From Aliivibrio wodanis (lineage in GTDB: Bacteria; Pseudomonadota; Gammaproteobacteria; Enterobacterales; Vibrionaceae), in NCBI GenBank assembly GCA_000953695.1, contig LN554846.1, positions 744,001 through 808,000 on the forward strand: a DNA stretch of 64,000 nucleotides, in the 5' to 3' direction. Positions 1 through 64,000 of this stretch are shown here, in pieces. The position numbers were made by a program, and so were the translations under genes. The stretch's first letter is position 1. Each line of letters starts with the position of its first letter. The notes under the pieces were generated by a model. That model made no database searches and had not been told where the DNA came from. It saw only the letters and a list, made by a program, of their open reading frames with translations.

Positions 1-332
1 GCATTTAAGTAGAACCCTGCACCCAGACCAAAATCGTAAGCTGCTTCTGCATCATCAGCAACATCTTCACCACGAGGGCTCGTATCCATAGCAACAATAG
101 CAATGCCTAAGTCAGCGGCTTTTTTGAATGCCCCTGCTTTTTGCATGAAGTTTTCATCGGTACAAGTTAATCCTGATAACCAATATAAAACAGGTACAGG
201 GTTAGTTTCAGAGGCATTCGCTGGTAGGAAGATAGCAAAGCGCATATCACAGTTTAATGCTGATGAAGTGTGTGTGTACTGTTTGTGCCAGCCACCGGCA
301 ACTTTAGCTTGGCTGATATTTTCAACGTTCAT
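1..332 (-). CDS. fghA: S-formylglutathione hydrolase, N-terminal part (cut by window edge)
   Basis: Cytosolic esterase-D-family enzyme that hydrolyses S-formylglutathione to formate and glutathione, the second step of glutathione-dependent formaldehyde detoxification. About 110 N-terminal residues are visible, beginning MNVENISQAKVAGGWHKQYT. They include the family block with LYWLSGLTCTDENFMQKAG followed by a DTSPRGEDV stretch. The catalytic Ser/Asp/His lie beyond the window. The start is the ATG at 332, preceded on the minus strand by a GGAGTG Shine-Dalgarno. It shares an upstream 50-bp element with both frmA copies, which supports co-regulation although a chemoreceptor gene lies between. 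The assignment is confident; the 3' end cannot be seen. Confidence 0.9.
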   Translation of the reverse strand, partial: MNVENISQAKVAGGWHKQYTHTSSALNCDMRFAIFLPANASETNPVPVLYWLSGLTCTDENFMQKAGAFKKAADLGIAIVAMDTSPRGEDVADDAEAAYDFGLGAGFYLN

Positions 333-463
333 ATTTCACTCCAAAAAGGATGATACTGATATAAATAGCTTATCTAGCTTACTTAGTCAGTATCATTTAA
401 AGGTAGAAAGAAACAACATCGTGCTTCTTATTTAATAAAGCAAGTATAGTCATTTCTTGAACG

Positions 464-513
464 TTGATAATCCCATTAAAATGAAAATGATTTTTACAAA
501 ACTGTAATAAAAA
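464..513. promoter_or_regulatory. Shared formaldehyde-regulon element, copy A (upstream of fghA)
   Basis: A 50-bp block beginning TTGATAAT, with ATTTTTAC and TGTAATAA downstream. It recurs at 3678-3727 (only a few differences) and at 7724-7773 (same spacing, more diverged). It lies about 130 bp upstream of fghA. A and B carry the small dyad AAAATGATTTT. It is probably the binding site of the LysR regulator encoded at 7790. The repetition is seen directly; the function is inferred. Confidence 0.65.
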
Positions 514-559
514 TTAAACCTGCTAATAAGTATGATAATAACTGACTTAATTGTATGAA

Positions 560-2200
560 TTAGACTTTAAATTGTGCTACTAAATCATCAAGGACTTCAC
601 ATTGAGCAGAAAGAGAAAGGCAGGCATTTTCTGAGCTGCTTACCATCTCTACCATATTATTACTGTTATCTAAAATACGAATAACATTGTTATTGACTTC
701 TTCACTGACACCATTTTGTTGACTAGCCGCGGTGGCAATCTGTGAGTTCATTTCATTCATTAATGAGATAGAAGCAATTATTTCTTTTAATGATTCCGAG
801 GCACTGCTTGCGCTATGAATTGTTTGTTGGCTACTATCCTTACTGGCATCCATAACTGATACCGCTTTATGGGCACCATTTTGTAATTTCTCAATCATAA
901 TTTGAATTTCACCAGTACTTTCTTGTGTTCGACTTGCTAATGAACGCACCTCATCAGCGACCACTGCAAATCCACGACCTTGCTCACCAGCTCTTGCTGC
1001 TTCAATTGCAGCATTTAAGGCAAGTAAATTAGTTTGATCTGCAATACCGCGAATAACATCTAGAATTGAGGCAATATTAGAAACATCAGAATCTAAGTTA
1101 TGAATCACAAGGCTTGCGTTATCTATTTCACTGGACAGTGTTTCAATAGAACTAATTGTGTTACTTAAAATCTGATTGGTATTATGTGTTTCTGTATCGG
1201 CTTTTGTACTGGCTTGAGCTGCTTCATTAGCATTCGATGATACGTTTTGACTTGTTGCTTGCATTTCATTTACAGCAGTAGCAACCATTTCACTTTCTTG
1301 TTGCTGTTGGCCTGAGAATTCAGCGACACTTTGCGTTAATGTTTTAATATTTTCCATTTCAGCACGCACAGCATTAGAAGAGATAATAACTTGTTCTACT
1401 GTTGAATGAATGCGAGTCATAAATTGGTTAAAGCTAATTGCAAGTTGGCCTAATTCATCGTTATTCATTACCTCCATTCGTTTTGTAAGATCACCATCAC
1501 CATCTCCATTTGCAATGTCTGCCATGGCTTTACTAATATTATGTATTGGTTTTAGAACGAGTTTATGTGAAATGACAAAAGATATAATAACTAAGATAAT
1601 GGCGATTATAGCACCGACTTCAAGCACTAATTTACTATAGGTAATTGAATCAGAAATTTCAGTTTTAAGTTGAATTTTAACTTCTTCGATTAATTGGTTG
1701 ATTGCCTTAAGCTGTTGACGCATCACTTGAAATTGTGAATCTAGTTGTGTCCTATTTTGTTCATAATATTCAGTGGATTCTTGTGGTTTAGCAAACATTG
1801 GTTCATAAATACTTACCCAGTTTTTCGTTGCATTAATTAAAGTGGACACTTCATTTTGGTGGTTTGTTGTTAAATAGCCTGCAGAAATTAATTCATTAAC
1901 TTTATTTAGACGAGGTACTACTCGATAAGCATTGTCTTTAAATTCAGCGATGCTGTAATCAATATCATTTTGGTTTTTGGCGAGCGTTAATCCCTGAGCT
2001 GCAGTAATGACTTGATATAAATCTCGATAACCATCTTTTAAGTTATCAAGAACGGGTTGAACAGTATGGTTCAGCTCTTCATTGAGAGACTCTTGATGCC
2101 TTGCTTGAAGAACATTGATAACAGTTATCACTGCGATAATGAGGGCAAGTATCACAATGGGAAATGAGAGTTTGTGTTTGATAGTTAATTGATTAAACAT
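560..2200 (-). CDS. Methyl-accepting chemotaxis protein
   Basis: Inner-membrane chemoreceptor of 546 aa that would signal to CheA/CheW. A first membrane segment lies at about residues 12-32, a periplasmic sensor region at about 33-190 (helical, four-helix-bundle-like; ligand unknown), and a second membrane segment at about 193-213. A HAMP domain follows, then the cytoplasmic signalling hairpin with the near-invariant tip [20 protein letters not shown] and [13 protein letters not shown]. Length and architecture are normal. It sits between frmA copy 1 and fghA in the same orientation, separated by a terminator from frmA. It may therefore be an insertion into an ancestral frmA-fghA unit; a link to formaldehyde or C1 sensing is only speculation. 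The family call is firm. Confidence 0.93.
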
Positions 2201-2340
2201 AAGGCCAACCTATTAATAGAAAATAATTTTTAGGGTGCCTTAATGTATATAGCTTATCAGTATTACTAATTGTGAGAAAATACGATTTTTTTTGATCTTT
2301 GCGATCTAGATAAAATCTTACTAATAGTAAGGAGGTGAAA

Positions 2341-2373
2341 ATGAAAAAACCTGCTAAGAGTGAGCAGGTTTAA
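2341..2373 (-). terminator. Intrinsic terminator downstream of frmA copy 1
   Basis: Nine-base-pair stem (AAACCTGCT at 2347-2355 with AGCAGGTTT at 2363-2371). On the minus strand a run of T follows, as expected for the end of frmA transcripts. A second 10-bp inverted repeat (2379-2388 with 2406-2415) lies between it and the frmA stop. The plus strand over the hairpin reads as a 10-codon ORF behind a perfect AAGGAGGTG (see findings). Confidence 0.75.
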
Positions 2374-2420
2374 ACAGTGTTATCTTATGTAATTGTTTGT
2401 TTTATATAAGATAACATTGG

Positions 2421-3581
<1,161 letters not shown>

Positions 3582-3677
3582 TTAATATATTTAGATAAGC
3601 AGCCAACTAAAGCCTAGTTGAAATTTTCTTTTCTGCTGTCTCGTTTTAATGTGGCTAGTATAGGTGTTTCATAAGAA

Positions 3678-3727
3678 TTGATAATCCCCTTAAAATGAAA
3701 ATGATTTTTACGTAACTGTAATAATAA
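3678..3727. promoter_or_regulatory. Shared formaldehyde-regulon element, copy B (upstream of frmA copy 1)
   Basis: Second copy of the 50-bp element described at 464-513, nearly identical to copy A. It keeps TTGATAATCCC, the AAAATGATTTT dyad and CTGTAATAA. It ends about 150 bp before the Cys-rich gene at 3876 and starts 109 bp upstream of frmA, so it could also influence the plus-strand genes. Confidence 0.65.
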
Positions 3728-3875
3728 GGGGTATTTTGATATCGAACTGATTAAAATATGTGTTTAGTAGCTCTAAAATTAAAAGGGAGGAGGCAATAAA
3801 AAATGAAGATTATGTCAGGAAAGTTAAACTTAATTCAGTTATGATGTGCACTTCTGGTAGGGATTTGCAGTTGTT

Positions 3876-4223
3876 ATGTATCATTTTAGTCATAAAATTT
3901 GGATACCATTTGTTACTGTATTTGCATTTTTTATTGCAAGTCTTTTACTTACGTCTCAGTTAAGCTCTTCTCTTAGAACAAATAATCCTTTTTCAGTCAG
4001 CGAAGTTACCTCTGGTTGCCCTCAACAAGATCATTCTGTTTCAGGAAAATATGAACTAGATAAGCATCATTGTTGTGCTTCAATGTGTTTATTGAAAGTG
4101 CCTTGCGGGCAATCTATTTCGGTAGGTCTTACTATTTTAGCTACTAGGTCTTTAATTTTAGAAGACAGAGTTGATAAAGCTATTGTACGAAGTAAGACAT
4201 TATTCCGCCCTCCCATCGTTTAA
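3876..4223 (+). CDS. Small Cys/His-rich membrane-anchored protein, function unknown
   Basis: 115-aa protein. Residues 9-31 form one hydrophobic segment (signal anchor or signal peptide), followed by a periplasmic tail with the cluster HHCCASMCLLKVPC and the ending TLFRPPIV. Small proteins with this layout, a Cys-rich middle and an RPP terminus resemble DUF2946-type proteins often found near metal genes. I cannot confirm membership. The dsbA-like gene 121 bp downstream in the same orientation would suit a protein with periplasmic cysteines. The start ATG at 3876 has no strong ribosome site. A 13-codon ORF (3803-3844) just upstream has a strong GGAGGAGG and may drive coupled translation. Confidence 0.55.
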   Translation: MYHFSHKIWIPFVTVFAFFIASLLLTSQLSSSLRTNNPFSVSEVTSGCPQQDHSVSGKYELDKHHCCASMCLLKVPCGQSISVGLTILATRSLILEDRVDKAIVRSKTLFRPPIV

Positions 4224-4344
4224 TTTCTAATCATTACAATTACGTGTTTTGTACACGACCAAATCGTTCAATTTAGCAGGTTATATGTTTATTCACTTAA
4301 CGCTGACTAAAGGTATAACTGTATATATTTAGGAATTATTCAAA

Positions 4345-4941
4345 ATGAAAAAAATAGTAACGCTATTCTCTGCGCTTATGTTGGTGTTTTCAGTTCAAGC
4401 AGCTTCATTTGAAGAAGGTAAGCATTATAAGATCCTCGATGTTGAGAAATCAGAAACCCCTAAAGTAACGGAGTTTTTCTCTTTTTATTGTCCTCATTGT
4501 TATAAATTTGAAGCTATAGTAAAAAGTTTAAAGCCTGCATTACCAAAGAGCGTAAAGTTTGAAAAAATACATGTAGCGTTTATGGGTGAAATGGCAGTTC
4601 CAATGGCAAAGTCTTATGCAACTATGGTTGTTTTAGGCGTTGAAGAAACAATGGTTCCGGCTATGTTTAAGCAAATTCATGAGCTTGGTCTTCGACCAAA
4701 AAATGAAGCAGAACTACGTCAAATATTTATTGATAATGGTGTTGATGCTAAGAAGTACGATGCAACGTATAACAATTTTGTTGTGAACTCGATGCAGCGT
4801 AATTTCGATAAACAATTTGAAGCAAGTACTTTAACAGGAGTTCCTGGTGTATTAGTGAATAATAAATACATTGTTAAACCAGGAGAGATCCGTAGTTATG
4901 ATGAGTACAACCAATTAGTGAATTACTTATTGACGTTATAG
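4345..4941 (+). CDS. DsbA-family periplasmic thiol:disulfide oxidoreductase
   Basis: Exported thioredoxin-fold protein (198 aa) that would introduce disulfides into secreted proteins, re-oxidised by DsbB. It has a signal peptide of about 20 residues, the active site CPHC at residues 49-52 in the DsbA-typical context FFSFYCPHCYKF, and cis-proline P167 in TGVPGVLV. Length and sequence closely resemble Vibrio cholerae TcpG/DsbA. The housekeeping dsbA of Vibrionaceae normally sits in another neighbourhood, so this may be a paralogue. The clean start is ATG 4345 after AGGAATT. It is followed by a terminator shared with the convergent symporter gene. Confidence 0.9.
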   Translation: MKKIVTLFSALMLVFSVQAASFEEGKHYKILDVEKSETPKVTEFFSFYCPHCYKFEAIVKSLKPALPKSVKFEKIHVAFMGEMAVPMAKSYATMVVLGVEETMVPAMFKQIHELGLRPKNEAELRQIFIDNGVDAKKYDATYNNFVVNSMQRNFDKQFEASTLTGVPGVLVNNKYIVKPGEIRSYDEYNQLVNYLLTL

Positions 4942-4965
4942 TGTTGAATAAGCGCTAGATATGAA

Positions 4966-4996
4966 AAAGCCCGCTAGATGTTATCTAACGGGCTTT
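4966..4996. terminator. Bidirectional intrinsic terminator (dsbA-like / symporter)
   Basis: Stem AAAGCCCGCTAGA (4966-4978) pairs with TCTAACGGGCTTT (4984-4996) with one mismatch. A-rich sequence on the 5' side gives the T-tract for the minus-strand gene. Confidence 0.8.
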
Positions 4997-5005
4997 GAAT
5001 GAAAT

Positions 5006-6295
5006 TTATGCAGAATAAGATGTTTGAGATAATAACGGTTTTTCAGATGATAGATTTTGCTTCTTCTGCCACTTATCAATAACTAAAGCGGCAATCATAT
5101 CTCCTTCAACATTGACAGCGGTACGGAAAGTATCAAGCGGACGTTCAATTATTAATAAAATCGCGATGGCTTCTAGTGGGATCCCTGCGGCTAAAAGTAC
5201 CAATTGCATACCAGACATAGATCCTGATGGCATTCCAGGAGCACCAACAGAAGATACCATTGCCATAATGAAGATCATTACTAATCCTGATGTAGTTAAA
5301 TCCACCCCAAAAAGTTGAGCTAAAAATATTGCAGCGACCCCTTCAAATAATGCGGTTCCGTCCATATTCATTACAGCGCCAAGAGGTAAAACCATACTGC
5401 TTGTACTTTGCGATACACCTAATTTTTCTTCTACGCTTTGCATTGCTAATGGTAAAGTCGCAGAGCTAGATGATGTAGCAAAGGCCATCGCCATAGGAGC
5501 GGAGATTGCTTTAAATAAGGTTGTATATTTAATGCCTGTTGCTACTTTTGCAATCGTTGGTAAAACAATAGCACCATGAATTAAAGTAAGAACAAAAACC
5601 AGTAGAGAAAAAAGGGCTAATTGTTCAAATAAAGACTCACCACCACGGACACTAAAATCAAAAATAATGGCAAATACAGCGAGTGGAGATAAGCGAATTA
5701 TCCAACCGACGATAGTATTAATACTTTGATTTAATCCACTTAATACATCAAAAATAGGGTGCTTTTCTGGTAATGATGAAAGTAATGCCAAGCCTAACAT
5801 AAACGAAAAAACAACAATGGCGAGTAGATTTCCATTAGTTAATGCAGCCACAGGATTAACTAATGCCATATTTAAAAGTTTACCGGCAATTGCTGCACCA
5901 TCAGCAGCTTCGCTGCTAATTAACTGAACATTATCGGCAATTGGTGAAAACTCAGTTAATGGTTGCCATGCTGGTAATAGCAATGAAGCCCCCAAACCAA
6001 GTGATATTGCTAATAACGTAGTAAAACTGTAAAAAAGTAATGTATTACGACCAACTTGTTTTAAGCGAGTGATTGAACCTATACTAGTGATCCCTTGCAG
6101 TAAAGAGAACATTACAACTAAACCAACCACCATTTTTAGCAAGCCAATATAAGTGACTTTTCCTAGCATTAATAATTGATACCAGTTTGTTTGGGTTACG
6201 TCAGTTGTTGGTGAAATAAATAGTGCAAAAAACCATGCAAGTAATGCAGCCAGTAGCAATTGCAAGGGTAAAGATTGACGAAGTTTGGTCAACAT
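5006..6295 (-). CDS. Dicarboxylate/amino acid:cation symporter (DAACS/SLC1 family)
   Basis: Inner-membrane secondary transporter of 429 aa that uses an ion gradient to take up a dicarboxylate or an acidic or neutral amino acid. Family landmarks are the serine-rich re-entrant hairpin FATSSSSATLPLA, the MNMDGTAL motif of TM7, the hairpin-2 motif SSVGAPGMPSGSMSG, and about eight hydrophobic segments. The substrate cannot be told from sequence: the DAACS group includes GltP, DctA, SstT and cystine carriers. It stands alone, with a terminator at each end, between the two frmA copies. The start is the ATG at 6295. Confidence 0.88.
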   Translation of the reverse strand: MLTKLRQSLPLQLLLAALLAWFFALFISPTTDVTQTNWYQLLMLGKVTYIGLLKMVVGLVVMFSLLQGITSIGSITRLKQVGRNTLLFYSFTTLLAISLGLGASLLLPAWQPLTEFSPIADNVQLISSEAADGAAIAGKLLNMALVNPVAALTNGNLLAIVVFSFMLGLALLSSLPEKHPIFDVLSGLNQSINTIVGWIIRLSPLAVFAIIFDFSVRGGESLFEQLALFSLLVFVLTLIHGAIVLPTIAKVATGIKYTTLFKAISAPMAMAFATSSSSATLPLAMQSVEEKLGVSQSTSSMVLPLGAVMNMDGTALFEGVAAIFLAQLFGVDLTTSGLVMIFIMAMVSSVGAPGMPSGSMSGMQLVLLAAGIPLEAIAILLIIERPLDTFRTAVNVEGDMIAALVIDKWQKKQNLSSEKPLLSQTSYSA

Positions 6296-6383
6296 AATAA
6301 TAGTTTCCAGTGATTTGGATAGGGGGCTTTTATACGTTTATTGAAGGACTTTTCCTTTAATAAACATATGTACCTTTAAAAAT

Positions 6384-6415
6384 AAAGCCCGTTTGAAATG
6401 AATCTAACGGGCTTT
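6384..6415 (-). terminator. Intrinsic terminator downstream of frmA copy 2
   Basis: Stem AAAGCCCGTT (6384-6393) with AACGGGCTTT (6406-6415) separates frmA copy 2 from the following minus-strand symporter gene. The stem is closely similar to the terminator at 4966-4996. Confidence 0.75.
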
Positions 6416-6454
6416 ACATTTAGTTAATGATCGTTAAGTTTTAAATGTTGAAAC

Positions 6455-7639
<1,185 letters not shown>

Positions 7640-7723
7640 TTAATAAACTATTTAATTTTAAGTTTGCACTATGTTTCTGTGCTCGTCGTCTTGTTGGGTG
7701 CCATTATAAATATTTCTCATCAA

Positions 7724-7773
7724 TTGATAATACGGTAGAATAGTAAATAATTTTTACGGATATGTAATAATAA
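7724..7773. promoter_or_regulatory. Shared formaldehyde-regulon element, copy C (frmA copy 2 / lysR intergenic)
   Basis: Third, more diverged copy of the 50-bp element. It conserves TTGATAAT, ATTTTTAC and TGTAATAATAA at the same spacing as copies A and B. It ends 16 bp before the lysR start codon and lies about 120 bp upstream of frmA copy 2, as expected for a LysR-type operator with autoregulation. Confidence 0.65.
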
Positions 7774-7789
7774 TTGTGGGGAATAATCT

Positions 7790-8662
7790 GTGATTGATTG
7801 GGAAGGGGTCACTGAATTTGTTGCTGTTACTGAAGCGCAAAGCTTTACAGGAGCAGCTCGAACTCTTGATACATCAGTAGCTCAAATTAGCCGTAAAGTT
7901 GCGGCATTAGAAGATCGTCTTTCAATAAAATTATTGATTAGAACAACCAGAAAGGTATCGGTAACTGAAGCGGGTCAAACTTATTACCAACACTGCCGTC
8001 ATTTGGTTGAAGGGTTAAAGCAAGCAGATAGAGCGATCACTGAGCTTAACGCAACGCCTCAAGGTCGTTTAAAGATCACTTCGTCAGTGACTTATGGTGA
8101 GCAGTTAATCGCGCCATTACTCAGTGAGTTTATGCTGATGTATCCACAGCTTGAACTTGAATTAATTTTATCAAACCAAACGTTAGATCTCGTTGAACAA
8201 GATTTTGACCTCGCTATTCGATTGGGCCGATTAACCGATTCAACCATGATGGCAAAGCGTTTATCAAGCAGACAAGTTCGAGTATGCGCCTCTCCTAGTT
8301 ATATTGAAAAACATGGTGAGCCTCATACCTTATCTGAACTGTCGCAACACAATTGCTTGGTTGGTAGCTTACCTATTTGGCGCTTTATCGAAAATAAAAA
8401 AGAGAAAAGCGTAAGAGTGAAAGGGTCCGTTCACTGTAATAGCGGTGCTGCTTTAACGAATGCGGCATTAAAGGGTTTAGGTATTGTTCAACTGCCTGAT
8501 TTTTATGTTCAAGAGTCGATGGATAAAGGTGAGCTTGTAGAGATACTAGTACCTTATCGTGAACCCAAAGAAGGGATTTGGGCGGTATATCCAAATAACC
8601 GCCACCTTTCCACTAAGGTACGTTTACTCGTTGAGTTTCTAGCACAAGAGTTAGCTGAATAA
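7790..8662 (+). CDS. LysR-family transcriptional regulator, likely controls frmA/fghA
   Basis: DNA-binding regulator of 290 aa. It has an N-terminal winged helix-turn-helix (about residues 1-60, with GAARTLDTSVAQISRKVAAL) and a C-terminal effector-binding domain of the periplasmic-binding-protein fold (about 90-290). The start is GTG at 7790 with GGGGAA 8 bp upstream. Divergent orientation to frmA copy 2 and the shared 50-bp element make formaldehyde, or its glutathione adduct, a plausible inducer (inference). The stop codon directly abuts the tadA ATG with no spacer, so tadA is probably translated by coupling. Confidence 0.9.
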   Translation: MIDWEGVTEFVAVTEAQSFTGAARTLDTSVAQISRKVAALEDRLSIKLLIRTTRKVSVTEAGQTYYQHCRHLVEGLKQADRAITELNATPQGRLKITSSVTYGEQLIAPLLSEFMLMYPQLELELILSNQTLDLVEQDFDLAIRLGRLTDSTMMAKRLSSRQVRVCASPSYIEKHGEPHTLSELSQHNCLVGSLPIWRFIENKKEKSVRVKGSVHCNSGAALTNAALKGLGIVQLPDFYVQESMDKGELVEILVPYREPKEGIWAVYPNNRHLSTKVRLLVEFLAQELAE

Positions 8663-9184
8663 ATGAGTGTTGAAAAAGAAAATAAAAATGCGAACTTCTA
8701 TATGCAACGAGCAATGGAACTGGCTGCGATTGCTGAAGAAGAAGGTGAAGTTCCAGTTGGTGCTGTGATTGTCTTAGATGGTGAAATTATCGGAGAAGGG
8801 TGGAACCGTTCTATTGGTTCTCATGATGCAACGGCTCATGCTGAGATGATGGCAATTAAGCAAGCAGGACAGAAGGTAGAAAACTACCGACTTATTGATG
8901 CTACCTTATACGTTACTCTTGAACCTTGCCCTATGTGTGCCGGTGCTATTGTCCATAGTAGAATTAAAAAAGTTATTTTTAGTGCTTCTGACATGAAGAC
9001 TGGGGCGTCAGGCAGTGTAATTAATTTATTTACCTCAGCCACCGCATTTCATTTTGTAGAGTGTGAATCTGGAGTGATGGAAGAAGAGTGTAGAGCACAG
9101 CTACAAGCTTTTTTTAAACGCAGACGTAAAGAGAAAAAAGAAGAGCGAAAACAGCAAAGAACAGAAGAGTTGAAGAATAAATAG
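8663..9184 (+). CDS. tadA: tRNA(adenine34) deaminase
   Basis: Zinc enzyme that deaminates A34 to inosine in the anticodon of tRNA-Arg(ACG), essential for decoding. The protein has 173 aa. The zinc/catalytic motif HAE is at residues 59-61, and PCPMC at 88-92 supplies the other two zinc cysteines. The C-terminus is a highly charged Lys/Arg/Glu tail, as in other Vibrio TadA proteins. The ATG follows the lysR stop immediately. It ends with a strong bidirectional terminator. Confidence 0.95.
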   Translation: MSVEKENKNANFYMQRAMELAAIAEEEGEVPVGAVIVLDGEIIGEGWNRSIGSHDATAHAEMMAIKQAGQKVENYRLIDATLYVTLEPCPMCAGAIVHSRIKKVIFSASDMKTGASGSVINLFTSATAFHFVECESGVMEEECRAQLQAFFKRRRKEKKEERKQQRTEELKNK

Positions 9185-9201
9185 GTAATTTATCTTAAAT
9201 G

Positions 9202-9234
9202 AAAAAGGCAAATTGAACGTCAATTTGCCTTTTT
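9202..9234. terminator. Bidirectional terminator (tadA / small basic ORF)
   Basis: Perfect 15-bp stem AAAAAGGCAAATTGA (9202-9216) with TCAATTTGCCTTTTT (9220-9234) and a 3-nt loop. It serves convergent transcripts. Confidence 0.88.
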
Positions 9235-9268
9235 TAATGCGTGTTAATAAAAATTAGGAGAGGAGATA

Positions 9269-9427
9269 TTAACGACAAGAGAATGCTTCGCCTTCATCAA
9301 ACAGTGATAGTGAATAAAGACGTTGGCGATGAAGTACTTTCTTATGATTATTTAATAACTTACGTCGGCGTTGAGTACTTCCTTTTAAAGACGTTTGTGC
9401 TTTAATTTTTCTTCTATTAGAGAGCAT
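9269..9427 (-). CDS. Small basic protein of unknown function (52 aa)
   Basis: A 52-codon ORF starting MLSNRRKIKAQTSLKG and ending FDEGEAFSCR. It has 16 Lys/Arg residues in the first two thirds and a short acidic patch near the end. The start ATG at 9427 has a strong GGGGGAG ribosome site. The gene is bracketed by terminators at 9202-9234 and 9457-9485, so it is a separate transcription unit. No family recognised. Its small size and basic charge suggest nucleic-acid or ribosome binding, which is inference only. Confidence 0.6.
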   Translation of the reverse strand: MLSNRRKIKAQTSLKGSTQRRRKLLNNHKKVLHRQRLYSLSLFDEGEAFSCR

Positions 9428-9456
9428 AAACTCCCCCTTTTGGTTTAATAAATAAA

Positions 9457-9485
9457 AAATAAGGCTAAGATATTTAGCCTTATTT
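9457..9485 (-). terminator. Intrinsic terminator of mltF
   Basis: Perfect 12-bp stem AAATAAGGCTAA (9457-9468) with TTAGCCTTATTT (9474-9485), followed on the minus strand by a T-rich tail. It lies 60 bp past the mltF stop. Confidence 0.82.
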
Positions 9486-9545
9486 CGAATAATACGATGA
9501 GCGAATTCATCTAGAATATGGGCTCATTGTTACGATTATATGAAC

Positions 9546-11039
9546 CTACTTAATGGTGGTCTCTGAAACTGCATTGCTAGTGGTAGAAGTAGCAGACGAT
9601 AAAGGGACATCAATAACCTGTAAGTCCTCAATAGTTGTATCTTCTAGCTTAAGTTTATTGGCTTGCTCTTGCTCATAGCCAATAATACTTTGGTAATAAC
9701 GACGAATATTTTCTACATATCCTTGAGCCTCATCACCACGAGCAAAACCATAGCGAAGGTATTTGTAATAACGTTGCTGACGTAGTAGGGGAAGGTTATC
9801 TTTTACATCTGTCCATGAGTCCGGATCACCCCCTAAACGTTTAGTTAAACGGCGGGCGTCCATCATATGGCCAAAACCAATGTTATAAGAGGCTAGAGCA
9901 AACCAAATTTTTTCATGCTCGGTGATTGAATCTGGCACTCGTTTTACAATTCGGCGTAAATATTCAGCACCACCACGGATGCTTTGTTCTGGACTGAGAC
10001 GATTTTTTACACCAACAGATTGAGCTGTAGGAAGCGTTAGCATCATCATGCCCCGTACTCCAGTAGGAGATTTTGCTAATGGGTTCCAGTGAGACTCTTG
10101 ATAAGAGAGTGCTGCTAGAAAACGCCAATCAAAATCTCCTGCGTATTTTTTAAATAGAGGTTCCCACTTTGGTAGTTTACTTTCTAGAGCTCGAATAAAA
10201 GCACGAGTATCGACATAATCAAACGATTCAACATGGCCAAAATATTTCTCTTCTAAAAGCGCTAACTGGCCACTTTCTTTTAGTTCACCAAAAAACTCAA
10301 TTAATAACGCTTGTAAGCTATCATCTTCTGTTTTTTGTAAGAACCACGCGACAGGTTGATCTTCGGTTAACTCAAAAGCAACTGCTAGTTCAGGGTGAAT
10401 ACGTTGCGTGAGTGATAATTCAACAGAGTCAGCTAGCGTGTAGTGAACTTCTCCATTTGCTACTTTTTTCAATAACTCACTAACGTCTGTATCGGCTTCG
10501 GTATGCCACTCAAGTTTAGGGTGTTTCTCTTTTAGTTTAGTGAGTGTACCTTCAAAACTTGAATCTTTAACGATAGTTACATTTTCATCAAGTTCAGTGA
10601 GATTTTTGATATTGCGAGGGCGCCAACTTCCTTTTTTATAAACGACTTGTTGGCTAACGTAGTAATAGACAGGGCCAGGATTAAATTGGGAAAGTCGCTC
10701 AGGGGTTATTGTCATATTTGCAGCAATAAGGTCAACCTCATTGCGAGAAAGGGCTGGAAATAATCCTGAATAAGTATAGGCAGGGGTTATCTCTAATTTA
10801 ACTTCTAATTTTTCAGCAAACGCTTTGGCTAAATCATAATCGAGTCCAGTTGGACCATCTGAACCAATATAATAAGAAAGTTGATTGTTTAATGTGCTGA
10901 CTCGTAATGTGCCACGTTCTCTGATTTGCTCTAATTTAGTTTTAGGTTCAGATTCTACTTGGCAACCAGTTAAGGCAAACATCAATGTAGAAATAACTAA
11001 ACAAGATTGTAAAAGACGGTGATATTGAATGTGGCTCAA
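9546..11039 (-). CDS. mltF: Membrane-bound lytic murein transglycosylase F
   Basis: Outer-membrane-associated enzyme (497 aa) that cleaves peptidoglycan glycan strands to 1,6-anhydro products. It has an N-terminal signal with lipobox-like LTGC (C26). A solute-binding-protein-3-type regulatory domain spans about residues 40-270, and a C-terminal SLT lysozyme-like domain about 290-455. The catalytic glutamate is E315 in SYQESHWNP, followed by SPTGVRGMMMLT. The arrangement matches E. coli MltF. It is divergent from purL, as in other Vibrionaceae. Confidence 0.94.
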   Translation of the reverse strand: MSHIQYHRLLQSCLVISTLMFALTGCQVESEPKTKLEQIRERGTLRVSTLNNQLSYYIGSDGPTGLDYDLAKAFAEKLEVKLEITPAYTYSGLFPALSRNEVDLIAANMTITPERLSQFNPGPVYYYVSQQVVYKKGSWRPRNIKNLTELDENVTIVKDSSFEGTLTKLKEKHPKLEWHTEADTDVSELLKKVANGEVHYTLADSVELSLTQRIHPELAVAFELTEDQPVAWFLQKTEDDSLQALLIEFFGELKESGQLALLEEKYFGHVESFDYVDTRAFIRALESKLPKWEPLFKKYAGDFDWRFLAALSYQESHWNPLAKSPTGVRGMMMLTLPTAQSVGVKNRLSPEQSIRGGAEYLRRIVKRVPDSITEHEKIWFALASYNIGFGHMMDARRLTKRLGGDPDSWTDVKDNLPLLRQQRYYKYLRYGFARGDEAQGYVENIRRYYQSIIGYEQEQANKLKLEDTTIEDLQVIDVPLSSATSTTSNAVSETTIK

Positions 11040-11219
11040 GTCGGAATGCTCTTTTTATTATTTGAAGCGTAGTTATATCAAATGGGGTAAAAAGAGGCAA
11101 AAGGGCGGTAACAAATTACAACAATAATTAGAGTTTGAGACAGTTTATTTTTATCTTTGATGTTTTTTTGCCCAAAAATGTCAAATTAGAAGAGGATTTT
11201 CCCTTTTTTTAAAAAAAAT

Positions 11220-11235
11220 ACGCAAACGGTTGCTT
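11220..11235. promoter_or_regulatory. PurR operator upstream of purL
   Basis: ACGCAAACGGTTGCTT closely matches the PurR consensus (ACGCAAACGTTTTCNT). It lies just upstream of the purL promoter, as expected for repression by purines. Confidence 0.8.
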
Positions 11236-11241
11236 TTGCTG

Positions 11242-11270
11242 TTACTTCACATAACAAAATCCTTTATAAT
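11242..11270 (+). promoter_or_regulatory. Probable purL sigma-70 promoter
   Basis: A perfect -10 hexamer TATAAT (11265-11270) with a weak -35 TTACTT (11242-11247) at 17-bp spacing. The resulting leader is about 125 nt long; I recognise no riboswitch in it. Confidence 0.6.
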
Positions 11271-11402
11271 GCGCTCGCAATAGCAGAGGTAACATCGGCA
11301 TAGTTGCTATGTAATATAGGTGATTAATTGAGTTAATTACTTATAAAGTCATGAAACTATTCCAATATTACCTTTAATTCATTGCCAAAGAGACCTAAGT
11401 AC

Positions 11403-14400
11403 ATGAGAATTTTGCGTGGTTCACCTGCTTTATCTGAATTTCGTGTTAACAAGCTACTTGAGCTTTGTTGCGAGCTAAATTTACCTGTCACTGGTATTTA
11501 TGCTGAATTTACCCATTTTGCTGATGTAACGGCAGACCTTGATGCGTCTGAGGTTGCGAAGTTAGAAAAATTACTGACTTACGGTCCAACAATTGAAGAA
11601 CATAAGCCTGAGGGTTTATTGCTTCTTTCTGCTCCTCGTCCAGGTACCATCTCTCCTTGGTCTTCAAAATCAACTGATATCGCTCATAATTGTGGTTTAG
11701 CTAAAATTGCACGTTTAGAGCGCGGTATTGCTTATTATATAGAAACCTCTGAAACACTATCGGAACTTCAATTAGTTGAACTAAAAGCAATTCTTCATGA
11801 TCGCATGATGGAAGTTGTCTTTACTGATTTTGATTCAGCTGCTGCATTATTTACCGTTGCTGAACCAGCACCGTATGCAGAAGTTGATCTACTTGTCGGT
11901 GGTCGTAAAGCGCTAGAAAACGCAAACGTTACCCTAGGTCTTGCACTGGCTGAAGATGAGATTGACTACCTACTAGAAAGCTTTACTGAAAAATTAGGTC
12001 GAAATCCAACTGATATCGAATTAATGATGTTTGCACAAGCGAACTCTGAACACTGTCGTCATAAAATCTTTAATGCAGATTGGACTATCGATGGAGTTAA
12101 ACAAGATAAATCATTATTCAAAATGATTAAAAACACCTTCGAAGTAACTCCTGAAAACGTTTTATCTGCTTATAAAGATAACGCCGCAGTAATGACAGGT
12201 TCTACTGTTGGTCGTTTCTTCCCTGATCCAGAAACTCGTCAATATAACTACCATCAAGAAAAAACACACATCTTGATGAAAGTAGAAACGCATAACCACC
12301 CAACCGCTATCTCTCCTTGGCCGGGTGCGTCAACAGGTTCTGGCGGTGAAATCCGTGATGAAGGCGCAACTGGCATCGGTGGTAAACCAAAAGCAGGCTT
12401 GGTTGCCTTCTCAGTATCTAACCTTAAAATCCCTAATTTTGTGCAACCGTGGGAAACTGATTTTGGTAAGCCAAGTCGTATCGTAACCGCGCTTGATATT
12501 ATGCTTGAAGGCCCTCTAGGTGGCGCAGCATTTAACAATGAATTTGGTCGCCCAAACCTATTAGGTTATTTCCGTACATACGAAGAAAAAGTAAATTCAC
12601 ACAATGGTGAAGAAGTACGTGGTTACCACAAGCCAATTATGCTTGCTGGTGGTTTAGGTAATATTCGTGATGATCATGTTCAGAAAAAAGAGATCCCAGT
12701 TGGCGCAAGCTTAATCGTACTTGGTGGTCCAGCAATGAACATCGGTCTTGGTGGTGGTGCGGCATCTTCAATGGATTCTGGTTCTTCTTCTGAAGATCTT
12801 GATTTTGCTTCAGTACAACGTGAAAACCCAGAAATGGAGCGTCGTTGTCAGGAAGTTATCGACCGTTGTTGGCAGCTTGGTGATGCAAACCCAATTGCAT
12901 TTATCCATGATGTAGGTGCCGGCGGTATTTCAAACGCATTACCTGAGCTTGTTGATGATGGTGAACGTGGCGGTATCTTTAACTTACGTGATGTTCCAAA
13001 TGATGAGCCGGGCATGAGCCCACTTGAAATTTGGTGTAATGAATCTCAAGAACGTTATGTAATGGCGGTTGCGGATAAAGATTTAGCAACATTTGAAGCG
13101 ATTTGTAAGCGTGAACGTGCACCATATGCGGTCGTTGGTAAAGCAACTGAAGAGCGTGATTTGAAATTAGAAGATTCTCATTTCGACAATACGCCAATTG
13201 ATATGCCAATGGACATCCTTTTAGGTAAAACGCCTAAGATGCACCGTGATGCTAAGACACTAAAAGCAAATAACTCGGCGCTTGATTGCTCAGGCATTGA
13301 GATGAACGAGGCGATTGAGCGTGTTCTTCGTTTGCCAACGGTTGCAGAGAAAACATTCTTGATCACGATTGGTGACCGTTCAGTTACCGGCCTTGTTGCT
13401 CGTGATCAAATGGTAGGTCCATGGCAGGTTCCTGTAGCAAACTGTGCAGTAACAGCAGCAAGTTATGATACTTACCACGGTGAAGCGATGTCTCTTGGTG
13501 AGCGTACTCCGGTTGCTCTATTAGACTTTGGAGCATCAGCTCGTTTAGCGGTTGGTGAAGCTATTACCAATATTGCAGCAACAAATATTGGCGATATTAA
13601 GAATATTAAATTATCGGCAAACTGGATGTCTCCGGCGGGTCACCCTGGTGAAGATGCCGGTCTTTACGAAGCGGTTAAAGCGGTAGGTGAAGAGCTTTGT
13701 CCTGCACTTGGTCTAACTATCCCTGTGGGTAAAGACTCAATGTCGATGAAGACGAAGTGGGAAGAGAACGGCGAGCAGAAAGAAGTTACTTCTCCTCTTT
13801 CTCTTGTGATTACCGCTTTTGCACGTATTGAAGATGTTCGCAAGACTGTAACTCCACAATTACGCACTGATAAAGGTGAAACATCACTAGTTCTTATTGA
13901 CCTTGGTAACGGTAAAAACCGTATGGGTGCAACAGCCCTTGCTCAGGTTTATAAGCAATTGGGTGATAAACCAGCGGATGTTGATAATGCAGCACAGCTA
14001 AAAGGTTTCTACGAAGGCGTTCAAACTTTAGTAGCAAACGATCAAGTAGTGGCTTACCACGATAAAGGCGATGGCGGTTTATTCGTAACGCTTGCTGAAA
14101 TGGCATTTGCTGGTCACTGTGGTGTTAGTGCAAACATTGAAGCCTTAGGTGAAGATACGTTAGCGGCACTATTTAACGAAGAGTTAGGTGCGGTAATCCA
14201 GGTTCGCAATGACGATTTAGATTCGGTGTTGTCAACATTAGCTGCGAATGAGCTAGGTGACTGCTCACACGTAATTGGCTCTGTTGAAGCGTCTGATGAA
14301 GTGGTTATTAAGTCTGGTGAGCAAGTTATAGTAGAACGTAACCGTACTGAATTACGTACTATCTGGGCTGAAACTACGCATAAAATGCAAGGTTTACGTG

Positions 14401-15314
14401 ATAACCCTGTATGTGCAGACCAAGAACACGAAGCGAAGAAAGACAACTCAGACCTAGGCCTAAACGTTAGCCTAAGCTTTGATGTAAACGAAGATATTGC
14501 AGCTCCAATTATTGAAGCGGCAATGATCAACAAAGGCGCTAAGCCTAAAATGGCAATTCTACGTGAGCAAGGTGTTAACTCTCACGTTGAAATGGCTGCA
14601 GCATTTGACCGCGCAGGTTTCGAAGCGACTGATATTCACATGAGTGATATCCTAACGGGTCAAGCGGTACTAGAAGAGTACAACGGTCTTGTGGCATGTG
14701 GTGGCTTCTCTTACGGTGACGTACTAGGCGCTGGTGAAGGTTGGGCTAAATCAGTTCTGTTTAACGACTCTACGCGTGACCAATTTGAAAATTTCTTCAA
14801 GCGTGAAGATACGTTCTCTCTAGGTGTATGTAATGGTTGTCAGATGTTATCTAACCTACGTGAACTTATCCCTGGTGCAGAGTATTGGCCACGTTTCGTT
14901 CGTAACGAATCAGAGCGTTTTGAAGCGCGTTTCAGCCTAGTTGAAGTTCAGAAGTCTGATTCTGTATTTTTCAATGGGATGGAAGGTTCTCGTATGCCTA
15001 TCGCGGTTTCTCACGGTGAAGGCCGCGTAGAAGTTCGTGATAACGACCACCTAAACGCGATTGAAAACTCAGGTACTGTTGCTCTACGTTACGTTGATAA
15101 CAACGGTAATCAAACGCAGCAATACCCAAATAACCCGAACGGTTCGCCAAACGCTATCACAGGTTTAACAACAACGGACGGTCGTGTAACGATCATGATG
15201 CCTCACCCAGAGCGTGTATTCCGTACGGTTGCTAACTCTTGGGCTCCTGAGACTTGGGGCGAAAATGGTGCTTGGATGCGTATGTTCCAAAATGCCCGTA
15301 AAAATATCGGCTAA
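11403..15314 (+). CDS. purL: Phosphoribosylformylglycinamidine synthase
   Basis: Large single-chain purine-biosynthesis enzyme (1303 aa) converting FGAR, glutamine and ATP to FGAM. It has an N-terminal FGAR-binding region, tandem AIRS-like ATPase halves (for example [20 protein letters not shown], and [11 protein letters not shown] in the second half) and a C-terminal class-I glutaminase with nucleophile C1143 in [10 protein letters not shown] and the PHPERVFR end. The chosen start is ATG 11403 ([14 protein letters not shown]), the usual family N-terminus. An in-frame TTG at 11382 would add seven residues but is less likely. It stands alone, PurR-controlled, with a strong terminator. Confidence 0.96.
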
Positions 15315-15460
15315 TTAGATGGGCGGGTTAATGATAAAAAAGTATTTTCAGGATGAATAAAAAATTGTGATAAGTATTAAAATTTTTATCAAAGCGCTTT
15401 TCTATAATCAAAGCACTGTTCTATAATAAATAAAAGAGTTGGGTAAAGACGGCTCTTTTA

Positions 15461-15498
15461 AAAAAAACCGCTGAAGCTTAGGCTTCAGCGGTTTTTTT
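15461..15498 (+). terminator. Intrinsic terminator of purL
   Basis: Stem CCGCTGAAGC with GCTTCAGCGG, loop TTAG, flanked by seven A and seven T (15461-15498). The A/T symmetry would allow it to work in both directions. Confidence 0.85.
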
Positions 15499-15537
15499 GT
15501 TAGAATAGCGTTTTATTTTTATCTGTTGGAAGAAACA

Positions 15538-16047
15538 ATGAAAAATACGCACGTTACGATTGGTTTGAGCAACCCGAAAAGCCCAACGAATGTCGGTGCA
15601 GTGATGCGTGCTGCAGGGTGCTATCAAGTTGATGCTGTTCGTTATACTGGCGAACGATATGATCGCGCTGCAAAGTTTCAAACGGATACCAAGAAAGTGG
15701 CGAATAAAATCCCATTAACTAGTGTTGAATCTTTATTGGATGATTTACCCGATGATTTAGAAATCGTCTGTGTAGAGCTTGCTGAAGGAGCAACACCGTT
15801 ACCTAGATTTAAGCACCCAGAAAAAGCCTTGTATGTGTTTGGTCCTGAAGATGGCTCGATCACACAGCAAGTCGCTGATTGTGCTGATCATGTAGTTTAT
15901 GTTCCAACGGTAGGTTGCATGAACTTAGCCGCTACGGTGAATGTTCTTTTATATGATCGCTTAGCTAAATCTGAAGAGATGGACGAGAGCGAAGAACTTA
16001 TTCGCAGTAGTCGAGATAATCGCAATCATTTAGTGGTAAAAAAGTAA
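15538..16047 (+). CDS. TrmH/SpoU-family RNA 2'-O-methyltransferase
   Basis: SAM-dependent SPOUT (trefoil-knot) methyltransferase of 169 aa, acting on an unidentified tRNA or rRNA position. SpoU motifs are visible: NVGAVMRAAGCYQVDAV (motif 1), YVFGPEDGSI (motif 2) and NLAATVNVLLYDR (motif 3). No separate RNA-binding domain is present, so it resembles minimal TrmH/TrmL-like enzymes, though the sequence is not typical TrmL. The start ATG 15538 has GGAAG upstream; a TTG at 15526 is possible but unlikely. It is monocistronic. Confidence 0.85.
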   Translation: MKNTHVTIGLSNPKSPTNVGAVMRAAGCYQVDAVRYTGERYDRAAKFQTDTKKVANKIPLTSVESLLDDLPDDLEIVCVELAEGATPLPRFKHPEKALYVFGPEDGSITQQVADCADHVVYVPTVGCMNLAATVNVLLYDRLAKSEEMDESEELIRSSRDNRNHLVVKK

Positions 16048-16216
16048 GATCAATATCTCCTTTAAAGCCTGAGTAGATTGACATCTTTTTGGTGCATTTT
16101 TGGCTAGATGTGTTCTAATAGCGGGCATTAAAGGGAATGTAGTTATTGTACTGCAGTTATAGATGGATTTTTTAGTAATGATCTATCCCTTAACTATCGA
16201 ATTCTAGGAAATAAAA

Positions 16217-16543
16217 ATGGCAAAATTTGATTACCGTATTGTAGAAAAACGTAACGCTTGGGCTGCTGAAATTACGCGCCAAGTAACTTCTCGCAGAACG
16301 GTTGTATCTAAGCGTCAGCTTGGTTTTGAAAGCGAAGCAGAAGCAGTTGAATGGGCTCAAAAAGAGCTTGTTGAATTTGCAAAAACTCAAGCTGTACGTA
16401 ATGATCGTAAGTCTGAGCAACGCACTGAAAAAGAAGAAATGATTGCTCGTAAAAAAGAGAAATCAGCAGCACAAAAAGCGGAATATGAAGCCGCTCGTGA
16501 TGCAGCAAACGATGAAGACGAATACGATTACGACGAAGAGTAA
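16217..16543 (+). CDS. DUF3622-family protein
   Basis: 108-aa protein. Its N-terminal half (residues 1-60, FDYRIVEKRNAWAAEITRQV) looks like a small alpha/beta domain. The C-terminal half is a highly charged helix ending in the acidic tail DEDEYDYDEE. It matches the DUF3622 proteins common in Vibrionaceae, whose function is unknown. No signal peptide or membrane segment, so it is cytoplasmic. Good AGGAAA ribosome site before ATG 16217. It has its own terminator. Confidence 0.8.
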   Translation: MAKFDYRIVEKRNAWAAEITRQVTSRRTVVSKRQLGFESEAEAVEWAQKELVEFAKTQAVRNDRKSEQRTEKEEMIARKKEKSAAQKAEYEAARDAANDEDEYDYDEE

Positions 16544-16583
16544 TTCGTTATCACAGTAATGTGAGATAAAAATAGATACCATG

Positions 16584-16615
16584 AAATGGCAGTTATTCGT
16601 AACTGCCATTTTTTA
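16584..16615 (+). terminator. Intrinsic terminator of DUF3622 gene
   Basis: Perfect 12-bp stem AAATGGCAGTTA / TAACTGCCATTT capped by a UUCG tetraloop (16596-16599) and followed by T residues. Confidence 0.88.
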
Positions 16616-16641
16616 TATTCTCAATAAAGTAAATTCATCTC

Positions 16642-17127
16642 ATGATAGAAAAAGAAGCATTGTTAGAGTCAATCATTCAAGAGTTGCGCCAAGTCCACCA
16701 AATGGCAGTAGAAGCCACGCAGCGAGCGATTGATCAAGCAACAGATAAAGAAGCGATTGCACGTAGTAAGTATGAAACCTTTGGCTTAGAAGCCTCTTAT
16801 TTAGCGCATGGACAAGCACTACGAGTTGCTGAGTGTGAGGCTGATATTCTTGCTTATCGTAAATTACCGCGTTTAGAATATAGCGAAGAGAGTGCGATTA
16901 ACCAATGCGCTTTAGTGACGCTTGTAAATCAAGATGATATCGAGAGTATATTTTTTATCGGCCCGTCAGCGGGTGGAGTAAAAGTAACTCATAACAAGAT
17001 GACATTTTCACTAATAACGCCGTCAGCTCCACTAGGAAAAGCCATGATAGGGCAGCAACTTGGTGATGAATTTGAATTGAATTTAGCTGGCAAGAAGCAG
17101 CAATATGAAATTATAGACGTGCAGTAA
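16642..17127 (+). CDS. GreA/GreB-like protein
   Basis: 161-aa protein with a helical N-terminal half (about residues 1-75, likely coiled coil) and a C-terminal GreA/GreB-type FKBP-like domain (about 90-161), including IGPSAGGVKV and SPLGKAMIG-like TPSAPLGKAMIGQQLGDEF. Gre factors bind the RNA polymerase secondary channel and stimulate transcript cleavage through acidic residues at the coiled-coil tip. Here the tip region reads SKYETFGLEASYL, so the usual Asp-Leu-x-Glu pattern is not clearly kept and cleavage activity is uncertain. It is probably a paralogue, not housekeeping GreA. Confidence 0.75.
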   Translation: MIEKEALLESIIQELRQVHQMAVEATQRAIDQATDKEAIARSKYETFGLEASYLAHGQALRVAECEADILAYRKLPRLEYSEESAINQCALVTLVNQDDIESIFFIGPSAGGVKVTHNKMTFSLITPSAPLGKAMIGQQLGDEFELNLAGKKQQYEIIDVQ

Positions 17128-17148
17128 TAATAGATAATTCGTTATAAA

Positions 17149-17172
17149 ATAAGAGAGGCGAACCTCTCTTAT
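17149..17172. terminator. Bidirectional terminator (GreA-like / AstE-like genes)
   Basis: Ten-base-pair stem ATAAGAGAGG (17149-17158) / CCTCTCTTAT (17163-17172) with a CGAA loop between convergent genes. Confidence 0.75.
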
Positions 17173-17197
17173 TAATAAGTCATGCTAGTAAAAAATA

Positions 17198-18265
17198 CTA
17201 AAGTGTAGATGTCGTGATTTGACCGTTAGTTAATTGGTCAGTATCCGCTTCGATAATTTCATCGATATACGTTTCAACTGTTTGACCAACCATTTCATCG
17301 TCTTCGGTAAAGTAAGCAAGATGGAAAACAGCATCACCTTCATTAACTAAAGGTAAGGTTTGTTGACCAATAACGATGCCGCCTTTATGAGCTCGAAGTT
17401 CGATTTCACTATGACCTAATGGTGCGCTGATATAAGCCAAAACTTGACCTTTCTCAACTTGCTCACCCAGAGTAACAACAGTACGTAAGATACCGTCGCT
17501 TTCTGCACGTAACCAACTTGTTGACTTAGCAATGACAGCTTCAGGCAGGCGTTTTCTGCTTGCTTTTAGCATGCCAATGGCTTGCATTACACGTTGTACC
17601 CCCACATATCCCGCATTAATTGCGATAGGTTCAAAGCGTAATGCTTCACCTGCTTCATAAGTTAATACCGGGATATTACATTTCTCAGCTTCACTACGAA
17701 GAGAACCATCCCTTAATGGCGAATCCACAATCACTGGCGTGCCGAAAGCGTGTGCAATTCGTAACGTTTCAGGGTTGCTTAGATCCGCTCTAAGTTGAGG
17801 TAAATTCGTTCTGTGAATAGCCCCAGTATGTAGGTCGACAATATAATCACAACGCTTTGCTATTTGGGTGAAAAAGGTATGTGCCATACGAGATGCCAAC
17901 GACCCTTTTTCAGAACCAGGGAAGCAACGATTTAAATCGCGACGATCAGGAAGATAGCGTGATTTATGAATGAATCCGAAAACGTTAACGATAGGGACTG
18001 CAATAAGAGTCCCTTTCAATGTTTTTGGATCAACGTTGTTGATCAGTTGTCGAACAATTTCAACCCCATTGAGCTCATCACCATGAATGGCCGCATTGAC
18101 CATCAAGATTGGGCCAGCATGCTGACCATTAATGATTTCTACAGGGATAGATAAAGGTGAGTGGGTATAAAGCTTTGCGGCTTCAATCTCAATAACCTTT
18201 CTTTCACCAGGTGCAACCGAGTGCGTTAATATTTCAAACGCTTGATTTTTTTTAGCCTTTGCCAC
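17198..18265 (-). CDS. Succinylglutamate desuccinylase/aspartoacylase-family zinc hydrolase
   Basis: Putative zinc-dependent amidohydrolase of the AstE/aspartoacylase fold. Zinc-site motifs [13 protein letters not shown] and DYIVDLHTG are present; the C-terminal part (about 270-355) is a beta-rich biotinyl-like domain. The substrate is unknown; arginine-catabolic ast genes are absent here. It is the last gene of rimB-rimK-this gene. I chose GTG 18265 (355 aa, AAAGGG upstream, overlapping rimK by 14 bp) because homologues begin at this point. An ATG at 18310 would add 15 residues and overlap rimK by 59 bp. The context suggests a role in trimming glutamate or glutamate-like conjugates made by RimK (inference). 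Confidence 0.8.
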
Positions 18266-19157
18266 GAGTTTTAGTCCCTTTTGTCGCTGCATTTTTCTCA
18301 ATAAAATCAATGATTAGGCCAGCAACGTCTTTGCCTGTTGCTTTTTCAATGCCTTCTAAGCCCGGAGATGAGTTCACTTCCATAACTAGTGGACCACGCT
18401 CAGAGCGAAGTAAATCTACACCCGCTACATTTAGCCCCATGATATTTGCTGCAGCTACTGCTGTCTTACGCTCTTCTGGAGTTAATTTAACGAGTGACGC
18501 TGAACCACCACGGTGTAGATTAGAACGGAATTCACCTTCTGCACCTTGACGTTTCATTGCTGCTATTACTTTGCCACCAATAACGAAACAACGGATATCT
18601 GCACCGCCAGCTTCTTTGATGAACTCTTGAACCATGATGTTCGCTTTTAAGCCCATGAATGCTTCAACAACACTTTCTGCTGCTTTACGCGTTTCTGCAA
18701 GAACAACACCAATACCTTGAGTGCCTTCTAATAGCTTGATCACAACTGGCGCGCCGCCAACCATGTCTAATAAATCTTTTACATCATCAGGTTTACTTGC
18801 AAAACCTGTGATAGGCATACCAATGCCTTTGCGAGAAAGCAGTTGCATTGAACGTAACTTATCGCGAGAACGAGTTATCGCAACAGATTCATTCACTGGG
18901 TATACATTCATCATTTCAAATTGACGTAATACGGCAGTACCATAAAAAGTGACTGAGGCGCCAATTCGAGGAATAATTGCATCGTAATTAATCAGTTCTT
19001 CACCTTTAAAATGAATTTGAGGTTTTTCTGAATTGATATTCATATAACAACGTAATGCATCAATGACTTTTACTTCATGGCCACGACTTTCCGCAGCTTC
19101 AATTAAACGGCGAGTAGAGTAAAGGTCTTGGTTACGCGATAAAATACCGATTTTCAT
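18252..19157 (-). CDS. rimK: Ribosomal protein S6 glutamate ligase RimK
   Basis: ATP-grasp ligase (301 aa) that adds glutamates to the C-terminus of ribosomal protein S6 and can make poly-glutamate. ATP-grasp features are visible: [17 protein letters not shown] (nucleotide-binding lysine and Gly loop), [20 protein letters not shown], and the metal-binding [18 protein letters not shown]. Length equals E. coli RimK. Its start at 19157 shares a base with the rimB stop (TAATG-type overlap), and its 3' end overlaps the AstE-like gene, so the three are translationally coupled. Confidence 0.95.
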
Positions 19158-19597
19158 TATAAATTTTCCTCAAAATCAACTAGGTAAGACGATGATGGAT
19201 CAACAACAATACGATCTTGCATTGATGTTCTGCCAAGTAACATACGAAACACCATTGTTTCTCGGTTACTTAATGTTATTTGTATTGGCCACTCTTGACC
19301 TGCTAGTCGGATCATTGTTTTGATGACGTAGCGCATTTCTTCTTGTCCGCTTGAGCTTTTTACTATTCGCTGATCAAAAATTTTGGCTTCGCATATTTGT
19401 ACGAAATCATTATTTCTTTTTTCTGGATGGATCCAGAAGCGAACCCAAGCTTCACTATCCTTTGTGAAGGGCTCTATTTTAAATGCGTGTAAACAAGAAG
19501 TTTTGGCGCCAGTATCAACTTTTGCCTTAATTAATTTAATACCAAGCTCAGGAAGGCTAAGAGATTCTCGCCATCCAACCATGATTTTATTTGTCAT
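19157..19597 (-). CDS. rimB: RimB-type retropepsin-like ATP-dependent zinc protease family protein
   Basis: 146-aa protein of the family annotated as RimK/LysX-associated or 'ATP-dependent zinc protease' (DUF785). It carries the retropepsin-like [13 protein letters not shown] motif (residues about 27-39), where the DTGA aspartate is the presumed catalytic residue, and the conserved MLLGRTSM block. In Pseudomonas RimB acts with RimK in control of S6 glutamylation. The same arrangement (rimB immediately before rimK) is seen here. First gene of a three-gene minus-strand operon with a long leader upstream. Confidence 0.85.
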
Positions 19598-20090
19598 TAA
19601 TTTTTCTCAAATAGAAAAAAACTACAGAGAGTACAATAAATACTGACTGCAGATATCTAACCCATTTGGCTACCATCTAGTTGTCTGAGCTGTAAACTCA
19701 GTAGTCTGGAGTTTGGTGGAGTACGTAGAGAGGTGTTATAGGATATGTACACCGTGACTCAATAGCGCGAATTTATCAGCAGTTTTAATTTTCGTCAAAT
19801 AAAATATTCATTATAATTTAGTCGCTTTAGCTATTAGTTTTTTTAATGCGGTTTAGTTGTGAATAGAATAAACGCTTCTGTTAATACTGTTTAAAAAAAG
19901 AGCGCTATATTTAAGGTAATTTTGAAAATTAATGAATAGATATAATGCTGTATTTCTATTTTAAAATAGCAGAACTCGCTATTATTTTATTTTTAATAGA
20001 AATAATTAAATGACATTTTGATTTAAAACTGGTGTTTAATTATTAGTGAAGTTATCATGCCTGCATTGTACTAGTGTGGTGATACAGAGA
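19598..20090. other. 493-bp intergenic region with a GC-richer, hairpin-forming block
   Basis: This region separates divergent rimB and the NSS transporter gene. Positions about 19655-19760 are less AT-rich than the rest and contain small hairpins: CTGAG (19685-19689) with CTCAG (19697-19701), and GGTGT (19732-19736) with ACACC (19749-19753). It may be the structured 5' leader of rimB mRNA. The remainder (19765-20090) is very AT-rich and probably carries both promoters; I find no ORF or known riboswitch. Confidence 0.4.
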
Positions 20091-21437
20091 ATGACTGATA
20101 ACAGAGAAAGTTTTAGTTCACGTATAGGTTTTATATTAGCGGCGGCAGGCGCGGCTGTTGGGTTAGGTAATATTTGGGGATTCCCAACTCAAGCTGCTAG
20201 CAATGGTGGTGGAGCTTTCTTATTGGTTTACCTTATCATGATCCTTGTGGTGGCCTTTCCCATGCTTGTTGTTGAAATGGCGATTGGTCGTCATGGCCAA
20301 GCGAACCCAGTCGATAGTATGCGTTCATTGACTTCTAACCCAATAGGTAAGCGTGTAGGAGCTTTTGTTGGCTGGATTGGTTTGAGTGTCCCTAGTGCTG
20401 TGTTGATGTTCTACAGCATTGTTGGCGGATGGTTAATCTGTTTCTTGTTTGGCGCAATGGCAAATTTAGTTGGATTACATGATCTTGCTGAATGGTTTAA
20501 AGGCTTTAGTATTGAGCGTAATTTACTGGGTACGATAATCTTTTATGTATTAACTATTCTAATCGTACAAGGTGGAATTAAAGACGGTATTGAGAAATGG
20601 TCAACTCGTTTAATGCCTGCTTTGTTTGTTTTATTTGGCTTATTGTTTGTTTATATCATGATGCAACAAGGTGCGGTTGAAGGATTAAAGCATTATCTTA
20701 TCCCTGATTTTGAAAAGGTAATGGATAAAAAATTGATATTGGCAGCGATGGGACAGGGCTTTTTCTCGTTAACCATAGGTGGCTGTTCAATGCTTATCTA
20801 TGGTTCATATTTAAGTAAGAAAGAAAACCTCCCTAAGATGGCAATGAACGTTACTTTAGTGGATACAGCAGTGGCATTTATTGCTGGATTAGTGGTAATG
20901 CCTGCAATGTTTGTTGCAATGGAGAAGGGCGTTCAAATCTATGCTGAAGATGGTTCATTAATCAGTTCTGATACCTTGGTATTTACTGTGTTACCAATGA
21001 TGTTTGATAGCTTAGGGCTATTTGGTGATCTATTTGCGATTGTTTTCTTCTTATTATTAACGATTGCAGCATTAACGTCTTCAATCTCAATGCTTGAGTG
21101 TTCAGTTTCTTTAGTGAGTGAGCGATTCAAAACCAAAAGAACGCCAACAAGTTGGATTTTAGGTGCTCTGATTGCTGTGTTCAGCGTGATAATTGTATTT
21201 AATTTTGGTGAATTATTTGGCTTAGTTGCAATGATTGCGACTCAGTACTTACAACCTGTCGCTGCGTTGCTGTTCTGTGTATTTGGAGGCTGGGTGTGGA
21301 GTCGTCATTCTAAAATTAAAGAGCTTGAACAAGGTTATCCTGAATTTCAACAAGGGTTCTTTGGTAAAATTTGGCCTCTGTATGTGAAGTTTGTGTGTCC
21401 TATCTTAGTGATTACCGTTCTTTGGGCATCGTTCTAA
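20091..21437 (+). CDS. Sodium-dependent transporter, NSS/SNF family
   Basis: Inner-membrane sodium symporter of the LeuT/neurotransmitter type (448 aa, about 11-12 hydrophobic segments), importing an amino acid or similar solute. The TM1 signature SRIGFILAAAGAAVGLGNIWGFP-like region is present near residues 9-32 with the GGGAFLLVYL continuation, as is a TM6-8 region (AAMGQGFFSLTIGGCSMLIYGSYL). The substrate cannot be assigned. The start is ATG 20091 (MTDNRESF), where the family N-terminus lies; a GTG at 20046 would add 15 residues. It ends in a strong terminator. Confidence 0.9.
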   Translation: MTDNRESFSSRIGFILAAAGAAVGLGNIWGFPTQAASNGGGAFLLVYLIMILVVAFPMLVVEMAIGRHGQANPVDSMRSLTSNPIGKRVGAFVGWIGLSVPSAVLMFYSIVGGWLICFLFGAMANLVGLHDLAEWFKGFSIERNLLGTIIFYVLTILIVQGGIKDGIEKWSTRLMPALFVLFGLLFVYIMMQQGAVEGLKHYLIPDFEKVMDKKLILAAMGQGFFSLTIGGCSMLIYGSYLSKKENLPKMAMNVTLVDTAVAFIAGLVVMPAMFVAMEKGVQIYAEDGSLISSDTLVFTVLPMMFDSLGLFGDLFAIVFFLLLTIAALTSSISMLECSVSLVSERFKTKRTPTSWILGALIAVFSVIIVFNFGELFGLVAMIATQYLQPVAALLFCVFGGWVWSRHSKIKELEQGYPEFQQGFFGKIWPLYVKFVCPILVITVLWASF

Positions 21438-21453
21438 TTTAATTACAGTAAAG

Positions 21454-21495
21454 AAAAGGGCAGAACAATGATTACGTTGTTCTGCCCTTTTTTGT
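21454..21495. terminator. Bidirectional terminator (NSS transporter / DUF4250)
   Basis: Stem of about 15 bp, AAAAGGGCAGAACAA (21454-21468) with TTGTTCTGCCCTTTT (21477-21491), then T residues. Confidence 0.88.
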
Positions 21496-21514
21496 TTACT
21501 CAGTAATTAGATGT

Positions 21515-21703
21515 TTATCTAAATTGTTTCGCGTCTTCTAAGTAATCAAAACCGGCATCTGCTAGTTTTTTGATTAGCGCATCTTTATCTAATTCGTAGA
21601 ATTTAACATAGCTATCTAGATCGCCAAACTCATCGCGGATCTTCATGTTAACTATGCTCATTAGCATAACAGGATCCATCGAAACCATCTTTTCAGGTGT
21701 CAT
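21515..21703 (-). CDS. DUF4250-family small protein
   Basis: 62-aa soluble protein ([20 protein letters not shown]...) matching the DUF4250 type: a short helical protein with the MDPVMLMSIVNMKIRDEFGDLDS block. Function unknown. Its ATG overlaps the stop codon of the upstream yaeP gene by one base, so the two are a translationally coupled pair. Such pairing suggests related roles, but no activity is known for either. Confidence 0.8.
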   Translation of the reverse strand: MTPEKMVSMDPVMLMSIVNMKIRDEFGDLDSYVKFYELDKDALIKKLADAGFDYLEDAKQFR

Positions 21704-21909
21704 TACTCATCCTCGAAATCAGAAATTAATAAGTTGGCAGCAGCAAACGCGGCTTTTTCACGAGTCGCTTTTGGAAGCGCTTCATCAGCGGCAATATCAT
21801 TTAATGATTTTACGGCGCAAGTAATTGCTTGAGGGATGTAACCCTGATCACCACTGCCAATTAATGAATACAACTCACGAACCATCTCACAACAATCATA
21901 TACTTTCAT
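21703..21909 (-). CDS. yaeP: YaeP-like UPF0253-family protein
   Basis: 68-aa protein. Its blocks [19 protein letters not shown] and [18 protein letters not shown] align with E. coli YaeP (UPF0253), which is also encoded near proS. Function unknown. I chose ATG 21909 ([13 protein letters not shown]) because it fits the family length and has GGAAAG just upstream; the open frame extends further to 21978. Coupled to the DUF4250 gene. Confidence 0.82.
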
Positions 21910-22016
21910 TAGACTTTCCATTTTAAAATGATAACTGTTATGAAGTTTACACTGAGCTATTTGTAATACCAAACTCAAACAAAATTAATTATGAATCTAT
22001 TGATTTAGATACAAAA

Positions 22017-22040
22017 AAGCCAAGTCAGGAGACTTGGCTT
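22017..22040 (-). terminator. Intrinsic terminator of proS
   Basis: Perfect 10-bp stem AAGCCAAGTC / GACTTGGCTT with a 4-nt loop, and a T-tract in the minus direction, 25 bp beyond the proS stop. Confidence 0.85.
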
Positions 22041-22064
22041 AATCTGTATTTATGGTAATTGAAA

Positions 22065-23780
22065 TTAACTTAATTGAGCTTTAATGTGCTCAACGATGTT
22101 TGCAATTTCTACGACTTCTTTTGTGTTTGCACGACGGTTCTTATATTCAAAGTTACCTTCGTCCATGCTGCGATCACCGATCACTACAGTATGTGGGATA
22201 CCGATAAGTTCGATATCCTTGAACATAACACCTGGGCGCTCTTTACGGTCATCAAATAGAACGTCGATACCCATCGCTGTTAATTCTGCATACAGTTTTT
22301 CTGCCGCTTCTTTAACGCGATCAGATTTGTACATGTTCATCGGAACGATAGCAACAGTAAATGGTGCAAGCGCTTCTGGCCATACAATGCCGTATTCGTC
22401 ATTGTTTTGCTCGATAGCTGAGGCAACAACACGTGAAACACCGATACCGTAACAACCCATCTCAAGGATAGAGTTTTTACCGTTAGCATCAAGTACGCCA
22501 CAGTTCATTGCTTCTGAGTAGGCTGTACCTAATTGGAAGATGTGACCGACTTCGATACCGCGTTTCAGTTGTAGAGTACCTTGACCACATGGGCTTAGAT
22601 CGCCTTCAACAACGTTACGTAGATCTTCAACTTGACCAAGCTGTACATCACGCTCCCAGTTCACACCAAAGAAGTGCTTACCATCGATATTTGCGCCTGT
22701 ACCAAAGTCACTCATTACTGCAACAGAGCGGTCAACGATGAATGGCAGTTCTAGGCCAACAGGACCAAGAGAACCAGCTCCAGCACCGATTAGATCACGA
22801 AGTTGTGCTTCGTCAGCCATCTCTAGTGGAGATAACACTTGTGGAAGGTTTTCAGCTTTAACTTCGTTAAGCTCGTGATCACCACGGATGATAAGAGCAA
22901 TGATATCAGCGTCAACGTCATCAGATGCTTTAACAAATAATGTTTTCACTGTTTTTTCAATTGCGATACCGTGTTGCTCAACCAATTCAGCAATTGTTTT
23001 TGCGTTTGGTGTATCAACCGTTGTCATCTCTTGAGTAGGAGCAGCACGTTCAGTTGTTGGTGCTAGAGCTTCTGCTTTTTCGATGTTAGCAGCGTAATCA
23101 GATTCTGTTGAGAATGCGATCAAATCTTCGCCGCTTTCTGCAAGTACGTGGAATTCTTGAGAACCACTGCCGCCGATAGCGCCTGAGTCAGCCAAGACTG
23201 GGCGGTACTCAAGACCCATACGGTCGAATGCTCTACAGTAAGCATCGTGCATTGCATCGTAAGACTTTTGTAGACCGTCTTTATCGATGTCAAAGCTGTA
23301 CGCATCCATCATGCAGAATTCACGTGCACGCATTACGCCAAAGCGTGGACGACGTTCATCACGGAATTTAGTTTGGATTTGGTACAGGTTTAGTGGAAGC
23401 TGCTTGTAAGAGTTAACTTCGTTACGAACAAGGCTAGTGATAACCTCTTCTGCTGTTGGGCTAAGTACAAATGGACGAGCATGGCGGTCAGTAAAGCGAA
23501 GCAATTCAGGACCCATCTTTTCAGAACGGCCTGTCTCTTCCCAAAGCTCAAACGGTTGAACTACGGGCATCAAAGTTTCGATTGCACCTGCATTGTCGAT
23601 CTCTTGACGAACGATATTTTCGACTTTACGCAATACACGTAGACCTGTCGGTAGCCAAGTATATAAACCTGAAGCTAGACGGCGGATCATACCTGCACGT
23701 AGCATGAGCTGGTGGCTCACTACTTCTGCGTCGTTTGGAGTCTCCTTCAGTGTTGAAAGAAGGTATTTGCTAGTGCGCAT
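22065..23780 (-). CDS. proS: Prolyl-tRNA synthetase (bacterial type, with editing domain)
   Basis: Class II aminoacyl-tRNA synthetase (571 aa) charging tRNA-Pro. Visible parts are motif 2 ([26 protein letters not shown], split here as [12 protein letters not shown]), the YbaK-like Ala-tRNA(Pro) editing insertion at about residues 225-405, motif 3 ([17 protein letters not shown]) and the C-terminal anticodon-binding domain. The start at 23780 ([13 protein letters not shown]) matches E. coli ProS and has GGATG upstream; an ATG at 23792 would add four residues. The local motif reads SPTAEEVIT where E. coli has GPTHEEVIT. Confidence 0.96.
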
Positions 23781-23929
23781 GTTTTCATCCATTTGTTAGT
23801 TATGAATATTGGAATACCTCGATTTAAACAGTTAAATCGAGAGGTCAATTTTAGCCTGGACCAATTCTTTAATCAGAATGGATTCAAATCTAAAATTAAG
23901 CCCTCTATGATATCAGCCTAAAAGCGATC

Positions 23930-24628
23930 TCAAAAGCGATCAATTGCAGTTACCGTGATGGAATTGCTATCTACAGTGAATTTTACGTTCAAATCAAACA
24001 AATTTACCGCGTATTCCTTAGTATCTGTCTTTCCTTTTTTATAAGCAGGTCGAGGATCTTGCCCAAGGACTTCTTTTATCACCGCTTCAATATGTGTTTT
24101 CTGTGAGTGTGAGCTAAGTGATTTTTGTGCCTCTATCGATAAGAACACATCAAGAACATCTGGTTCTTTTTCGGCAAAACCACCTAAAGCATCAGGAATG
24201 GAATCGGAATAGGGGATGTATGGTTTAATGTCTATGATTGGCGTGTTATCCACTAAATCAACACTCCCCAATTCTAAATAAGTTTGGTTTCCTTCTTGAA
24301 CAACGCCTTTTAATTCGACCGCCGACATACCAATACCATTTGGGCGAAATGTCGCTCGTGAAGCAAATACGCCAATACGTTCGTTTCCACCTAAACGTGG
24401 TGGGCGAACCGTTGGTCTCCAGCCTGCTTCTAGATTTTGGTCAAATAAAAATAATAACCATAAATGAGAAAACTGTTCAATTCCACGAACTGCTTCTGGT
24501 GAATTTGCATCTCCCACCAATTTTAGGAGAGATGTCGCGCTAGGTGCTAAGCGAGGTTGACGAGGAACCGCAAACTTTTCTTTATAAGGTGATTGGATAA
24601 AACCAACAGGTTCGATGTGATAAGTCAT
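23930..24628 (-). CDS. trmO: tRNA (t6A37) N6-methyltransferase TrmO
   Basis: SAM-dependent enzyme (232 aa) that methylates N6-threonylcarbamoyladenosine at position 37 of tRNA-Thr. The YaeB/TsaA beta-barrel family features are clear: VGFIQSPYKEKFAVPRQP at the N-terminus, the GNERIGVFASRATFRPNGIG block and DVKPY-like DIKPYIPYSD. The C-terminal domain contains DPRPAYKKG. Adjacent to proS as in E. coli and many gammaproteobacteria, but 149 bp apart. Confidence 0.94.
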   Translation of the reverse strand: MTYHIEPVGFIQSPYKEKFAVPRQPRLAPSATSLLKLVGDANSPEAVRGIEQFSHLWLLFLFDQNLEAGWRPTVRPPRLGGNERIGVFASRATFRPNGIGMSAVELKGVVQEGNQTYLELGSVDLVDNTPIIDIKPYIPYSDSIPDALGGFAEKEPDVLDVFLSIEAQKSLSSHSQKTHIEAVIKEVLGQDPRPAYKKGKTDTKEYAVNLFDLNVKFTVDSNSITVTAIDRF

Positions 24629-24718
24629 TTATGTAAGCTCAACGGTGAATATGAATGAATTTTATCATAAGTAATGAAAAGGCACTTTTTTACTTATGAT
24701 GATAATAGTTCTCAAATA

Positions 24719-24748
24719 CCAATTGTTATGTTATAACATAACAATTGG
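24719..24748. promoter_or_regulatory. Zur box: perfect 30-bp palindrome upstream of zinc-free L31/L36
   Basis: Two exact inverted 15-bp halves (half-site CCAATTGTTATGTTA). The core TGTTATGTTATAACATAACA matches the gammaproteobacterial Zur consensus (AATGTTATAWTATAACATT). It lies 26 bp before the L31 gene start and would overlap its promoter. Zur with zinc would repress, so the genes are expressed under zinc starvation. Confidence 0.88.
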
Positions 24749-24774
24749 TGGGTAGTTTGATATGGAGAAAAAAG

Positions 24775-25032
24775 ATGAAAGAAGGCATTCACCCAGAATA
24801 CAGAAAGGTTATTTTCCACGATACGAGTGTGAATAAATATTTTCTTATAGGCTCAACATTGCAGACAGACAGAAAAATGACATGGGAAGATGGTAAGGAA
24901 TACCCTTATATGACATTGGATATTTCTTCTGAATCGCACCCGTTTTATACGGGAGAGCAGAGAGTTGTGTCTAGCGAAGGCCGAGTGGCAAATTTCAACC
25001 GTCGATTTGGTGCATTAAAAGGTAAAGTATAA
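24775..25032 (+). CDS. rpmE2: 50S ribosomal protein L31 type B (zinc-independent)
   Basis: 85-aa alternative L31 (YkgM type). It contains no cysteine at all, so it lacks the zinc ribbon of the standard L31 and can replace it during zinc starvation, releasing zinc from ribosomes. The start [16 protein letters not shown] is typical of the family. ATG 24775 has GGAG 7 bp upstream. It sits directly behind a Zur box, and its stop overlaps the start of the L36 gene by one base. Confidence 0.95.
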
Positions 25033-25169
25033 TGAAAGTATTAAGCTCATTGAAAAGTGCTAAATCTAGACATAAAGATTGTCAAATCGTAAAACGAAAG
25101 GGGAGAGTTTTTGTTATTTGTAAGACAAATCCTCGATTTAAAGCAGTGCAAGGAAAGAAGAAAAAGTAA
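25032..25169 (+). CDS. rpmJ2: 50S ribosomal protein L36, alternative form (YkgO type)
   Basis: 45-aa protein reading [20 protein letters not shown] and ending [10 protein letters not shown], the C-minus L36 paralogue with only two cysteines (C17, C30) where the zinc-binding form has three plus histidine. It is co-transcribed with L31B (TAATG overlap) under the same Zur box, as ykgM-ykgO are in E. coli. Too short to appear in length-filtered gene lists. Confidence 0.93.
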
Positions 25170-25176
25170 GATAGAA

Positions 25177-25203
25177 AAAAGGTTGGCATTATGCCAACCT
25201 TTT
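25177..25203. terminator. Bidirectional terminator (rpmJ2 / metQ)
   Basis: Perfect 12-bp stem AAAAGGTTGGCA (25177-25188) with TGCCAACCTTTT (25192-25203) between convergent operons. Confidence 0.88.
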
Positions 25204-25228
25204 AGGTTTGATTAAGTCAAAAGAGGAA

Positions 25229-26038
25229 TTACCAACCTTTAACGATACCGCCATCAAACGTTTTAAATGCGGCTTGGTAAACTTCTTCTGATTGGTAAGC
25301 TTTAACAAAAGTCTTCACATTTTCAGAGTTTACATTGTCAGTACGGCCAACAATTAAGTTTACATATGGAGATTTTTTATCTTCTACAAAGATACCATCT
25401 TTCTCTGGTGTTAAGTTGATGCTGCTTGCATAAGTCGTGTTGATTACAGACAGTGCAACGTCATCAAGTGAACGAGGCAGTTGTGCTGCATCTAATTCAA
25501 CAATTGAGATATTTTTAGGGTTAGCTGTAATATCACGAACCGTTGCAGCAAGACCTGAACCATCACGCAGTGTGATTAGGCCTTGTTGTTGAAGAAGAAG
25601 AAGAGAACGACCAAGGTTAGTTGGGTCATTTGGTACAGCAATACGTGCACCGTCTTCGATTTGCTCAACAGACGTTACTTTCTTAGAGTAGCCAGCGATA
25701 GGGTAAACAAATGTATTACCTGCAACTTCAATTTTGTAACCGCGATCAGTTACTTGTTGATCAAGGTATGGCTTGTGTTGGAAAGCATTTAGGTCAATAG
25801 ACCCATCATCCAACGCTGCGTTTGGTGTAACGTAGTCTGTAAAAGTAACTAGCTCAACATCAAGACCGTATTGCTCTTTTGCAACTTTTGCAGCAACTTC
25901 AGCAACCTGTGCTTCAGCTCCCGCCATTACACCTACTTTAATTAGATTGGTGTTTGCTTCTTCTTGGCCGCAACCAGTAAGAATAAGTGTTGATGCTAGA
26001 CCAGCAACTGCTGCCAGTGTTTTTAGATTTAATTTCAT
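25229..26038 (-). CDS. metQ: Methionine ABC transporter, substrate-binding lipoprotein
   Basis: 269-aa NlpA-family lipoprotein that delivers D- and L-methionine to MetNI. Signal peptide with lipobox LTGC (C23), then the family sequence KVGVMAGAEAQVAEVAAKVAK and TFTDYVTPNAALDDGSIDLNAFQHKPYLDQ. Anchored at the periplasmic face of the inner membrane. It is the last gene of metN-metI-metQ; the operon is preceded by MetJ boxes. Confidence 0.95.
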   Translation of the reverse strand: MKLNLKTLAAVAGLASTLILTGCGQEEANTNLIKVGVMAGAEAQVAEVAAKVAKEQYGLDVELVTFTDYVTPNAALDDGSIDLNAFQHKPYLDQQVTDRGYKIEVAGNTFVYPIAGYSKKVTSVEQIEDGARIAVPNDPTNLGRSLLLLQQQGLITLRDGSGLAATVRDITANPKNISIVELDAAQLPRSLDDVALSVINTTYASSINLTPEKDGIFVEDKKSPYVNLIVGRTDNVNSENVKTFVKAYQSEEVYQAAFKTFDGGIVKGW

Positions 26039-26090
26039 TATTTACTCCTTAAAAATGAATTCCATATGAATCAAAAAATTTTAAATTAGA

Positions 26091-26768
26091 TTAACGGTGA
26101 TCAACTTTCTTAACTAAATTATCACCTACAGATTGAATGATTTGCACCAAAACAATCAGCATTACAACAGTCACTGCCATGATAGTTAAATCATAACGGT
26201 GGAAACCATATCGAATAGCAACATCACCTAAACCACCACCGCCAACCGTACCTGCCATTGCAGAGTAGCTAACTAGCGTTACTAGAGTGATAGTCACTGC
26301 ATTTAAGATTGTTGGTAGTGCTTCAGGAAGCAGTACTTTCGTAATAATTTGCAGTGGTGTTGCACCCATAGACTGTGCAGCTTCAACCAAGCCACTTGGT
26401 ACTTCAATTAATGCGCCTTCAATAAGACGAGCCACAAATGGGATTGCACCAATAGTCAATGGAACAATTGCCGCTGTCGTACCAATAAAGCTACCAACAA
26501 TCAGTTTTGTTACTGGAATAATCGCAACCATTAGTACCAAGAAAGGCACTGAACGCCCCACGTTTACAATCGCACCTAGTACACTATTGAACGTTGTGTT
26601 TTCCATCAAACCACCTTTTTTGGTGATATGAAGAATAACGCCCAATGGAATACCAATAGCAAAGCCAACAATGCCTGCAACTGCAACCATATAAAGGGTT
26701 TCGCCAGTCGCGTTTAATAATAGCTTGCTGTTTAGATCAAACCATGCAGAAATTACATCAAATGACAT
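26091..26768 (-). CDS. metI: Methionine ABC transporter permease
   Basis: 225-aa inner-membrane permease with about five or six hydrophobic segments and the EAA loop [24 protein letters not shown] that contacts the MetN ATPase. Its start overlaps the end of metN by 11 bp, so translation is coupled. Standard length for MetI. Confidence 0.95.
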
Positions 26769-27792
26769 AACCTAATACCTCTACTTTCACGTGATGATTA
26801 CGTAAGAATGCAATTGCTTGCTCTGTTGATTTTTGATTACCGAAAAACTCGGCTAACATAAGGCCAAATTTAACCCCACCTGCATAATCGATATCCGCAT
26901 TTAATATACTGATATCAATATCAAATTCGCGAGATATTTGGCTAATAACAGGAGCATCAACACTCGCGCCAGTAAACTCTAGGCGAATAAGAGGATAGCT
27001 ACCTTCAACATACGTATCTTGTAGGCGAGCTTTGAAATCATCAGGAATGGATAAATCTAACGTTGCTCGAATAAACTCTTGAGCAAGTTTGGTTTTAGGG
27101 TGAGCAAAAATATCACTCACAATGCCTTTCTCAACTAATTCACCATCACCGATAATTGCAACTTGGTGACAGATATTTTTAACCACTTCCATTTCATGAG
27201 TAATGATTAAAATCGTGATATTTAATTTACGATTTAGATCTTTAATCAGTTCTAAAATCGATTTTGTTGTTGCAGGATCAAGTGCACTGGTCGCTTCATC
27301 GCATAATAATACTTTAGGATCGGTTGATAGTGCACGAGCGATAGCAACACGTTGTTTTTGACCACCACTTAAGTTAGCAGGGTAAGTGTGATGCTTATCA
27401 GTTAATCCGACGAGCTCTAATAACTCAGTGACTTTTTTCTGAATCTCTTGTTTTGATTTGCCCGCCAACTCTAATGGTAGAGCAACGTTATCAAATACAG
27501 TTCGTGAAGCGAGAAGATTAAAGTGTTGGAAGATCATCCCAATATTACGACGAGCCTTGCTCAATTCGCTTGAAGACAGTTTGGTTAAATCAACACCATC
27601 AACAATCACCTCACCATTTGTAGGCTTCTCTAACATGTTTACACAGCGTATCAGTGTGCTTTTCCCTGCACCTGATGAGCCTATTACACCAAAGATGGTG
27701 CCTTGGGCAATGTGAAGGTTAATATCTTTAAGGGCATTAATTTCCTTTGCACCTTGATAAAACACCTTATTAACACGGTTTATTTCAATCAT
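26758..27792 (-). CDS. metN: Methionine ABC transporter ATP-binding protein
   Basis: 344-aa ATPase of the methionine importer. Walker [10 protein letters not shown], signature LSGGQKQR, Walker [13 protein letters not shown], and a C-terminal NIL domain (about 265-344) that binds methionine and causes trans-inhibition. ATG 27792 ([14 protein letters not shown]) is the family start with AAGGCG upstream; the open frame continues 27 codons further without support. First gene of the operon, under MetJ boxes. Confidence 0.95.
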
Positions 27793-27935
27793 GATTCGCC
27801 TTGAACTGCATTTTTGTATAAATAGGGAGCTAATGTAAATAGAAAGATAGGAAAGGTTAAGAAACCTGAGCAATCTCTCATTTTTAATGTATTAGTGATG
27901 CTATTGGGTATACGGTGTTAAGTCAATAGATATTT

Positions 27936-27959
27936 TTACGTCTAGACGGCTAAACGTAT
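27936..27959. promoter_or_regulatory. MetJ operator: three contiguous met boxes
   Basis: TTACGTCT, AGACGGCT and AAACGTAT lie head-to-tail with no gap (consensus AGACGTCT), about 145 bp upstream of metN. MetJ with S-adenosylmethionine would repress metNIQ. gmhB starts 75 bp away on the other strand. Confidence 0.85.
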
Positions 27960-28033
27960 AAATAAGATGCTAAGAACCCAAAAGCGTGCGATAATTTTTT
28001 ATTAACCGATTTGATTATATAGAGGGTTTCACC

Positions 28034-28585
28034 TTGTCTAAACCAGCAGTATTTCTTGATAGAGACGGCGTGATTAACGTTGATCGTGGCTATGTTCATA
28101 AACGTGATGACTTTGAATACATTGATGGTGTATTTAATGCTGTTAAAAAATGCAAAGACATGGGTTACCTACTGGTATTGGTAACAAACCAATCAGGCAT
28201 TGCTCGTGGCATGTTTACAGAAGAGCAATTTGAAACACTGACAGAGTGGATGGATTGGAATTTTGCTGAAAACGACATCGACTTTGATGGTATCTATTAC
28301 TGCCCACACCACCCTGAAGCAACGGTAGAGCAATACAAAGAAGTGTGTGATTGCCGTAAACCAAACCCAGGCATGTTTATTTCTGCTCAAACTTTCTTAG
28401 ATATCGACATGGAAAACTCTGTGATGATTGGTGATAAGAAAGAAGACATGATGGCAGCACAAGCGGCGGGTGTTGGTACTCGTATTCTTGTTCGCACAGG
28501 TAAGCCAGTAACAGAAGAAGGCGAAGCGTTAGCAACAACGGTTCTTGATAGCATTGCGGATGTGCCTAAGTTTTTGTTTGCTTAA
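28034..28585 (+). CDS. gmhB: D-glycero-beta-D-manno-heptose-1,7-bisphosphate 7-phosphatase
   Basis: HAD-superfamily phosphatase (183 aa) of ADP-heptose synthesis for the lipopolysaccharide inner core. Nucleophile D9 and acid/base D11 in [11 protein letters not shown], the [11 protein letters not shown] motif, the zinc-binding group C90, H92, C105, C107 (CPHHPEA...CDCRKP) and [10 protein letters not shown]. It appears to start at TTG 28034, preceded by GAGGG at proper spacing. No ATG exists near the conserved N-terminus, so a rare start codon is likely and may keep expression low. Confidence 0.93.
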
Positions 28586-28614
28586 TTAAATAAAGCACAC
28601 GACTGTAATTTTAG

Positions 28615-28650
28615 AAAGCCTACAGACTTTTTGTTTGTAGGCTTTTTTAT
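28615..28650. terminator. Terminator between gmhB and convergent lysR
   Basis: Stem AAAGCCTACA (28615-28624) / TGTAGGCTTT (28636-28645) followed by T residues. The convergent lysR stop lies just beyond it. Confidence 0.82.
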
Positions 28651-28653
28651 TGG

Positions 28654-29538
28654 TTATTCTTTTTGATAATTTAAGTACTCAACGCACAGTTCATAGAATT
28701 GCTGAGCTTGTGGTGAGATGGTTCTGCCTGCTAACTGAAATATTCCAATTTGTCGCTCCAGTGGCGGATCAATCAAAGGGATCCAGACTAAACGGGTTTC
28801 ATTGGTTGGGAAGGCTAATTTGGGTAAGGTCGTAATTCCAATACCGAGTTCTAATATTGAAAACAATGAGGTGATATTCTCTACAGAGTAGAGGGCTTGT
28901 TGGCTAAGTACGTGAGCAGGAGTGGAATTAAGTAAAGAACAAGTCCCGTTCTTAATAAAAGGGTATGGGAGTAATGCCTGCCATTCAACACCGTCGAGGT
29001 TATTGGCAATCGGATGATCTTTTAAGCACACCACCCCAATAGGATCGGCGATAAGCGGAGTAAAGTGAATCGCTTCCTCTTCTAATTGCGAGTAATTCCC
29101 TAACGCTAAATCGACCTCGCCAGATAATAATCTTGCTTCAACGGCGGCGGCATTATCATCAATTAAACTGACTTCCACATTTGGGTACTTCTCACTAAAT
29201 GCTCCCAGTACACTCGGGATTAATTTTGCAGCAACAGAAGGAACACTTGCAATACGGACCCGTCCTTGTTGGCCTGCTGCATCGGCACGTAGATCGTTGG
29301 TTAGCTGTTCATAAACGCCTAAGAACTGTTTTATTTTAGGAAAGCAGATCTCTCCAAAAGGGGTTAATTTAGATTTATTACCGGCTTCAAATAAAGGTTG
29401 CTCTAAAATACGTTCAAGTTCTTTAATTGAAGTTGATAACGCCGCTTGAGAACGATTTGCACGATTTGATGCAGCGCGAAAGCCCCCTTCTTCTACGACT
29501 AAAGTAAAGTGTTTCAATTGTTGTAGCTTGATACTCAT
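28654..29538 (-). CDS. LysR-family regulator of the adjacent catabolic cluster
   Basis: 294-aa regulator. N-terminal winged helix (FRAASNRANRSQAALSTSIKELER, about residues 20-43) and a LysR substrate-binding domain (about 90-290). A strong GGAGGGAGGA ribosome site precedes ATG 29538. It is divergent from ridA-ALDH-dipeptidase-BCCT and presumably activates those genes in response to their substrate (inference from arrangement). The intergenic region contains inverted repeats suitable for LysR binding. Confidence 0.9.
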   Translation of the reverse strand: MSIKLQQLKHFTLVVEEGGFRAASNRANRSQAALSTSIKELERILEQPLFEAGNKSKLTPFGEICFPKIKQFLGVYEQLTNDLRADAAGQQGRVRIASVPSVAAKLIPSVLGAFSEKYPNVEVSLIDDNAAAVEARLLSGEVDLALGNYSQLEEEAIHFTPLIADPIGVVCLKDHPIANNLDGVEWQALLPYPFIKNGTCSLLNSTPAHVLSQQALYSVENITSLFSILELGIGITTLPKLAFPTNETRLVWIPLIDPPLERQIGIFQLAGRTISPQAQQFYELCVEYLNYQKE

Positions 29539-29568
29539 TTATCCTCCCTCCTTGTCAGCCCTTTATTT

Positions 29569-29636
29569 ATCTAACGTTTACTAAAGTGATAGATTTTTCT
29601 TATCGAATGTAAAAAATTTACCGTTAGATTTATCAC
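29569..29636. promoter_or_regulatory. Nested inverted repeats between lysR and ridA-like gene
   Basis: ATCTAACG (29569-29576) is inverted at 29622-29629 (CGTTAGAT), and GTGATA (29586-29591) is inverted at 29631-29636 (TATCAC). Divergent regulator/target spacing makes this a candidate operator. Function is inferred only. Confidence 0.4.
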
Positions 29637-29707
29637 CTGTCAATGTGCATTATTTAACCATGTTGAAACATTGTTATTACATGACGAATGAGAGAGTGAC
29701 GACTAAA

Positions 29708-30091
29708 ATGAAAAAGCATGCAGTAAAAACCGAGCTATTTGCGTCAAAAGCACCTCTTGAGTGGGCAATTGTAAATAACAGCACTTTATATACGGCTCAG
29801 ATACCGATTGATCAATCAGGAATGGTGGTTGAAGGAGGGATTGAAGCTCAAACTCGTCAAACTCTAGATAATTTAGTTCACACATTAGAGTGTGCGGGAG
29901 AGTCGTTAGATTCCGTTCTGCAAGTATTGATTTATGTCACTGACAGAGAGTATCTCGCCACCGTAAATAAAGTGTATGCAGAATACTTTAACGCCCCTTA
30001 TCCAAACCGTGCAGCAATGATTGTCGCAGGGTTAGCTCGTGAAGAAATGTTAGTTGAGTTGGTTGTCTATGCAGCTGTTCAATCAGAATAA
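29708..30091 (+). CDS. RidA/YjgF-family protein
   Basis: 127-aa member of the Rid family, whose archetype hydrolyses reactive enamine/imine intermediates formed by PLP and other enzymes. Visible motifs are AQIPIDQSGMVVEGGIEAQT, LDNLVHTLECAG and the C-terminal PYPNRAAMIVAGLAREEMLVELVVYA. The usual RidA arginine is replaced in context by PNRAAMIV, so it may be a Rid subfamily other than RidA itself. The start ATG 29708 fits family length; upstream ATG 29681 and GTG 29696 are possible. First gene of the catabolic operon; its presence suggests that an imine forms in the pathway. Confidence 0.85.
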   Translation: MKKHAVKTELFASKAPLEWAIVNNSTLYTAQIPIDQSGMVVEGGIEAQTRQTLDNLVHTLECAGESLDSVLQVLIYVTDREYLATVNKVYAEYFNAPYPNRAAMIVAGLAREEMLVELVVYAAVQSE

Positions 30092-30180
30092 CGTTAAATT
30101 CACCCTCATTTAATATTAACGAATTAGTTTATTTATTGTTTATTTTTGAAAGCAATAAATCTTAGAACAAGGAAGATAGC

Positions 30181-31644
30181 ATGACAGTTCAAGCGCAAAT
30201 TATCCAAGCGGAAAAATCATTATACATCGGTGGTGAGTGGCAATCTGGTATCAGTACGATAGCAAACATTAACCCATCAGATATCACGCAGAACTTAGGT
30301 CATTTTGCTCAAGCAAGTGAAAGCCAAGTTCAAGACGCAATTTCAGCCGCAAAAAAAGCGCAACCACAGTGGGAGAAGACCCCATTAGAGCGTAAACAAG
30401 CGGTATTGCAGGCGATTGGTGATGAGTTAATTGCACGTTGTGATGAATTAGGGCGTTTGCTTTCAAGTGAAGAAGGCAAACCTTTTATGGAAGGGCGTGG
30501 TGAAATTTATCGTGCTGGTCAGTTTTTTCAATATTTTGCAGCCGAAGTATTACGTCAAATTGGTGATAGTGCCGATTCTGTAAGACCGGGTGTTTCTGTT
30601 GAAGTGACGCGTGAAGCCGTTGGGGTGATTGCGGTGATTTCTCCTTGGAATTTCCCGACAGCAACCGCAGCTTGGAAAATTGCCCCTGCATTGGCATTTG
30701 GCAACAGTGTGATCTGGAAGCCTGCGAATTTAACACCTGCAAGTGCGGTTGCCCTCACTGAAATTATTCATCGTCAAGGCCTGCCTGAAGGTACTTTTAA
30801 TCTGGTATTAGGTAATGGTTCTCAGGTGGGTAATGCGCTTATTAATTCAAAAGAGATCAATGGCGTGAGCTTTACGGGATCAGTTGATACGGGACGTAAA
30901 GTAGCAACGGCGACTGCGCCAAACTTTGTACGTTGCCAATTAGAAATGGGCAGTAAAAATGCGCTGGTTATTGCTGATGATGCGGATATTCAAACTGCGG
31001 TGGAAGCGACAATTGCTGGTTCTTTTTCTGGCGCAGGTCAGAAGTGTACCGCGTCGTCTCGTTTGGTTGTTATGGATGGCATTCACGATGCTTATGTAGA
31101 CGCGCTAATCAAGCGCATGAGTGAATTAAAAGTCGGGCACGCACTTGAAGATGGCGTATTTATGGGGCCAGTGGTTGACGGTAATCAGTTGGATGCAAAT
31201 TTTGGATGGATTGAAAATGCACGTCAAAGCGGCGCTGAATTAGCATTTGGTGGTGAGCGTTTAAATCTTGCTCATGATGGGTACTACATGTCGCCAACTC
31301 TGTTTATTAATACGGACAATAAATGGGAAGTAAACCAAGAAGAAGTGTTTGCACCCATGGCAAGTGTGATCCGCGTGGCTGATTTAGAAGAAGCAATTGC
31401 AACGACCAATGACACTCGTTTTGGCTTAACAGGCGGCATCATTACGCAAAGTTTACGTACTAGTGCGTTATTCAAGCAACAAGCGCAAACGGGCTGTGTC
31501 ATGGTCAATTTACCAACCGCAGGTACGGACTACCATGTGCCATTTGGTGGTCGTAAAGAATCAAGTTTTGGTCCACGAGAGCAAGGTCAATACGCAAAAG
31601 AATTTTATACGGTAGTGAAAACGGCTTATCAACGTCCTTATTAA
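30181..31644 (+). CDS. NAD(P)-dependent aldehyde dehydrogenase
   Basis: 487-aa ALDH-superfamily enzyme. The catalytic cysteine is C289 in FSGAGQKCTASSRL, the general-base glutamate E255 in CQLEMGSKNA, and N157 lies in SPWNFPTATAAWK. Sequence style resembles 2,5-dioxovalerate / alpha-ketoglutarate semialdehyde or related semialdehyde dehydrogenases. The exact aldehyde is unknown. ATG 30181 with AAGGAAG upstream. Second gene of the RidA-ALDH-dipeptidase-BCCT operon, it probably oxidises an aldehyde produced from the substrate imported by the BCCT carrier (inference). Confidence 0.92.
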   Translation: MTVQAQIIQAEKSLYIGGEWQSGISTIANINPSDITQNLGHFAQASESQVQDAISAAKKAQPQWEKTPLERKQAVLQAIGDELIARCDELGRLLSSEEGKPFMEGRGEIYRAGQFFQYFAAEVLRQIGDSADSVRPGVSVEVTREAVGVIAVISPWNFPTATAAWKIAPALAFGNSVIWKPANLTPASAVALTEIIHRQGLPEGTFNLVLGNGSQVGNALINSKEINGVSFTGSVDTGRKVATATAPNFVRCQLEMGSKNALVIADDADIQTAVEATIAGSFSGAGQKCTASSRLVVMDGIHDAYVDALIKRMSELKVGHALEDGVFMGPVVDGNQLDANFGWIENARQSGAELAFGGERLNLAHDGYYMSPTLFINTDNKWEVNQEEVFAPMASVIRVADLEEAIATTNDTRFGLTGGIITQSLRTSALFKQQAQTGCVMVNLPTAGTDYHVPFGGRKESSFGPREQGQYAKEFYTVVKTAYQRPY

Positions 31645-31700
31645 AATGGATGAAAAATCTACTCAACTAGATGAAACTGAAATGAAATAAGGAGTGTGTT

Positions 31701-32690
31701 ATGTATCAACAACGGATTGTTATCGATGGTTTGCAATACTGCAATTGGGATAGAGAGTATTTTCAGACTCTAAAAGCCAGCGGTATTACTGCGGTTCACG
31801 CCACGATGGTGTACCACGAAAACGCACGAGAAACGTTGAGTCGTTTTGCTGAGTGGAACTTACGCTTTGAGCAAAATGCAGATCTTATAATGCCAGTCTA
31901 TTCAATGATGGATATTGAAGAAGCAAAAGCGAAAGGAAAAGTAGGTATTTTCTTTGGCGCACAAAATTGCTCTCCCATTGAAGATGAAATTGGTTTAGTT
32001 GAAGTCATGCGTCAACAAGGGTTGTTGATCATGCAATTGACCTATAACAACCAAAGTCTACTCGCGACAGGATGTTATGAAAAAAATGATACTGGCATTA
32101 CTCGTTTTGGTCAGCAAGTGATTGAAGAGATGAACCGTGTAGGGATGATCGTCGATATGTCTCACAGTGCGGAGCGTTCAACCCTTGAAGCGATTGATTT
32201 ATCGTCACGGCCTATTTGTATTAGTCATGCCAATCCTTCTTTTGCTCATGATGCATTACGTAATAAATCAGACACGGTAATTAAAGCATTAGCACAACGT
32301 GGTGGATTACTTGGTTTTAGTTTGTACCCATTTCATTTACCAAATGGCAGTCAATGTAGCCTAGATGATTTTTGCCAAATGGTAGCAACAACTGCCGATA
32401 TGGTCGGAATAGAACACTTAGGCATTGGCAGTGATTTATGCTTAAACCAACCACAAGAAGTGTTGGAGTGGATGCGTAATGGTCGTTGGTCAAAAGCGAT
32501 GAATTATGGTGAAGGGTCAGCGAGTAATTCAGGTTGGCCTGATGCGTTGCCGTGGTTTTGCGGTAGTGCTGGTATGGAAAATATTTACAATGGATTAATG
32601 CGTCACGGATTCAGTGAACCGGAAGCTGGGAAAGTTCTGGGTGAAAATTGGTTTAACTTTTTACAACAAGGACTAGAGCCTATTTCGTAA
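31701..32690 (+). CDS. Membrane-dipeptidase (peptidase family M19)-like hydrolase
   Basis: 329-aa TIM-barrel metallohydrolase of the renal dipeptidase family. Family features are VGIFFGAQNCSPIE, IVDMSHSAERSTLEAI (second metal region), RPICISHANP and HLGIGSDL near the end of the barrel. The N-terminal ligand segment reads VIDGLQYCNWD where many family members have an HxD motif, so the metal site may be altered. In Pseudomonas a similar dipeptidase accompanies dimethylglycine catabolism genes. Here it lies between an ALDH and a BCCT transporter, so the true substrate may be a small N-methylated or cyclic amide and not a dipeptide. Confidence 0.85.
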   Translation: MYQQRIVIDGLQYCNWDREYFQTLKASGITAVHATMVYHENARETLSRFAEWNLRFEQNADLIMPVYSMMDIEEAKAKGKVGIFFGAQNCSPIEDEIGLVEVMRQQGLLIMQLTYNNQSLLATGCYEKNDTGITRFGQQVIEEMNRVGMIVDMSHSAERSTLEAIDLSSRPICISHANPSFAHDALRNKSDTVIKALAQRGGLLGFSLYPFHLPNGSQCSLDDFCQMVATTADMVGIEHLGIGSDLCLNQPQEVLEWMRNGRWSKAMNYGEGSASNSGWPDALPWFCGSAGMENIYNGLMRHGFSEPEAGKVLGENWFNFLQQGLEPIS

Positions 32691-32789
32691 AGCGAGACCC
32701 ACACATGGAGCAGCCGATTCAATATAAAAATAATAGAGTCGGTGGTAAATACACCTTTGCAGCTGCAAAGAATACCCTGGAGTCAGAGT

Positions 32790-34382
32790 ATGTCTGATTT
32801 AATGAATAGCGTGAAAGAGTCAAGCAAGAGTACAGAGCAAAAGGGAACGAAAAAAGCACAGCATAGTGAAACAACCGCTGAAAAATTAGGCCTTAATAAC
32901 CCTGCCTTATGGTATAGCGGTGGTTTTATTGCCGCATTTGTTTTAATCGCTTTAGTTGATAGTGAACTGCTGTCTACCATTGTAAACTCAGGTTTTGCTT
33001 GGGCTGTAAAAGTCTTTGGTCCTTACTGGCAATTACTATTATTACTTACCTTTCTTATTGGTATTGGGCTTGCTGCGGGACGTACTGGGCGAGTGATCTT
33101 AGGAGGGATTGATAAGCCAGAGATGGATGGTTTTCGTTGGATGGCGATTATCTTTTGTACCTTATTAGCTGGGGGCGGTGTTTTTTGGGCTGCTGCAGAA
33201 CCGATTGCTCACTTTGTTAATCCTCCACCATTGTATGGTGCGCAAGTCGATGCCCAACAAGGTGCGGTGAACGCGTTATCACAATCTTTTATGCATTGGG
33301 GATTCTTAGCATGGTCTATTGTGGGGAGCCTAACTTCTATCGTTGTTATGCACCTTCATTATGATAAGGGGCTACCACTAAAGCCAAGGATCTTACTTTA
33401 TCCTGTTTTTGGAGAGCGAGTACTCAAAGGGCATACCGGAGCGCTGATTGATGCATGCTGTATTGTTGCGGTAGCAGCAGGAACCATTGGTCCCATTGGC
33501 TTTTTAGGCTTACAAGTGAGCTACGCGTTAAACGCTCTGTTTGATATTCCAGATGGCTTTACTACGCAATTTATTATCATCTTATTTGCTATCGCTTTAT
33601 ATACCATATCGGCGCTGAGTGGCTTGAATCGTGGTATGCAAATGCTGAGTCGATATAACGTTATTTTAGCATCTGCATTAATGCTTTATATCCTTATCTT
33701 TGGACCTACAAACTTCATTGTAAACGGTTATATCCAAGGTGTGGGAAGCATGATTGATAACTTCATTCCAATGGCGACATACCGAGGTGACGAAGGTTGG
33801 TTAAGCTGGTGGACGGTTTTCTTCTGGGGATGGTTCTTAGGGTACGGTCCGATGATGGCCATATTTATTGCTCGTATCTCAAGAGGGCGCAGCATTCGCC
33901 AGTTGATTACGACAATTAGTATTGTGGCGCCACTTGTTACGTGTTTTTGGTTCACGATTGTGGGTGGTTCTGGGTTGGCTTTTGAAATTGCTGAACCAGG
34001 TAGTGTCAGTAAAGCCTTTGAAGGGTTTAACTTACCAGGAGCATTACTTGCCGTAACTTCACAGCTACCAATGCCAATGGTTATGTCTATTTTATTTTTA
34101 ATCTTAACCACTATTTTTATTGTGACAACCGGGGATTCAATGACCTACACCATCAGTGTTGTTGTTAGTGGTGAGACCGAGCCTAATGCCATTATCAGAA
34201 CCTTCTGGGGTGTGATGATGGGGGTGACGGCAATCATCTTAATCTCCCTTGGATCTGGTGGCATTTCAGCATTGCAGTCTTTTATTGTTATTACCGCCGT
34301 CCCCGTATCTTTAATTTTGCTCCCTTCATTGTGGAACGCACCACAAATAGCAATGAAGATGGCAAAGGAACAGGGCCTCTAA
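32790..34382 (+). CDS. BCCT-family betaine/carnitine/choline-type transporter
   Basis: 530-aa inner-membrane carrier with about 12 hydrophobic segments after a hydrophilic N-terminal tail of about 45 residues. BCCT landmarks are GGGVFWAAAEPIAHF, the W-rich TM8 region LSWWTVFFWGWFLGYGPMM and FIARISRGRSIRQ. It imports a quaternary-ammonium or related zwitterionic compound. Its place in a catabolic operon suggests uptake as a nutrient more than as osmolyte. ATG 32790 has GGAG 7 bp upstream; the longer frame (from 32742) lacks support. A hairpin (34406-34425, GAGCGG/CCGCTC) follows the stop. Confidence 0.92.
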   Translation: MSDLMNSVKESSKSTEQKGTKKAQHSETTAEKLGLNNPALWYSGGFIAAFVLIALVDSELLSTIVNSGFAWAVKVFGPYWQLLLLLTFLIGIGLAAGRTGRVILGGIDKPEMDGFRWMAIIFCTLLAGGGVFWAAAEPIAHFVNPPPLYGAQVDAQQGAVNALSQSFMHWGFLAWSIVGSLTSIVVMHLHYDKGLPLKPRILLYPVFGERVLKGHTGALIDACCIVAVAAGTIGPIGFLGLQVSYALNALFDIPDGFTTQFIIILFAIALYTISALSGLNRGMQMLSRYNVILASALMLYILIFGPTNFIVNGYIQGVGSMIDNFIPMATYRGDEGWLSWWTVFFWGWFLGYGPMMAIFIARISRGRSIRQLITTISIVAPLVTCFWFTIVGGSGLAFEIAEPGSVSKAFEGFNLPGALLAVTSQLPMPMVMSILFLILTTIFIVTTGDSMTYTISVVVSGETEPNAIIRTFWGVMMGVTAIILISLGSGGISALQSFIVITAVPVSLILLPSLWNAPQIAMKMAKEQGL

Positions 34383-34502
34383 ACTCCCTCAATAACGTGA
34401 AGCAAGAGCGGTAAATACGCCGCTCAAGTCGGCTCTAATAAAGACTCTAAGATAATAAAGAGCCTATCAATATACTTATAACTAGAAATGGTGGTGAGCA
34501 AC

Positions 34503-36188
34503 ATGGATGCACATCGTTCAACGTACGCTGAAACTCATCTGCGTAAACCTGAAATTGTCATGGCGCCGGAAAGATTGGGTGCTATGCATCAAAATAGGAT
34601 CAGTTTTGTTCGTAGCTTAATACGAAAAATGGCACAACAAAATTGGCAAGTAACTAAACATGAATGGCAATTATCACCCCAAGGTTTTGGTCATGTTATT
34701 TATAAATTAGTTACGGGCAATCACACTTATCATCTCGTTGTATTTTGTGATGAGATAGCAGATGAAGAACGTAATGATCGTGTTATTGCTGAAAAGTGGG
34801 ACGTGACCTTTGCATTAGTTCTTGGAGATGTGGATGTTGAGTTATTAAGTCGCTTAAAAGCCAATGTCCCATTACAAGAAGCAGGAAGAAATCCGAATAA
34901 TGTATTGGTGTTAGCCAGAGCAAATAAAAGTGTACGAGTGTTTGAACATCTTGTTTCTCATTTAGCTAAAGGGGAACAACCTGCCCAAAAAGTGCTTGCG
35001 GAGGTGGGTTATATCCTTCGAACGACCGCTGTTTATGGTAATGGTAAATTTGGCATTGCAGATTTTAAATTATTGGAAAATAACCCTGATTTTAATCAGT
35101 CGTTTAGTGCCCAAATGTGTGCGGTTTATATGTTGCGCCAATTTAGTTTAGATTGGGTTCACTATTTAGCAACCGAGCAAGGTGGAGAAAAAGCCGTTAA
35201 TTTAGATCGTCAACTGCAGCGCTACCTTGGGGTAGGCAACGCGACTGGCTTAGGGATGGCTCCTTATTTGATTAACCACCCTTGTATTGTTGACCAGTGG
35301 ATGTTTGCTCGAGAGATGGCACTGGCTGAAGTTCTACATCATAGAGTTACATTAAATAAGAAAGCGCCTCTTAGTTACTTGTTGAAAAAAGCAGTGCAGC
35401 ACTTAGAGCAGGTTATTACGATCAATGAGCTTCAGGATAACTTAAATCACATTGCAGCATCAGAATTAACGTCTTTAATTAATGCATTAGATACTCTTCT
35501 TGCACAGAGCCGCACTTGGCAAGATGTGATGATGAACTCAAGTGACATGAGTCTAGAAGCACAAGAGATAGTACTGTCTTGTTTAATGGAAGTTCATCCA
35601 GAATTAGTGGATAGCTTTGAAGAGCAAATGAATTGCAGTGAGACCTTGTCCTTACCAAGTGGCAAGAAGGTCCAAGACTTAATTGCTATCTTAGAAAATA
35701 GTTATCAATGGGCCATTACTACCGATTTTACTCAAGCAGAAAATAATTATTGGTTTTGGTATCGCTCACAAGATAAAGAAGAGCCACGATTAGGTGTTCG
35801 AGGAGAAGAGAAGGGAGAGGACAGAGAGTTACCATTGGATATCGGTCGTCAAGTGTATCGCCTTTATCATGAACTATTGAAGTGTGAAACGAGTATGTCT
35901 CTGGCTGAATTTCTAGTAGAACACCCTCAGTATCGTGCCATTGCGCGTCGAGTGTGGACGTTAGGGCATAAGGCGATGGGTGATATTCAAATGAATGTAC
36001 TGCATAAGTCGTCTTTACCAATGCATTTATTACGCTGTAAATTGGCCGTCTTTGGGGCAACTAAGTTTGATCCTCGATCTGAACGTTGGGTTCGAGTCAC
36101 GTTTTTTCAGGGATCGCCATTATTAGATGAAATCCATGATGGGGAGTGGTTGTTCCCATTACTGCCAAGTAAAGGAGAAGGCCAATGA
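34503..36188 (+). CDS. Uncharacterised 561-aa protein, paired with DUF3726
   Basis: I recognise no family. The protein is soluble, without signal peptide or membrane segments. It has a region rich in conserved-looking aromatic and charged positions (MAPERLGAMHQNRISFVRSL near the N-terminus, FCDEIADEERNDRV at about 80) and a helical middle and C-terminal part. Its stop overlaps the start of the DUF3726 gene (ATGA), so the two proteins are probably made in equal amounts and may form a complex. As part of the BCCT/ALDH/dipeptidase cluster it is a candidate for the missing substrate-attacking enzyme (inference). The start ATG 34503 has GGTGAG upstream; ATG 34488 would add five residues. Confidence 0.75.
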   Translation: MDAHRSTYAETHLRKPEIVMAPERLGAMHQNRISFVRSLIRKMAQQNWQVTKHEWQLSPQGFGHVIYKLVTGNHTYHLVVFCDEIADEERNDRVIAEKWDVTFALVLGDVDVELLSRLKANVPLQEAGRNPNNVLVLARANKSVRVFEHLVSHLAKGEQPAQKVLAEVGYILRTTAVYGNGKFGIADFKLLENNPDFNQSFSAQMCAVYMLRQFSLDWVHYLATEQGGEKAVNLDRQLQRYLGVGNATGLGMAPYLINHPCIVDQWMFAREMALAEVLHHRVTLNKKAPLSYLLKKAVQHLEQVITINELQDNLNHIAASELTSLINALDTLLAQSRTWQDVMMNSSDMSLEAQEIVLSCLMEVHPELVDSFEEQMNCSETLSLPSGKKVQDLIAILENSYQWAITTDFTQAENNYWFWYRSQDKEEPRLGVRGEEKGEDRELPLDIGRQVYRLYHELLKCETSMSLAEFLVEHPQYRAIARRVWTLGHKAMGDIQMNVLHKSSLPMHLLRCKLAVFGATKFDPRSERWVRVTFFQGSPLLDEIHDGEWLFPLLPSKGEGQ

Positions 36189-36916
36189 TCGTTTCACATA
36201 ATGAACTTGTCGCGGTGACGAATAAAGCATTTTTAGGTATGCGACGTACGTGTGGAGAGGCGGACGTGATTGCGAATATGGTGGCAGATCTACAAATGAT
36301 TGGTTTGAATGGGGTGAAACATTTTAATAATGCGACTCAATTTTTAACCGTAGAAGAAGATTGCCCAGCCGATATAAAAAGTATGGATTCAAATCACCTT
36401 GTTGTTGATTTACATGGCGGTAGTGTTGCTTGTCATTTACCTGTGATAATTGATTATGCCGTTGAAAACATGGTGGGAGAAAAACAGTTAACCATTACAC
36501 TTAAAAAATGTCATAACCGTTGGTTGGCGTACAGTGAGCTTGTAAAGCTAGCGGCGAAAGGAATTGCGTGTAAGGCGTTTTGGGATAATGGAACCAGCCC
36601 TAAAAGAACGCTGTATATACTTAATCGAGGTTGTGTTTCTCCTGAGTTATTTCTATCGGATAGAGTTGATTTAAATAGTATAAATCTCAATGATATGACG
36701 ATTGAATTATCGATAAGAGATTTTGATGTGGTGGCATTATCGGAAGGCTATAGCATTCATATTGATTCAACCGAATTACATGCCACACAAGAAAATGCAT
36801 GGCGCAATGGCATTGCCGTTGATGACGTTGATTGGGAAAATTTAAAAAAAACCGCGACCGCTATTTTAGTTGAGAACAGTGAGCAGTCGTTAAAAGGGGC
36901 TGGAGAGTTGGTTTAA
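36185..36916 (+). CDS. DUF3726-family protein
   Basis: 243-aa soluble protein of the DUF3726 type, function unknown. The N-terminal block ACGEADVIANMV-like RTCGEADVIANMVADLQMIG and the C-terminal block ENAWRNGIAVDDVDWENL...NSEQSLKGAG are the most family-like parts. The N-terminal block faintly recalls the start of LDH2/malate-dehydrogenase-like enzymes, but no nucleotide-binding motif is visible. It overlaps the preceding gene by 4 bp (ATGA). Last gene of the cluster; followed by a terminator. Confidence 0.78.
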   Translation: MIVSHNELVAVTNKAFLGMRRTCGEADVIANMVADLQMIGLNGVKHFNNATQFLTVEEDCPADIKSMDSNHLVVDLHGGSVACHLPVIIDYAVENMVGEKQLTITLKKCHNRWLAYSELVKLAAKGIACKAFWDNGTSPKRTLYILNRGCVSPELFLSDRVDLNSINLNDMTIELSIRDFDVVALSEGYSIHIDSTELHATQENAWRNGIAVDDVDWENLKKTATAILVENSEQSLKGAGELV

Positions 36917-36955
36917 TTATTACTGATACTCAGTGGAGTGATTAGCTCTGAATAC

Positions 36956-36990
36956 AAAACGTTCATCATGAAAGTAGTGGGCGTTTTTTG
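36956..36990 (+). terminator. Terminator of the BCCT/DUF3726 cluster
   Basis: An 11-bp stem with several G-U pairs, AAAACGTTCAT (36956-36966) with GTGGGCGTTTT (36977-36987), followed by a T run, 40 bp after the DUF3726 stop. Confidence 0.7.
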
Positions 36991-37082
36991 TTTTGTCTCA
37001 AAATTAAAACGGAGATGGTGTTTTTTATAACGCAGAATCACTTACACTTAATGAATAAGTACTAAGGATGGGGTGAACTATT

Positions 37083-37250
37083 ATGAATAAATTAGACAAT
37101 ACTAGCCAAGCTGTTTCAGGAGAAGAAACAATAAAAGTACTAAGTGAGCAAGCCATTCAGACGGATAATACCGTAAATACATGGGATCTACTTACCGATG
37201 AGCAACAACAAGATATATTAGCTCACTTAACTGCAATTCCATTTCAATAA
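37083..37250 (+). CDS. Small acidic protein of unknown function (55 aa)
   Basis: 55-codon ORF (MNKLDNTSQAVSGEETIKVL..., ending DILAHLTAIPFQ) with a GGGGTG ribosome site 8 bp before ATG 37083. It is acidic and Gln-rich, with no hydrophobic segment. The part NTWDLLTDEQQQDILAHL looks like an amphipathic helix. It is a stand-alone unit between the cluster terminator and the peptide-importer operon. No family recognised. Confidence 0.5.
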   Translation: MNKLDNTSQAVSGEETIKVLSEQAIQTDNTVNTWDLLTDEQQQDILAHLTAIPFQ

Positions 37251-37571
37251 ACTATTGGTTTAGTTTGTGCCCTTTATTTTTCCTTGTGGATAATCTAATC
37301 CAATGAGGTTTATTTTGTGACACTTTCTTAACATTTACATCAAGAAAACACCTTTTCTCTTTCCTACCTGCGTACAATTCTGCAAACTGTTATTTGGTTA
37401 CTTCCTATTCAGAGGTAGTACCAATAATCGTTAGTTGTAATTCTTATTAGTTATTTAAGTGTGTAAAAAATAAGCTTGGAATTACAATATATAAAAATGA
37501 ACGTAATAAAATTATTATAAAAAACTAAACGCGGTAGAGTCTGCGTATTGGATTTGGAGCAATAGTCACGG
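37251..37571. other. 321-bp noncoding region before the peptide importer
   Basis: AT-rich, no ORF with a ribosome site. It presumably contains the promoter of the importer operon; I could not single out a convincing -35/-10 pair or operator. Confidence 0.4.
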
Positions 37572-38600
37572 ATGATATCTTACCTACTAAGACGACTTTT
37601 ATTGGTTGTCCCGACCTTTATTGGCATTACCTTACTTATTTTTGCATTAACACGTTTTGTTCCTGGTGGTCCTGTTGAACGCATGTTGTTGAGTTTACAA
37701 ATGCAAGGTTCCTCTGAAACTGGTGGTACGAGTAGTGTTACTGACGGTAACAATGCTTTATCTGAAGATCAAATCGCTGAACTCAATGCTTTTTATGGAT
37801 TGGATAAACCCGTATTTGAAGCCTATTATGATTGGTTAACTAAATTAGTCGTTCTTGATTTGGGTGAGTCTACCCGTTACTACGAACCCGTATGGGACAT
37901 GATAGCCGAGCGCTTACCAGTTTCTCTTTTTTATGGAGGTATGACCTTTCTACTCAGTTATATGATCTCCATTCCTCTTGGTTATCTTAAAGCGTTAAAG
38001 CACGGTTCTATTCTTGATTCTACGTCTTCCATTGCTATTTTCGTTGGCTTTGCCTTACCAGGTTATGTCATTGGTGTGTTTTTAATCAGCTTGTTTAGCT
38101 ACCAGTTAGAATGGTTTCCTATGGGCGGATTTGTTGGTGATGATTTTGATGATTTTGGAACCTTTGAGCAAATAAAAGACATTATGTGGCATGCAGTGTT
38201 ACCCCTGTTTTGTTACCTGATTGGTGATTTTGCTCTTCTGACAATGACGATGAAAAATAATTTAATGGAAAATTTAGCTGCTGATTATGTACGAACCGCA
38301 ATAGCAAAAGGTCTTCCTTTTCAAAAAGCCGTTCGTCGGCATGCACTACGAAATAGTTTAATTCCAGTGGCAAGCCATTTTGGTAATTCATTAATGTTCT
38401 TTATGACAGGCTCTTTTTTGATTGAAGTTATTTTTAATATTGATGGTATTGGCTTACTTGGCTACGAGGCGATCATGGAGCGAGATTACCCAGTAGTAAT
38501 GGGGTTATTTGCAATTAATGCCATGATGTTAATGTTAGGCAATATTCTGTCTGATGTGTGTGTTGCAGCGGTTGATCCGCGCGTGAAATTTGGAGCTTAA
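37572..38600 (+). CDS. Peptide ABC transporter permease (YejB/OppB type)
   Basis: 342-aa inner-membrane permease of a binding-protein-dependent oligopeptide importer. N-terminal OppB signature (YLLRRLLLVVPTFIGITLLIF and TRFVPGGPVE), six hydrophobic segments, and the EAA loop DYVRTAIAKGLPFQKAVRRHALRNSL. The PGGPVE motif and long periplasmic loop resemble YejB (microcin C / peptide uptake). Its stop shares a base with the start of the next permease gene (38600). First gene of a five-gene operon. Confidence 0.88.
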   Translation: MISYLLRRLLLVVPTFIGITLLIFALTRFVPGGPVERMLLSLQMQGSSETGGTSSVTDGNNALSEDQIAELNAFYGLDKPVFEAYYDWLTKLVVLDLGESTRYYEPVWDMIAERLPVSLFYGGMTFLLSYMISIPLGYLKALKHGSILDSTSSIAIFVGFALPGYVIGVFLISLFSYQLEWFPMGGFVGDDFDDFGTFEQIKDIMWHAVLPLFCYLIGDFALLTMTMKNNLMENLAADYVRTAIAKGLPFQKAVRRHALRNSLIPVASHFGNSLMFFMTGSFLIEVIFNIDGIGLLGYEAIMERDYPVVMGLFAINAMMLMLGNILSDVCVAAVDPRVKFGA

Positions 38601-39655
38601 TGATGCAGTCTATTTTAAAAGTAAGCCCATTAACACAGAAAAAAATTCAACGATTTAAAGGGATTAAGCGTGGCTACTGGTCATTTTTGATTTTATCACT
38701 TTTATTGGTTCTCTCGATTTTTGCAGAAGTTTTCGTGAATAGTCGAGCATTACTTGTGAGTTACCAAGGTCAATGGCATTTTCCAACTTATGGAGATGTA
38801 AAGTCAGGAGATACCTTTGGCCTAGGCTACGCGCATGAGACTAATTATCGTGATTTACAGAGTCAATTTGAGAATGAAGGCGAGGGGAACTTTGTCATCA
38901 TGCCAATAGTGCCTTGGAACCCTTATGAGCAAGATTTTTCTGGTGATTTTCCACCGACAGAGCCAAGTATTGAGAGTCAGCATTATTTAGGAACAGATAC
39001 TATTGGTCGAGATATCGTCTCCCGCTTAGCTTATGGTTTCCGTATTGCAATGGGCTTCGCACTTATAACCTTGGTGATCTCTTATGCGATAGGGGTATCT
39101 GTTGGTTGTGCAATGGGCTTTTTTGGCGGTAAGTTCGATCTGTTTTTCCAACGCTTTATTGAGATTTGGTCTATGGTGCCATTTTTATACGTCATCATGA
39201 TTTTAGTTTCGATAATGAAGCCAAGCTTTATGCTCTTTACCTTAATTAATGTCATGTTTGGTTGGATGGGAATGACATGGTATATGCGAACCATGACTTA
39301 TAAAGAAAAATCCAGAGAGTATGTGATGGCAGCAAAAGCACTAGGGGCATCTAACTCACGTATTGTATTTCATCACATTTTGCCTAATACCATGGTCATG
39401 ATCGTGACGTTAGCACCGTTTACCATTGTAGCTAATATTACGGCACTGACCGCTTTAGATTATTTAGGCCTTGGCTTAATGCCACCAACACCGAGCTGGG
39501 GTGAGTTATTACAACAAGGAAAGTCAAATCTCGATTCTCCTTGGATAGCGACGTCAGTGGTGACAGCTATTGTTACGGTATTAATTATGGTGACATTTAT
39601 TGGTGAAGGCATCCGTGAAGCATTTGATCCCAAAAAACATACTAGATACGTCTAG
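38600..39655 (+). CDS. Peptide ABC transporter permease (YejE/OppC type)
   Basis: 351-aa partner permease. N-terminal membrane anchor, a long periplasmic segment (about 55-140) containing the YejE-like HYLGTDTIGRDIVSRLAYGFR, then the core permease with EAA loop EYVMAAKALGASNSRIVFHHILPNT. Together with the preceding gene it forms the membrane channel. The overlap of start and stop indicates coupled translation. Confidence 0.88.
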   Translation: MMQSILKVSPLTQKKIQRFKGIKRGYWSFLILSLLLVLSIFAEVFVNSRALLVSYQGQWHFPTYGDVKSGDTFGLGYAHETNYRDLQSQFENEGEGNFVIMPIVPWNPYEQDFSGDFPPTEPSIESQHYLGTDTIGRDIVSRLAYGFRIAMGFALITLVISYAIGVSVGCAMGFFGGKFDLFFQRFIEIWSMVPFLYVIMILVSIMKPSFMLFTLINVMFGWMGMTWYMRTMTYKEKSREYVMAAKALGASNSRIVFHHILPNTMVMIVTLAPFTIVANITALTALDYLGLGLMPPTPSWGELLQQGKSNLDSPWIATSVVTAIVTVLIMVTFIGEGIREAFDPKKHTRYV

Positions 39656-39730
39656 TTATCCAAATTTTTATATAAATAAATGATCATAAAATAAGTATCG
39701 AATATAGAGATAATAAAAAGAAAGGACTCG

Positions 39731-41575
39731 ATGAATATGAATAAAAAACTCACAACATTAGCATTATCTACAGTTGCATTATTTAGCTCGCAAGCATTTT
39801 CTGCAGATTTACCTGATAATTTGCAATGGCAAACCAACGACACTGCACCTACATTTGCTTCTACTGAAGCAACCTTTGGAGGTTCGTATCGTACATATAC
39901 GCTAAGTTTCCCGCAAACATTTCGAACTGTTGGACCTGATTCAAATGGTGCATTTAGAGCGTGGATTCTAGAGGCTAATATTCTTCCTTTAATTAAGCAC
40001 CCAAATACGGGAGAGTGGTTGCCGGGTTTAGCTCAATCATGGGCATTTGGTGATGATAATAAAACCGTCTATTTTAAGTTAAACCCCAAAGCGACATGGA
40101 GTGATGGCAAGCCGGTTACCGCCGATGATTATCAGTTCATGCTTAAATTAATGCGTTCAACTGACATTGTTGCGCCGTGGTATAACGACTTTTTTACCAA
40201 TGAAATTGCAGACATTGTAACCTTTGATAAGAATACCATTGGTATTGTATCGGCAAAGCCACGTAATCGTGATGAGTTAATCGAATACACCAATCTAATG
40301 CCTCGTCCAGCACACTTTTATGGCAACCCAAAAGTTGATGAAAATAACGATGGGATTGAAGATAAATTTGTTCGTAAATACAACTTTAAACCAGAGCCTG
40401 TTACTGGACCTTATTATATTGACAAGATTAAGAAAGGTAAGAATATCGCCTTTAAACATGTTGGTGAAGATTGGTGGGGTTATGAGAATAAATATAACCA
40501 GAATCGCTTTAATGTAGAAAAAATAAATATAAAAGTTATTCGTGATGCAGATATCGCTTTAAAGCATTTTGAAAAAGGTAATTTGGATTCATTTAATTTA
40601 GTGCGTCCTGATCTATGGCATGAAAAGTCAGATGGTAAAAATTATCAGAATGGTTATATCCAAAAGGCGTGGGTATTTAACCAAGCCGCAGTTGGAGCAG
40701 GTGGGTTATGGCTAAATACGGCAAAACCAATGTTGGATAATATTAATATCCGTAAAGGCATCATGTTTGCCAGTGATTTTGACATGATGATAGAGAAAGT
40801 TCTTCGTGGTGATTATTCACGTAAACCAAATGGTATGGGGTTTGGTCATATTGGTTATGATAATACTGATATTCAAGCACCAAAGTTTAATGCTAAGAAA
40901 GCCATTAAATATTTTGAAAAAGGAGGATTTGCTACCATAGGTTCTGATGGCATTCGTGTTAATGATAAAGGGGAACGTTTAAGCTTTGCTGTAACTTATT
41001 CCCAACAGTCTTTTACACCTCGTGTAGCCGTATTAAAAGAGCAAGCAAAACTGGCTGGCTTGGAGCTAGAGCTAAATCTTATTGATGGTTCAAGTATGTT
41101 TAAATATGTGCTTGAGAAAAAACATGACATCTCTTTTCATAATATGGGAACCGCTGATATCCCAGCTTATTGGGAATACTTCCATTCAGATAATGCCAAT
41201 AAACCACAAACAAACCATTTCACTAACTTTAGCTCTCCTGAGCTAGATGGATTAATCGACTCATTTAAAAATGAATTTGATATTGAGAAAAAACGAGCAC
41301 TCTCTCGTGAAATACAACAACTGATTGCTGATGCGAATGTTATCGTTCCGGGTTACATGGTGCCCTATGCAAGAGCAGGTTACTGGCGTTGGATGAAACT
41401 ACCAGAGCAGATGGCGACTAAACAAACTGGGTATTTATTCCATGGTTGGGGGTTCTCTCAAACATTTAGCACTTTCTGGATTGATAAGCAGGTGAAAAAA
41501 GAAACTAAGGCTGCGATGAAGTCAGGTAAAACGTTTGAGCCTGTCACAATTGTTGATGATACTTATAAACTGTAG
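39731..41575 (+). CDS. Extracellular peptide-binding protein (SBP family 5, YejA-like)
   Basis: 614-aa periplasmic binding protein with a signal peptide ending near residue 25 (SSQAFSA). Family-5 features are ILPLIKHPNTGEWLPGLAQSW, FKLNPKATWSDGKPVTADD and EPVTGPYYIDKIKKGK. Length and the early FRTYTLSFP-like region resemble YejA/microcin-C-type binding proteins more than OppA. No lipobox, so it is soluble in the periplasm. ATG 39731 has AAGGA upstream. The substrate is presumably oligopeptides; no specificity can be read. Confidence 0.87.
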   Translation: MNMNKKLTTLALSTVALFSSQAFSADLPDNLQWQTNDTAPTFASTEATFGGSYRTYTLSFPQTFRTVGPDSNGAFRAWILEANILPLIKHPNTGEWLPGLAQSWAFGDDNKTVYFKLNPKATWSDGKPVTADDYQFMLKLMRSTDIVAPWYNDFFTNEIADIVTFDKNTIGIVSAKPRNRDELIEYTNLMPRPAHFYGNPKVDENNDGIEDKFVRKYNFKPEPVTGPYYIDKIKKGKNIAFKHVGEDWWGYENKYNQNRFNVEKINIKVIRDADIALKHFEKGNLDSFNLVRPDLWHEKSDGKNYQNGYIQKAWVFNQAAVGAGGLWLNTAKPMLDNINIRKGIMFASDFDMMIEKVLRGDYSRKPNGMGFGHIGYDNTDIQAPKFNAKKAIKYFEKGGFATIGSDGIRVNDKGERLSFAVTYSQQSFTPRVAVLKEQAKLAGLELELNLIDGSSMFKYVLEKKHDISFHNMGTADIPAYWEYFHSDNANKPQTNHFTNFSSPELDGLIDSFKNEFDIEKKRALSREIQQLIADANVIVPGYMVPYARAGYWRWMKLPEQMATKQTGYLFHGWGFSQTFSTFWIDKQVKKETKAAMKSGKTFEPVTIVDDTYKL

Positions 41576-41661
41576 GTTTATTAACATGCACTAAAAGCTA
41601 GGAGAGGGATCTCCTAGCTGTACCTTTGAGAAAGATAATAATAAAAACAGTGAAGAAGCAT

Positions 41662-42669
41662 ATGGATAGAGAAATTGTTTTATCGGTAGAAAATTTAGTT
41701 ACTGAATTTCAAACTGATGATGGCACAGTGAGAGTATTAGATGGCGTTAGCTTCCAAGTACCAAAAGGAAAAACCATCGGTATTGTTGGCGAGTCTGGTT
41801 GTGGTAAAAGCGTTACTTCAATGTCGATAATGGGGCTTTTACCTAAACCTTATGGCAATGTGGTGGGCGGACGTATTTTATATGGTGAAACGGATCTAGT
41901 TCAGTTAAGTCCTGATAAATTGTATGAGATGCGTGGTAATCGTATTTCAATGATTTTCCAAGATCCAATGACCGCTTTAAATCCGGTCCATACTATTGGA
42001 AAGCAAATTAATGAAGTTCTAGAGTTACACCGTCCTGATTTAGATAAAAAACAGCGTTTAGCTTATTCTCTTGAAATGCTTGAAAAGGTGGGTATTCCCT
42101 CTCCAGAATCTCGAGTCCATGAGTATCCACATAACTTATCCGGTGGTATGCGACAGCGTGTCATGATAGCCATCGCTCTCGCTTGTGAGCCTGATATTTT
42201 GATCTGTGATGAACCAACTACTGCATTGGATGTGACTATTCAAGCTCAAATTTTGGAGTTAATGAAAAAACTGCAAGATGAGACAGGTATGTCAATTATT
42301 TTCATAACGCATGATCTTGGTGTTGTTGCTGAGGTATGTGATGAAGTTGTTGTTATGTATGCAGGGAGAGTAGCAGAACAAGCAGGGATCTTTGAGCTAT
42401 TTGATAATCCACAGCACCCATATACACAAGGCTTGATGTCATCAATGCCGAGTTTAAGCTTACAACCTAAAACAGAACTAGAGACTATTCAAGGAACCGT
42501 CCCTTCACTTAATGAGATGCCAAGTGGCTGTCGTTTTTCAACTCGTTGTAAATATAGGCAAGATAAGTGTGATTCTGAAGTTCCGCCCATGCGTGAGATT
42601 GGATTATTACATCAAGTGAGTTGTCATTTTAGTAATGCATTAAAGAGTAACAATGAGGTGATGAAATGA
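41662..42669 (+). CDS. Peptide ABC transporter ATPase (OppD/DppD type)
   Basis: 335-aa ATPase. Walker [10 protein letters not shown], signature [13 protein letters not shown], Walker [13 protein letters not shown], and a C-terminal oligopeptide-ABC domain with the [15 protein letters not shown] iron-sulfur-type cysteine cluster. ATG 41662 ([12 protein letters not shown]) fits the family; the frame is open 12 codons further upstream. Its stop overlaps the next gene (ATGA). Confidence 0.9.
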
Positions 42670-43634
42670 GTGAGTTATTGAGAATTGATGATCTCAAACA
42701 ACATTTTCATTCAGGAAAAGGGATCTTTAATAAAGGATATATAGTTCATGCAGTTGACGGCGTATCTCTTAGTGTAAATAAAGGAGAAACCCTTGGCTTA
42801 GTTGGTGAATCTGGCTGTGGAAAGAGTACTCTTGGTCGTAGTTTATTGAAGCTATTTGAGCCGACTGCTGGTCGTATTTACTTTGAAGGTCAAGATATTA
42901 CTCACCTTGGAAATAAAGAAATGCGCTCTTTACGTCAAGAGATGCAAATTATTTTTCAAGACCCAACTGAATCGCTAAACCCAAGACATACGATTGAAAT
43001 GATTTTGGAAGAACCGTTTGTTATTCATGGTGTTGGTACACAAGAAGAACGTAAACAATGGATTGAAGAGCTATTAATTAAAGTGGGCTTACCAGTAAGT
43101 GCGGTTAGTCGTTACCCTCATGAGTTTTCTGGAGGGCAAAAGCAGCGAATTGGTATTGCAAGAGCGATTGCTTTAAAACCAAAATTAATTGTATGTGATG
43201 AGTCGGTATCGGCACTGGATGTGTCAGTTCAAGCACAAATAGTCAATCTGTTACTGGATCTACAAAAAGAGATGAATCTGGCCTTAATTTTTATTGCTCA
43301 TGATTTATCCGTGGTTAAGCATATTTCCGATAAAGTTGCGGTAATGTACCTAGGTAAAATTGTTGAATATGGCAATGCTGATACGTTATACAATTCACCA
43401 AAGCACCCTTATACCGAGGCATTATTATCAGCAATACCTGTTGTTCATCCTCGTTTTAGAGGGAAAGAACGGATTATTCTAAAGGGAGATGTCCCTTCAC
43501 CGATTAATCCACCAAAGGGTTGTCGATTCTCAACTCGATGTCCAAGAGCTGAAAAAAATTGCTTTCATGATGAACCACAAAGGCAGATAGTTGATGACAA
43601 TGCTTATGAAGTCGCTTGTCATTTATATAAATAA
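42666..43634 (+). CDS. Peptide ABC transporter ATPase (OppF/DppF type)
   Basis: 322-aa second ATPase of the importer. Walker [10 protein letters not shown], signature FSGGQKQRIGIA, Walker B LIVCDESVSALD, and C-terminal [15 protein letters not shown]. Here YejF-like function is split into two separate ATPases, as in Opp/Dpp systems. Overlaps the preceding gene by 4 bp; last gene of the operon. Confidence 0.9.
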   Translation: MSELLRIDDLKQHFHSGKGIFNKGYIVHAVDGVSLSVNKGETLGLVGESGCGKSTLGRSLLKLFEPTAGRIYFEGQDITHLGNKEMRSLRQEMQIIFQDPTESLNPRHTIEMILEEPFVIHGVGTQEERKQWIEELLIKVGLPVSAVSRYPHEFSGGQKQRIGIARAIALKPKLIVCDESVSALDVSVQAQIVNLLLDLQKEMNLALIFIAHDLSVVKHISDKVAVMYLGKIVEYGNADTLYNSPKHPYTEALLSAIPVVHPRFRGKERIILKGDVPSPINPPKGCRFSTRCPRAEKNCFHDEPQRQIVDDNAYEVACHLYK

Positions 43635-43716
43635 ATATCTTTTTTTGAAATAGTCGACTTGTTCTGCTTTATTCTATAGTGAGTAAAGAATAAGTTAATC
43701 AAAACCAGAGGTCGTT

Positions 43717-44043
43717 ATGGAAAAGATATTTACTTTTAGCGTATTAGGGCTTTTGGCTGGTTGTTCTGCAACAATGCCAGATATGGGGACTGAACAACCT
43801 ATTCATTATCAGTGTGATAATGATAGAAACTTTCAAATTACGTTTAATAAAGATAAAGCGTTGCTACAACTTCCAAAAGAAGATTACGCACTAAAACGTG
43901 CAGTATCAGCATCAGGTATGAAATACATTTCTGATGATGGGATGCCAGATATTAGTACAACGATTATCTTTCAGGGTAAAGGTAATGAAGCAAGTTTAGA
44001 TCTAGGACGGGTATTATTAAAAAATTGTACTGTTATGAAGTAG
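43717..44043 (+). CDS. MliC-like lysozyme-inhibitor lipoprotein
   Basis: 108-aa lipoprotein with lipobox LLAGC (C16). The mature part fits the MliC/PliC C-type lysozyme inhibitor pattern: an early Cys (HYQCDNDRNFQITFNKDKALLQL), the central AVSASGMKYISDDG loop that inserts into the lysozyme active site, and a late Cys (LLKNC) for a disulfide. It would protect peptidoglycan from host lysozyme in the periplasm. ATG 43717 with AGAGGT upstream. Separate transcription unit. Confidence 0.78.
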   Translation: MEKIFTFSVLGLLAGCSATMPDMGTEQPIHYQCDNDRNFQITFNKDKALLQLPKEDYALKRAVSASGMKYISDDGMPDISTTIIFQGKGNEASLDLGRVLLKNCTVMK

Positions 44044-44077
44044 CTTTAATATGAAGTGGTTTCATTGGTAGAAAAGT

Positions 44078-44110
44078 AAAAATGGTCATAACTATATTAT
44101 GACCATTTTT
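44078..44110. terminator. Bidirectional terminator (MliC-like / YitT)
   Basis: Perfect 14-bp stem AAAAATGGTCATAA (44078-44091) / TTATGACCATTTTT (44097-44110) between convergent genes. Confidence 0.88.
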
Positions 44111-44126
44111 ATTATTAAACTAATAC

Positions 44127-44735
44127 TTAAGTACCATAAGTCACAATATAACGATTTGGCTTATGGTTCATTCCTAAAACGATATTCAATATAATAGCGC
44201 CAAGAACGGAAACAACAAGCAACCAAGGGGTAATAAAGAAGAAAGAGGCACTTAAAATACAGAAGTCGATTACCATCTGAACTTTACCTACTGAGATACC
44301 AAATTTTTCTTGGATCCACAAACATAAAACATTAAACCCACCTAAGCTTGAGCGATGTCTAAATAAGATTAGCATGCCTAATCCCATTAATAAGCCACCA
44401 GCAATCGCGCAATAAATGTCACTGATATGATCAACAGAAATCATCATATTCAAGTGGTCAGTCATAATAGAAACAAGACCACCAGAAATTAAGCTGGTTA
44501 ATGCAAAACGCTTCCCAAATCGTTGCCAAGCTAAGGCGTAAAACGGCAGGTTGCATAGAAAGTACAAAATACCAAAGCTGATACCACTCATTTGGCTAAC
44601 TAATAATGCAAGTCCTGTTGTACCACCTGTAAGTAATTGTGCTGCTTGTAAAAAGAAAATACCTTGAGAAACTAAGAAAGTACCCGTCAAAATAGCAATG
44701 ACATCTTCCTTGTGTGTGTGTTTAATTTTTTCCAT
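44127..44735 (-). CDS. YitT-family membrane protein
   Basis: 202-aa integral membrane protein with five or six hydrophobic segments and the YitT family blocks QLLTGGTTGLALLVSQMSG and FRHRSSLGGFNVLCLWIQEK. It lacks the C-terminal DUF2179 soluble domain present in longer YitT proteins. Function unknown; possibly transport. Divergent from glyA across a 328-bp region. Confidence 0.82.
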   Translation of the reverse strand: MEKIKHTHKEDVIAILTGTFLVSQGIFFLQAAQLLTGGTTGLALLVSQMSGISFGILYFLCNLPFYALAWQRFGKRFALTSLISGGLVSIMTDHLNMMISVDHISDIYCAIAGGLLMGLGMLILFRHRSSLGGFNVLCLWIQEKFGISVGKVQMVIDFCILSASFFFITPWLLVVSVLGAIILNIVLGMNHKPNRYIVTYGT

Positions 44736-44848
44736 AACGGCAGGTTCTGCTTTCTAATATCAAATAAATAATGGTCGCAAGAATAGTGTGATTATGAATT
44801 TATGCAATTGATGATAATGAAATATAGGTTAGTTTTTGTAGTAAACAC

Positions 44849-44865
44849 TTTACAGAGTGTAAAGC
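44849..44865. promoter_or_regulatory. Palindrome CTTTACA-N3-TGTAAAG in the yitT/glyA intergenic region
   Basis: Perfect 7-bp inverted repeat with 3-bp spacer, about 200 bp upstream of glyA and 115 bp upstream of yitT. It looks like a dimeric regulator site; I cannot name the regulator. Confidence 0.35.
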
Positions 44866-44999
44866 TTACTATTGACAGTTTATTAGTATCATTCATGTTG
44901 ATAATGAGTAATCTGCAACAAAAATAACAAAGAAAAGTACTATTTAGGGTATCTGATCCAGATCAAATTATGTAGAATACATCGCAGTTAAGACTAGCG

Positions 45000-45015
45000 A
45001 CGTAATCGTTTGCGT
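45000..45015. promoter_or_regulatory. PurR operator upstream of glyA
   Basis: ACGTAATCGTTTGCGT matches the PurR consensus and is almost the same as the PurR site of E. coli glyA. It lies 49 bp before the start codon, within the likely leader; a TAGAAT -10 candidate is at 44973-44978. Confidence 0.8.
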
Positions 45016-45063
45016 TGCTGGGCTATTTTTGGGTTTTATATTTATCTGAGTCAGGAGATACAG

Positions 45064-46314
45064 ATGCTTAAGCGTGATATGAACATTGCAGATTACGATG
45101 CAGACTTGTTTGCAGCAATCCAGGAAGAAACAGTACGTCAAGAAGAGCATATCGAGCTGATTGCTTCTGAAAACTACACTAGCCCACGAGTGATGGAAGC
45201 TCAAGGTTCACAACTAACAAACAAATACGCAGAAGGTTACCCAGGCAAGCGTTACTACGGTGGCTGTGAGTTTGTAGATAAAGTAGAAACATTAGCGATT
45301 AACCGCGCATGTGAATTGTTTGGCGCAGAGTATGCAAACGTACAACCGCATTCAGGTTCTCAAGCGAACAACGCAGTTTACATGGCATTACTAAACGCTG
45401 GTGATACAGTGTTAGGTATGAGCCTTGCTCACGGTGGTCACTTAACTCACGGTTCTCCAGTAAACTTCTCTGGTAAGCTTTACAACATCATCCCTTACGG
45501 CATTGATGAAGCTGGTCAGATTAACTATGAAGAAATGGAAGCTCTAGCAGTAGAACATAAGCCTAAAATGATCATTGGTGGTTTCTCTGCTTATTCTCAA
45601 GTATGTGATTGGGCACGTATGCGTGAAATCGCAGACAAAGTTGGCGCTTACTTCTTTGTAGATATGGCTCACGTAGCAGGTCTTATTGCTGCTGGTGTTT
45701 ACCCTAACCCAGTACCACACGCTCACGTAGTTACAACAACGACTCATAAAACACTTGCTGGTCCTCGTGGTGGTCTTATCCTTTCTAATGAAGGCGAAGA
45801 TCTTTACAAGAAACTGAACTCAGCAGTATTCCCTGGTGGTCAAGGTGGCCCTCTAATGCACGTTATCGCTGGTAAAGCGGTTGCATTTAAAGAAGCACTA
45901 GAGCCAGAGTTTAAAGAATACCAAACACGTGTTGTTGCTAACGCAAAAGCGATGGTTGCAGAGTTTCTTGCTCGCGGTTACAACATCGTTTCAGGCTCTA
46001 CTGAAAACCATTTGTTCCTAGTTGATTTAATCGACAAAGACATCACTGGTAAAGAAGCAGATGCAGCACTAGGTTCAGCTAACATTACCGTTAACAAGAA
46101 CTCTGTACCAAACGATCCACGTAGCCCGTTTGTTACTTCTGGTATCCGTGTTGGTTCTCCTTCTATTACTCGTCGTGGTTTCTCTGAAGCTGATGCGAAA
46201 GAACTTGCTGGCTGGATGTGTGACATTCTAGACAACATGGGTGATGAGTCTGTTATCGAAGCAACAAAAGCAAAAGTATTAGAAATTTGTAAGCGTTTAC
46301 CTGTATACGCTTAA
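45064..46314 (+). CDS. glyA: Serine hydroxymethyltransferase
   Basis: PLP enzyme (416 aa) converting serine and tetrahydrofolate to glycine and methylene-tetrahydrofolate, the main source of one-carbon units. The PLP lysine is in [14 protein letters not shown]; also seen are [21 protein letters not shown] and [15 protein letters not shown] 45064 is preceded by AGGAGA. The open frame reaches 45010 without ribosome-site support. PurR box in the leader links it to purine supply, as with purL. Confidence 0.96.
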
Positions 46315-46342
46315 TCTCTAAATCTGCTTTAAATAAATATTA

Positions 46343-46378
46343 AAGAGGTTAACCTATTATAGGTTGGCCTTTTTTTTG
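46343..46378 (+). terminator. Intrinsic terminator of glyA
   Basis: Stem of about 11 bp with two G-U pairs (GAGGTTAACCT with AGGTTGGCCTT around 46345-46371), followed by eight T. Confidence 0.75.
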
Positions 46379-46600
46379 GATAAAACTCAGCAAGTTATTA
46401 ATAGTTGGTTTGATTTATTTACCTATCTACCGACACGAAAGTAACTACATATCATTCTTTAATTCAATCTAAACCATATTCACTTTCATGATTCCTATTC
46501 TATTTCTGTGTTATTTCTAAGAATTAGTGTAAATAAATGTGCTATGTTTCGATCTTAGTGAACTGAACGATTAGTTTCAGCACTTCTAAAAGGTTGAATC

Positions 46601-49600
46601 ATGAGTAAGAAAGTATTATTAGCGTCGTTGATTGCCACGTTACTGACCGGTTGTTTGGATGATGGCGGTAATGGCTCAGGAAATGAAACAGTTAAACCTA
46701 CACCACCAGAAACACCGGATGTGACGTATATCGGAGAGTTATTGGCTTCAGGTATACCAATTAAAGGTGAAGTAACCTGTAATGGTGAAGCCTTAGAGCT
46801 AGGTAAATTTACCGTTAAGCAAGGGCTCTCATTCAGTTGTAATTTAGGCGCTGTAGTATTAGGTCAATTTATTGCCCCAGAGCCAATGACGTTATCTGAT
46901 TCAAATTTAACAGAGGTAATTCCTACATCATTTGATTTAAAAAATGTAGAAGGTGATAACGCGGCTAAAGTGCTACAAACTATTAATAGCTGTGCGACCA
47001 CAGAAGAATTGTGTTTAGAAGAAATAAACAGCCTAGATATTACTGATATTTATCAGCATTTAGATGATGACAAAGCCGTTGATGCTTACTTACTATTGAA
47101 AGGCGAAGAAGCAACAGACGACGTAGGTAAAGCCCCAAGCTCACACGTGGATAGTGATATTCAACCTGAAGTCAGTGAAGGTACGAGCAATGATCTGAAC
47201 AGTGATTTTGTGTCGGCTAATGCGGAGAACACTTACGGTTACCAACCAAGTCAAGCAGCGAAGGTATTAACAAAAAGCCAGCTAACCGACGTAAATGGAA
47301 CACCTTTAGTCGGAGTGGCTTTCTTTTCTGAAAATTCAACAGGTATGACAGATGAGAACGGGTATTTTGAGTACCTATGGGGTGATACCCTTACATTTGG
47401 TATTGATACGTTTGAGTTTGGTAGTTTAATTGGTAATCAAGTTAATTATGAACTTACGGATGTAACTGAAAATGCAATAGAAAAAGCTAATATTCAGTCA
47501 TTACTTACACGTTATGCGATTGCCTCTAATGGTAATTTAATTATTAATGATAAAGTACAAGAAGTCTTTAGTTTATATCCTAACGTAATTAATGAGTTAA
47601 TTAACCTTTCTTTACCAAATGGTGGTGTGATTGAGGGGACAGAATTTGTTTTTCCTAATGAATTTGAAGCGCAATTTTCTCAAGGGCTCACACAATTAAT
47701 CGATAATGAATTAAAGCAAATTTCTCGTTATGCCTCTTTTAGTACATTTAATGCCTTACCTAATGTATTTTCAGAAGATAGCACAGGTTACGTCACAGAA
47801 AGCCTGCAATCTATTTTTAAAAATGTAACGCAATTCCATGTATTTAATGATCACAGTAGCTTTTATGGAGCCAGTGGTTATACAAGAGGTATGCGTGCAT
47901 TAAACTTATCGAATCGTGCGTTCCCTATTATGATGCCACGTAGCGATATTAATAAAGAACTTGCTTTTGGAGAACCTCAAGCGTGGACCCGTGAAGGTAA
48001 GCCTTATATAGCTGCTTACCCTAATGTGATCATGCCTGAAATTCCAAAAGTATCTAAAGACAATGCAACTTTTGGCTTTCCCTTTGTTACTGCTGGTGAA
48101 ATCGGTAAAGGTAAAATTGTATTCATGGGGAACAGTTTATACCCAAGCATTTTATCGTGTCCTGAAAACTATTGGGCAAATGATGAATTGCAAATAGATA
48201 GTGAAAACTCTGTATGTACAACAAATAATGATTTAAGCGCAGATGCTCGTAATGACAATGGCAGCATGGAGACATTTTTTAGCAATATATTCACATGGTT
48301 TACTTCGTCATACTCTCAACATCAGGTAAATGTTGCAACCAATATTGAAATCGCTTATGCCGCAAGATCTAATTGGTCTAAAGGACGTGAATATTCATTC
48401 TTCTTTGATAAAGCGTTTAATTTTTCGTCAGTAACTTTTCTAACTAAAGGGGGATTTGATGGAATATCGGCTGACACCACGCCTATTTTAGTCTTGCAAG
48501 CATATCCTGTAAAAATTTTAGGCGATGGTCAAACAAGTCGTGTTATCGCGGACCTAGATAACCCGAATTTAACGCAAGAAGACATTACGGCTTTAATTAA
48601 ATACGTTGATCAAGGCGGTAATATTTTATTCATGGATGCGATAGATGGCGAAACTAATCCTGAACCTATTGGACGCTTAGCTGACACTGCGGGCATATCA
48701 TTAGGCGGAAGTAATGTCACGCCCACCTCACAAGGTAATTGTGGATCTTCATATTATTGTCATGGTGACTCTCTTCGTCCAAATATTCATATAGAAAGCC
48801 AGCATGAAATGGTGGTATTAGAACGTTTTCCTGATGTGAATGGTGAGCCGCCGTTTACTGTTGATAGTGAAGGAAATACGATTTGGAACAAAGAAGAATT
48901 CATGTCGAATTTAGAGATCCCAAGCTATGAAAAAGCGATCATGGATGAAGATGGTAGCCCAGCAATAGAAACAAAAATAGCACGTATATTTGTTACTAAT
49001 GAAGCAGAAAAAGCAGCTGCAATTGCTGAATTAAAAGCAGCGTTTGTTAGTACACCTATATGTACAGAAAGCTATCAATATGAATTTAATTGTATTGAAA
49101 CAAGAAAGGGCCACGGTCTTCCTGTTCGTGGTAATTACTTACGAGCGGATTTTGATCGCTACCCAGTAAGCCCTGACGTGGTAACAAGCATGGTTAAAGC
49201 AGCTAATCTAGGTGATAACTTCAATGCTTTAATGGAGCATGAGCTTTACTACCGCACTAAAGGTAAGCAAGGTACTCGTCTATCTACTGTTGAGTTGAAT
49301 CAAACTTACGACAATCTTTCTATTTGGATGTGGAATAATAATGACTATGCGTATGATCCGAATGTTCAAGATGAACTTGGCTTTAAAACGGCTGTTGGTT
49401 TCTTAAATTGTTATACCAATAATCAACACGGTATGGGACAACGTTGTCCCTCAGATCTAAAAACAACATTAGTTTCGAATGGTATGTTACATGGAGAAGA
49501 TAGTAAGTTAAATGGTCAGTTAAACCCGAGCTACCCATTAAACTACATGGAGAAGCCGTTAACTCGCATAATGCTAGGACGTTCTTTCTGGGATCAGGAA

Positions 49601-50995
49601 ATTAAGGTCGATACCACCCAATATCCTGGTCACAGCTCTGGTTCCACGCTATCTGCTGATACGACGATTGATACCGCAGGTAATGGCGTTACTTTCTCAG
49701 CAGGTAATAACCAATCGACTGGATTATGGGCACCACAGTTAAGTGAGGTGTCAGTGTCTGGGGGTGTTAAAGCCAGCATCTCAATTATGATGGCAGATGA
49801 TTTAACGGGTAAACCTCAACATGAGAAAAGTTTACGTCGTCCGCCAAGAATGCAAACAAGCTTTGCGTATGATGGTACCTCACTGACATTTAAAGTGCCG
49901 TATGGTGGCTTAATTTACATTAAACCAGTAGAAGAAGTCGTAAACCCAAGCACAACAACGTTCACTTTTAATGGCGTAGAAAAAGCCGCATGGTGGAAGA
50001 ATGGGCTTTGGAAGCAAGGGCTAAATGAATCAACCGCACCTATTGCAGAAGTAGACACTGGGTCATTCATTTATACAACCGCAGTGAAAAATCTAGAGTC
50101 CACCGATTTAATAAAGTTTAGTGCTGGTATGAATCGTTTTGCGGATGCCGCAAGTGATTTCTATGGTAGAGATGAAACCACAGACGTTGGTGAACATCGA
50201 CGCTTTACTTATCCTGAGCTAAAGGAATACCGCCATCGCTTTGTTAATGATGTTCAGATCTCCATTGGCTCAGCACATTCAGGGTACCCTATTATGAGCA
50301 GTTCATTTAATAGTAACTCAAGTGCGATACCAACTAATGCGATAGATGATTGGTTATTATGGCATGAAACAGGTCATAACCTTGCGGCTGCACCATTTAC
50401 GATCTCTGGTAGTACAGAAGTAACTAACAATATGTTAGCGCTTTATATGCAAGAATTAGAAGGGCGTAATGATGAGCCCCAAATGGACCGTATTAGCATT
50501 GATATTCAAAAAGCCCCAACATGGCTGAATCAAAATGTAGGTCATGCATGGAGTCATGGTGACGCAGGTATGCGCTTAGTTATGTTTGGACAGTTGAAAA
50601 TTTGGGCTGAAACTCAATTTAACATTGATGATTGGTATTCAGATACTGAAAATAAGCCAAGTATTTATGGAGATGATCAAGGTTGGAACTTTATTAAACT
50701 AATGCACAGAAAGTCACGTGGTGATAATCAATTTGATATAGATAAGAACTACTGTACAGCTCAAGATACGGGGTTAAATGATGCCGATTTATTGATGGTG
50801 TGTAGTTCCTATGTATCTGGTTATGATTTAAGTGAGTTTTTCTCTGAATGGAATGCGGGTGAAACATCAAGTACGAACCCAGATGGAACAAAAATGTATT
50901 CTGGTGGTATATCAAATAAAGGGATTAATATGGTATCTCAGTTAAGGCTACCAAAAGCTCCTTTGAACCCATTAAGTATTAATAAGCTAAACTAA
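46601..50995 (+). CDS. AcfD/SslE-like M60 metalloprotease lipoprotein
   Basis: 1464-aa surface or secreted lipoprotein. Signal peptide with lipobox LTGC (C18) followed by a Gly/Asn/Thr/Pro-rich linker. The C-terminal third holds the M60 (enhancin-like) zinc protease motif HETGHN at residues 1255-1260, with the likely third ligand E1273 in GSTEVTNNMLALYMQE. Length and layout match accessory colonization factor AcfD of V. cholerae and the mucin-degrading SslE of E. coli, which are exported by type II secretion. The role is probably mucin or glycoprotein degradation on host surfaces (inference). Single gene with its own terminator; an IS30 element sits immediately downstream. Confidence 0.88.
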   Translation: MSKKVLLASLIATLLTGCLDDGGNGSGNETVKPTPPETPDVTYIGELLASGIPIKGEVTCNGEALELGKFTVKQGLSFSCNLGAVVLGQFIAPEPMTLSDSNLTEVIPTSFDLKNVEGDNAAKVLQTINSCATTEELCLEEINSLDITDIYQHLDDDKAVDAYLLLKGEEATDDVGKAPSSHVDSDIQPEVSEGTSNDLNSDFVSANAENTYGYQPSQAAKVLTKSQLTDVNGTPLVGVAFFSENSTGMTDENGYFEYLWGDTLTFGIDTFEFGSLIGNQVNYELTDVTENAIEKANIQSLLTRYAIASNGNLIINDKVQEVFSLYPNVINELINLSLPNGGVIEGTEFVFPNEFEAQFSQGLTQLIDNELKQISRYASFSTFNALPNVFSEDSTGYVTESLQSIFKNVTQFHVFNDHSSFYGASGYTRGMRALNLSNRAFPIMMPRSDINKELAFGEPQAWTREGKPYIAAYPNVIMPEIPKVSKDNATFGFPFVTAGEIGKGKIVFMGNSLYPSILSCPENYWANDELQIDSENSVCTTNNDLSADARNDNGSMETFFSNIFTWFTSSYSQHQVNVATNIEIAYAARSNWSKGREYSFFFDKAFNFSSVTFLTKGGFDGISADTTPILVLQAYPVKILGDGQTSRVIADLDNPNLTQEDITALIKYVDQGGNILFMDAIDGETNPEPIGRLADTAGISLGGSNVTPTSQGNCGSSYYCHGDSLRPNIHIESQHEMVVLERFPDVNGEPPFTVDSEGNTIWNKEEFMSNLEIPSYEKAIMDEDGSPAIETKIARIFVTNEAEKAAAIAELKAAFVSTPICTESYQYEFNCIETRKGHGLPVRGNYLRADFDRYPVSPDVVTSMVKAANLGDNFNALMEHELYYRTKGKQGTRLSTVELNQTYDNLSIWMWNNNDYAYDPNVQDELGFKTAVGFLNCYTNNQHGMGQRCPSDLKTTLVSNGMLHGEDSKLNGQLNPSYPLNYMEKPLTRIMLGRSFWDQEIKVDTTQYPGHSSGSTLSADTTIDTAGNGVTFSAGNNQSTGLWAPQLSEVSVSGGVKASISIMMADDLTGKPQHEKSLRRPPRMQTSFAYDGTSLTFKVPYGGLIYIKPVEEVVNPSTTTFTFNGVEKAAWWKNGLWKQGLNESTAPIAEVDTGSFIYTTAVKNLESTDLIKFSAGMNRFADAASDFYGRDETTDVGEHRRFTYPELKEYRHRFVNDVQISIGSAHSGYPIMSSSFNSNSSAIPTNAIDDWLLWHETGHNLAAAPFTISGSTEVTNNMLALYMQELEGRNDEPQMDRISIDIQKAPTWLNQNVGHAWSHGDAGMRLVMFGQLKIWAETQFNIDDWYSDTENKPSIYGDDQGWNFIKLMHRKSRGDNQFDIDKNYCTAQDTGLNDADLLMVCSSYVSGYDLSEFFSEWNAGETSSTNPDGTKMYSGGISNKGINMVSQLRLPKAPLNPLSINKLN

Positions 50996-51016
50996 AAATG
51001 CTTAATTTATAATAAT

Positions 51017-51053
51017 AAAGCCCTTCATTTTTTAATTAGATGAAGGGCTTTTT
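51017..51053 (+). terminator. Intrinsic terminator of the M60 lipoprotein gene
   Basis: Stem AAAGCCCTTCAT (51017-51028) / ATGAAGGGCTTT (51040-51051) with a T tail. The IS30 left end begins 2 bp after it. Confidence 0.85.
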
Positions 51054-51054
51054 A

Positions 51055-52271
51055 TACCAATGTCACTAATTAGATCCTAGATCCCAAGAATAACCGACAC
51101 ACTTTGGTATAGATTAGAGAGTCAGTTGCCTATAAGCTTCAAGCTCTCACACAATCAACTAAGGTAACCACATGGGACACCAATATAAGCAACTGACACT
51201 AAGTGAAAGATACCAGATTGAAGCTTGGAATACACATAGTATTTCTGCTCGGGAAATAGGACAAAAATTAAAACGGAGCAATGGCTCCATTTCAAGGGAA
51301 TTACGACGCTGTCCTGTTGGAAGTTATTCTGCCGAGCAAGCGCATAAACATGCTTTTCAAAAAAGAACACTTTCAATTAAGCACACAAAGTGTGGCCAAA
51401 AGAATAAGAAAATAATTCAAATATACCTACAACTTGGTTGGAGCCCAGAGCAAATATCTGGACGAATGCATAAAGAAAAAATAGAAAATACAATATGTTG
51501 CAGTACTATTTACAATGTAGTTAAAAGAGAGCATTGGCAAAGAATGCTTGCTCGAAAAGGTAAAAAATACAAACAGCGTAAAGGTGTAGAAGCTGGAGCA
51601 AGACTAATTCCCAACCGCGCTGATATCTCTCTCCGGCCTGCTATTGTTGACGATAACTCAGAAATTGGCCACTGGGAAGGTGATACTGTTTATGGTCAAG
51701 ATGGGTATTTAGTCACTATGGTAGAGCGAGTATCTAAGCTATTAGTTACTTGCAAAGTACGTAGCAAGTCTAAAAAAGCAGTCACTCGTGGGATAAATCG
51801 CATGATGAAGCCCTTTAAAGAACTTTGCAAAACAATCACATTTGATAATGGCGGAGAGTTTGCGGGTCATGCTAAGATAGCTAAGCATCTGAACTGTGAC
51901 ATTTATTTTGCTAAACCTTACCATTCCTGGCAACGAGGTTTGAATGAAAATACCAATGGTTTACTAAGGCGTTTTTTCCCAAAGGGAATGGCCATTGGAG
52001 AACTTGCTGCAAAAGAGGTTAAACAGGCAGAGTTTTTGATTAATTCGAGACCTAGAAAGGCATTAAATTTTCTGAGTCCGAGTGAGTTTTTAAGCGGTAA
52101 GCGTGTGTCGGTTATTGTTACGATCTAGCGATGATCTATTTATTACGCAGGAAAATCACTTAAGAGTAAGGCAAAAATTCTTATAAGTAGTTATTCTACA
52201 ATAATAATTTTTAACGCAACTATTGAGTGATTTAACCAGTAATAATGTTCAGATAATTAATGGAATTGGTA
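51055..52271 (+). mobile_element. IS30-family insertion sequence, 1217 bp, apparently complete
   Basis: Terminal inverted repeats match at 15 of 18 positions. The left end starts TACCAATGTCACTAATTA; the right end, read inward, starts TACCAATTCCATTAATTA. The element is flanked by TTA on both sides (51052-51054 and 52272-52274), consistent with a 3-bp target duplication. It contains one intact DDE transposase gene. Insertion lies between two genes and breaks neither. Confidence 0.85.
51172..52128 (+). CDS. IS30-family transposase
   Basis: 318-aa DDE transposase. N-terminal helix-turn-helix (LTLSERYQIEAW and SAREIGQKLKRSNGSISREL), then the catalytic core: first Asp in EIGHWEGDTVYG, second in TFDNGGEFAGH, and Glu in WQRGLNENTNGLLRRFFPKG. 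The reading frame is uninterrupted, so the element may be active. The start ATG 51172 lies 118 bp inside the left inverted repeat. Confidence 0.93.
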   Translation: MGHQYKQLTLSERYQIEAWNTHSISAREIGQKLKRSNGSISRELRRCPVGSYSAEQAHKHAFQKRTLSIKHTKCGQKNKKIIQIYLQLGWSPEQISGRMHKEKIENTICCSTIYNVVKREHWQRMLARKGKKYKQRKGVEAGARLIPNRADISLRPAIVDDNSEIGHWEGDTVYGQDGYLVTMVERVSKLLVTCKVRSKSKKAVTRGINRMMKPFKELCKTITFDNGGEFAGHAKIAKHLNCDIYFAKPYHSWQRGLNENTNGLLRRFFPKGMAIGELAAKEVKQAEFLINSRPRKALNFLSPSEFLSGKRVSVIVTI

Positions 52272-52298
52272 TTACTGTGCTTAAAAAGAAAATAAATC

Positions 52299-54287
52299 CT
52301 ACACTTTAATCGTATTTATTTGCAAAGTAAGTTCAGACATTGTGTGTTCAATATTTCTCATCTCCTTTTCAAGGTGAAGAATGAGATCATTAGTACCATT
52401 TGCTAGTGATGCTAAATCATCAATGTCAGCATTAACAGAATTTGCGGTTTCAGATTGCTCTAAAGTCGCTGCCGAAATGCTGGTGTTAAAGCTATCTATC
52501 TCAGTAACAGAGGAGTGTAATGAGTCAATAAATGTTGATGAAAACTGCACGTTGTCTTGGGTCTTGTTACTGAGAACTTTACTCTCTTCCATTAGGCCAA
52601 AAGTGTGTTTTGCACTATGACCAATAGCATCCAATAGCTGACGAATATCATGAGTTGCTTCTTGACTGTGTTGAGCTAGCTTTCTTACTTCATCGGCAAC
52701 AACGGCAAAACCACGACCTTGTTCACCTGCTCGAGCAGCTTCAATCGCAGCATTTAGAGCTAAAAGGTTTGTTTGTTCAGAAACGGCGGTGATGGTATCT
52801 AAGATTTCAGAAACATTTAAGGTTTGTTTTTCAAGGCTTTCAACATGTTCATGAGTATTGATAATACTATGATGTAAATCATTCACTATTGTTGTTGTAG
52901 TTTGCGTATGGTTCTGACATTCAGTTGCATAGTTTGTTGCCTGAGTTGTCGTTTCATGAGCACTGTTCGTTACTCCTGCGATTTCACTACTAGTTTGAGC
53001 CATTTCAGTCATTGCAGTTGCAATAGTTTCACAGTGAGTGATGGTCGTTTGGCTTGATTGCGTTGCTTGTTTTAAATGGCGGCTTAATGAATTAAGTTCA
53101 TCTTGGGTTTTAGTGGCAACAGAGTGGGCTGCACGTAAAGGTAATGAGATACTTTCGATTAGAGAATTGATATCTTTTGCAATATGATCAAATTCGTTCT
53201 CACCATTATCATCTAAAGTTAGCGTTAGGTTTTTTGTCGCGGATATTTCATTAATACGCAAACTAAAAGCAGCCATTCGTTTACTTATCGAGTGAGTTGT
53301 AAATAAGCTCATTACAGCGATTGGAAGAATTAATAATAGAGCAATGGCAATATAAAGATTACGAGAGAACTTCGCATCCATCATATCTTTATTCGCGGCA
53401 GTATTGAGCTGTTGAGAAATGTTATCAGTAATACCCTTAATTAATCCTATACGTTGAGTTGCTAAAGGAAACCAATCACTCGCTGTTGGGCCACTTAATG
53501 CATGTAAACTTTCCTTTTGCGATAAATAGTTATTCTGAATACTTTTTACCTTTTGCCAAGTGCTAGAATTGGATGTTGAATTTAATTGCCCCACAAAAGA
53601 GGAGGAAAGTACAGATTTAGCTTGACGAATTGAGAGCAATTCAGTTGTTAGGTAATTATTGATATCAGAGTATTTATCTAAGCTTGATTTTTTACCAGCA
53701 AAAGCACCATTTAATGCACCTCGGACTTTACCTGCTTCTTCTTTTACTTGTAATAATGCAGATAATCCTAACATTTCATTGCGTAAATCGGAGGCGTTAA
53801 TATTACCAATAATGACAGAGATAGAATCAAGGGAGAGTTGGTTTAATGTCGAATAATAGACAAAAGGGGAGTTTTTGATTCGTAAATTATCCACTTGGCT
53901 ACGAATGGTACTTTTATTGTTTAATTGCTGAATAACATCAGATAAGAGAGTATTTATCATACCTTTATCTAAATATTTAGCACTAAAATTACGCAGTTCT
54001 TGTTCCGCTGAATCTGATTTTCTGCGTTGAGTATTCAGTTTATCTTTTCCAGATTGTCCTTTTGATGCAAGAAATCCTGCAGTTAAACCTCGTTCAACAG
54101 CAAAGTTATGAGCTACATTATCTAATGTATTAAAAAGGTTCACTGCTTCTAAAGATAAATTAGCATCATATACATTATTGTTTTCCTGATTGAGTAGTTG
54201 TACTAAAAATGCAGAAATAATTAAGGTAGGTAATAATGAAATGATGAGTAACCGATTTTTGATACTTTTTAAAATAGATAGATTCAT
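52299..54287 (-). CDS. Methyl-accepting chemotaxis protein with NIT sensor domain
   Basis: 662-aa chemoreceptor. TM1 at about residues 13-32, then a periplasmic nitrate/nitrite-sensing (NIT) type domain with [20 protein letters not shown] at about 60-80. TM2 is at about 312-335, followed by HAMP, and the signalling domain has [20 protein letters not shown] and [14 protein letters not shown]. The NIT domain suggests nitrate or nitrite sensing, but ligands vary. The start at 54287 has AAAGGA at suitable spacing; ATG 54293 is too close to it. Confidence 0.92.
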
Positions 54288-54449
54288 AAACATCCTTTGG
54301 ATAATTTAAATAAAAGGGCCATAAATGTATCGACTTAATGTATTGATACTTTAGTAAATAAATACAATATCTATTCTGCTTCTAGCGTTAGAACATAGGC
54401 AGACTTCTCGTTTTCTTGTACACTGATAAAAAAGAATAGGAGACAAGTC

Positions 54450-54899
54450 ATGCATTGTCCATTTTGTAGTGCAACAGATACAAAAGTGATTGATTCTCGA
54501 TTAGTTGCTGATGGTCATCAAGTTCGCCGACGTCGTCAATGTTTAGCCTGTAGTGAGCGTTTTACCACGTTTGAATCAGCTGAATTAGTAATGCCAAAAG
54601 TCATTAAATCTAATGGTAATCGTGAACCATTTAACGAAGATAAGCTTTCGGGTGGTTTGTATCGTTCATTAGAAAAACGTCCTGTTAGTGCAGATTTAGT
54701 TGAGTTAGCGCTAAATACTATTAAGTCACAGCTACGAGCAACAGGGGAGCGAGAAGTGCCTTCTGATATGATTGGGAATCTAGTAATGGACCAATTAAAA
54801 GAGCTAGATAAAGTGGCTTATATTCGTTTCGCATCGGTATATCGCAGTTTTGAAGATATTAAAGAGTTCGGTGAAGAAATCGCAAAATTAGAGAAATAA
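54450..54899 (+). CDS. nrdR: Transcriptional repressor NrdR
   Basis: 149-aa zinc-finger/ATP-cone repressor of ribonucleotide reductase genes. Zinc ligands C3, C6, C31 and C34 ([22 protein letters not shown]), then the ATP-cone domain (about 49-139). Good AGGAGA ribosome site. It heads the riboflavin gene group with a 1-bp gap to ribD, a common gammaproteobacterial arrangement. Confidence 0.96.
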
Positions 54900-54900
54900 C

Positions 54901-56022
54901 ATGAAATTTACCTCCCAAGATCACCAAATGATGCAAAAGGCCATTTTACTGGCAAAGCAAGGTATTTATACCACCGCCCCAAACCCAAACGTTGGTTGTG
55001 TGTTGGTTAAAGATGGACAGATTATTGGAGAGGGAGCACATTTAAAAGCTGGCGAACCACACGCTGAAGTTCATGCATTACGCCAAGCCGGTGAAAATGC
55101 AAAAGGTGCGACGGCGTATGTTACGTTGGAGCCATGCTCGCATTATGGAAGAACTCCACCTTGTGCTGAGGGCTTAATAAAAGCCGGCGTTGCTAAGGTT
55201 ATCTGTGCCATGGTTGATCCTAATCCACAAGTTGCAGGCCGTGGCCTAGCTATGTTGAAAGAAGTGGGTATTGAAACTGCATTTGGGTTACTTGAAGCAG
55301 ATGCTAGAGCATTAAACCCCTATTTTTTAAAGCGGATGGAAACAAAGAAACCATTTGTTCAATTAAAAATGGCAGCTAGCCTTGATGGTAAAACCGCATT
55401 AGAAAATGGCGAAAGTCAGTGGATTACCTCTAAAGAAGCAAGGCAAGATGTTCAGCGTTATCGTGCGTTATCAGGTGCCATATTATCAAGCGCAAAGACG
55501 GTAATCGAAGATAACGCTTCTCTAAATGTACGCTGGGATGATCTTCCGTCCTCAAGTCAAAACAACTACCCAGAAAAAGAGCTAAGACAACCATTAAGGA
55601 TCATTCTAGATCGCCAACATCAACTCACTTCCGATCTTAAATTATTTAATACTAAAGGCAATGTCGCAACAATTTCATCTCAGTTCTCTCATCCTATTAG
55701 TTCTCAAGATAGTCATCTACATTGCAATGTGTGTGACGATGGTAAACTTATCTTATCTGAAGTTGTCGATAAAATAGCGCAAGAATACAATGTTAATCAT
55801 ATTTGGGTAGAAGCAGGGGCGACCTTAGCGGCGAGTATGATAGAAGCTAATTTAGTGGATGAGTTGATCATTTATCTTGCACCTAAGCTTATGGGGGCTG
55901 ATGGACGCAGCTTATTGAATCTAATTGGATTAAAAGCCATGTCTGAAGCTATCGATCTAAACATTACAGATGTTCGAATGGTTGGAAAAGACATTCGTAT
56001 TACAGCAGAAATAGTAAGGTAA
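54901..56022 (+). CDS. ribD: Bifunctional riboflavin biosynthesis deaminase/reductase
   Basis: 373-aa enzyme for steps two and three of riboflavin synthesis. Deaminase domain (about 1-145) has zinc ligands H54 (with E56 in HAEVHAL), C79 and C88 (EPCSHYGRTPPC). The reductase domain (about 150-373) begins with PFVQLKMAASLDGKTA and is NADPH-dependent. Start directly after the nrdR stop; ends 3 bp before ribE. Confidence 0.95.
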   Translation: MKFTSQDHQMMQKAILLAKQGIYTTAPNPNVGCVLVKDGQIIGEGAHLKAGEPHAEVHALRQAGENAKGATAYVTLEPCSHYGRTPPCAEGLIKAGVAKVICAMVDPNPQVAGRGLAMLKEVGIETAFGLLEADARALNPYFLKRMETKKPFVQLKMAASLDGKTALENGESQWITSKEARQDVQRYRALSGAILSSAKTVIEDNASLNVRWDDLPSSSQNNYPEKELRQPLRIILDRQHQLTSDLKLFNTKGNVATISSQFSHPISSQDSHLHCNVCDDGKLILSEVVDKIAQEYNVNHIWVEAGATLAASMIEANLVDELIIYLAPKLMGADGRSLLNLIGLKAMSEAIDLNITDVRMVGKDIRITAEIVR

Positions 56023-56025
56023 CAG

Positions 56026-56682
56026 ATGTTTACAGGAATTATTGAGTCAATAGGAACACTTCAGGCTATCACTCCAAAAGGTGAAGACATTAGTGTTACC
56101 GTCAATGTTGGTAAATTAGACATGGGCGATGTAAAACTTGGCGATAGCATTGCCACCAACGGTGTGTGCTTAACGGTCGTTGCAATGACTGGGCATACCT
56201 ATACTGCTGATTTATCGTTAGAGACTTTAAAACGTACCGGTTTTGTTGATTACAAAGCGGGCGATAAAGTGAATCTTGAAAAAGCCATGTTACCAACCAC
56301 TCGCTTTGGTGGTCATATTGTCTCTGGTCATGTTGATGCGGTTGGTGAAATCATTGAACGCCATCAAACAGGTCGAGCGGTTGAGTTCTGGATCCAATTA
56401 CCACAGAGTTTAGCAAAATATGTGGTAGAAAAAGGGTCCATTACAGTTGATGGTATTAGCTTAACGGTGAATGATTTACGTAAAAATGCATTTAAGCTGA
56501 CGATCGTACCTCATACGGCAGCAGAGACAACCATGGATAACTTCTCTGTAGGACAAAAAGTAAACCTAGAAGTAGACGTTATCGCTCGTTATTTAGAAAG
56601 ACTTGTGATCGGACAGAAAGAAGAGCAACCTCAGTCTTCTGTTACGATGGATCTTTTGGCAAAATCAGGTTTCTTAAATTAA
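56026..56682 (+). CDS. ribE: Riboflavin synthase, alpha subunit
   Basis: 218-aa enzyme that dismutates two 6,7-dimethyl-8-ribityllumazine molecules to riboflavin. Two lumazine-binding repeats: MFTGIIESIGTLQ...NGVCLTV and FGGHIVSGHVDAVGEI...VDGISLTVND. It trails ribD by 3 bp and precedes ribBA by 36 bp. The gene is called ribC in E. coli and ribE in other nomenclature. Confidence 0.94.
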   Translation: MFTGIIESIGTLQAITPKGEDISVTVNVGKLDMGDVKLGDSIATNGVCLTVVAMTGHTYTADLSLETLKRTGFVDYKAGDKVNLEKAMLPTTRFGGHIVSGHVDAVGEIIERHQTGRAVEFWIQLPQSLAKYVVEKGSITVDGISLTVNDLRKNAFKLTIVPHTAAETTMDNFSVGQKVNLEVDVIARYLERLVIGQKEEQPQSSVTMDLLAKSGFLN

Positions 56683-56718
56683 CCACTTAACCTAACTAAT
56701 ATATTAAAGGTATTTCAC

Positions 56719-57828
56719 ATGGCAATTAGCTCAGCAAAAGACATTATTGAAGATATTCGCTTAGGTAAGATGGTTATCCTAATGGATGATGAAGATCGTG
56801 AAAATGAAGGCGATTTAATTATTGCTGCAGAAAAAATTACACCAGAAGCTATTAATTTCATGGCAACACACGGTCGCGGTCTAATTTGCTTAACGATGAC
56901 AAAAGATCGTTGTGAAAAATTAGGTCTACCGCCAATGGTGCAAGACAATAATGCACAATTTACAACGAACTTTACGGTCTCTATTGAAGCCGCTGAAGGC
57001 GTTACAACGGGTATTTCAGCAGCAGATCGTTCTCGTACTGTAGAAGCCGCTGTTGCTAAGAATGCCGTTGCTGCTGATCTTGTTCAGCCAGGTCATATCT
57101 TCCCTCTTGCAGCACAAGATGGTGGTGTATTAACACGTGCAGGACATACAGAAGCTGGCTGTGATCTCGCTCGTTTAGCTGGTTTTGAACCTGCGGGTGT
57201 GATTGTTGAGATCTTAAATGACGACGGTACAATGGCTCGCCGTCCTGATTTAGAAGTCTTTGCTGAAAAACATGATGTAAAATTGGGTACTATCGCTGAC
57301 TTAATTGAATACCGTAATAATAACGAAACAACGATTGAACGTGTTGCTGAGTGTAAATTACCAACAGAATTCGGTGATTTTGATTTAGTTACATACCGCG
57401 ACACGATCGATAATCAACTTCATTATGCAATGAAAAAAGAAAATACATCAGGTACTGCACCATTAGTTCGTGTTCACCTTCAAGATACGTTTACAGATAT
57501 CTTACATTCAGATCGTTGTGCAGAACGTAGCTGGACATTACCAACAGCAATGCAACGTATTGCGGCCGAGGGTGGTGTACTTGTGATTTTAGGCAATGAA
57601 GAGTCAACAGATAGCATTGTTCATAAAATCAAAGTGTTAGAGCGCCAAGATAACGGTGAATCACCTACAATGGCTAAAAAACAAGGTACATCTCGCCGTG
57701 TTGGTGTTGGTTCACAAATCTTAGCTGATATGGGTATTTCTGATATGCGTCTGCTATCATCTTCTTCAAAGCGCTACCATTCATTATCAGGCTTTGGTCT
57801 GAATGTTGTAGAATACGTTTCAGAATAA
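56719..57828 (+). CDS. ribB: 3,4-dihydroxy-2-butanone-4-phosphate synthase fused to a degenerate GTP cyclohydrolase II-like domain
   Basis: 369-aa protein. Residues 1-205 are a complete RibB domain that forms the four-carbon unit from ribulose 5-phosphate ([40 protein letters not shown]). The rest resembles RibA, but the zinc-binding Cys-x10-Cys-x-Cys segment is missing: where RibA has SLRCDCG this protein reads SDRCAERS. It is also shorter than a full RibA domain. GTP cyclohydrolase activity is therefore unlikely, and a separate ribA is expected elsewhere. Often annotated ribBA. Confidence 0.92.
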
Positions 57829-57837
57829 GCGTATTGA

Positions 57838-57864
57838 TGGGCTCTATTGTGTAAATAGAGCCCA
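57838..57864 (+). terminator. Hairpin between ribB and ribH (weak terminator or attenuator)
   Basis: Perfect 11-bp stem TGGGCTCTATT / AATAGAGCCCA with a 5-nt loop, 10 bp after the ribB stop, but no proper T-tract follows. An extended -10 like TGATAGAAT (57892-57900) downstream may start a separate ribH-nusB transcript. Confidence 0.5.
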
Positions 57865-57977
57865 AATAATTAGATAATTGTCACAAAGCTGTGATAGAAT
57901 TCGCCGATTCTCACTATGATATGTAGTTGAAAATAGTTACCCAGTTTAATTGGAATAATATAGATACAGGAAGGCTT

Positions 57978-58448
57978 ATGAACGTAATTGAAGGCGGCGT
58001 TGCTGCTCCTAATGCGAAAATTGCAATTGTCATTTCTCGCTTTAATAGCTTTATTAATGAAAGTTTACTTTCTGGCGCTATCGATACTTTAACGCGTTTT
58101 GGTCAAGTATCTGAAGAAAACATCACTGTTGTTCGCTGCCCTGGCGCTGTAGAATTACCATTAGTTGCTCAACGAGTAGCTAAAACAGCAAAATATGATG
58201 CGATTGTTTCATTGGGTTCTGTTATCCGTGGTGGTACACCACATTTTGAATACGTATGTAGTGAATGCAATAAGGGTCTAGCGCAAGTATCTTTGGAATT
58301 TAGTATTCCAGTGGCATTTGGTGTCTTGACTGTTGATACAATCGATCAAGCAATCGAGCGCGCAGGTACCAAGGCTGGTAATAAAGGGGCGGAGGCTGCA
58401 CTAAGCGCACTCGAAATGATTAATGTTCTGTCTCAAATAGAATCCTAA
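57978..58448 (+). CDS. ribH: 6,7-dimethyl-8-ribityllumazine synthase
   Basis: 156-aa enzyme condensing the ribB product with the pyrimidine intermediate; it assembles into icosahedral capsids or pentamers. Motifs: [50 protein letters not shown] 57978 has AGGAAGG just upstream and matches the family start; the frame extends to 57927 without support. Its stop shares one base with nusB. Confidence 0.95.
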
Positions 58449-58915
58449 TGGGAGTTAGTGTGAAACCAGCCGCACGTCGTAATGCACGTCAATTTGCGCT
58501 TCAAGCAATTTATTCATGGCAAATAAGCAAAGAAAATGTTGCTGCTATTGAAGAACAGTTTTTAACCGCAGATAAGTATGATGAAGAAGAGCATCATGCA
58601 AAAGAGCCTAAACTACAAGCTCCAGATACAGATGTAGCGTACTTCCGCGATCTTTTCTCTGGTGTTGCTCTTAACCACATTAAGTTAGACGGTAAAATGC
58701 GTCCATACTTATCTCGTCCACTTCAAGACCTTGATCAGATGGAACTTGCGTTATTACGTATGTCTATCTATGAAATGATGAATCGTGACGATGTACCTTA
58801 CAAAGTAGTTATTAATGAAGCGATTGAACTTGCAAAAGTATTCGCAGCAGAAGATAGCCACAAATTTGTAAATGGTGTATTAGATAAAGCGGCTCCAACA
58901 TTACGTAAAAAGTAA
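58448..58915 (+). CDS. nusB: Transcription antitermination factor NusB
   Basis: 155-aa helical RNA-binding protein that with NusE/S10 binds boxA RNA in rRNA antitermination. The start [20 protein letters not shown] and the C-terminal [20 protein letters not shown] are typical. It is longer than E. coli NusB because of an acidic insert (about residues 45-58). Overlaps the ribH stop (TAATG). A terminator follows. Confidence 0.95.
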
Positions 58916-58942
58916 TTTGGATTTAGCATACTAATTAATAGT

Positions 58943-58972
58943 AAAGGTCAGCCTAATCGCTGGCCTTTTTTA
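58943..58972 (+). terminator. Intrinsic terminator of nusB
   Basis: Ten-base-pair stem AAAGGTCAGC / GCTGGCCTTT with one G-U pair, loop CTAATC, and a T tail. Confidence 0.85.
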
Positions 58973-58999
58973 TAACTAAAAAACAGCATTTTATATACT

Positions 59000-59998
59000 A
59001 TGAGTAGTGAATTTAATTTAATTGATAAGTTTTTTGTACATGGAAACCTTACAAGAGAAGATGTAGATCTTGGTATTGGTGACGATTGTGCACTAGTGAC
59101 AGTTCCTGAAAACCACCAAGTTGCCATTACAACAGATACTTTAGCAGCAGGAACTCACTTCTTAGCAACAGCGAACCCGATAAGTGTCGGTTATAAAGCG
59201 CTAGCATCAAATCTTAGTGATATCGCCGCTATGGGGGCTAAGCCGACGTGGGTTTCTCTCGCATTAACGCTACCAAAACCTGATGAAGAGTGGCTTAATG
59301 GTTTTTGCAAAGGTTTCTTTGGTTTAGCTAAACAACATCATGTTCAACTTATTGGTGGTGATACAACAAAAGGCCCGTTGAGTATTACAATAACGGTGCA
59401 GGGTATTATACCAAAAGGAGAAGCGTTAACTCGTAAAGGAGCACAAGCAGGGGATGATATCTATGTTACTGGTCTTTTAGGTGACAGTGCTGCTGGTCTT
59501 GAAGTGTTATTAAATACATCTAAGCAGATAAAAACAGATCTTGAAATAGAGTTAGAGCACAGACATTATTACTCAACGCCAAAAGTTGAATTAGCTCAAC
59601 GTTTACGTCCTTTATGTCATTCTGCTCTTGATATATCTGATGGTCTAATTTCAGATTTAGGTCATATCTTAAAACAATCAGATATGAATGCGTGTATAGA
59701 TGTGAGTAAATTACCCATTTCTGATGAGTTGATGAAATATTATTCTGGTAATAGAGAGCAATGTCAGAAAACAGCACTAACGAGCGGTGAAGAGTATGAA
59801 CTTTGTTTCACTGCTCCTAAAGAGAATAGAGAAGCAATCAAACAAATAACTATTCTTTTAAATCAAAACGTTAGTATAATTGGAAAAGTTGTAGATAAGC
59901 CATTTACTAATTTACAGTCTAGCGTACAATTAATGGTAAATAATATTATGTTGGATTGGCAATTATGTGGATACGATCATTTCAGGAGTGAGATATGA
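59000..59998 (+). CDS. thiL: Thiamine-monophosphate kinase
   Basis: 332-aa AIRS/PurM-superfamily kinase making the cofactor thiamine diphosphate. Motifs: GIGDDCALV, TDTLAAGTHF, LASNLSDIAAMGAKPTW, LIGGDTTKGPLSITITVQG and ALDISDGLISDLGHIL. It overlaps pgpA by 4 bp (ATGA). It follows nusB as in E. coli, but a terminator separates them here. Confidence 0.95.
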   Translation: MSSEFNLIDKFFVHGNLTREDVDLGIGDDCALVTVPENHQVAITTDTLAAGTHFLATANPISVGYKALASNLSDIAAMGAKPTWVSLALTLPKPDEEWLNGFCKGFFGLAKQHHVQLIGGDTTKGPLSITITVQGIIPKGEALTRKGAQAGDDIYVTGLLGDSAAGLEVLLNTSKQIKTDLEIELEHRHYYSTPKVELAQRLRPLCHSALDISDGLISDLGHILKQSDMNACIDVSKLPISDELMKYYSGNREQCQKTALTSGEEYELCFTAPKENREAIKQITILLNQNVSIIGKVVDKPFTNLQSSVQLMVNNIMLDWQLCGYDHFRSEI

Positions 59999-60498
59999 CA
60001 AACCCTTTAGCATTAATTAGCTTAAAAAATCCGTGGCATCTACTAGCAACCGGATTTGGTAGTGGTTTAGCGCCAGTTATTCCTGGAACCGTGGGGACAT
60101 TAGCAGCAATACCACTCTATTTGTTGCTTGCACAATTGCCTTTTTACCTATTTTTTATCGCTGTTGTTATCTCGGCGTTAGTGGGAATTAAGATCTGTGA
60201 TATTACCTCTTCTGATATGAAAGTACATGATCATGGGTCTATTGTTTGGGATGAGTTCGTTGGATTGTGGATCACAATGAGTATTGTTCCTTATTTAAAC
60301 TTATCAGTAACTGATTGGAAATGGTTACTTACAGGGTTTATCTTATTTCGATTTTTCGACATGGTAAAACCTTGGCCAATTGGATGGCTAGATAACAAAG
60401 TTCATGGCGGCTTTGGCATTATGCTTGATGATATTGTCGCTGGATTTATGGCTCTAATTAGCCTTTGGGCAGTTGGAAAATATTCTGGTTGGTTATAA
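59995..60498 (+). CDS. pgpA: Phosphatidylglycerophosphatase A
   Basis: 167-aa inner-membrane phosphatase that converts phosphatidylglycerophosphate to phosphatidylglycerol. Family motifs are the N-terminal ATGFGSGLAPVIPGTVGTLAA, the metal-binding HDHGSIVWDEFVG, and FRFFDMVKPWPIGWLD. Three or four hydrophobic segments. Coupled to thiL; luxP begins 4 bp after its stop. Confidence 0.94.
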   Translation: MTNPLALISLKNPWHLLATGFGSGLAPVIPGTVGTLAAIPLYLLLAQLPFYLFFIAVVISALVGIKICDITSSDMKVHDHGSIVWDEFVGLWITMSIVPYLNLSVTDWKWLLTGFILFRFFDMVKPWPIGWLDNKVHGGFGIMLDDIVAGFMALISLWAVGKYSGWL

Positions 60499-60502
60499 TA
60501 AA

Positions 60503-61630
60503 ATGTATAAAGTTAGAGTAAAGTTTTGCTCTTTGTTTTTCATCATCTTGACTTTTTTAGGTTACTCAAAAGTCGCATTTTCGGATCCTGTATTAGTTGG
60601 GTATTGGGGCTATGATGAATACCTTAACAAGTATCCTGAAGAAAATCAGTTAACTAATATTCTTCAGGGTATCGTAAAAAACGATCCTGTTCCATTGTCT
60701 CTTAAGCAAGATAAGCCAGTTAAAATCTCATTTATTTATCCTGGTGAGCAGGCTTCTGATTATTGGACTCGAAATTTAATCGCATTTGAGTCACGTTTAA
60801 AAGCTTTAAATATAAATTATGAGCTAACACCAGTTTCAACTCGCTTAAATATCGATTTTAAAGAACAGAGCCGTTCTTTGTATCAAGCAATTGAGAACAA
60901 AGCGGATTATTTAATTTTTACTCTTAATACAACTCGTCATCGTAAATTTATTGAGCATGTGATTCAGACGCCTGAAACTCAAATAATCTTACAAAATATT
61001 ACTACTCCAGTAAAAGCATGGCAAGATAATCAACCGTTATTATACGTCGGTTTTGATCATGTTATTGGAACTAAATTGTTATCTAAATATTTCCAACATC
61101 GTTTTCCGGATGGTGCGAAATATGGAATGTTGTATTACTCTTATGGTTATTTAAGCACTGCTAGAGGGGATGTTTTTGTTCAATCATTAGATAATCAAAA
61201 ATACACATTAACTTCCTCATTTTATACAGAAGCCACGGAAGAGAGTGCTCGTTCTGCCACAAAAAGTATTTTACAAGATAACTCGAATGTTGATTTTATC
61301 TACGCTTCATCGACAGATATAGCCCTTGGTGCAATTGCTGCATTGAATGAGTATCCAGAAGTTCAGCCTGTGATTAATGGTTGGGGGGGCGGTTCTCTAG
61401 AGCTTGCTGCGATTGAAAGTGGCCAATTAGATGCGACAGTTATGAGAATGAATGACGATACGGGCATTGCAATGGCTGAAGCTATTAAGCGAGATATTGA
61501 AGGGAAATCAGTACCAACGGTATTTTCAGGAGATTTTGAAATGGTAACTTCAGAAACCTCAGCAAAAGACATTCAGGCACTGAAAGAGAGAGCTTTTCGT
61601 TATTCTGGTATGGAAATAAAGAATGACTAG
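60503..61630 (+). CDS. luxP: Autoinducer-2 periplasmic binding protein LuxP
   Basis: 375-aa periplasmic receptor for the borate form of AI-2, working with LuxQ. Signal peptide to about residue 27, then LVGYWGYDEYLNKYPEE, ISFIYPGEQASDYWTRNLI, LNTTRHRKFIEHVI, FDHVIGTKLLSKYF and VINGWGGGSLELAAI, closely parallel to V. harveyi LuxP. ATG 60503 is 4 bp after pgpA; no strong ribosome site is seen. The last 8 bp overlap luxQ. Confidence 0.95.
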   Translation: MYKVRVKFCSLFFIILTFLGYSKVAFSDPVLVGYWGYDEYLNKYPEENQLTNILQGIVKNDPVPLSLKQDKPVKISFIYPGEQASDYWTRNLIAFESRLKALNINYELTPVSTRLNIDFKEQSRSLYQAIENKADYLIFTLNTTRHRKFIEHVIQTPETQIILQNITTPVKAWQDNQPLLYVGFDHVIGTKLLSKYFQHRFPDGAKYGMLYYSYGYLSTARGDVFVQSLDNQKYTLTSSFYTEATEESARSATKSILQDNSNVDFIYASSTDIALGAIAALNEYPEVQPVINGWGGGSLELAAIESGQLDATVMRMNDDTGIAMAEAIKRDIEGKSVPTVFSGDFEMVTSETSAKDIQALKERAFRYSGMEIKND

Positions 61631-63854
61631 TAAAAATATTTTGAAAAAAGCATCGTTAGCAGACTTAATCTTTCGAGCTATTTTTATTATATTTTCTATT
61701 TTAACGGTAGGTATTACTATCCATACCTACCAGTTAAGTGTGAATACGATTAATGAAGAAGTTAAACGTAATTTACAAAAGACATCGAGTTTAATTACCA
61801 ATTATTTAAATCATCGCTTATCTATCTTACAGATTAGACAAGATACAGATGCAGGAAGTTTGGGGCTTAAAGACTCGAAAACTAGAGATAGAATTCAGGA
61901 TCTAGAGCGATATTTCTCAAGTATCGAAGCTAAGTCCCCGTACAATTCACCAGATTTTCGATTTATAGAAACGGAAAATAAACTATATTGGGTTGACGGT
62001 AATAATTTATTTTTAGGGCTAAAAGAGAATGCCCTTCAAGATATTATTAATAAAAATATTCATATTAATACTTGGTATTATATGATGTTAGAAAAAGGGG
62101 CTCCACAAGCTCATGTTTTAATAAGAAAAACACCAATCGTAATGTCCTTAACTGGAGAAATAAGAGGCTATCTATATAATGCAGCAATCTTAAATAATAA
62201 TGTATCATTTGTATATAGTTTAAAAAATATCAGTAATAGTGCAGATGTCGCTATTATTAATAATAATAATATTATAGCCTCTAGTATGAGAAAAAATTCA
62301 GAAGAATATAAAGAAGTTGAGGGCCTTCTTCAATTTCCTATTAACGAAATTCCGAGTAAAATAATAAACTTTACTGATTTGAATGTTAAGTCTTTAAATG
62401 GGGAACTATCAATATTATCTTTAAACAATAGAGATAATATTGAGCATTTGGAGATGCAATTTATTTATAGCGTGATCCTCTCTTTCTTTGTATTGATTGC
62501 CTTTGCTATGTTGGTTAGAGGGCTTTTTGAGCATAAAATATTACTAGCCTTAAACTCTTTATTAAAATATACCGACAATGTATCTAAAAAAGGCGCTGAG
62601 ATGCATTACTCAGGAAGCGGTATTTTAGAGTTTGATTACATAGGCACAAAGCTAGAACAAACTTTTGTTGAATTAATAGAAGCAAAAGAGGAGAGCTATA
62701 AAGCTCAAGCTGCGGCTGAAAAATCTACCCAAGTGAAATCTGATTTTTTAGCTAAAATGAGTCATGAAATACGTACACCACTAAATGGCATTTTAGGTAT
62801 ATCAGCGCTTTTAAGGCAGAGTAACTTAAGTAATGAACAAGAGAAACAGGTTAATATTTTACATCAAGGTGGAGAGCATCTTCTTGCGGTATTAAATGAT
62901 GTTTTAGATTTTTCTCAAATAGAGCAAGATAAACTGAATATAAACTGTGAGCAGTTTGTTTTAAGCGATGTTTTAGATACGATTAATGCTATCTATATAC
63001 CATTATGCGATGCTAAAGGCATTACCTTCAAACTAATAAATAAAGTTAGCCAAGATGCTCTTGTTTATTCAGATCAGGTCCGATTAACTCAAATTCTTTT
63101 TAACCTTTTAAGTAATGCTGTCAAATTTACAGAGAAAGGAGAAGTAGAGTTAATTATCTCTCTTAAAATATACAATTCTCAAGTACTGTTATTTTGTGAG
63201 ATTAAAGACAGTGGAATAGGGATTAGCATTGAAGAGCAGTCTCGTATGTTTGAACCTTTTATTCAACTTGAATCAACGAATATAAGAAAAGTTGGTGGAA
63301 GTGGTTTAGGTTTAGCTATTGTAAATCAGTTACTGGAATTACTTCAGGGGAAGATCGAGGTTGATAGTAAACTAGGGAAGGGTTCAATATTTTATATCGA
63401 GATCCCTATTTCTATTTTAGATGAAAGTGCAAAAGAAGAGAATGAGAAAACCTTTAATAATTCTCTACAGTTACCAACAGGGCTTAATATATTGTTAGTG
63501 GAAGATAATAAATCTAATGCTTATATAGCAAAAGCTTATTGTCAAAAGTATGGCTTAAATGTTGAATGGAAAGAGTCTGCTCAGGATGGAATTGAACGGT
63601 TACTAGAACAATCATTTGATTTGATTTTAATGGATAATCAAATGCCTAAAATGAGTGGTATTGAAGCGACAAGGTATATAAGAAATGAACTGAATATCAC
63701 AACTCCTATTTATGCCTATACAGCGGATGTGTTAAAAGAAGCGAGTGAAGATTTTTTATCTGCAGGTGCTAATTATATTATCAGTAAGCCAATTAAAGAA
63801 AAATCAATTTTAGATGCTCTTGTATTTTATAACTCGCAGATTCCAAGTCGATAG
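61623..63854 (+). CDS. luxQ: Autoinducer-2 hybrid sensor kinase/phosphatase LuxQ (short form)
   Basis: 743-aa inner-membrane hybrid kinase that, with LuxP, controls LuxU/LuxO phosphorylation. TM1 at about 14-36, a periplasmic double-PAS-type sensor (about 37-278), TM2 at about 280-300, a linker, the dimerisation/phospho-acceptor domain with H381 (KMSHEIRTPLNG), the ATPase domain (GSGLGLAIVNQLL) and a receiver domain with D671 (LILMDNQMPKMSG). V. harveyi LuxQ is 859 aa with a cytoplasmic PAS domain before the histidine. Only about 80 residues separate TM2 from H381 here, so that PAS domain is missing. Catalytic residues are intact. Confidence 0.93.
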   Translation: MTSKNILKKASLADLIFRAIFIIFSILTVGITIHTYQLSVNTINEEVKRNLQKTSSLITNYLNHRLSILQIRQDTDAGSLGLKDSKTRDRIQDLERYFSSIEAKSPYNSPDFRFIETENKLYWVDGNNLFLGLKENALQDIINKNIHINTWYYMMLEKGAPQAHVLIRKTPIVMSLTGEIRGYLYNAAILNNNVSFVYSLKNISNSADVAIINNNNIIASSMRKNSEEYKEVEGLLQFPINEIPSKIINFTDLNVKSLNGELSILSLNNRDNIEHLEMQFIYSVILSFFVLIAFAMLVRGLFEHKILLALNSLLKYTDNVSKKGAEMHYSGSGILEFDYIGTKLEQTFVELIEAKEESYKAQAAAEKSTQVKSDFLAKMSHEIRTPLNGILGISALLRQSNLSNEQEKQVNILHQGGEHLLAVLNDVLDFSQIEQDKLNINCEQFVLSDVLDTINAIYIPLCDAKGITFKLINKVSQDALVYSDQVRLTQILFNLLSNAVKFTEKGEVELIISLKIYNSQVLLFCEIKDSGIGISIEEQSRMFEPFIQLESTNIRKVGGSGLGLAIVNQLLELLQGKIEVDSKLGKGSIFYIEIPISILDESAKEENEKTFNNSLQLPTGLNILLVEDNKSNAYIAKAYCQKYGLNVEWKESAQDGIERLLEQSFDLILMDNQMPKMSGIEATRYIRNELNITTPIYAYTADVLKEASEDFLSAGANYIISKPIKEKSILDALVFYNSQIPSR

Positions 63855-63874
63855 TTATTTTATCAAGAGTTTAT

Positions 63875-64000
63875 TTAACTGCGTTTAATCCTAACAACTT
63901 TCATTACCTCTATATCAAAGCCTGCAATTTTTTCATTAAAAGGATAGTAAGTTAAATTTACTTTTGCGCCTTTGAGAGATTGGTAAGCTTTTGTTCTATT
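63875..64000 (-). CDS. C-terminal end of a convergent gene, unidentified
   Basis: Open frame from the window edge to a stop at 63875-63877, 41 residues visible (KAYQSLKGAKVNLTYYPF, ending GFDIEVMKVVRIKRS). The composition looks like real protein, and it is convergent to luxQ with a 20-bp gap. Too little is visible to name a family. Confidence 0.55.
   Translation of the reverse strand, partial: NRTKAYQSLKGAKVNLTYYPFNEKIAGFDIEVMKVVRIKRS

Follow-up and report, generated by a model that had tools for sequence, protein, structure and literature searches.

The seven-gene cluster at positions 28654 to 36916 of the window, by which the whole 64,000-nucleotide stretch of Aliivibrio wodanis DNA analysed here is meant, is likely to be the Aliivibrio form of a homarine (N-methylpicolinate) operon, with P566 and the DUF3726 protein, the M19 amidohydrolase, the aldehyde dehydrogenase (ALDH) and the RidA protein performing the steps proposed below. 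Homarine is described as a widespread marine metabolite and osmolyte in PMC12817926 and PMC13390433. The computed gene content is presented in Table 1. All seven frames are open at the positions of the original prediction, and Pfam agrees with the families it gave.

Table 1. Features of the cluster and of the gap between its divergent genes.
Feature	Position	Strand	Assignment
LysR-type regulator	28654..29538	-	Divergent from operon; Pfam LysR_substrate 3.4e-38, HTH_1 8.5e-15
Candidate regulator site, lysR/ridA gap	29586..29636		Predicted; conserved block with inverted repeats
RidA-family imine/enamine deaminase	29645..30091	+	PF01042 4e-23, residues 35-145
Aldehyde dehydrogenase (ALDH)	30181..31644	+	PF00171 2.9e-148
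M19-family amidohydrolase ('dipeptidase')	31701..32690	+	PF01244 2.1e-71
BCCT carrier, presumably for a zwitterion	32742..34382	+	PF02028 5.2e-149
P566	34488..36188	+	Conserved, no recognised family; modelled with confidence, no significant match in the PDB
DUF3726 protein	36185..36916	+	PF12525 1e-17; Ldh_2 fold, cofactor motifs of that family absent, conserved C-terminal tail (residues 229-240)

The RidA gene scores 82.2 bits against its Pfam family (cut-off 27.3), has YabJ, RidA and 2-aminomuconate deaminase (6izh) as PDB relatives, and probably starts at an ATG some 20 codons inside the tabulated frame. The M19 gene scores 241.1 bits (cut-off 26), and its closest PDB relative is the 'amidohydrolase' 2i5g (6.7e-64), a likeness by sequence to a protein whose function is not established here. 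The nearest NCBIfam model to ALDH is alpha-ketoglutaric semialdehyde dehydrogenase (NF042993), at 461 bits and thus below the cut-off of 770. P566 comprises 566 residues from the tabulated ATG, or 561 if translation begins at the ATG in codon 6, and its frame shares four bases with that of the DUF3726 protein. The block in the lysR/ridA gap is kept in nine aligned loci from Aliivibrio, Vibrio and Moritella. The first enzymes of glycine betaine, carnitine or choline catabolism are a Rieske demethylase or monooxygenase and carnitine or choline dehydrogenase; Pfam identified none of these among the seven window genes, and a catabolic cluster for those compounds was rejected for this reason.

P566 is patchily distributed: within the genus it occurs in 7 of 14 genomes, and overall in 11 of 41 (the window's own genome, of 4.6 Mb, counted in both). 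The window copy shares 99% identity with the P566 of Aliivibrio sp. EL58. DUF3726 was found in 27 of 398 genomes drawn from the phylum and in none of 14 controls; these genomes hold 29 DUF3726 places, and all 28 besides the window's own also carry P566, which upholds the earlier view of the two proteins as a coupled pair. When named genomes were scanned with an alignment of P566, at least 581 of 591 stretches proved to encode relatives. The named loci discussed here are the best 80 of these at least 581 relatives, counts being taken from the 59 whose flanks each extend to at least 6 kb. The 80 span Vibrionaceae, Moritella, Shewanella, Psychrobacter, Halomonas, Marinobacter, Pseudomonas, Paraburkholderia, Poseidonibacter, Halieaceae, Alphaproteobacteria, Brevibacillus and an Anaerolineae bin. 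Within 9 kb of P566, the 59 loci contain M19 (59), DUF3726 (58), ALDH (58), BCCT (54), LysR (54) and RidA (47), so the pair is not mostly separated from the BCCT and ALDH genes among these best matches. The arrangement is beyond chance, recurring with P566 proteins 39-99% identical to that of the window, and this recurrence supports the proposal of a conserved cluster of catabolic appearance that serves an imported zwitterion.

In the class of R. pomeroyi, P566 was found in 39 of 289 genomes drawn; 20 places were fetched, of which 18 had 6-kb flanks. Within 9 kb these 18 loci contain M19 (16), DUF3726 (12), Ldh_2 (7), ALDH (6) and BCCT (1). The BCCT and ALDH genes are thus regular neighbours in the named loci but not in this alphaproteobacterial draw, and the two sets of counts together define a core of P566, DUF3726 and M19, around which the carriers and the last enzyme vary. 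DUF3726 lies at most 1.2 kb from P566 in 58 of the 59 named loci (of the best 80) and in 12 of the 18 alphaproteobacterial ones, counts in which divergent copies may be missed. M19 lies at most 2.5 kb from P566 in 121 of 137 loci, a table that holds seven repeated places (L056, L063, L065, L066, L070, L074 and L075); a search out to 9 kb found no M19 in L053, L108, L134, L199, L206 and L212, two of which are short contigs.

The claim that P566 belongs to no recognised family was borne out at each level of comparison. No Pfam family was matched below E 0.07, NCBIfam gave nothing usable, P566 yielded weak rows only in VIA, and no relative was identified among PDB sequences. The single-chain model is confident (pLDDT 88.8, pTM 0.89), and a Foldseek search of the whole model against the PDB, in which domain matches can be missed, returned no match at E<=0.001; because a long model can hide domain matches, the fold is not callable as new on this result. 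Conservation in at least 57 of 59 rows is seen for eight Trp, 14 Arg and one His but for no Cys, and judging from the alignment the near-invariant Trp and Arg residues would suit a quaternary carboxylate ligand.

The DUF3726 protein is a degenerate relative of the Ldh_2 family and has the Ldh_2 fold. It is approximately 100 residues shorter than Ldh_2 proteins such as YiaK and delta1-piperideine-2-carboxylate reductase (1wtj). GTNP and GG.KG are cofactor motifs of Ldh_2 and the His of the SHG motif is catalytic; each cofactor motif occurs in 0 of 48 DUF3726 rows as against 7 of 7 Ldh_2 rows, and a His occupies the SHG place in 16 of the 48 DUF3726 rows. The literature search revealed no paper naming DUF3726.

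By elimination only, P566 and the DUF3726 protein are given the putative ring-opening step, since the family names of the remaining genes in the R. pomeroyi set of five suggest no obvious ring-attacker. The same consideration argues against P566 and DUF3726 being an accessory pair for M19 (a chaperone, metal inserter or scaffold) in place of a ring enzyme, as do the many near-invariant Arg and Trp residues, which look more like a ligand pocket. The close linkage to M19, which extends to the Sinorhizobium and Ensifer copies of P566 that are only ~30% identical, and the presence in P566 of a single near-invariant His and no Cys would fit such a role, which we consider distinctly unlikely and which is compatible with homarine as the substrate. 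P566 may also serve several substrates, because in the family of R. pomeroyi it is paired in addition with MTTB, LigB-like and other genes.

A connection to homarine is provided by Ruegeria pomeroyi DSS-3, whose genome was identified by a match of 578 of 578 bases to its megaplasmid at the same coordinates. On its chromosome (locus L233), a LysR gene is divergent from ALDH, M19, P566, DUF3726 and Ldh_2 genes, followed by BCCT. As in the window, LysR, ALDH, M19, P566 and DUF3726 form one block beside BCCT; the window cluster includes RidA but lacks Ldh_2, whereas in R. pomeroyi Ldh_2 is present, RidA was not found in the stretch and mgd lies elsewhere in the genome. P566 proteins of relatives within the R. 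pomeroyi family are 35-39% identical to that of the window. A 2026 paper (Ferrer-Gonzalez) reportedly describes an operon homABCDER with N-methylglutamate as product, and the gene set of L233, five catabolic genes plus LysR, is probably this operon. Judged from genomic context, the window cluster looks orthologous to the homarine operon, which was probably described in outline in 2026, and the suggestion of an undescribed system is probably wrong. A cluster homologous to that of the window is thus present in a known homarine user, for R. pomeroyi draws homarine down to <=2% of the starting amount within 10 h (PMC12817926).

We infer that L233 corresponds to SPO3186-SPO3192, with SPO3186 as the BCCT gene and SPO3187 as the Ldh_2 gene, because the published labels of SPO3186 to SPO3188 fit the gene order observed. 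In published work, SPO3186 is a BCCT carrier, and its mutation lowers growth on DMSP (PMC10130141; also PMC10030565, PMC9870897 and PMC9038784), SPO3187 is labelled a sulfolactate dehydrogenase (PMC4334477) and SPO3188 hypothetical (PMC4809877). The sulfolactate dehydrogenase label and the assignment of SPO3186 as a DMSP carrier from mutant growth are both observations against homarine as the substrate. The enzymes remain together without BCCT or with other carriers, which makes it very improbable that the cluster serves osmolyte uptake, with BCCT as its sole functional theme and the enzymes incidental, even though SPO3186 imports DMSP and BCCT carriers import osmolytes in Vibrionaceae.

Sox/Mgd-type genes occur in the fetched stretch of 8 of the 137 loci. 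They adjoin the annotated P566 copies of Phaeobacter and Shinella, the latter having purU and a betaine ABC carrier as further neighbours, and are not in the Aminobacter stretch. Twelve cluster-linked loci were tried for a tree of 27 alpha-subunit sequences; L128 and L213 yielded no frame, and L211 yielded a fragment, its complete gene being entered as L242. The alpha subunits of Phaeobacter and G152 form a group with their R. pomeroyi counterpart from the tmaR-mgd locus (support 100/99). The R. pomeroyi gene adjoins an AraC-type regulator and dmm-like genes, the setting in which PMC13390433 places mgdABCD; that paper also assigns Mgd a role in the breakdown of homarine. The Shinella alpha subunit does not join this mgd group, the nine genes linked to clusters require five changes and do not form one clade, and the Halieaceae copies constitute a distant clade to which no substrate is assigned. 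Identity of the neighbouring regulators to R. pomeroyi TmaR is 48% in Phaeobacter, 27% in Shinella and 31% for the one downstream in L152. Formate-dehydrogenase-like matches were observed within 9 kb in 7 of the 59 named loci (of the best 80), of which L116 alone, the locus that supplied the query, is family-confirmed, while the others can be other molybdopterin enzymes.

As we infer the substrate and the individual steps, BCCT would import the homarine zwitterion, and P566, in a putative complex with its catalytically degenerate DUF3726 partner, would act on the N-methylpyridinium ring. M19 would then hydrolyse one carbon off the nitrogen, probably as an N-formyl group, and ALDH would oxidise a five-carbon 2-imino semialdehyde to 2-(methylimino)glutarate or its enamine, an intermediate that fits the nearest, below cut-off, NCBIfam model of ALDH. 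In the window form, RidA would hydrolyse the imine, yielding methylamine along with 2-oxoglutarate, in which case Mgd would not be needed. In the alphaproteobacterial form, the Ldh_2 enzyme would reduce the imine to N-methylglutamate, which Mgd would demethylate; N-methyl amino acid dehydrogenase is an imine-reducing enzyme of the Ldh_2 type, and 1wtj is likewise an imine-reducing relative. Besides ALDH, no redox cofactor site or oxygenase was recognised in the cluster, and since ring carbon 6 could leave as formate only after an oxidation, this lack counts against homarine.

Across the 137 loci, RidA is present in 71 (six of them repeating places under another locus identifier), Ldh_2 in 23 and both in none, an exclusion that follows lineage. 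The Ldh_2 link is loose in L130, L140, L143 and L146, four of the seven named loci of the Ldh_2 type, because the match lies 6-7 kb from P566. Among 48 genomes from the best 80 named loci, soxA, matches to which may be ordinary sarcosine oxidase, was found in 7 of 7 of the Ldh_2 type as against 14 of 34 of the RidA type (Fisher p 0.009, a comparison confounded by lineage), and in 5 of 7 that have neither. Brevibacillus L158, scored as having neither, carries a YjgF/RidA-type gene and no soxA. Full-length SoxA is absent from the window genome and from 9 of 10 other P566-bearing relatives; the best match in the window genome (124 bits) covers only the GcvT-like part, so that no mgd-type heterotetramer was recognised and this genome is not assigned to the Mgd route.

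The same enzymes might instead act on another N-methylated zwitterion, such as proline betaine, hydroxyproline betaine or trigonelline, likewise yielding an N-methyl amino acid and a five-carbon semialdehyde. The occurrence of either BCCT or betaine ABC carriers, the nearest model of ALDH, the location of the Pseudomonas MPC6 copy near mandelate-racemase and Rieske-type genes, and the MTTB-family matches near 3 of the 137 loci (L057, L060 and L210) would all agree with this; we nevertheless judge it unlikely, given that no Rieske demethylase, racemase or proline-type dehydrogenase is encoded among the seven window genes and that the R. pomeroyi set and the mgd-type linkage point to an N-methylglutamate exit. 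In the trigonelline pathway, TgnABCDE, an N-methylpyridinium carboxylate is broken down with aldehyde dehydrogenase and amide-hydrolysis steps. That pathway uses a luciferase-type monooxygenase and a flavin reductase, which in contrast are not among the seven window genes; luciferase-type matches were observed near 2 of the 137 loci (L144 and L157). The 2-aminomuconate pathway shares with the window an ALDH followed by a RidA-family deaminase, 6izh being a relative of the window RidA, but proceeds from another type of ring and loses no ring carbon before the deaminase.

Within the homarine pathway favoured here, it is possible, if rather doubtful, that P566 is the founder of a new enzyme fold that would open the N-methylpyridinium ring without a recognised cofactor, with the conserved tail of a degenerate dehydrogenase-fold subunit forming part of the active site, and with two interchangeable exits, through RidA to methylamine or through Ldh_2 to N-methylglutamate. 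P566 could be a new enzyme class, and DUF3726 receives a structural assignment in this analysis. The ring-attacking enzyme and the exit taken, methylamine or glutamate, decide the carbon and nitrogen gain of marine bacteria and their release of amine.

A second subfamily of P566, the 566-aa protein of no recognised family, is found at L219 (Sinorhizobium pSymB) and L220 (Ensifer pT173c), with an identity of about 29-30%. The genes at these two loci comprise an IclR regulator, P566, a DUF3726-sized gene with weak similarity to Ldh_2, a dipeptidase, an ABC carrier, an aminotransferase, a semialdehyde dehydrogenase and two RidA genes. P566 relatives occur in 168 of 72,556 plasmid records, mostly from Sinorhizobium (64) and Phaeobacter (58), with Aminobacter and other plasmids also among the carriers. 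In genome G019, P566 is broken into two frames (L011/L012).

The sarcosine-oxidase-like alpha subunits of L127, L130, L140 and L160 form one long-branched clade in the tree, and the P566 cluster adjoins three of these four members. MTTB-family and dimethylglycine-dehydrogenase-like matches lie close to P566-M19 at L057, L060 and L210, the MTTB match being confirmed by Pfam for L060 only. In an Arenicella bin, a luciferase-type monooxygenase is accompanied by flavin reductase-like, ALDH-like and hydrolase-like genes, a group reminiscent of the trigonelline genes, with the companions identified by eye only; a luciferase-type match is also present at L157. The transporter operon that follows the cluster in the window appears unrelated to it.

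Gene groups neighbouring P566 clusters
Feature	Coordinates	Position	Pfam assignment
Peptide-type ABC transporter operon	window 37572-43634	downstream of cluster	permease, SBP_bac_5
Monooxygenase gene group, Arenicella bin	L144:929-5352	adjoining P566 cluster	luciferase-type monooxygenase
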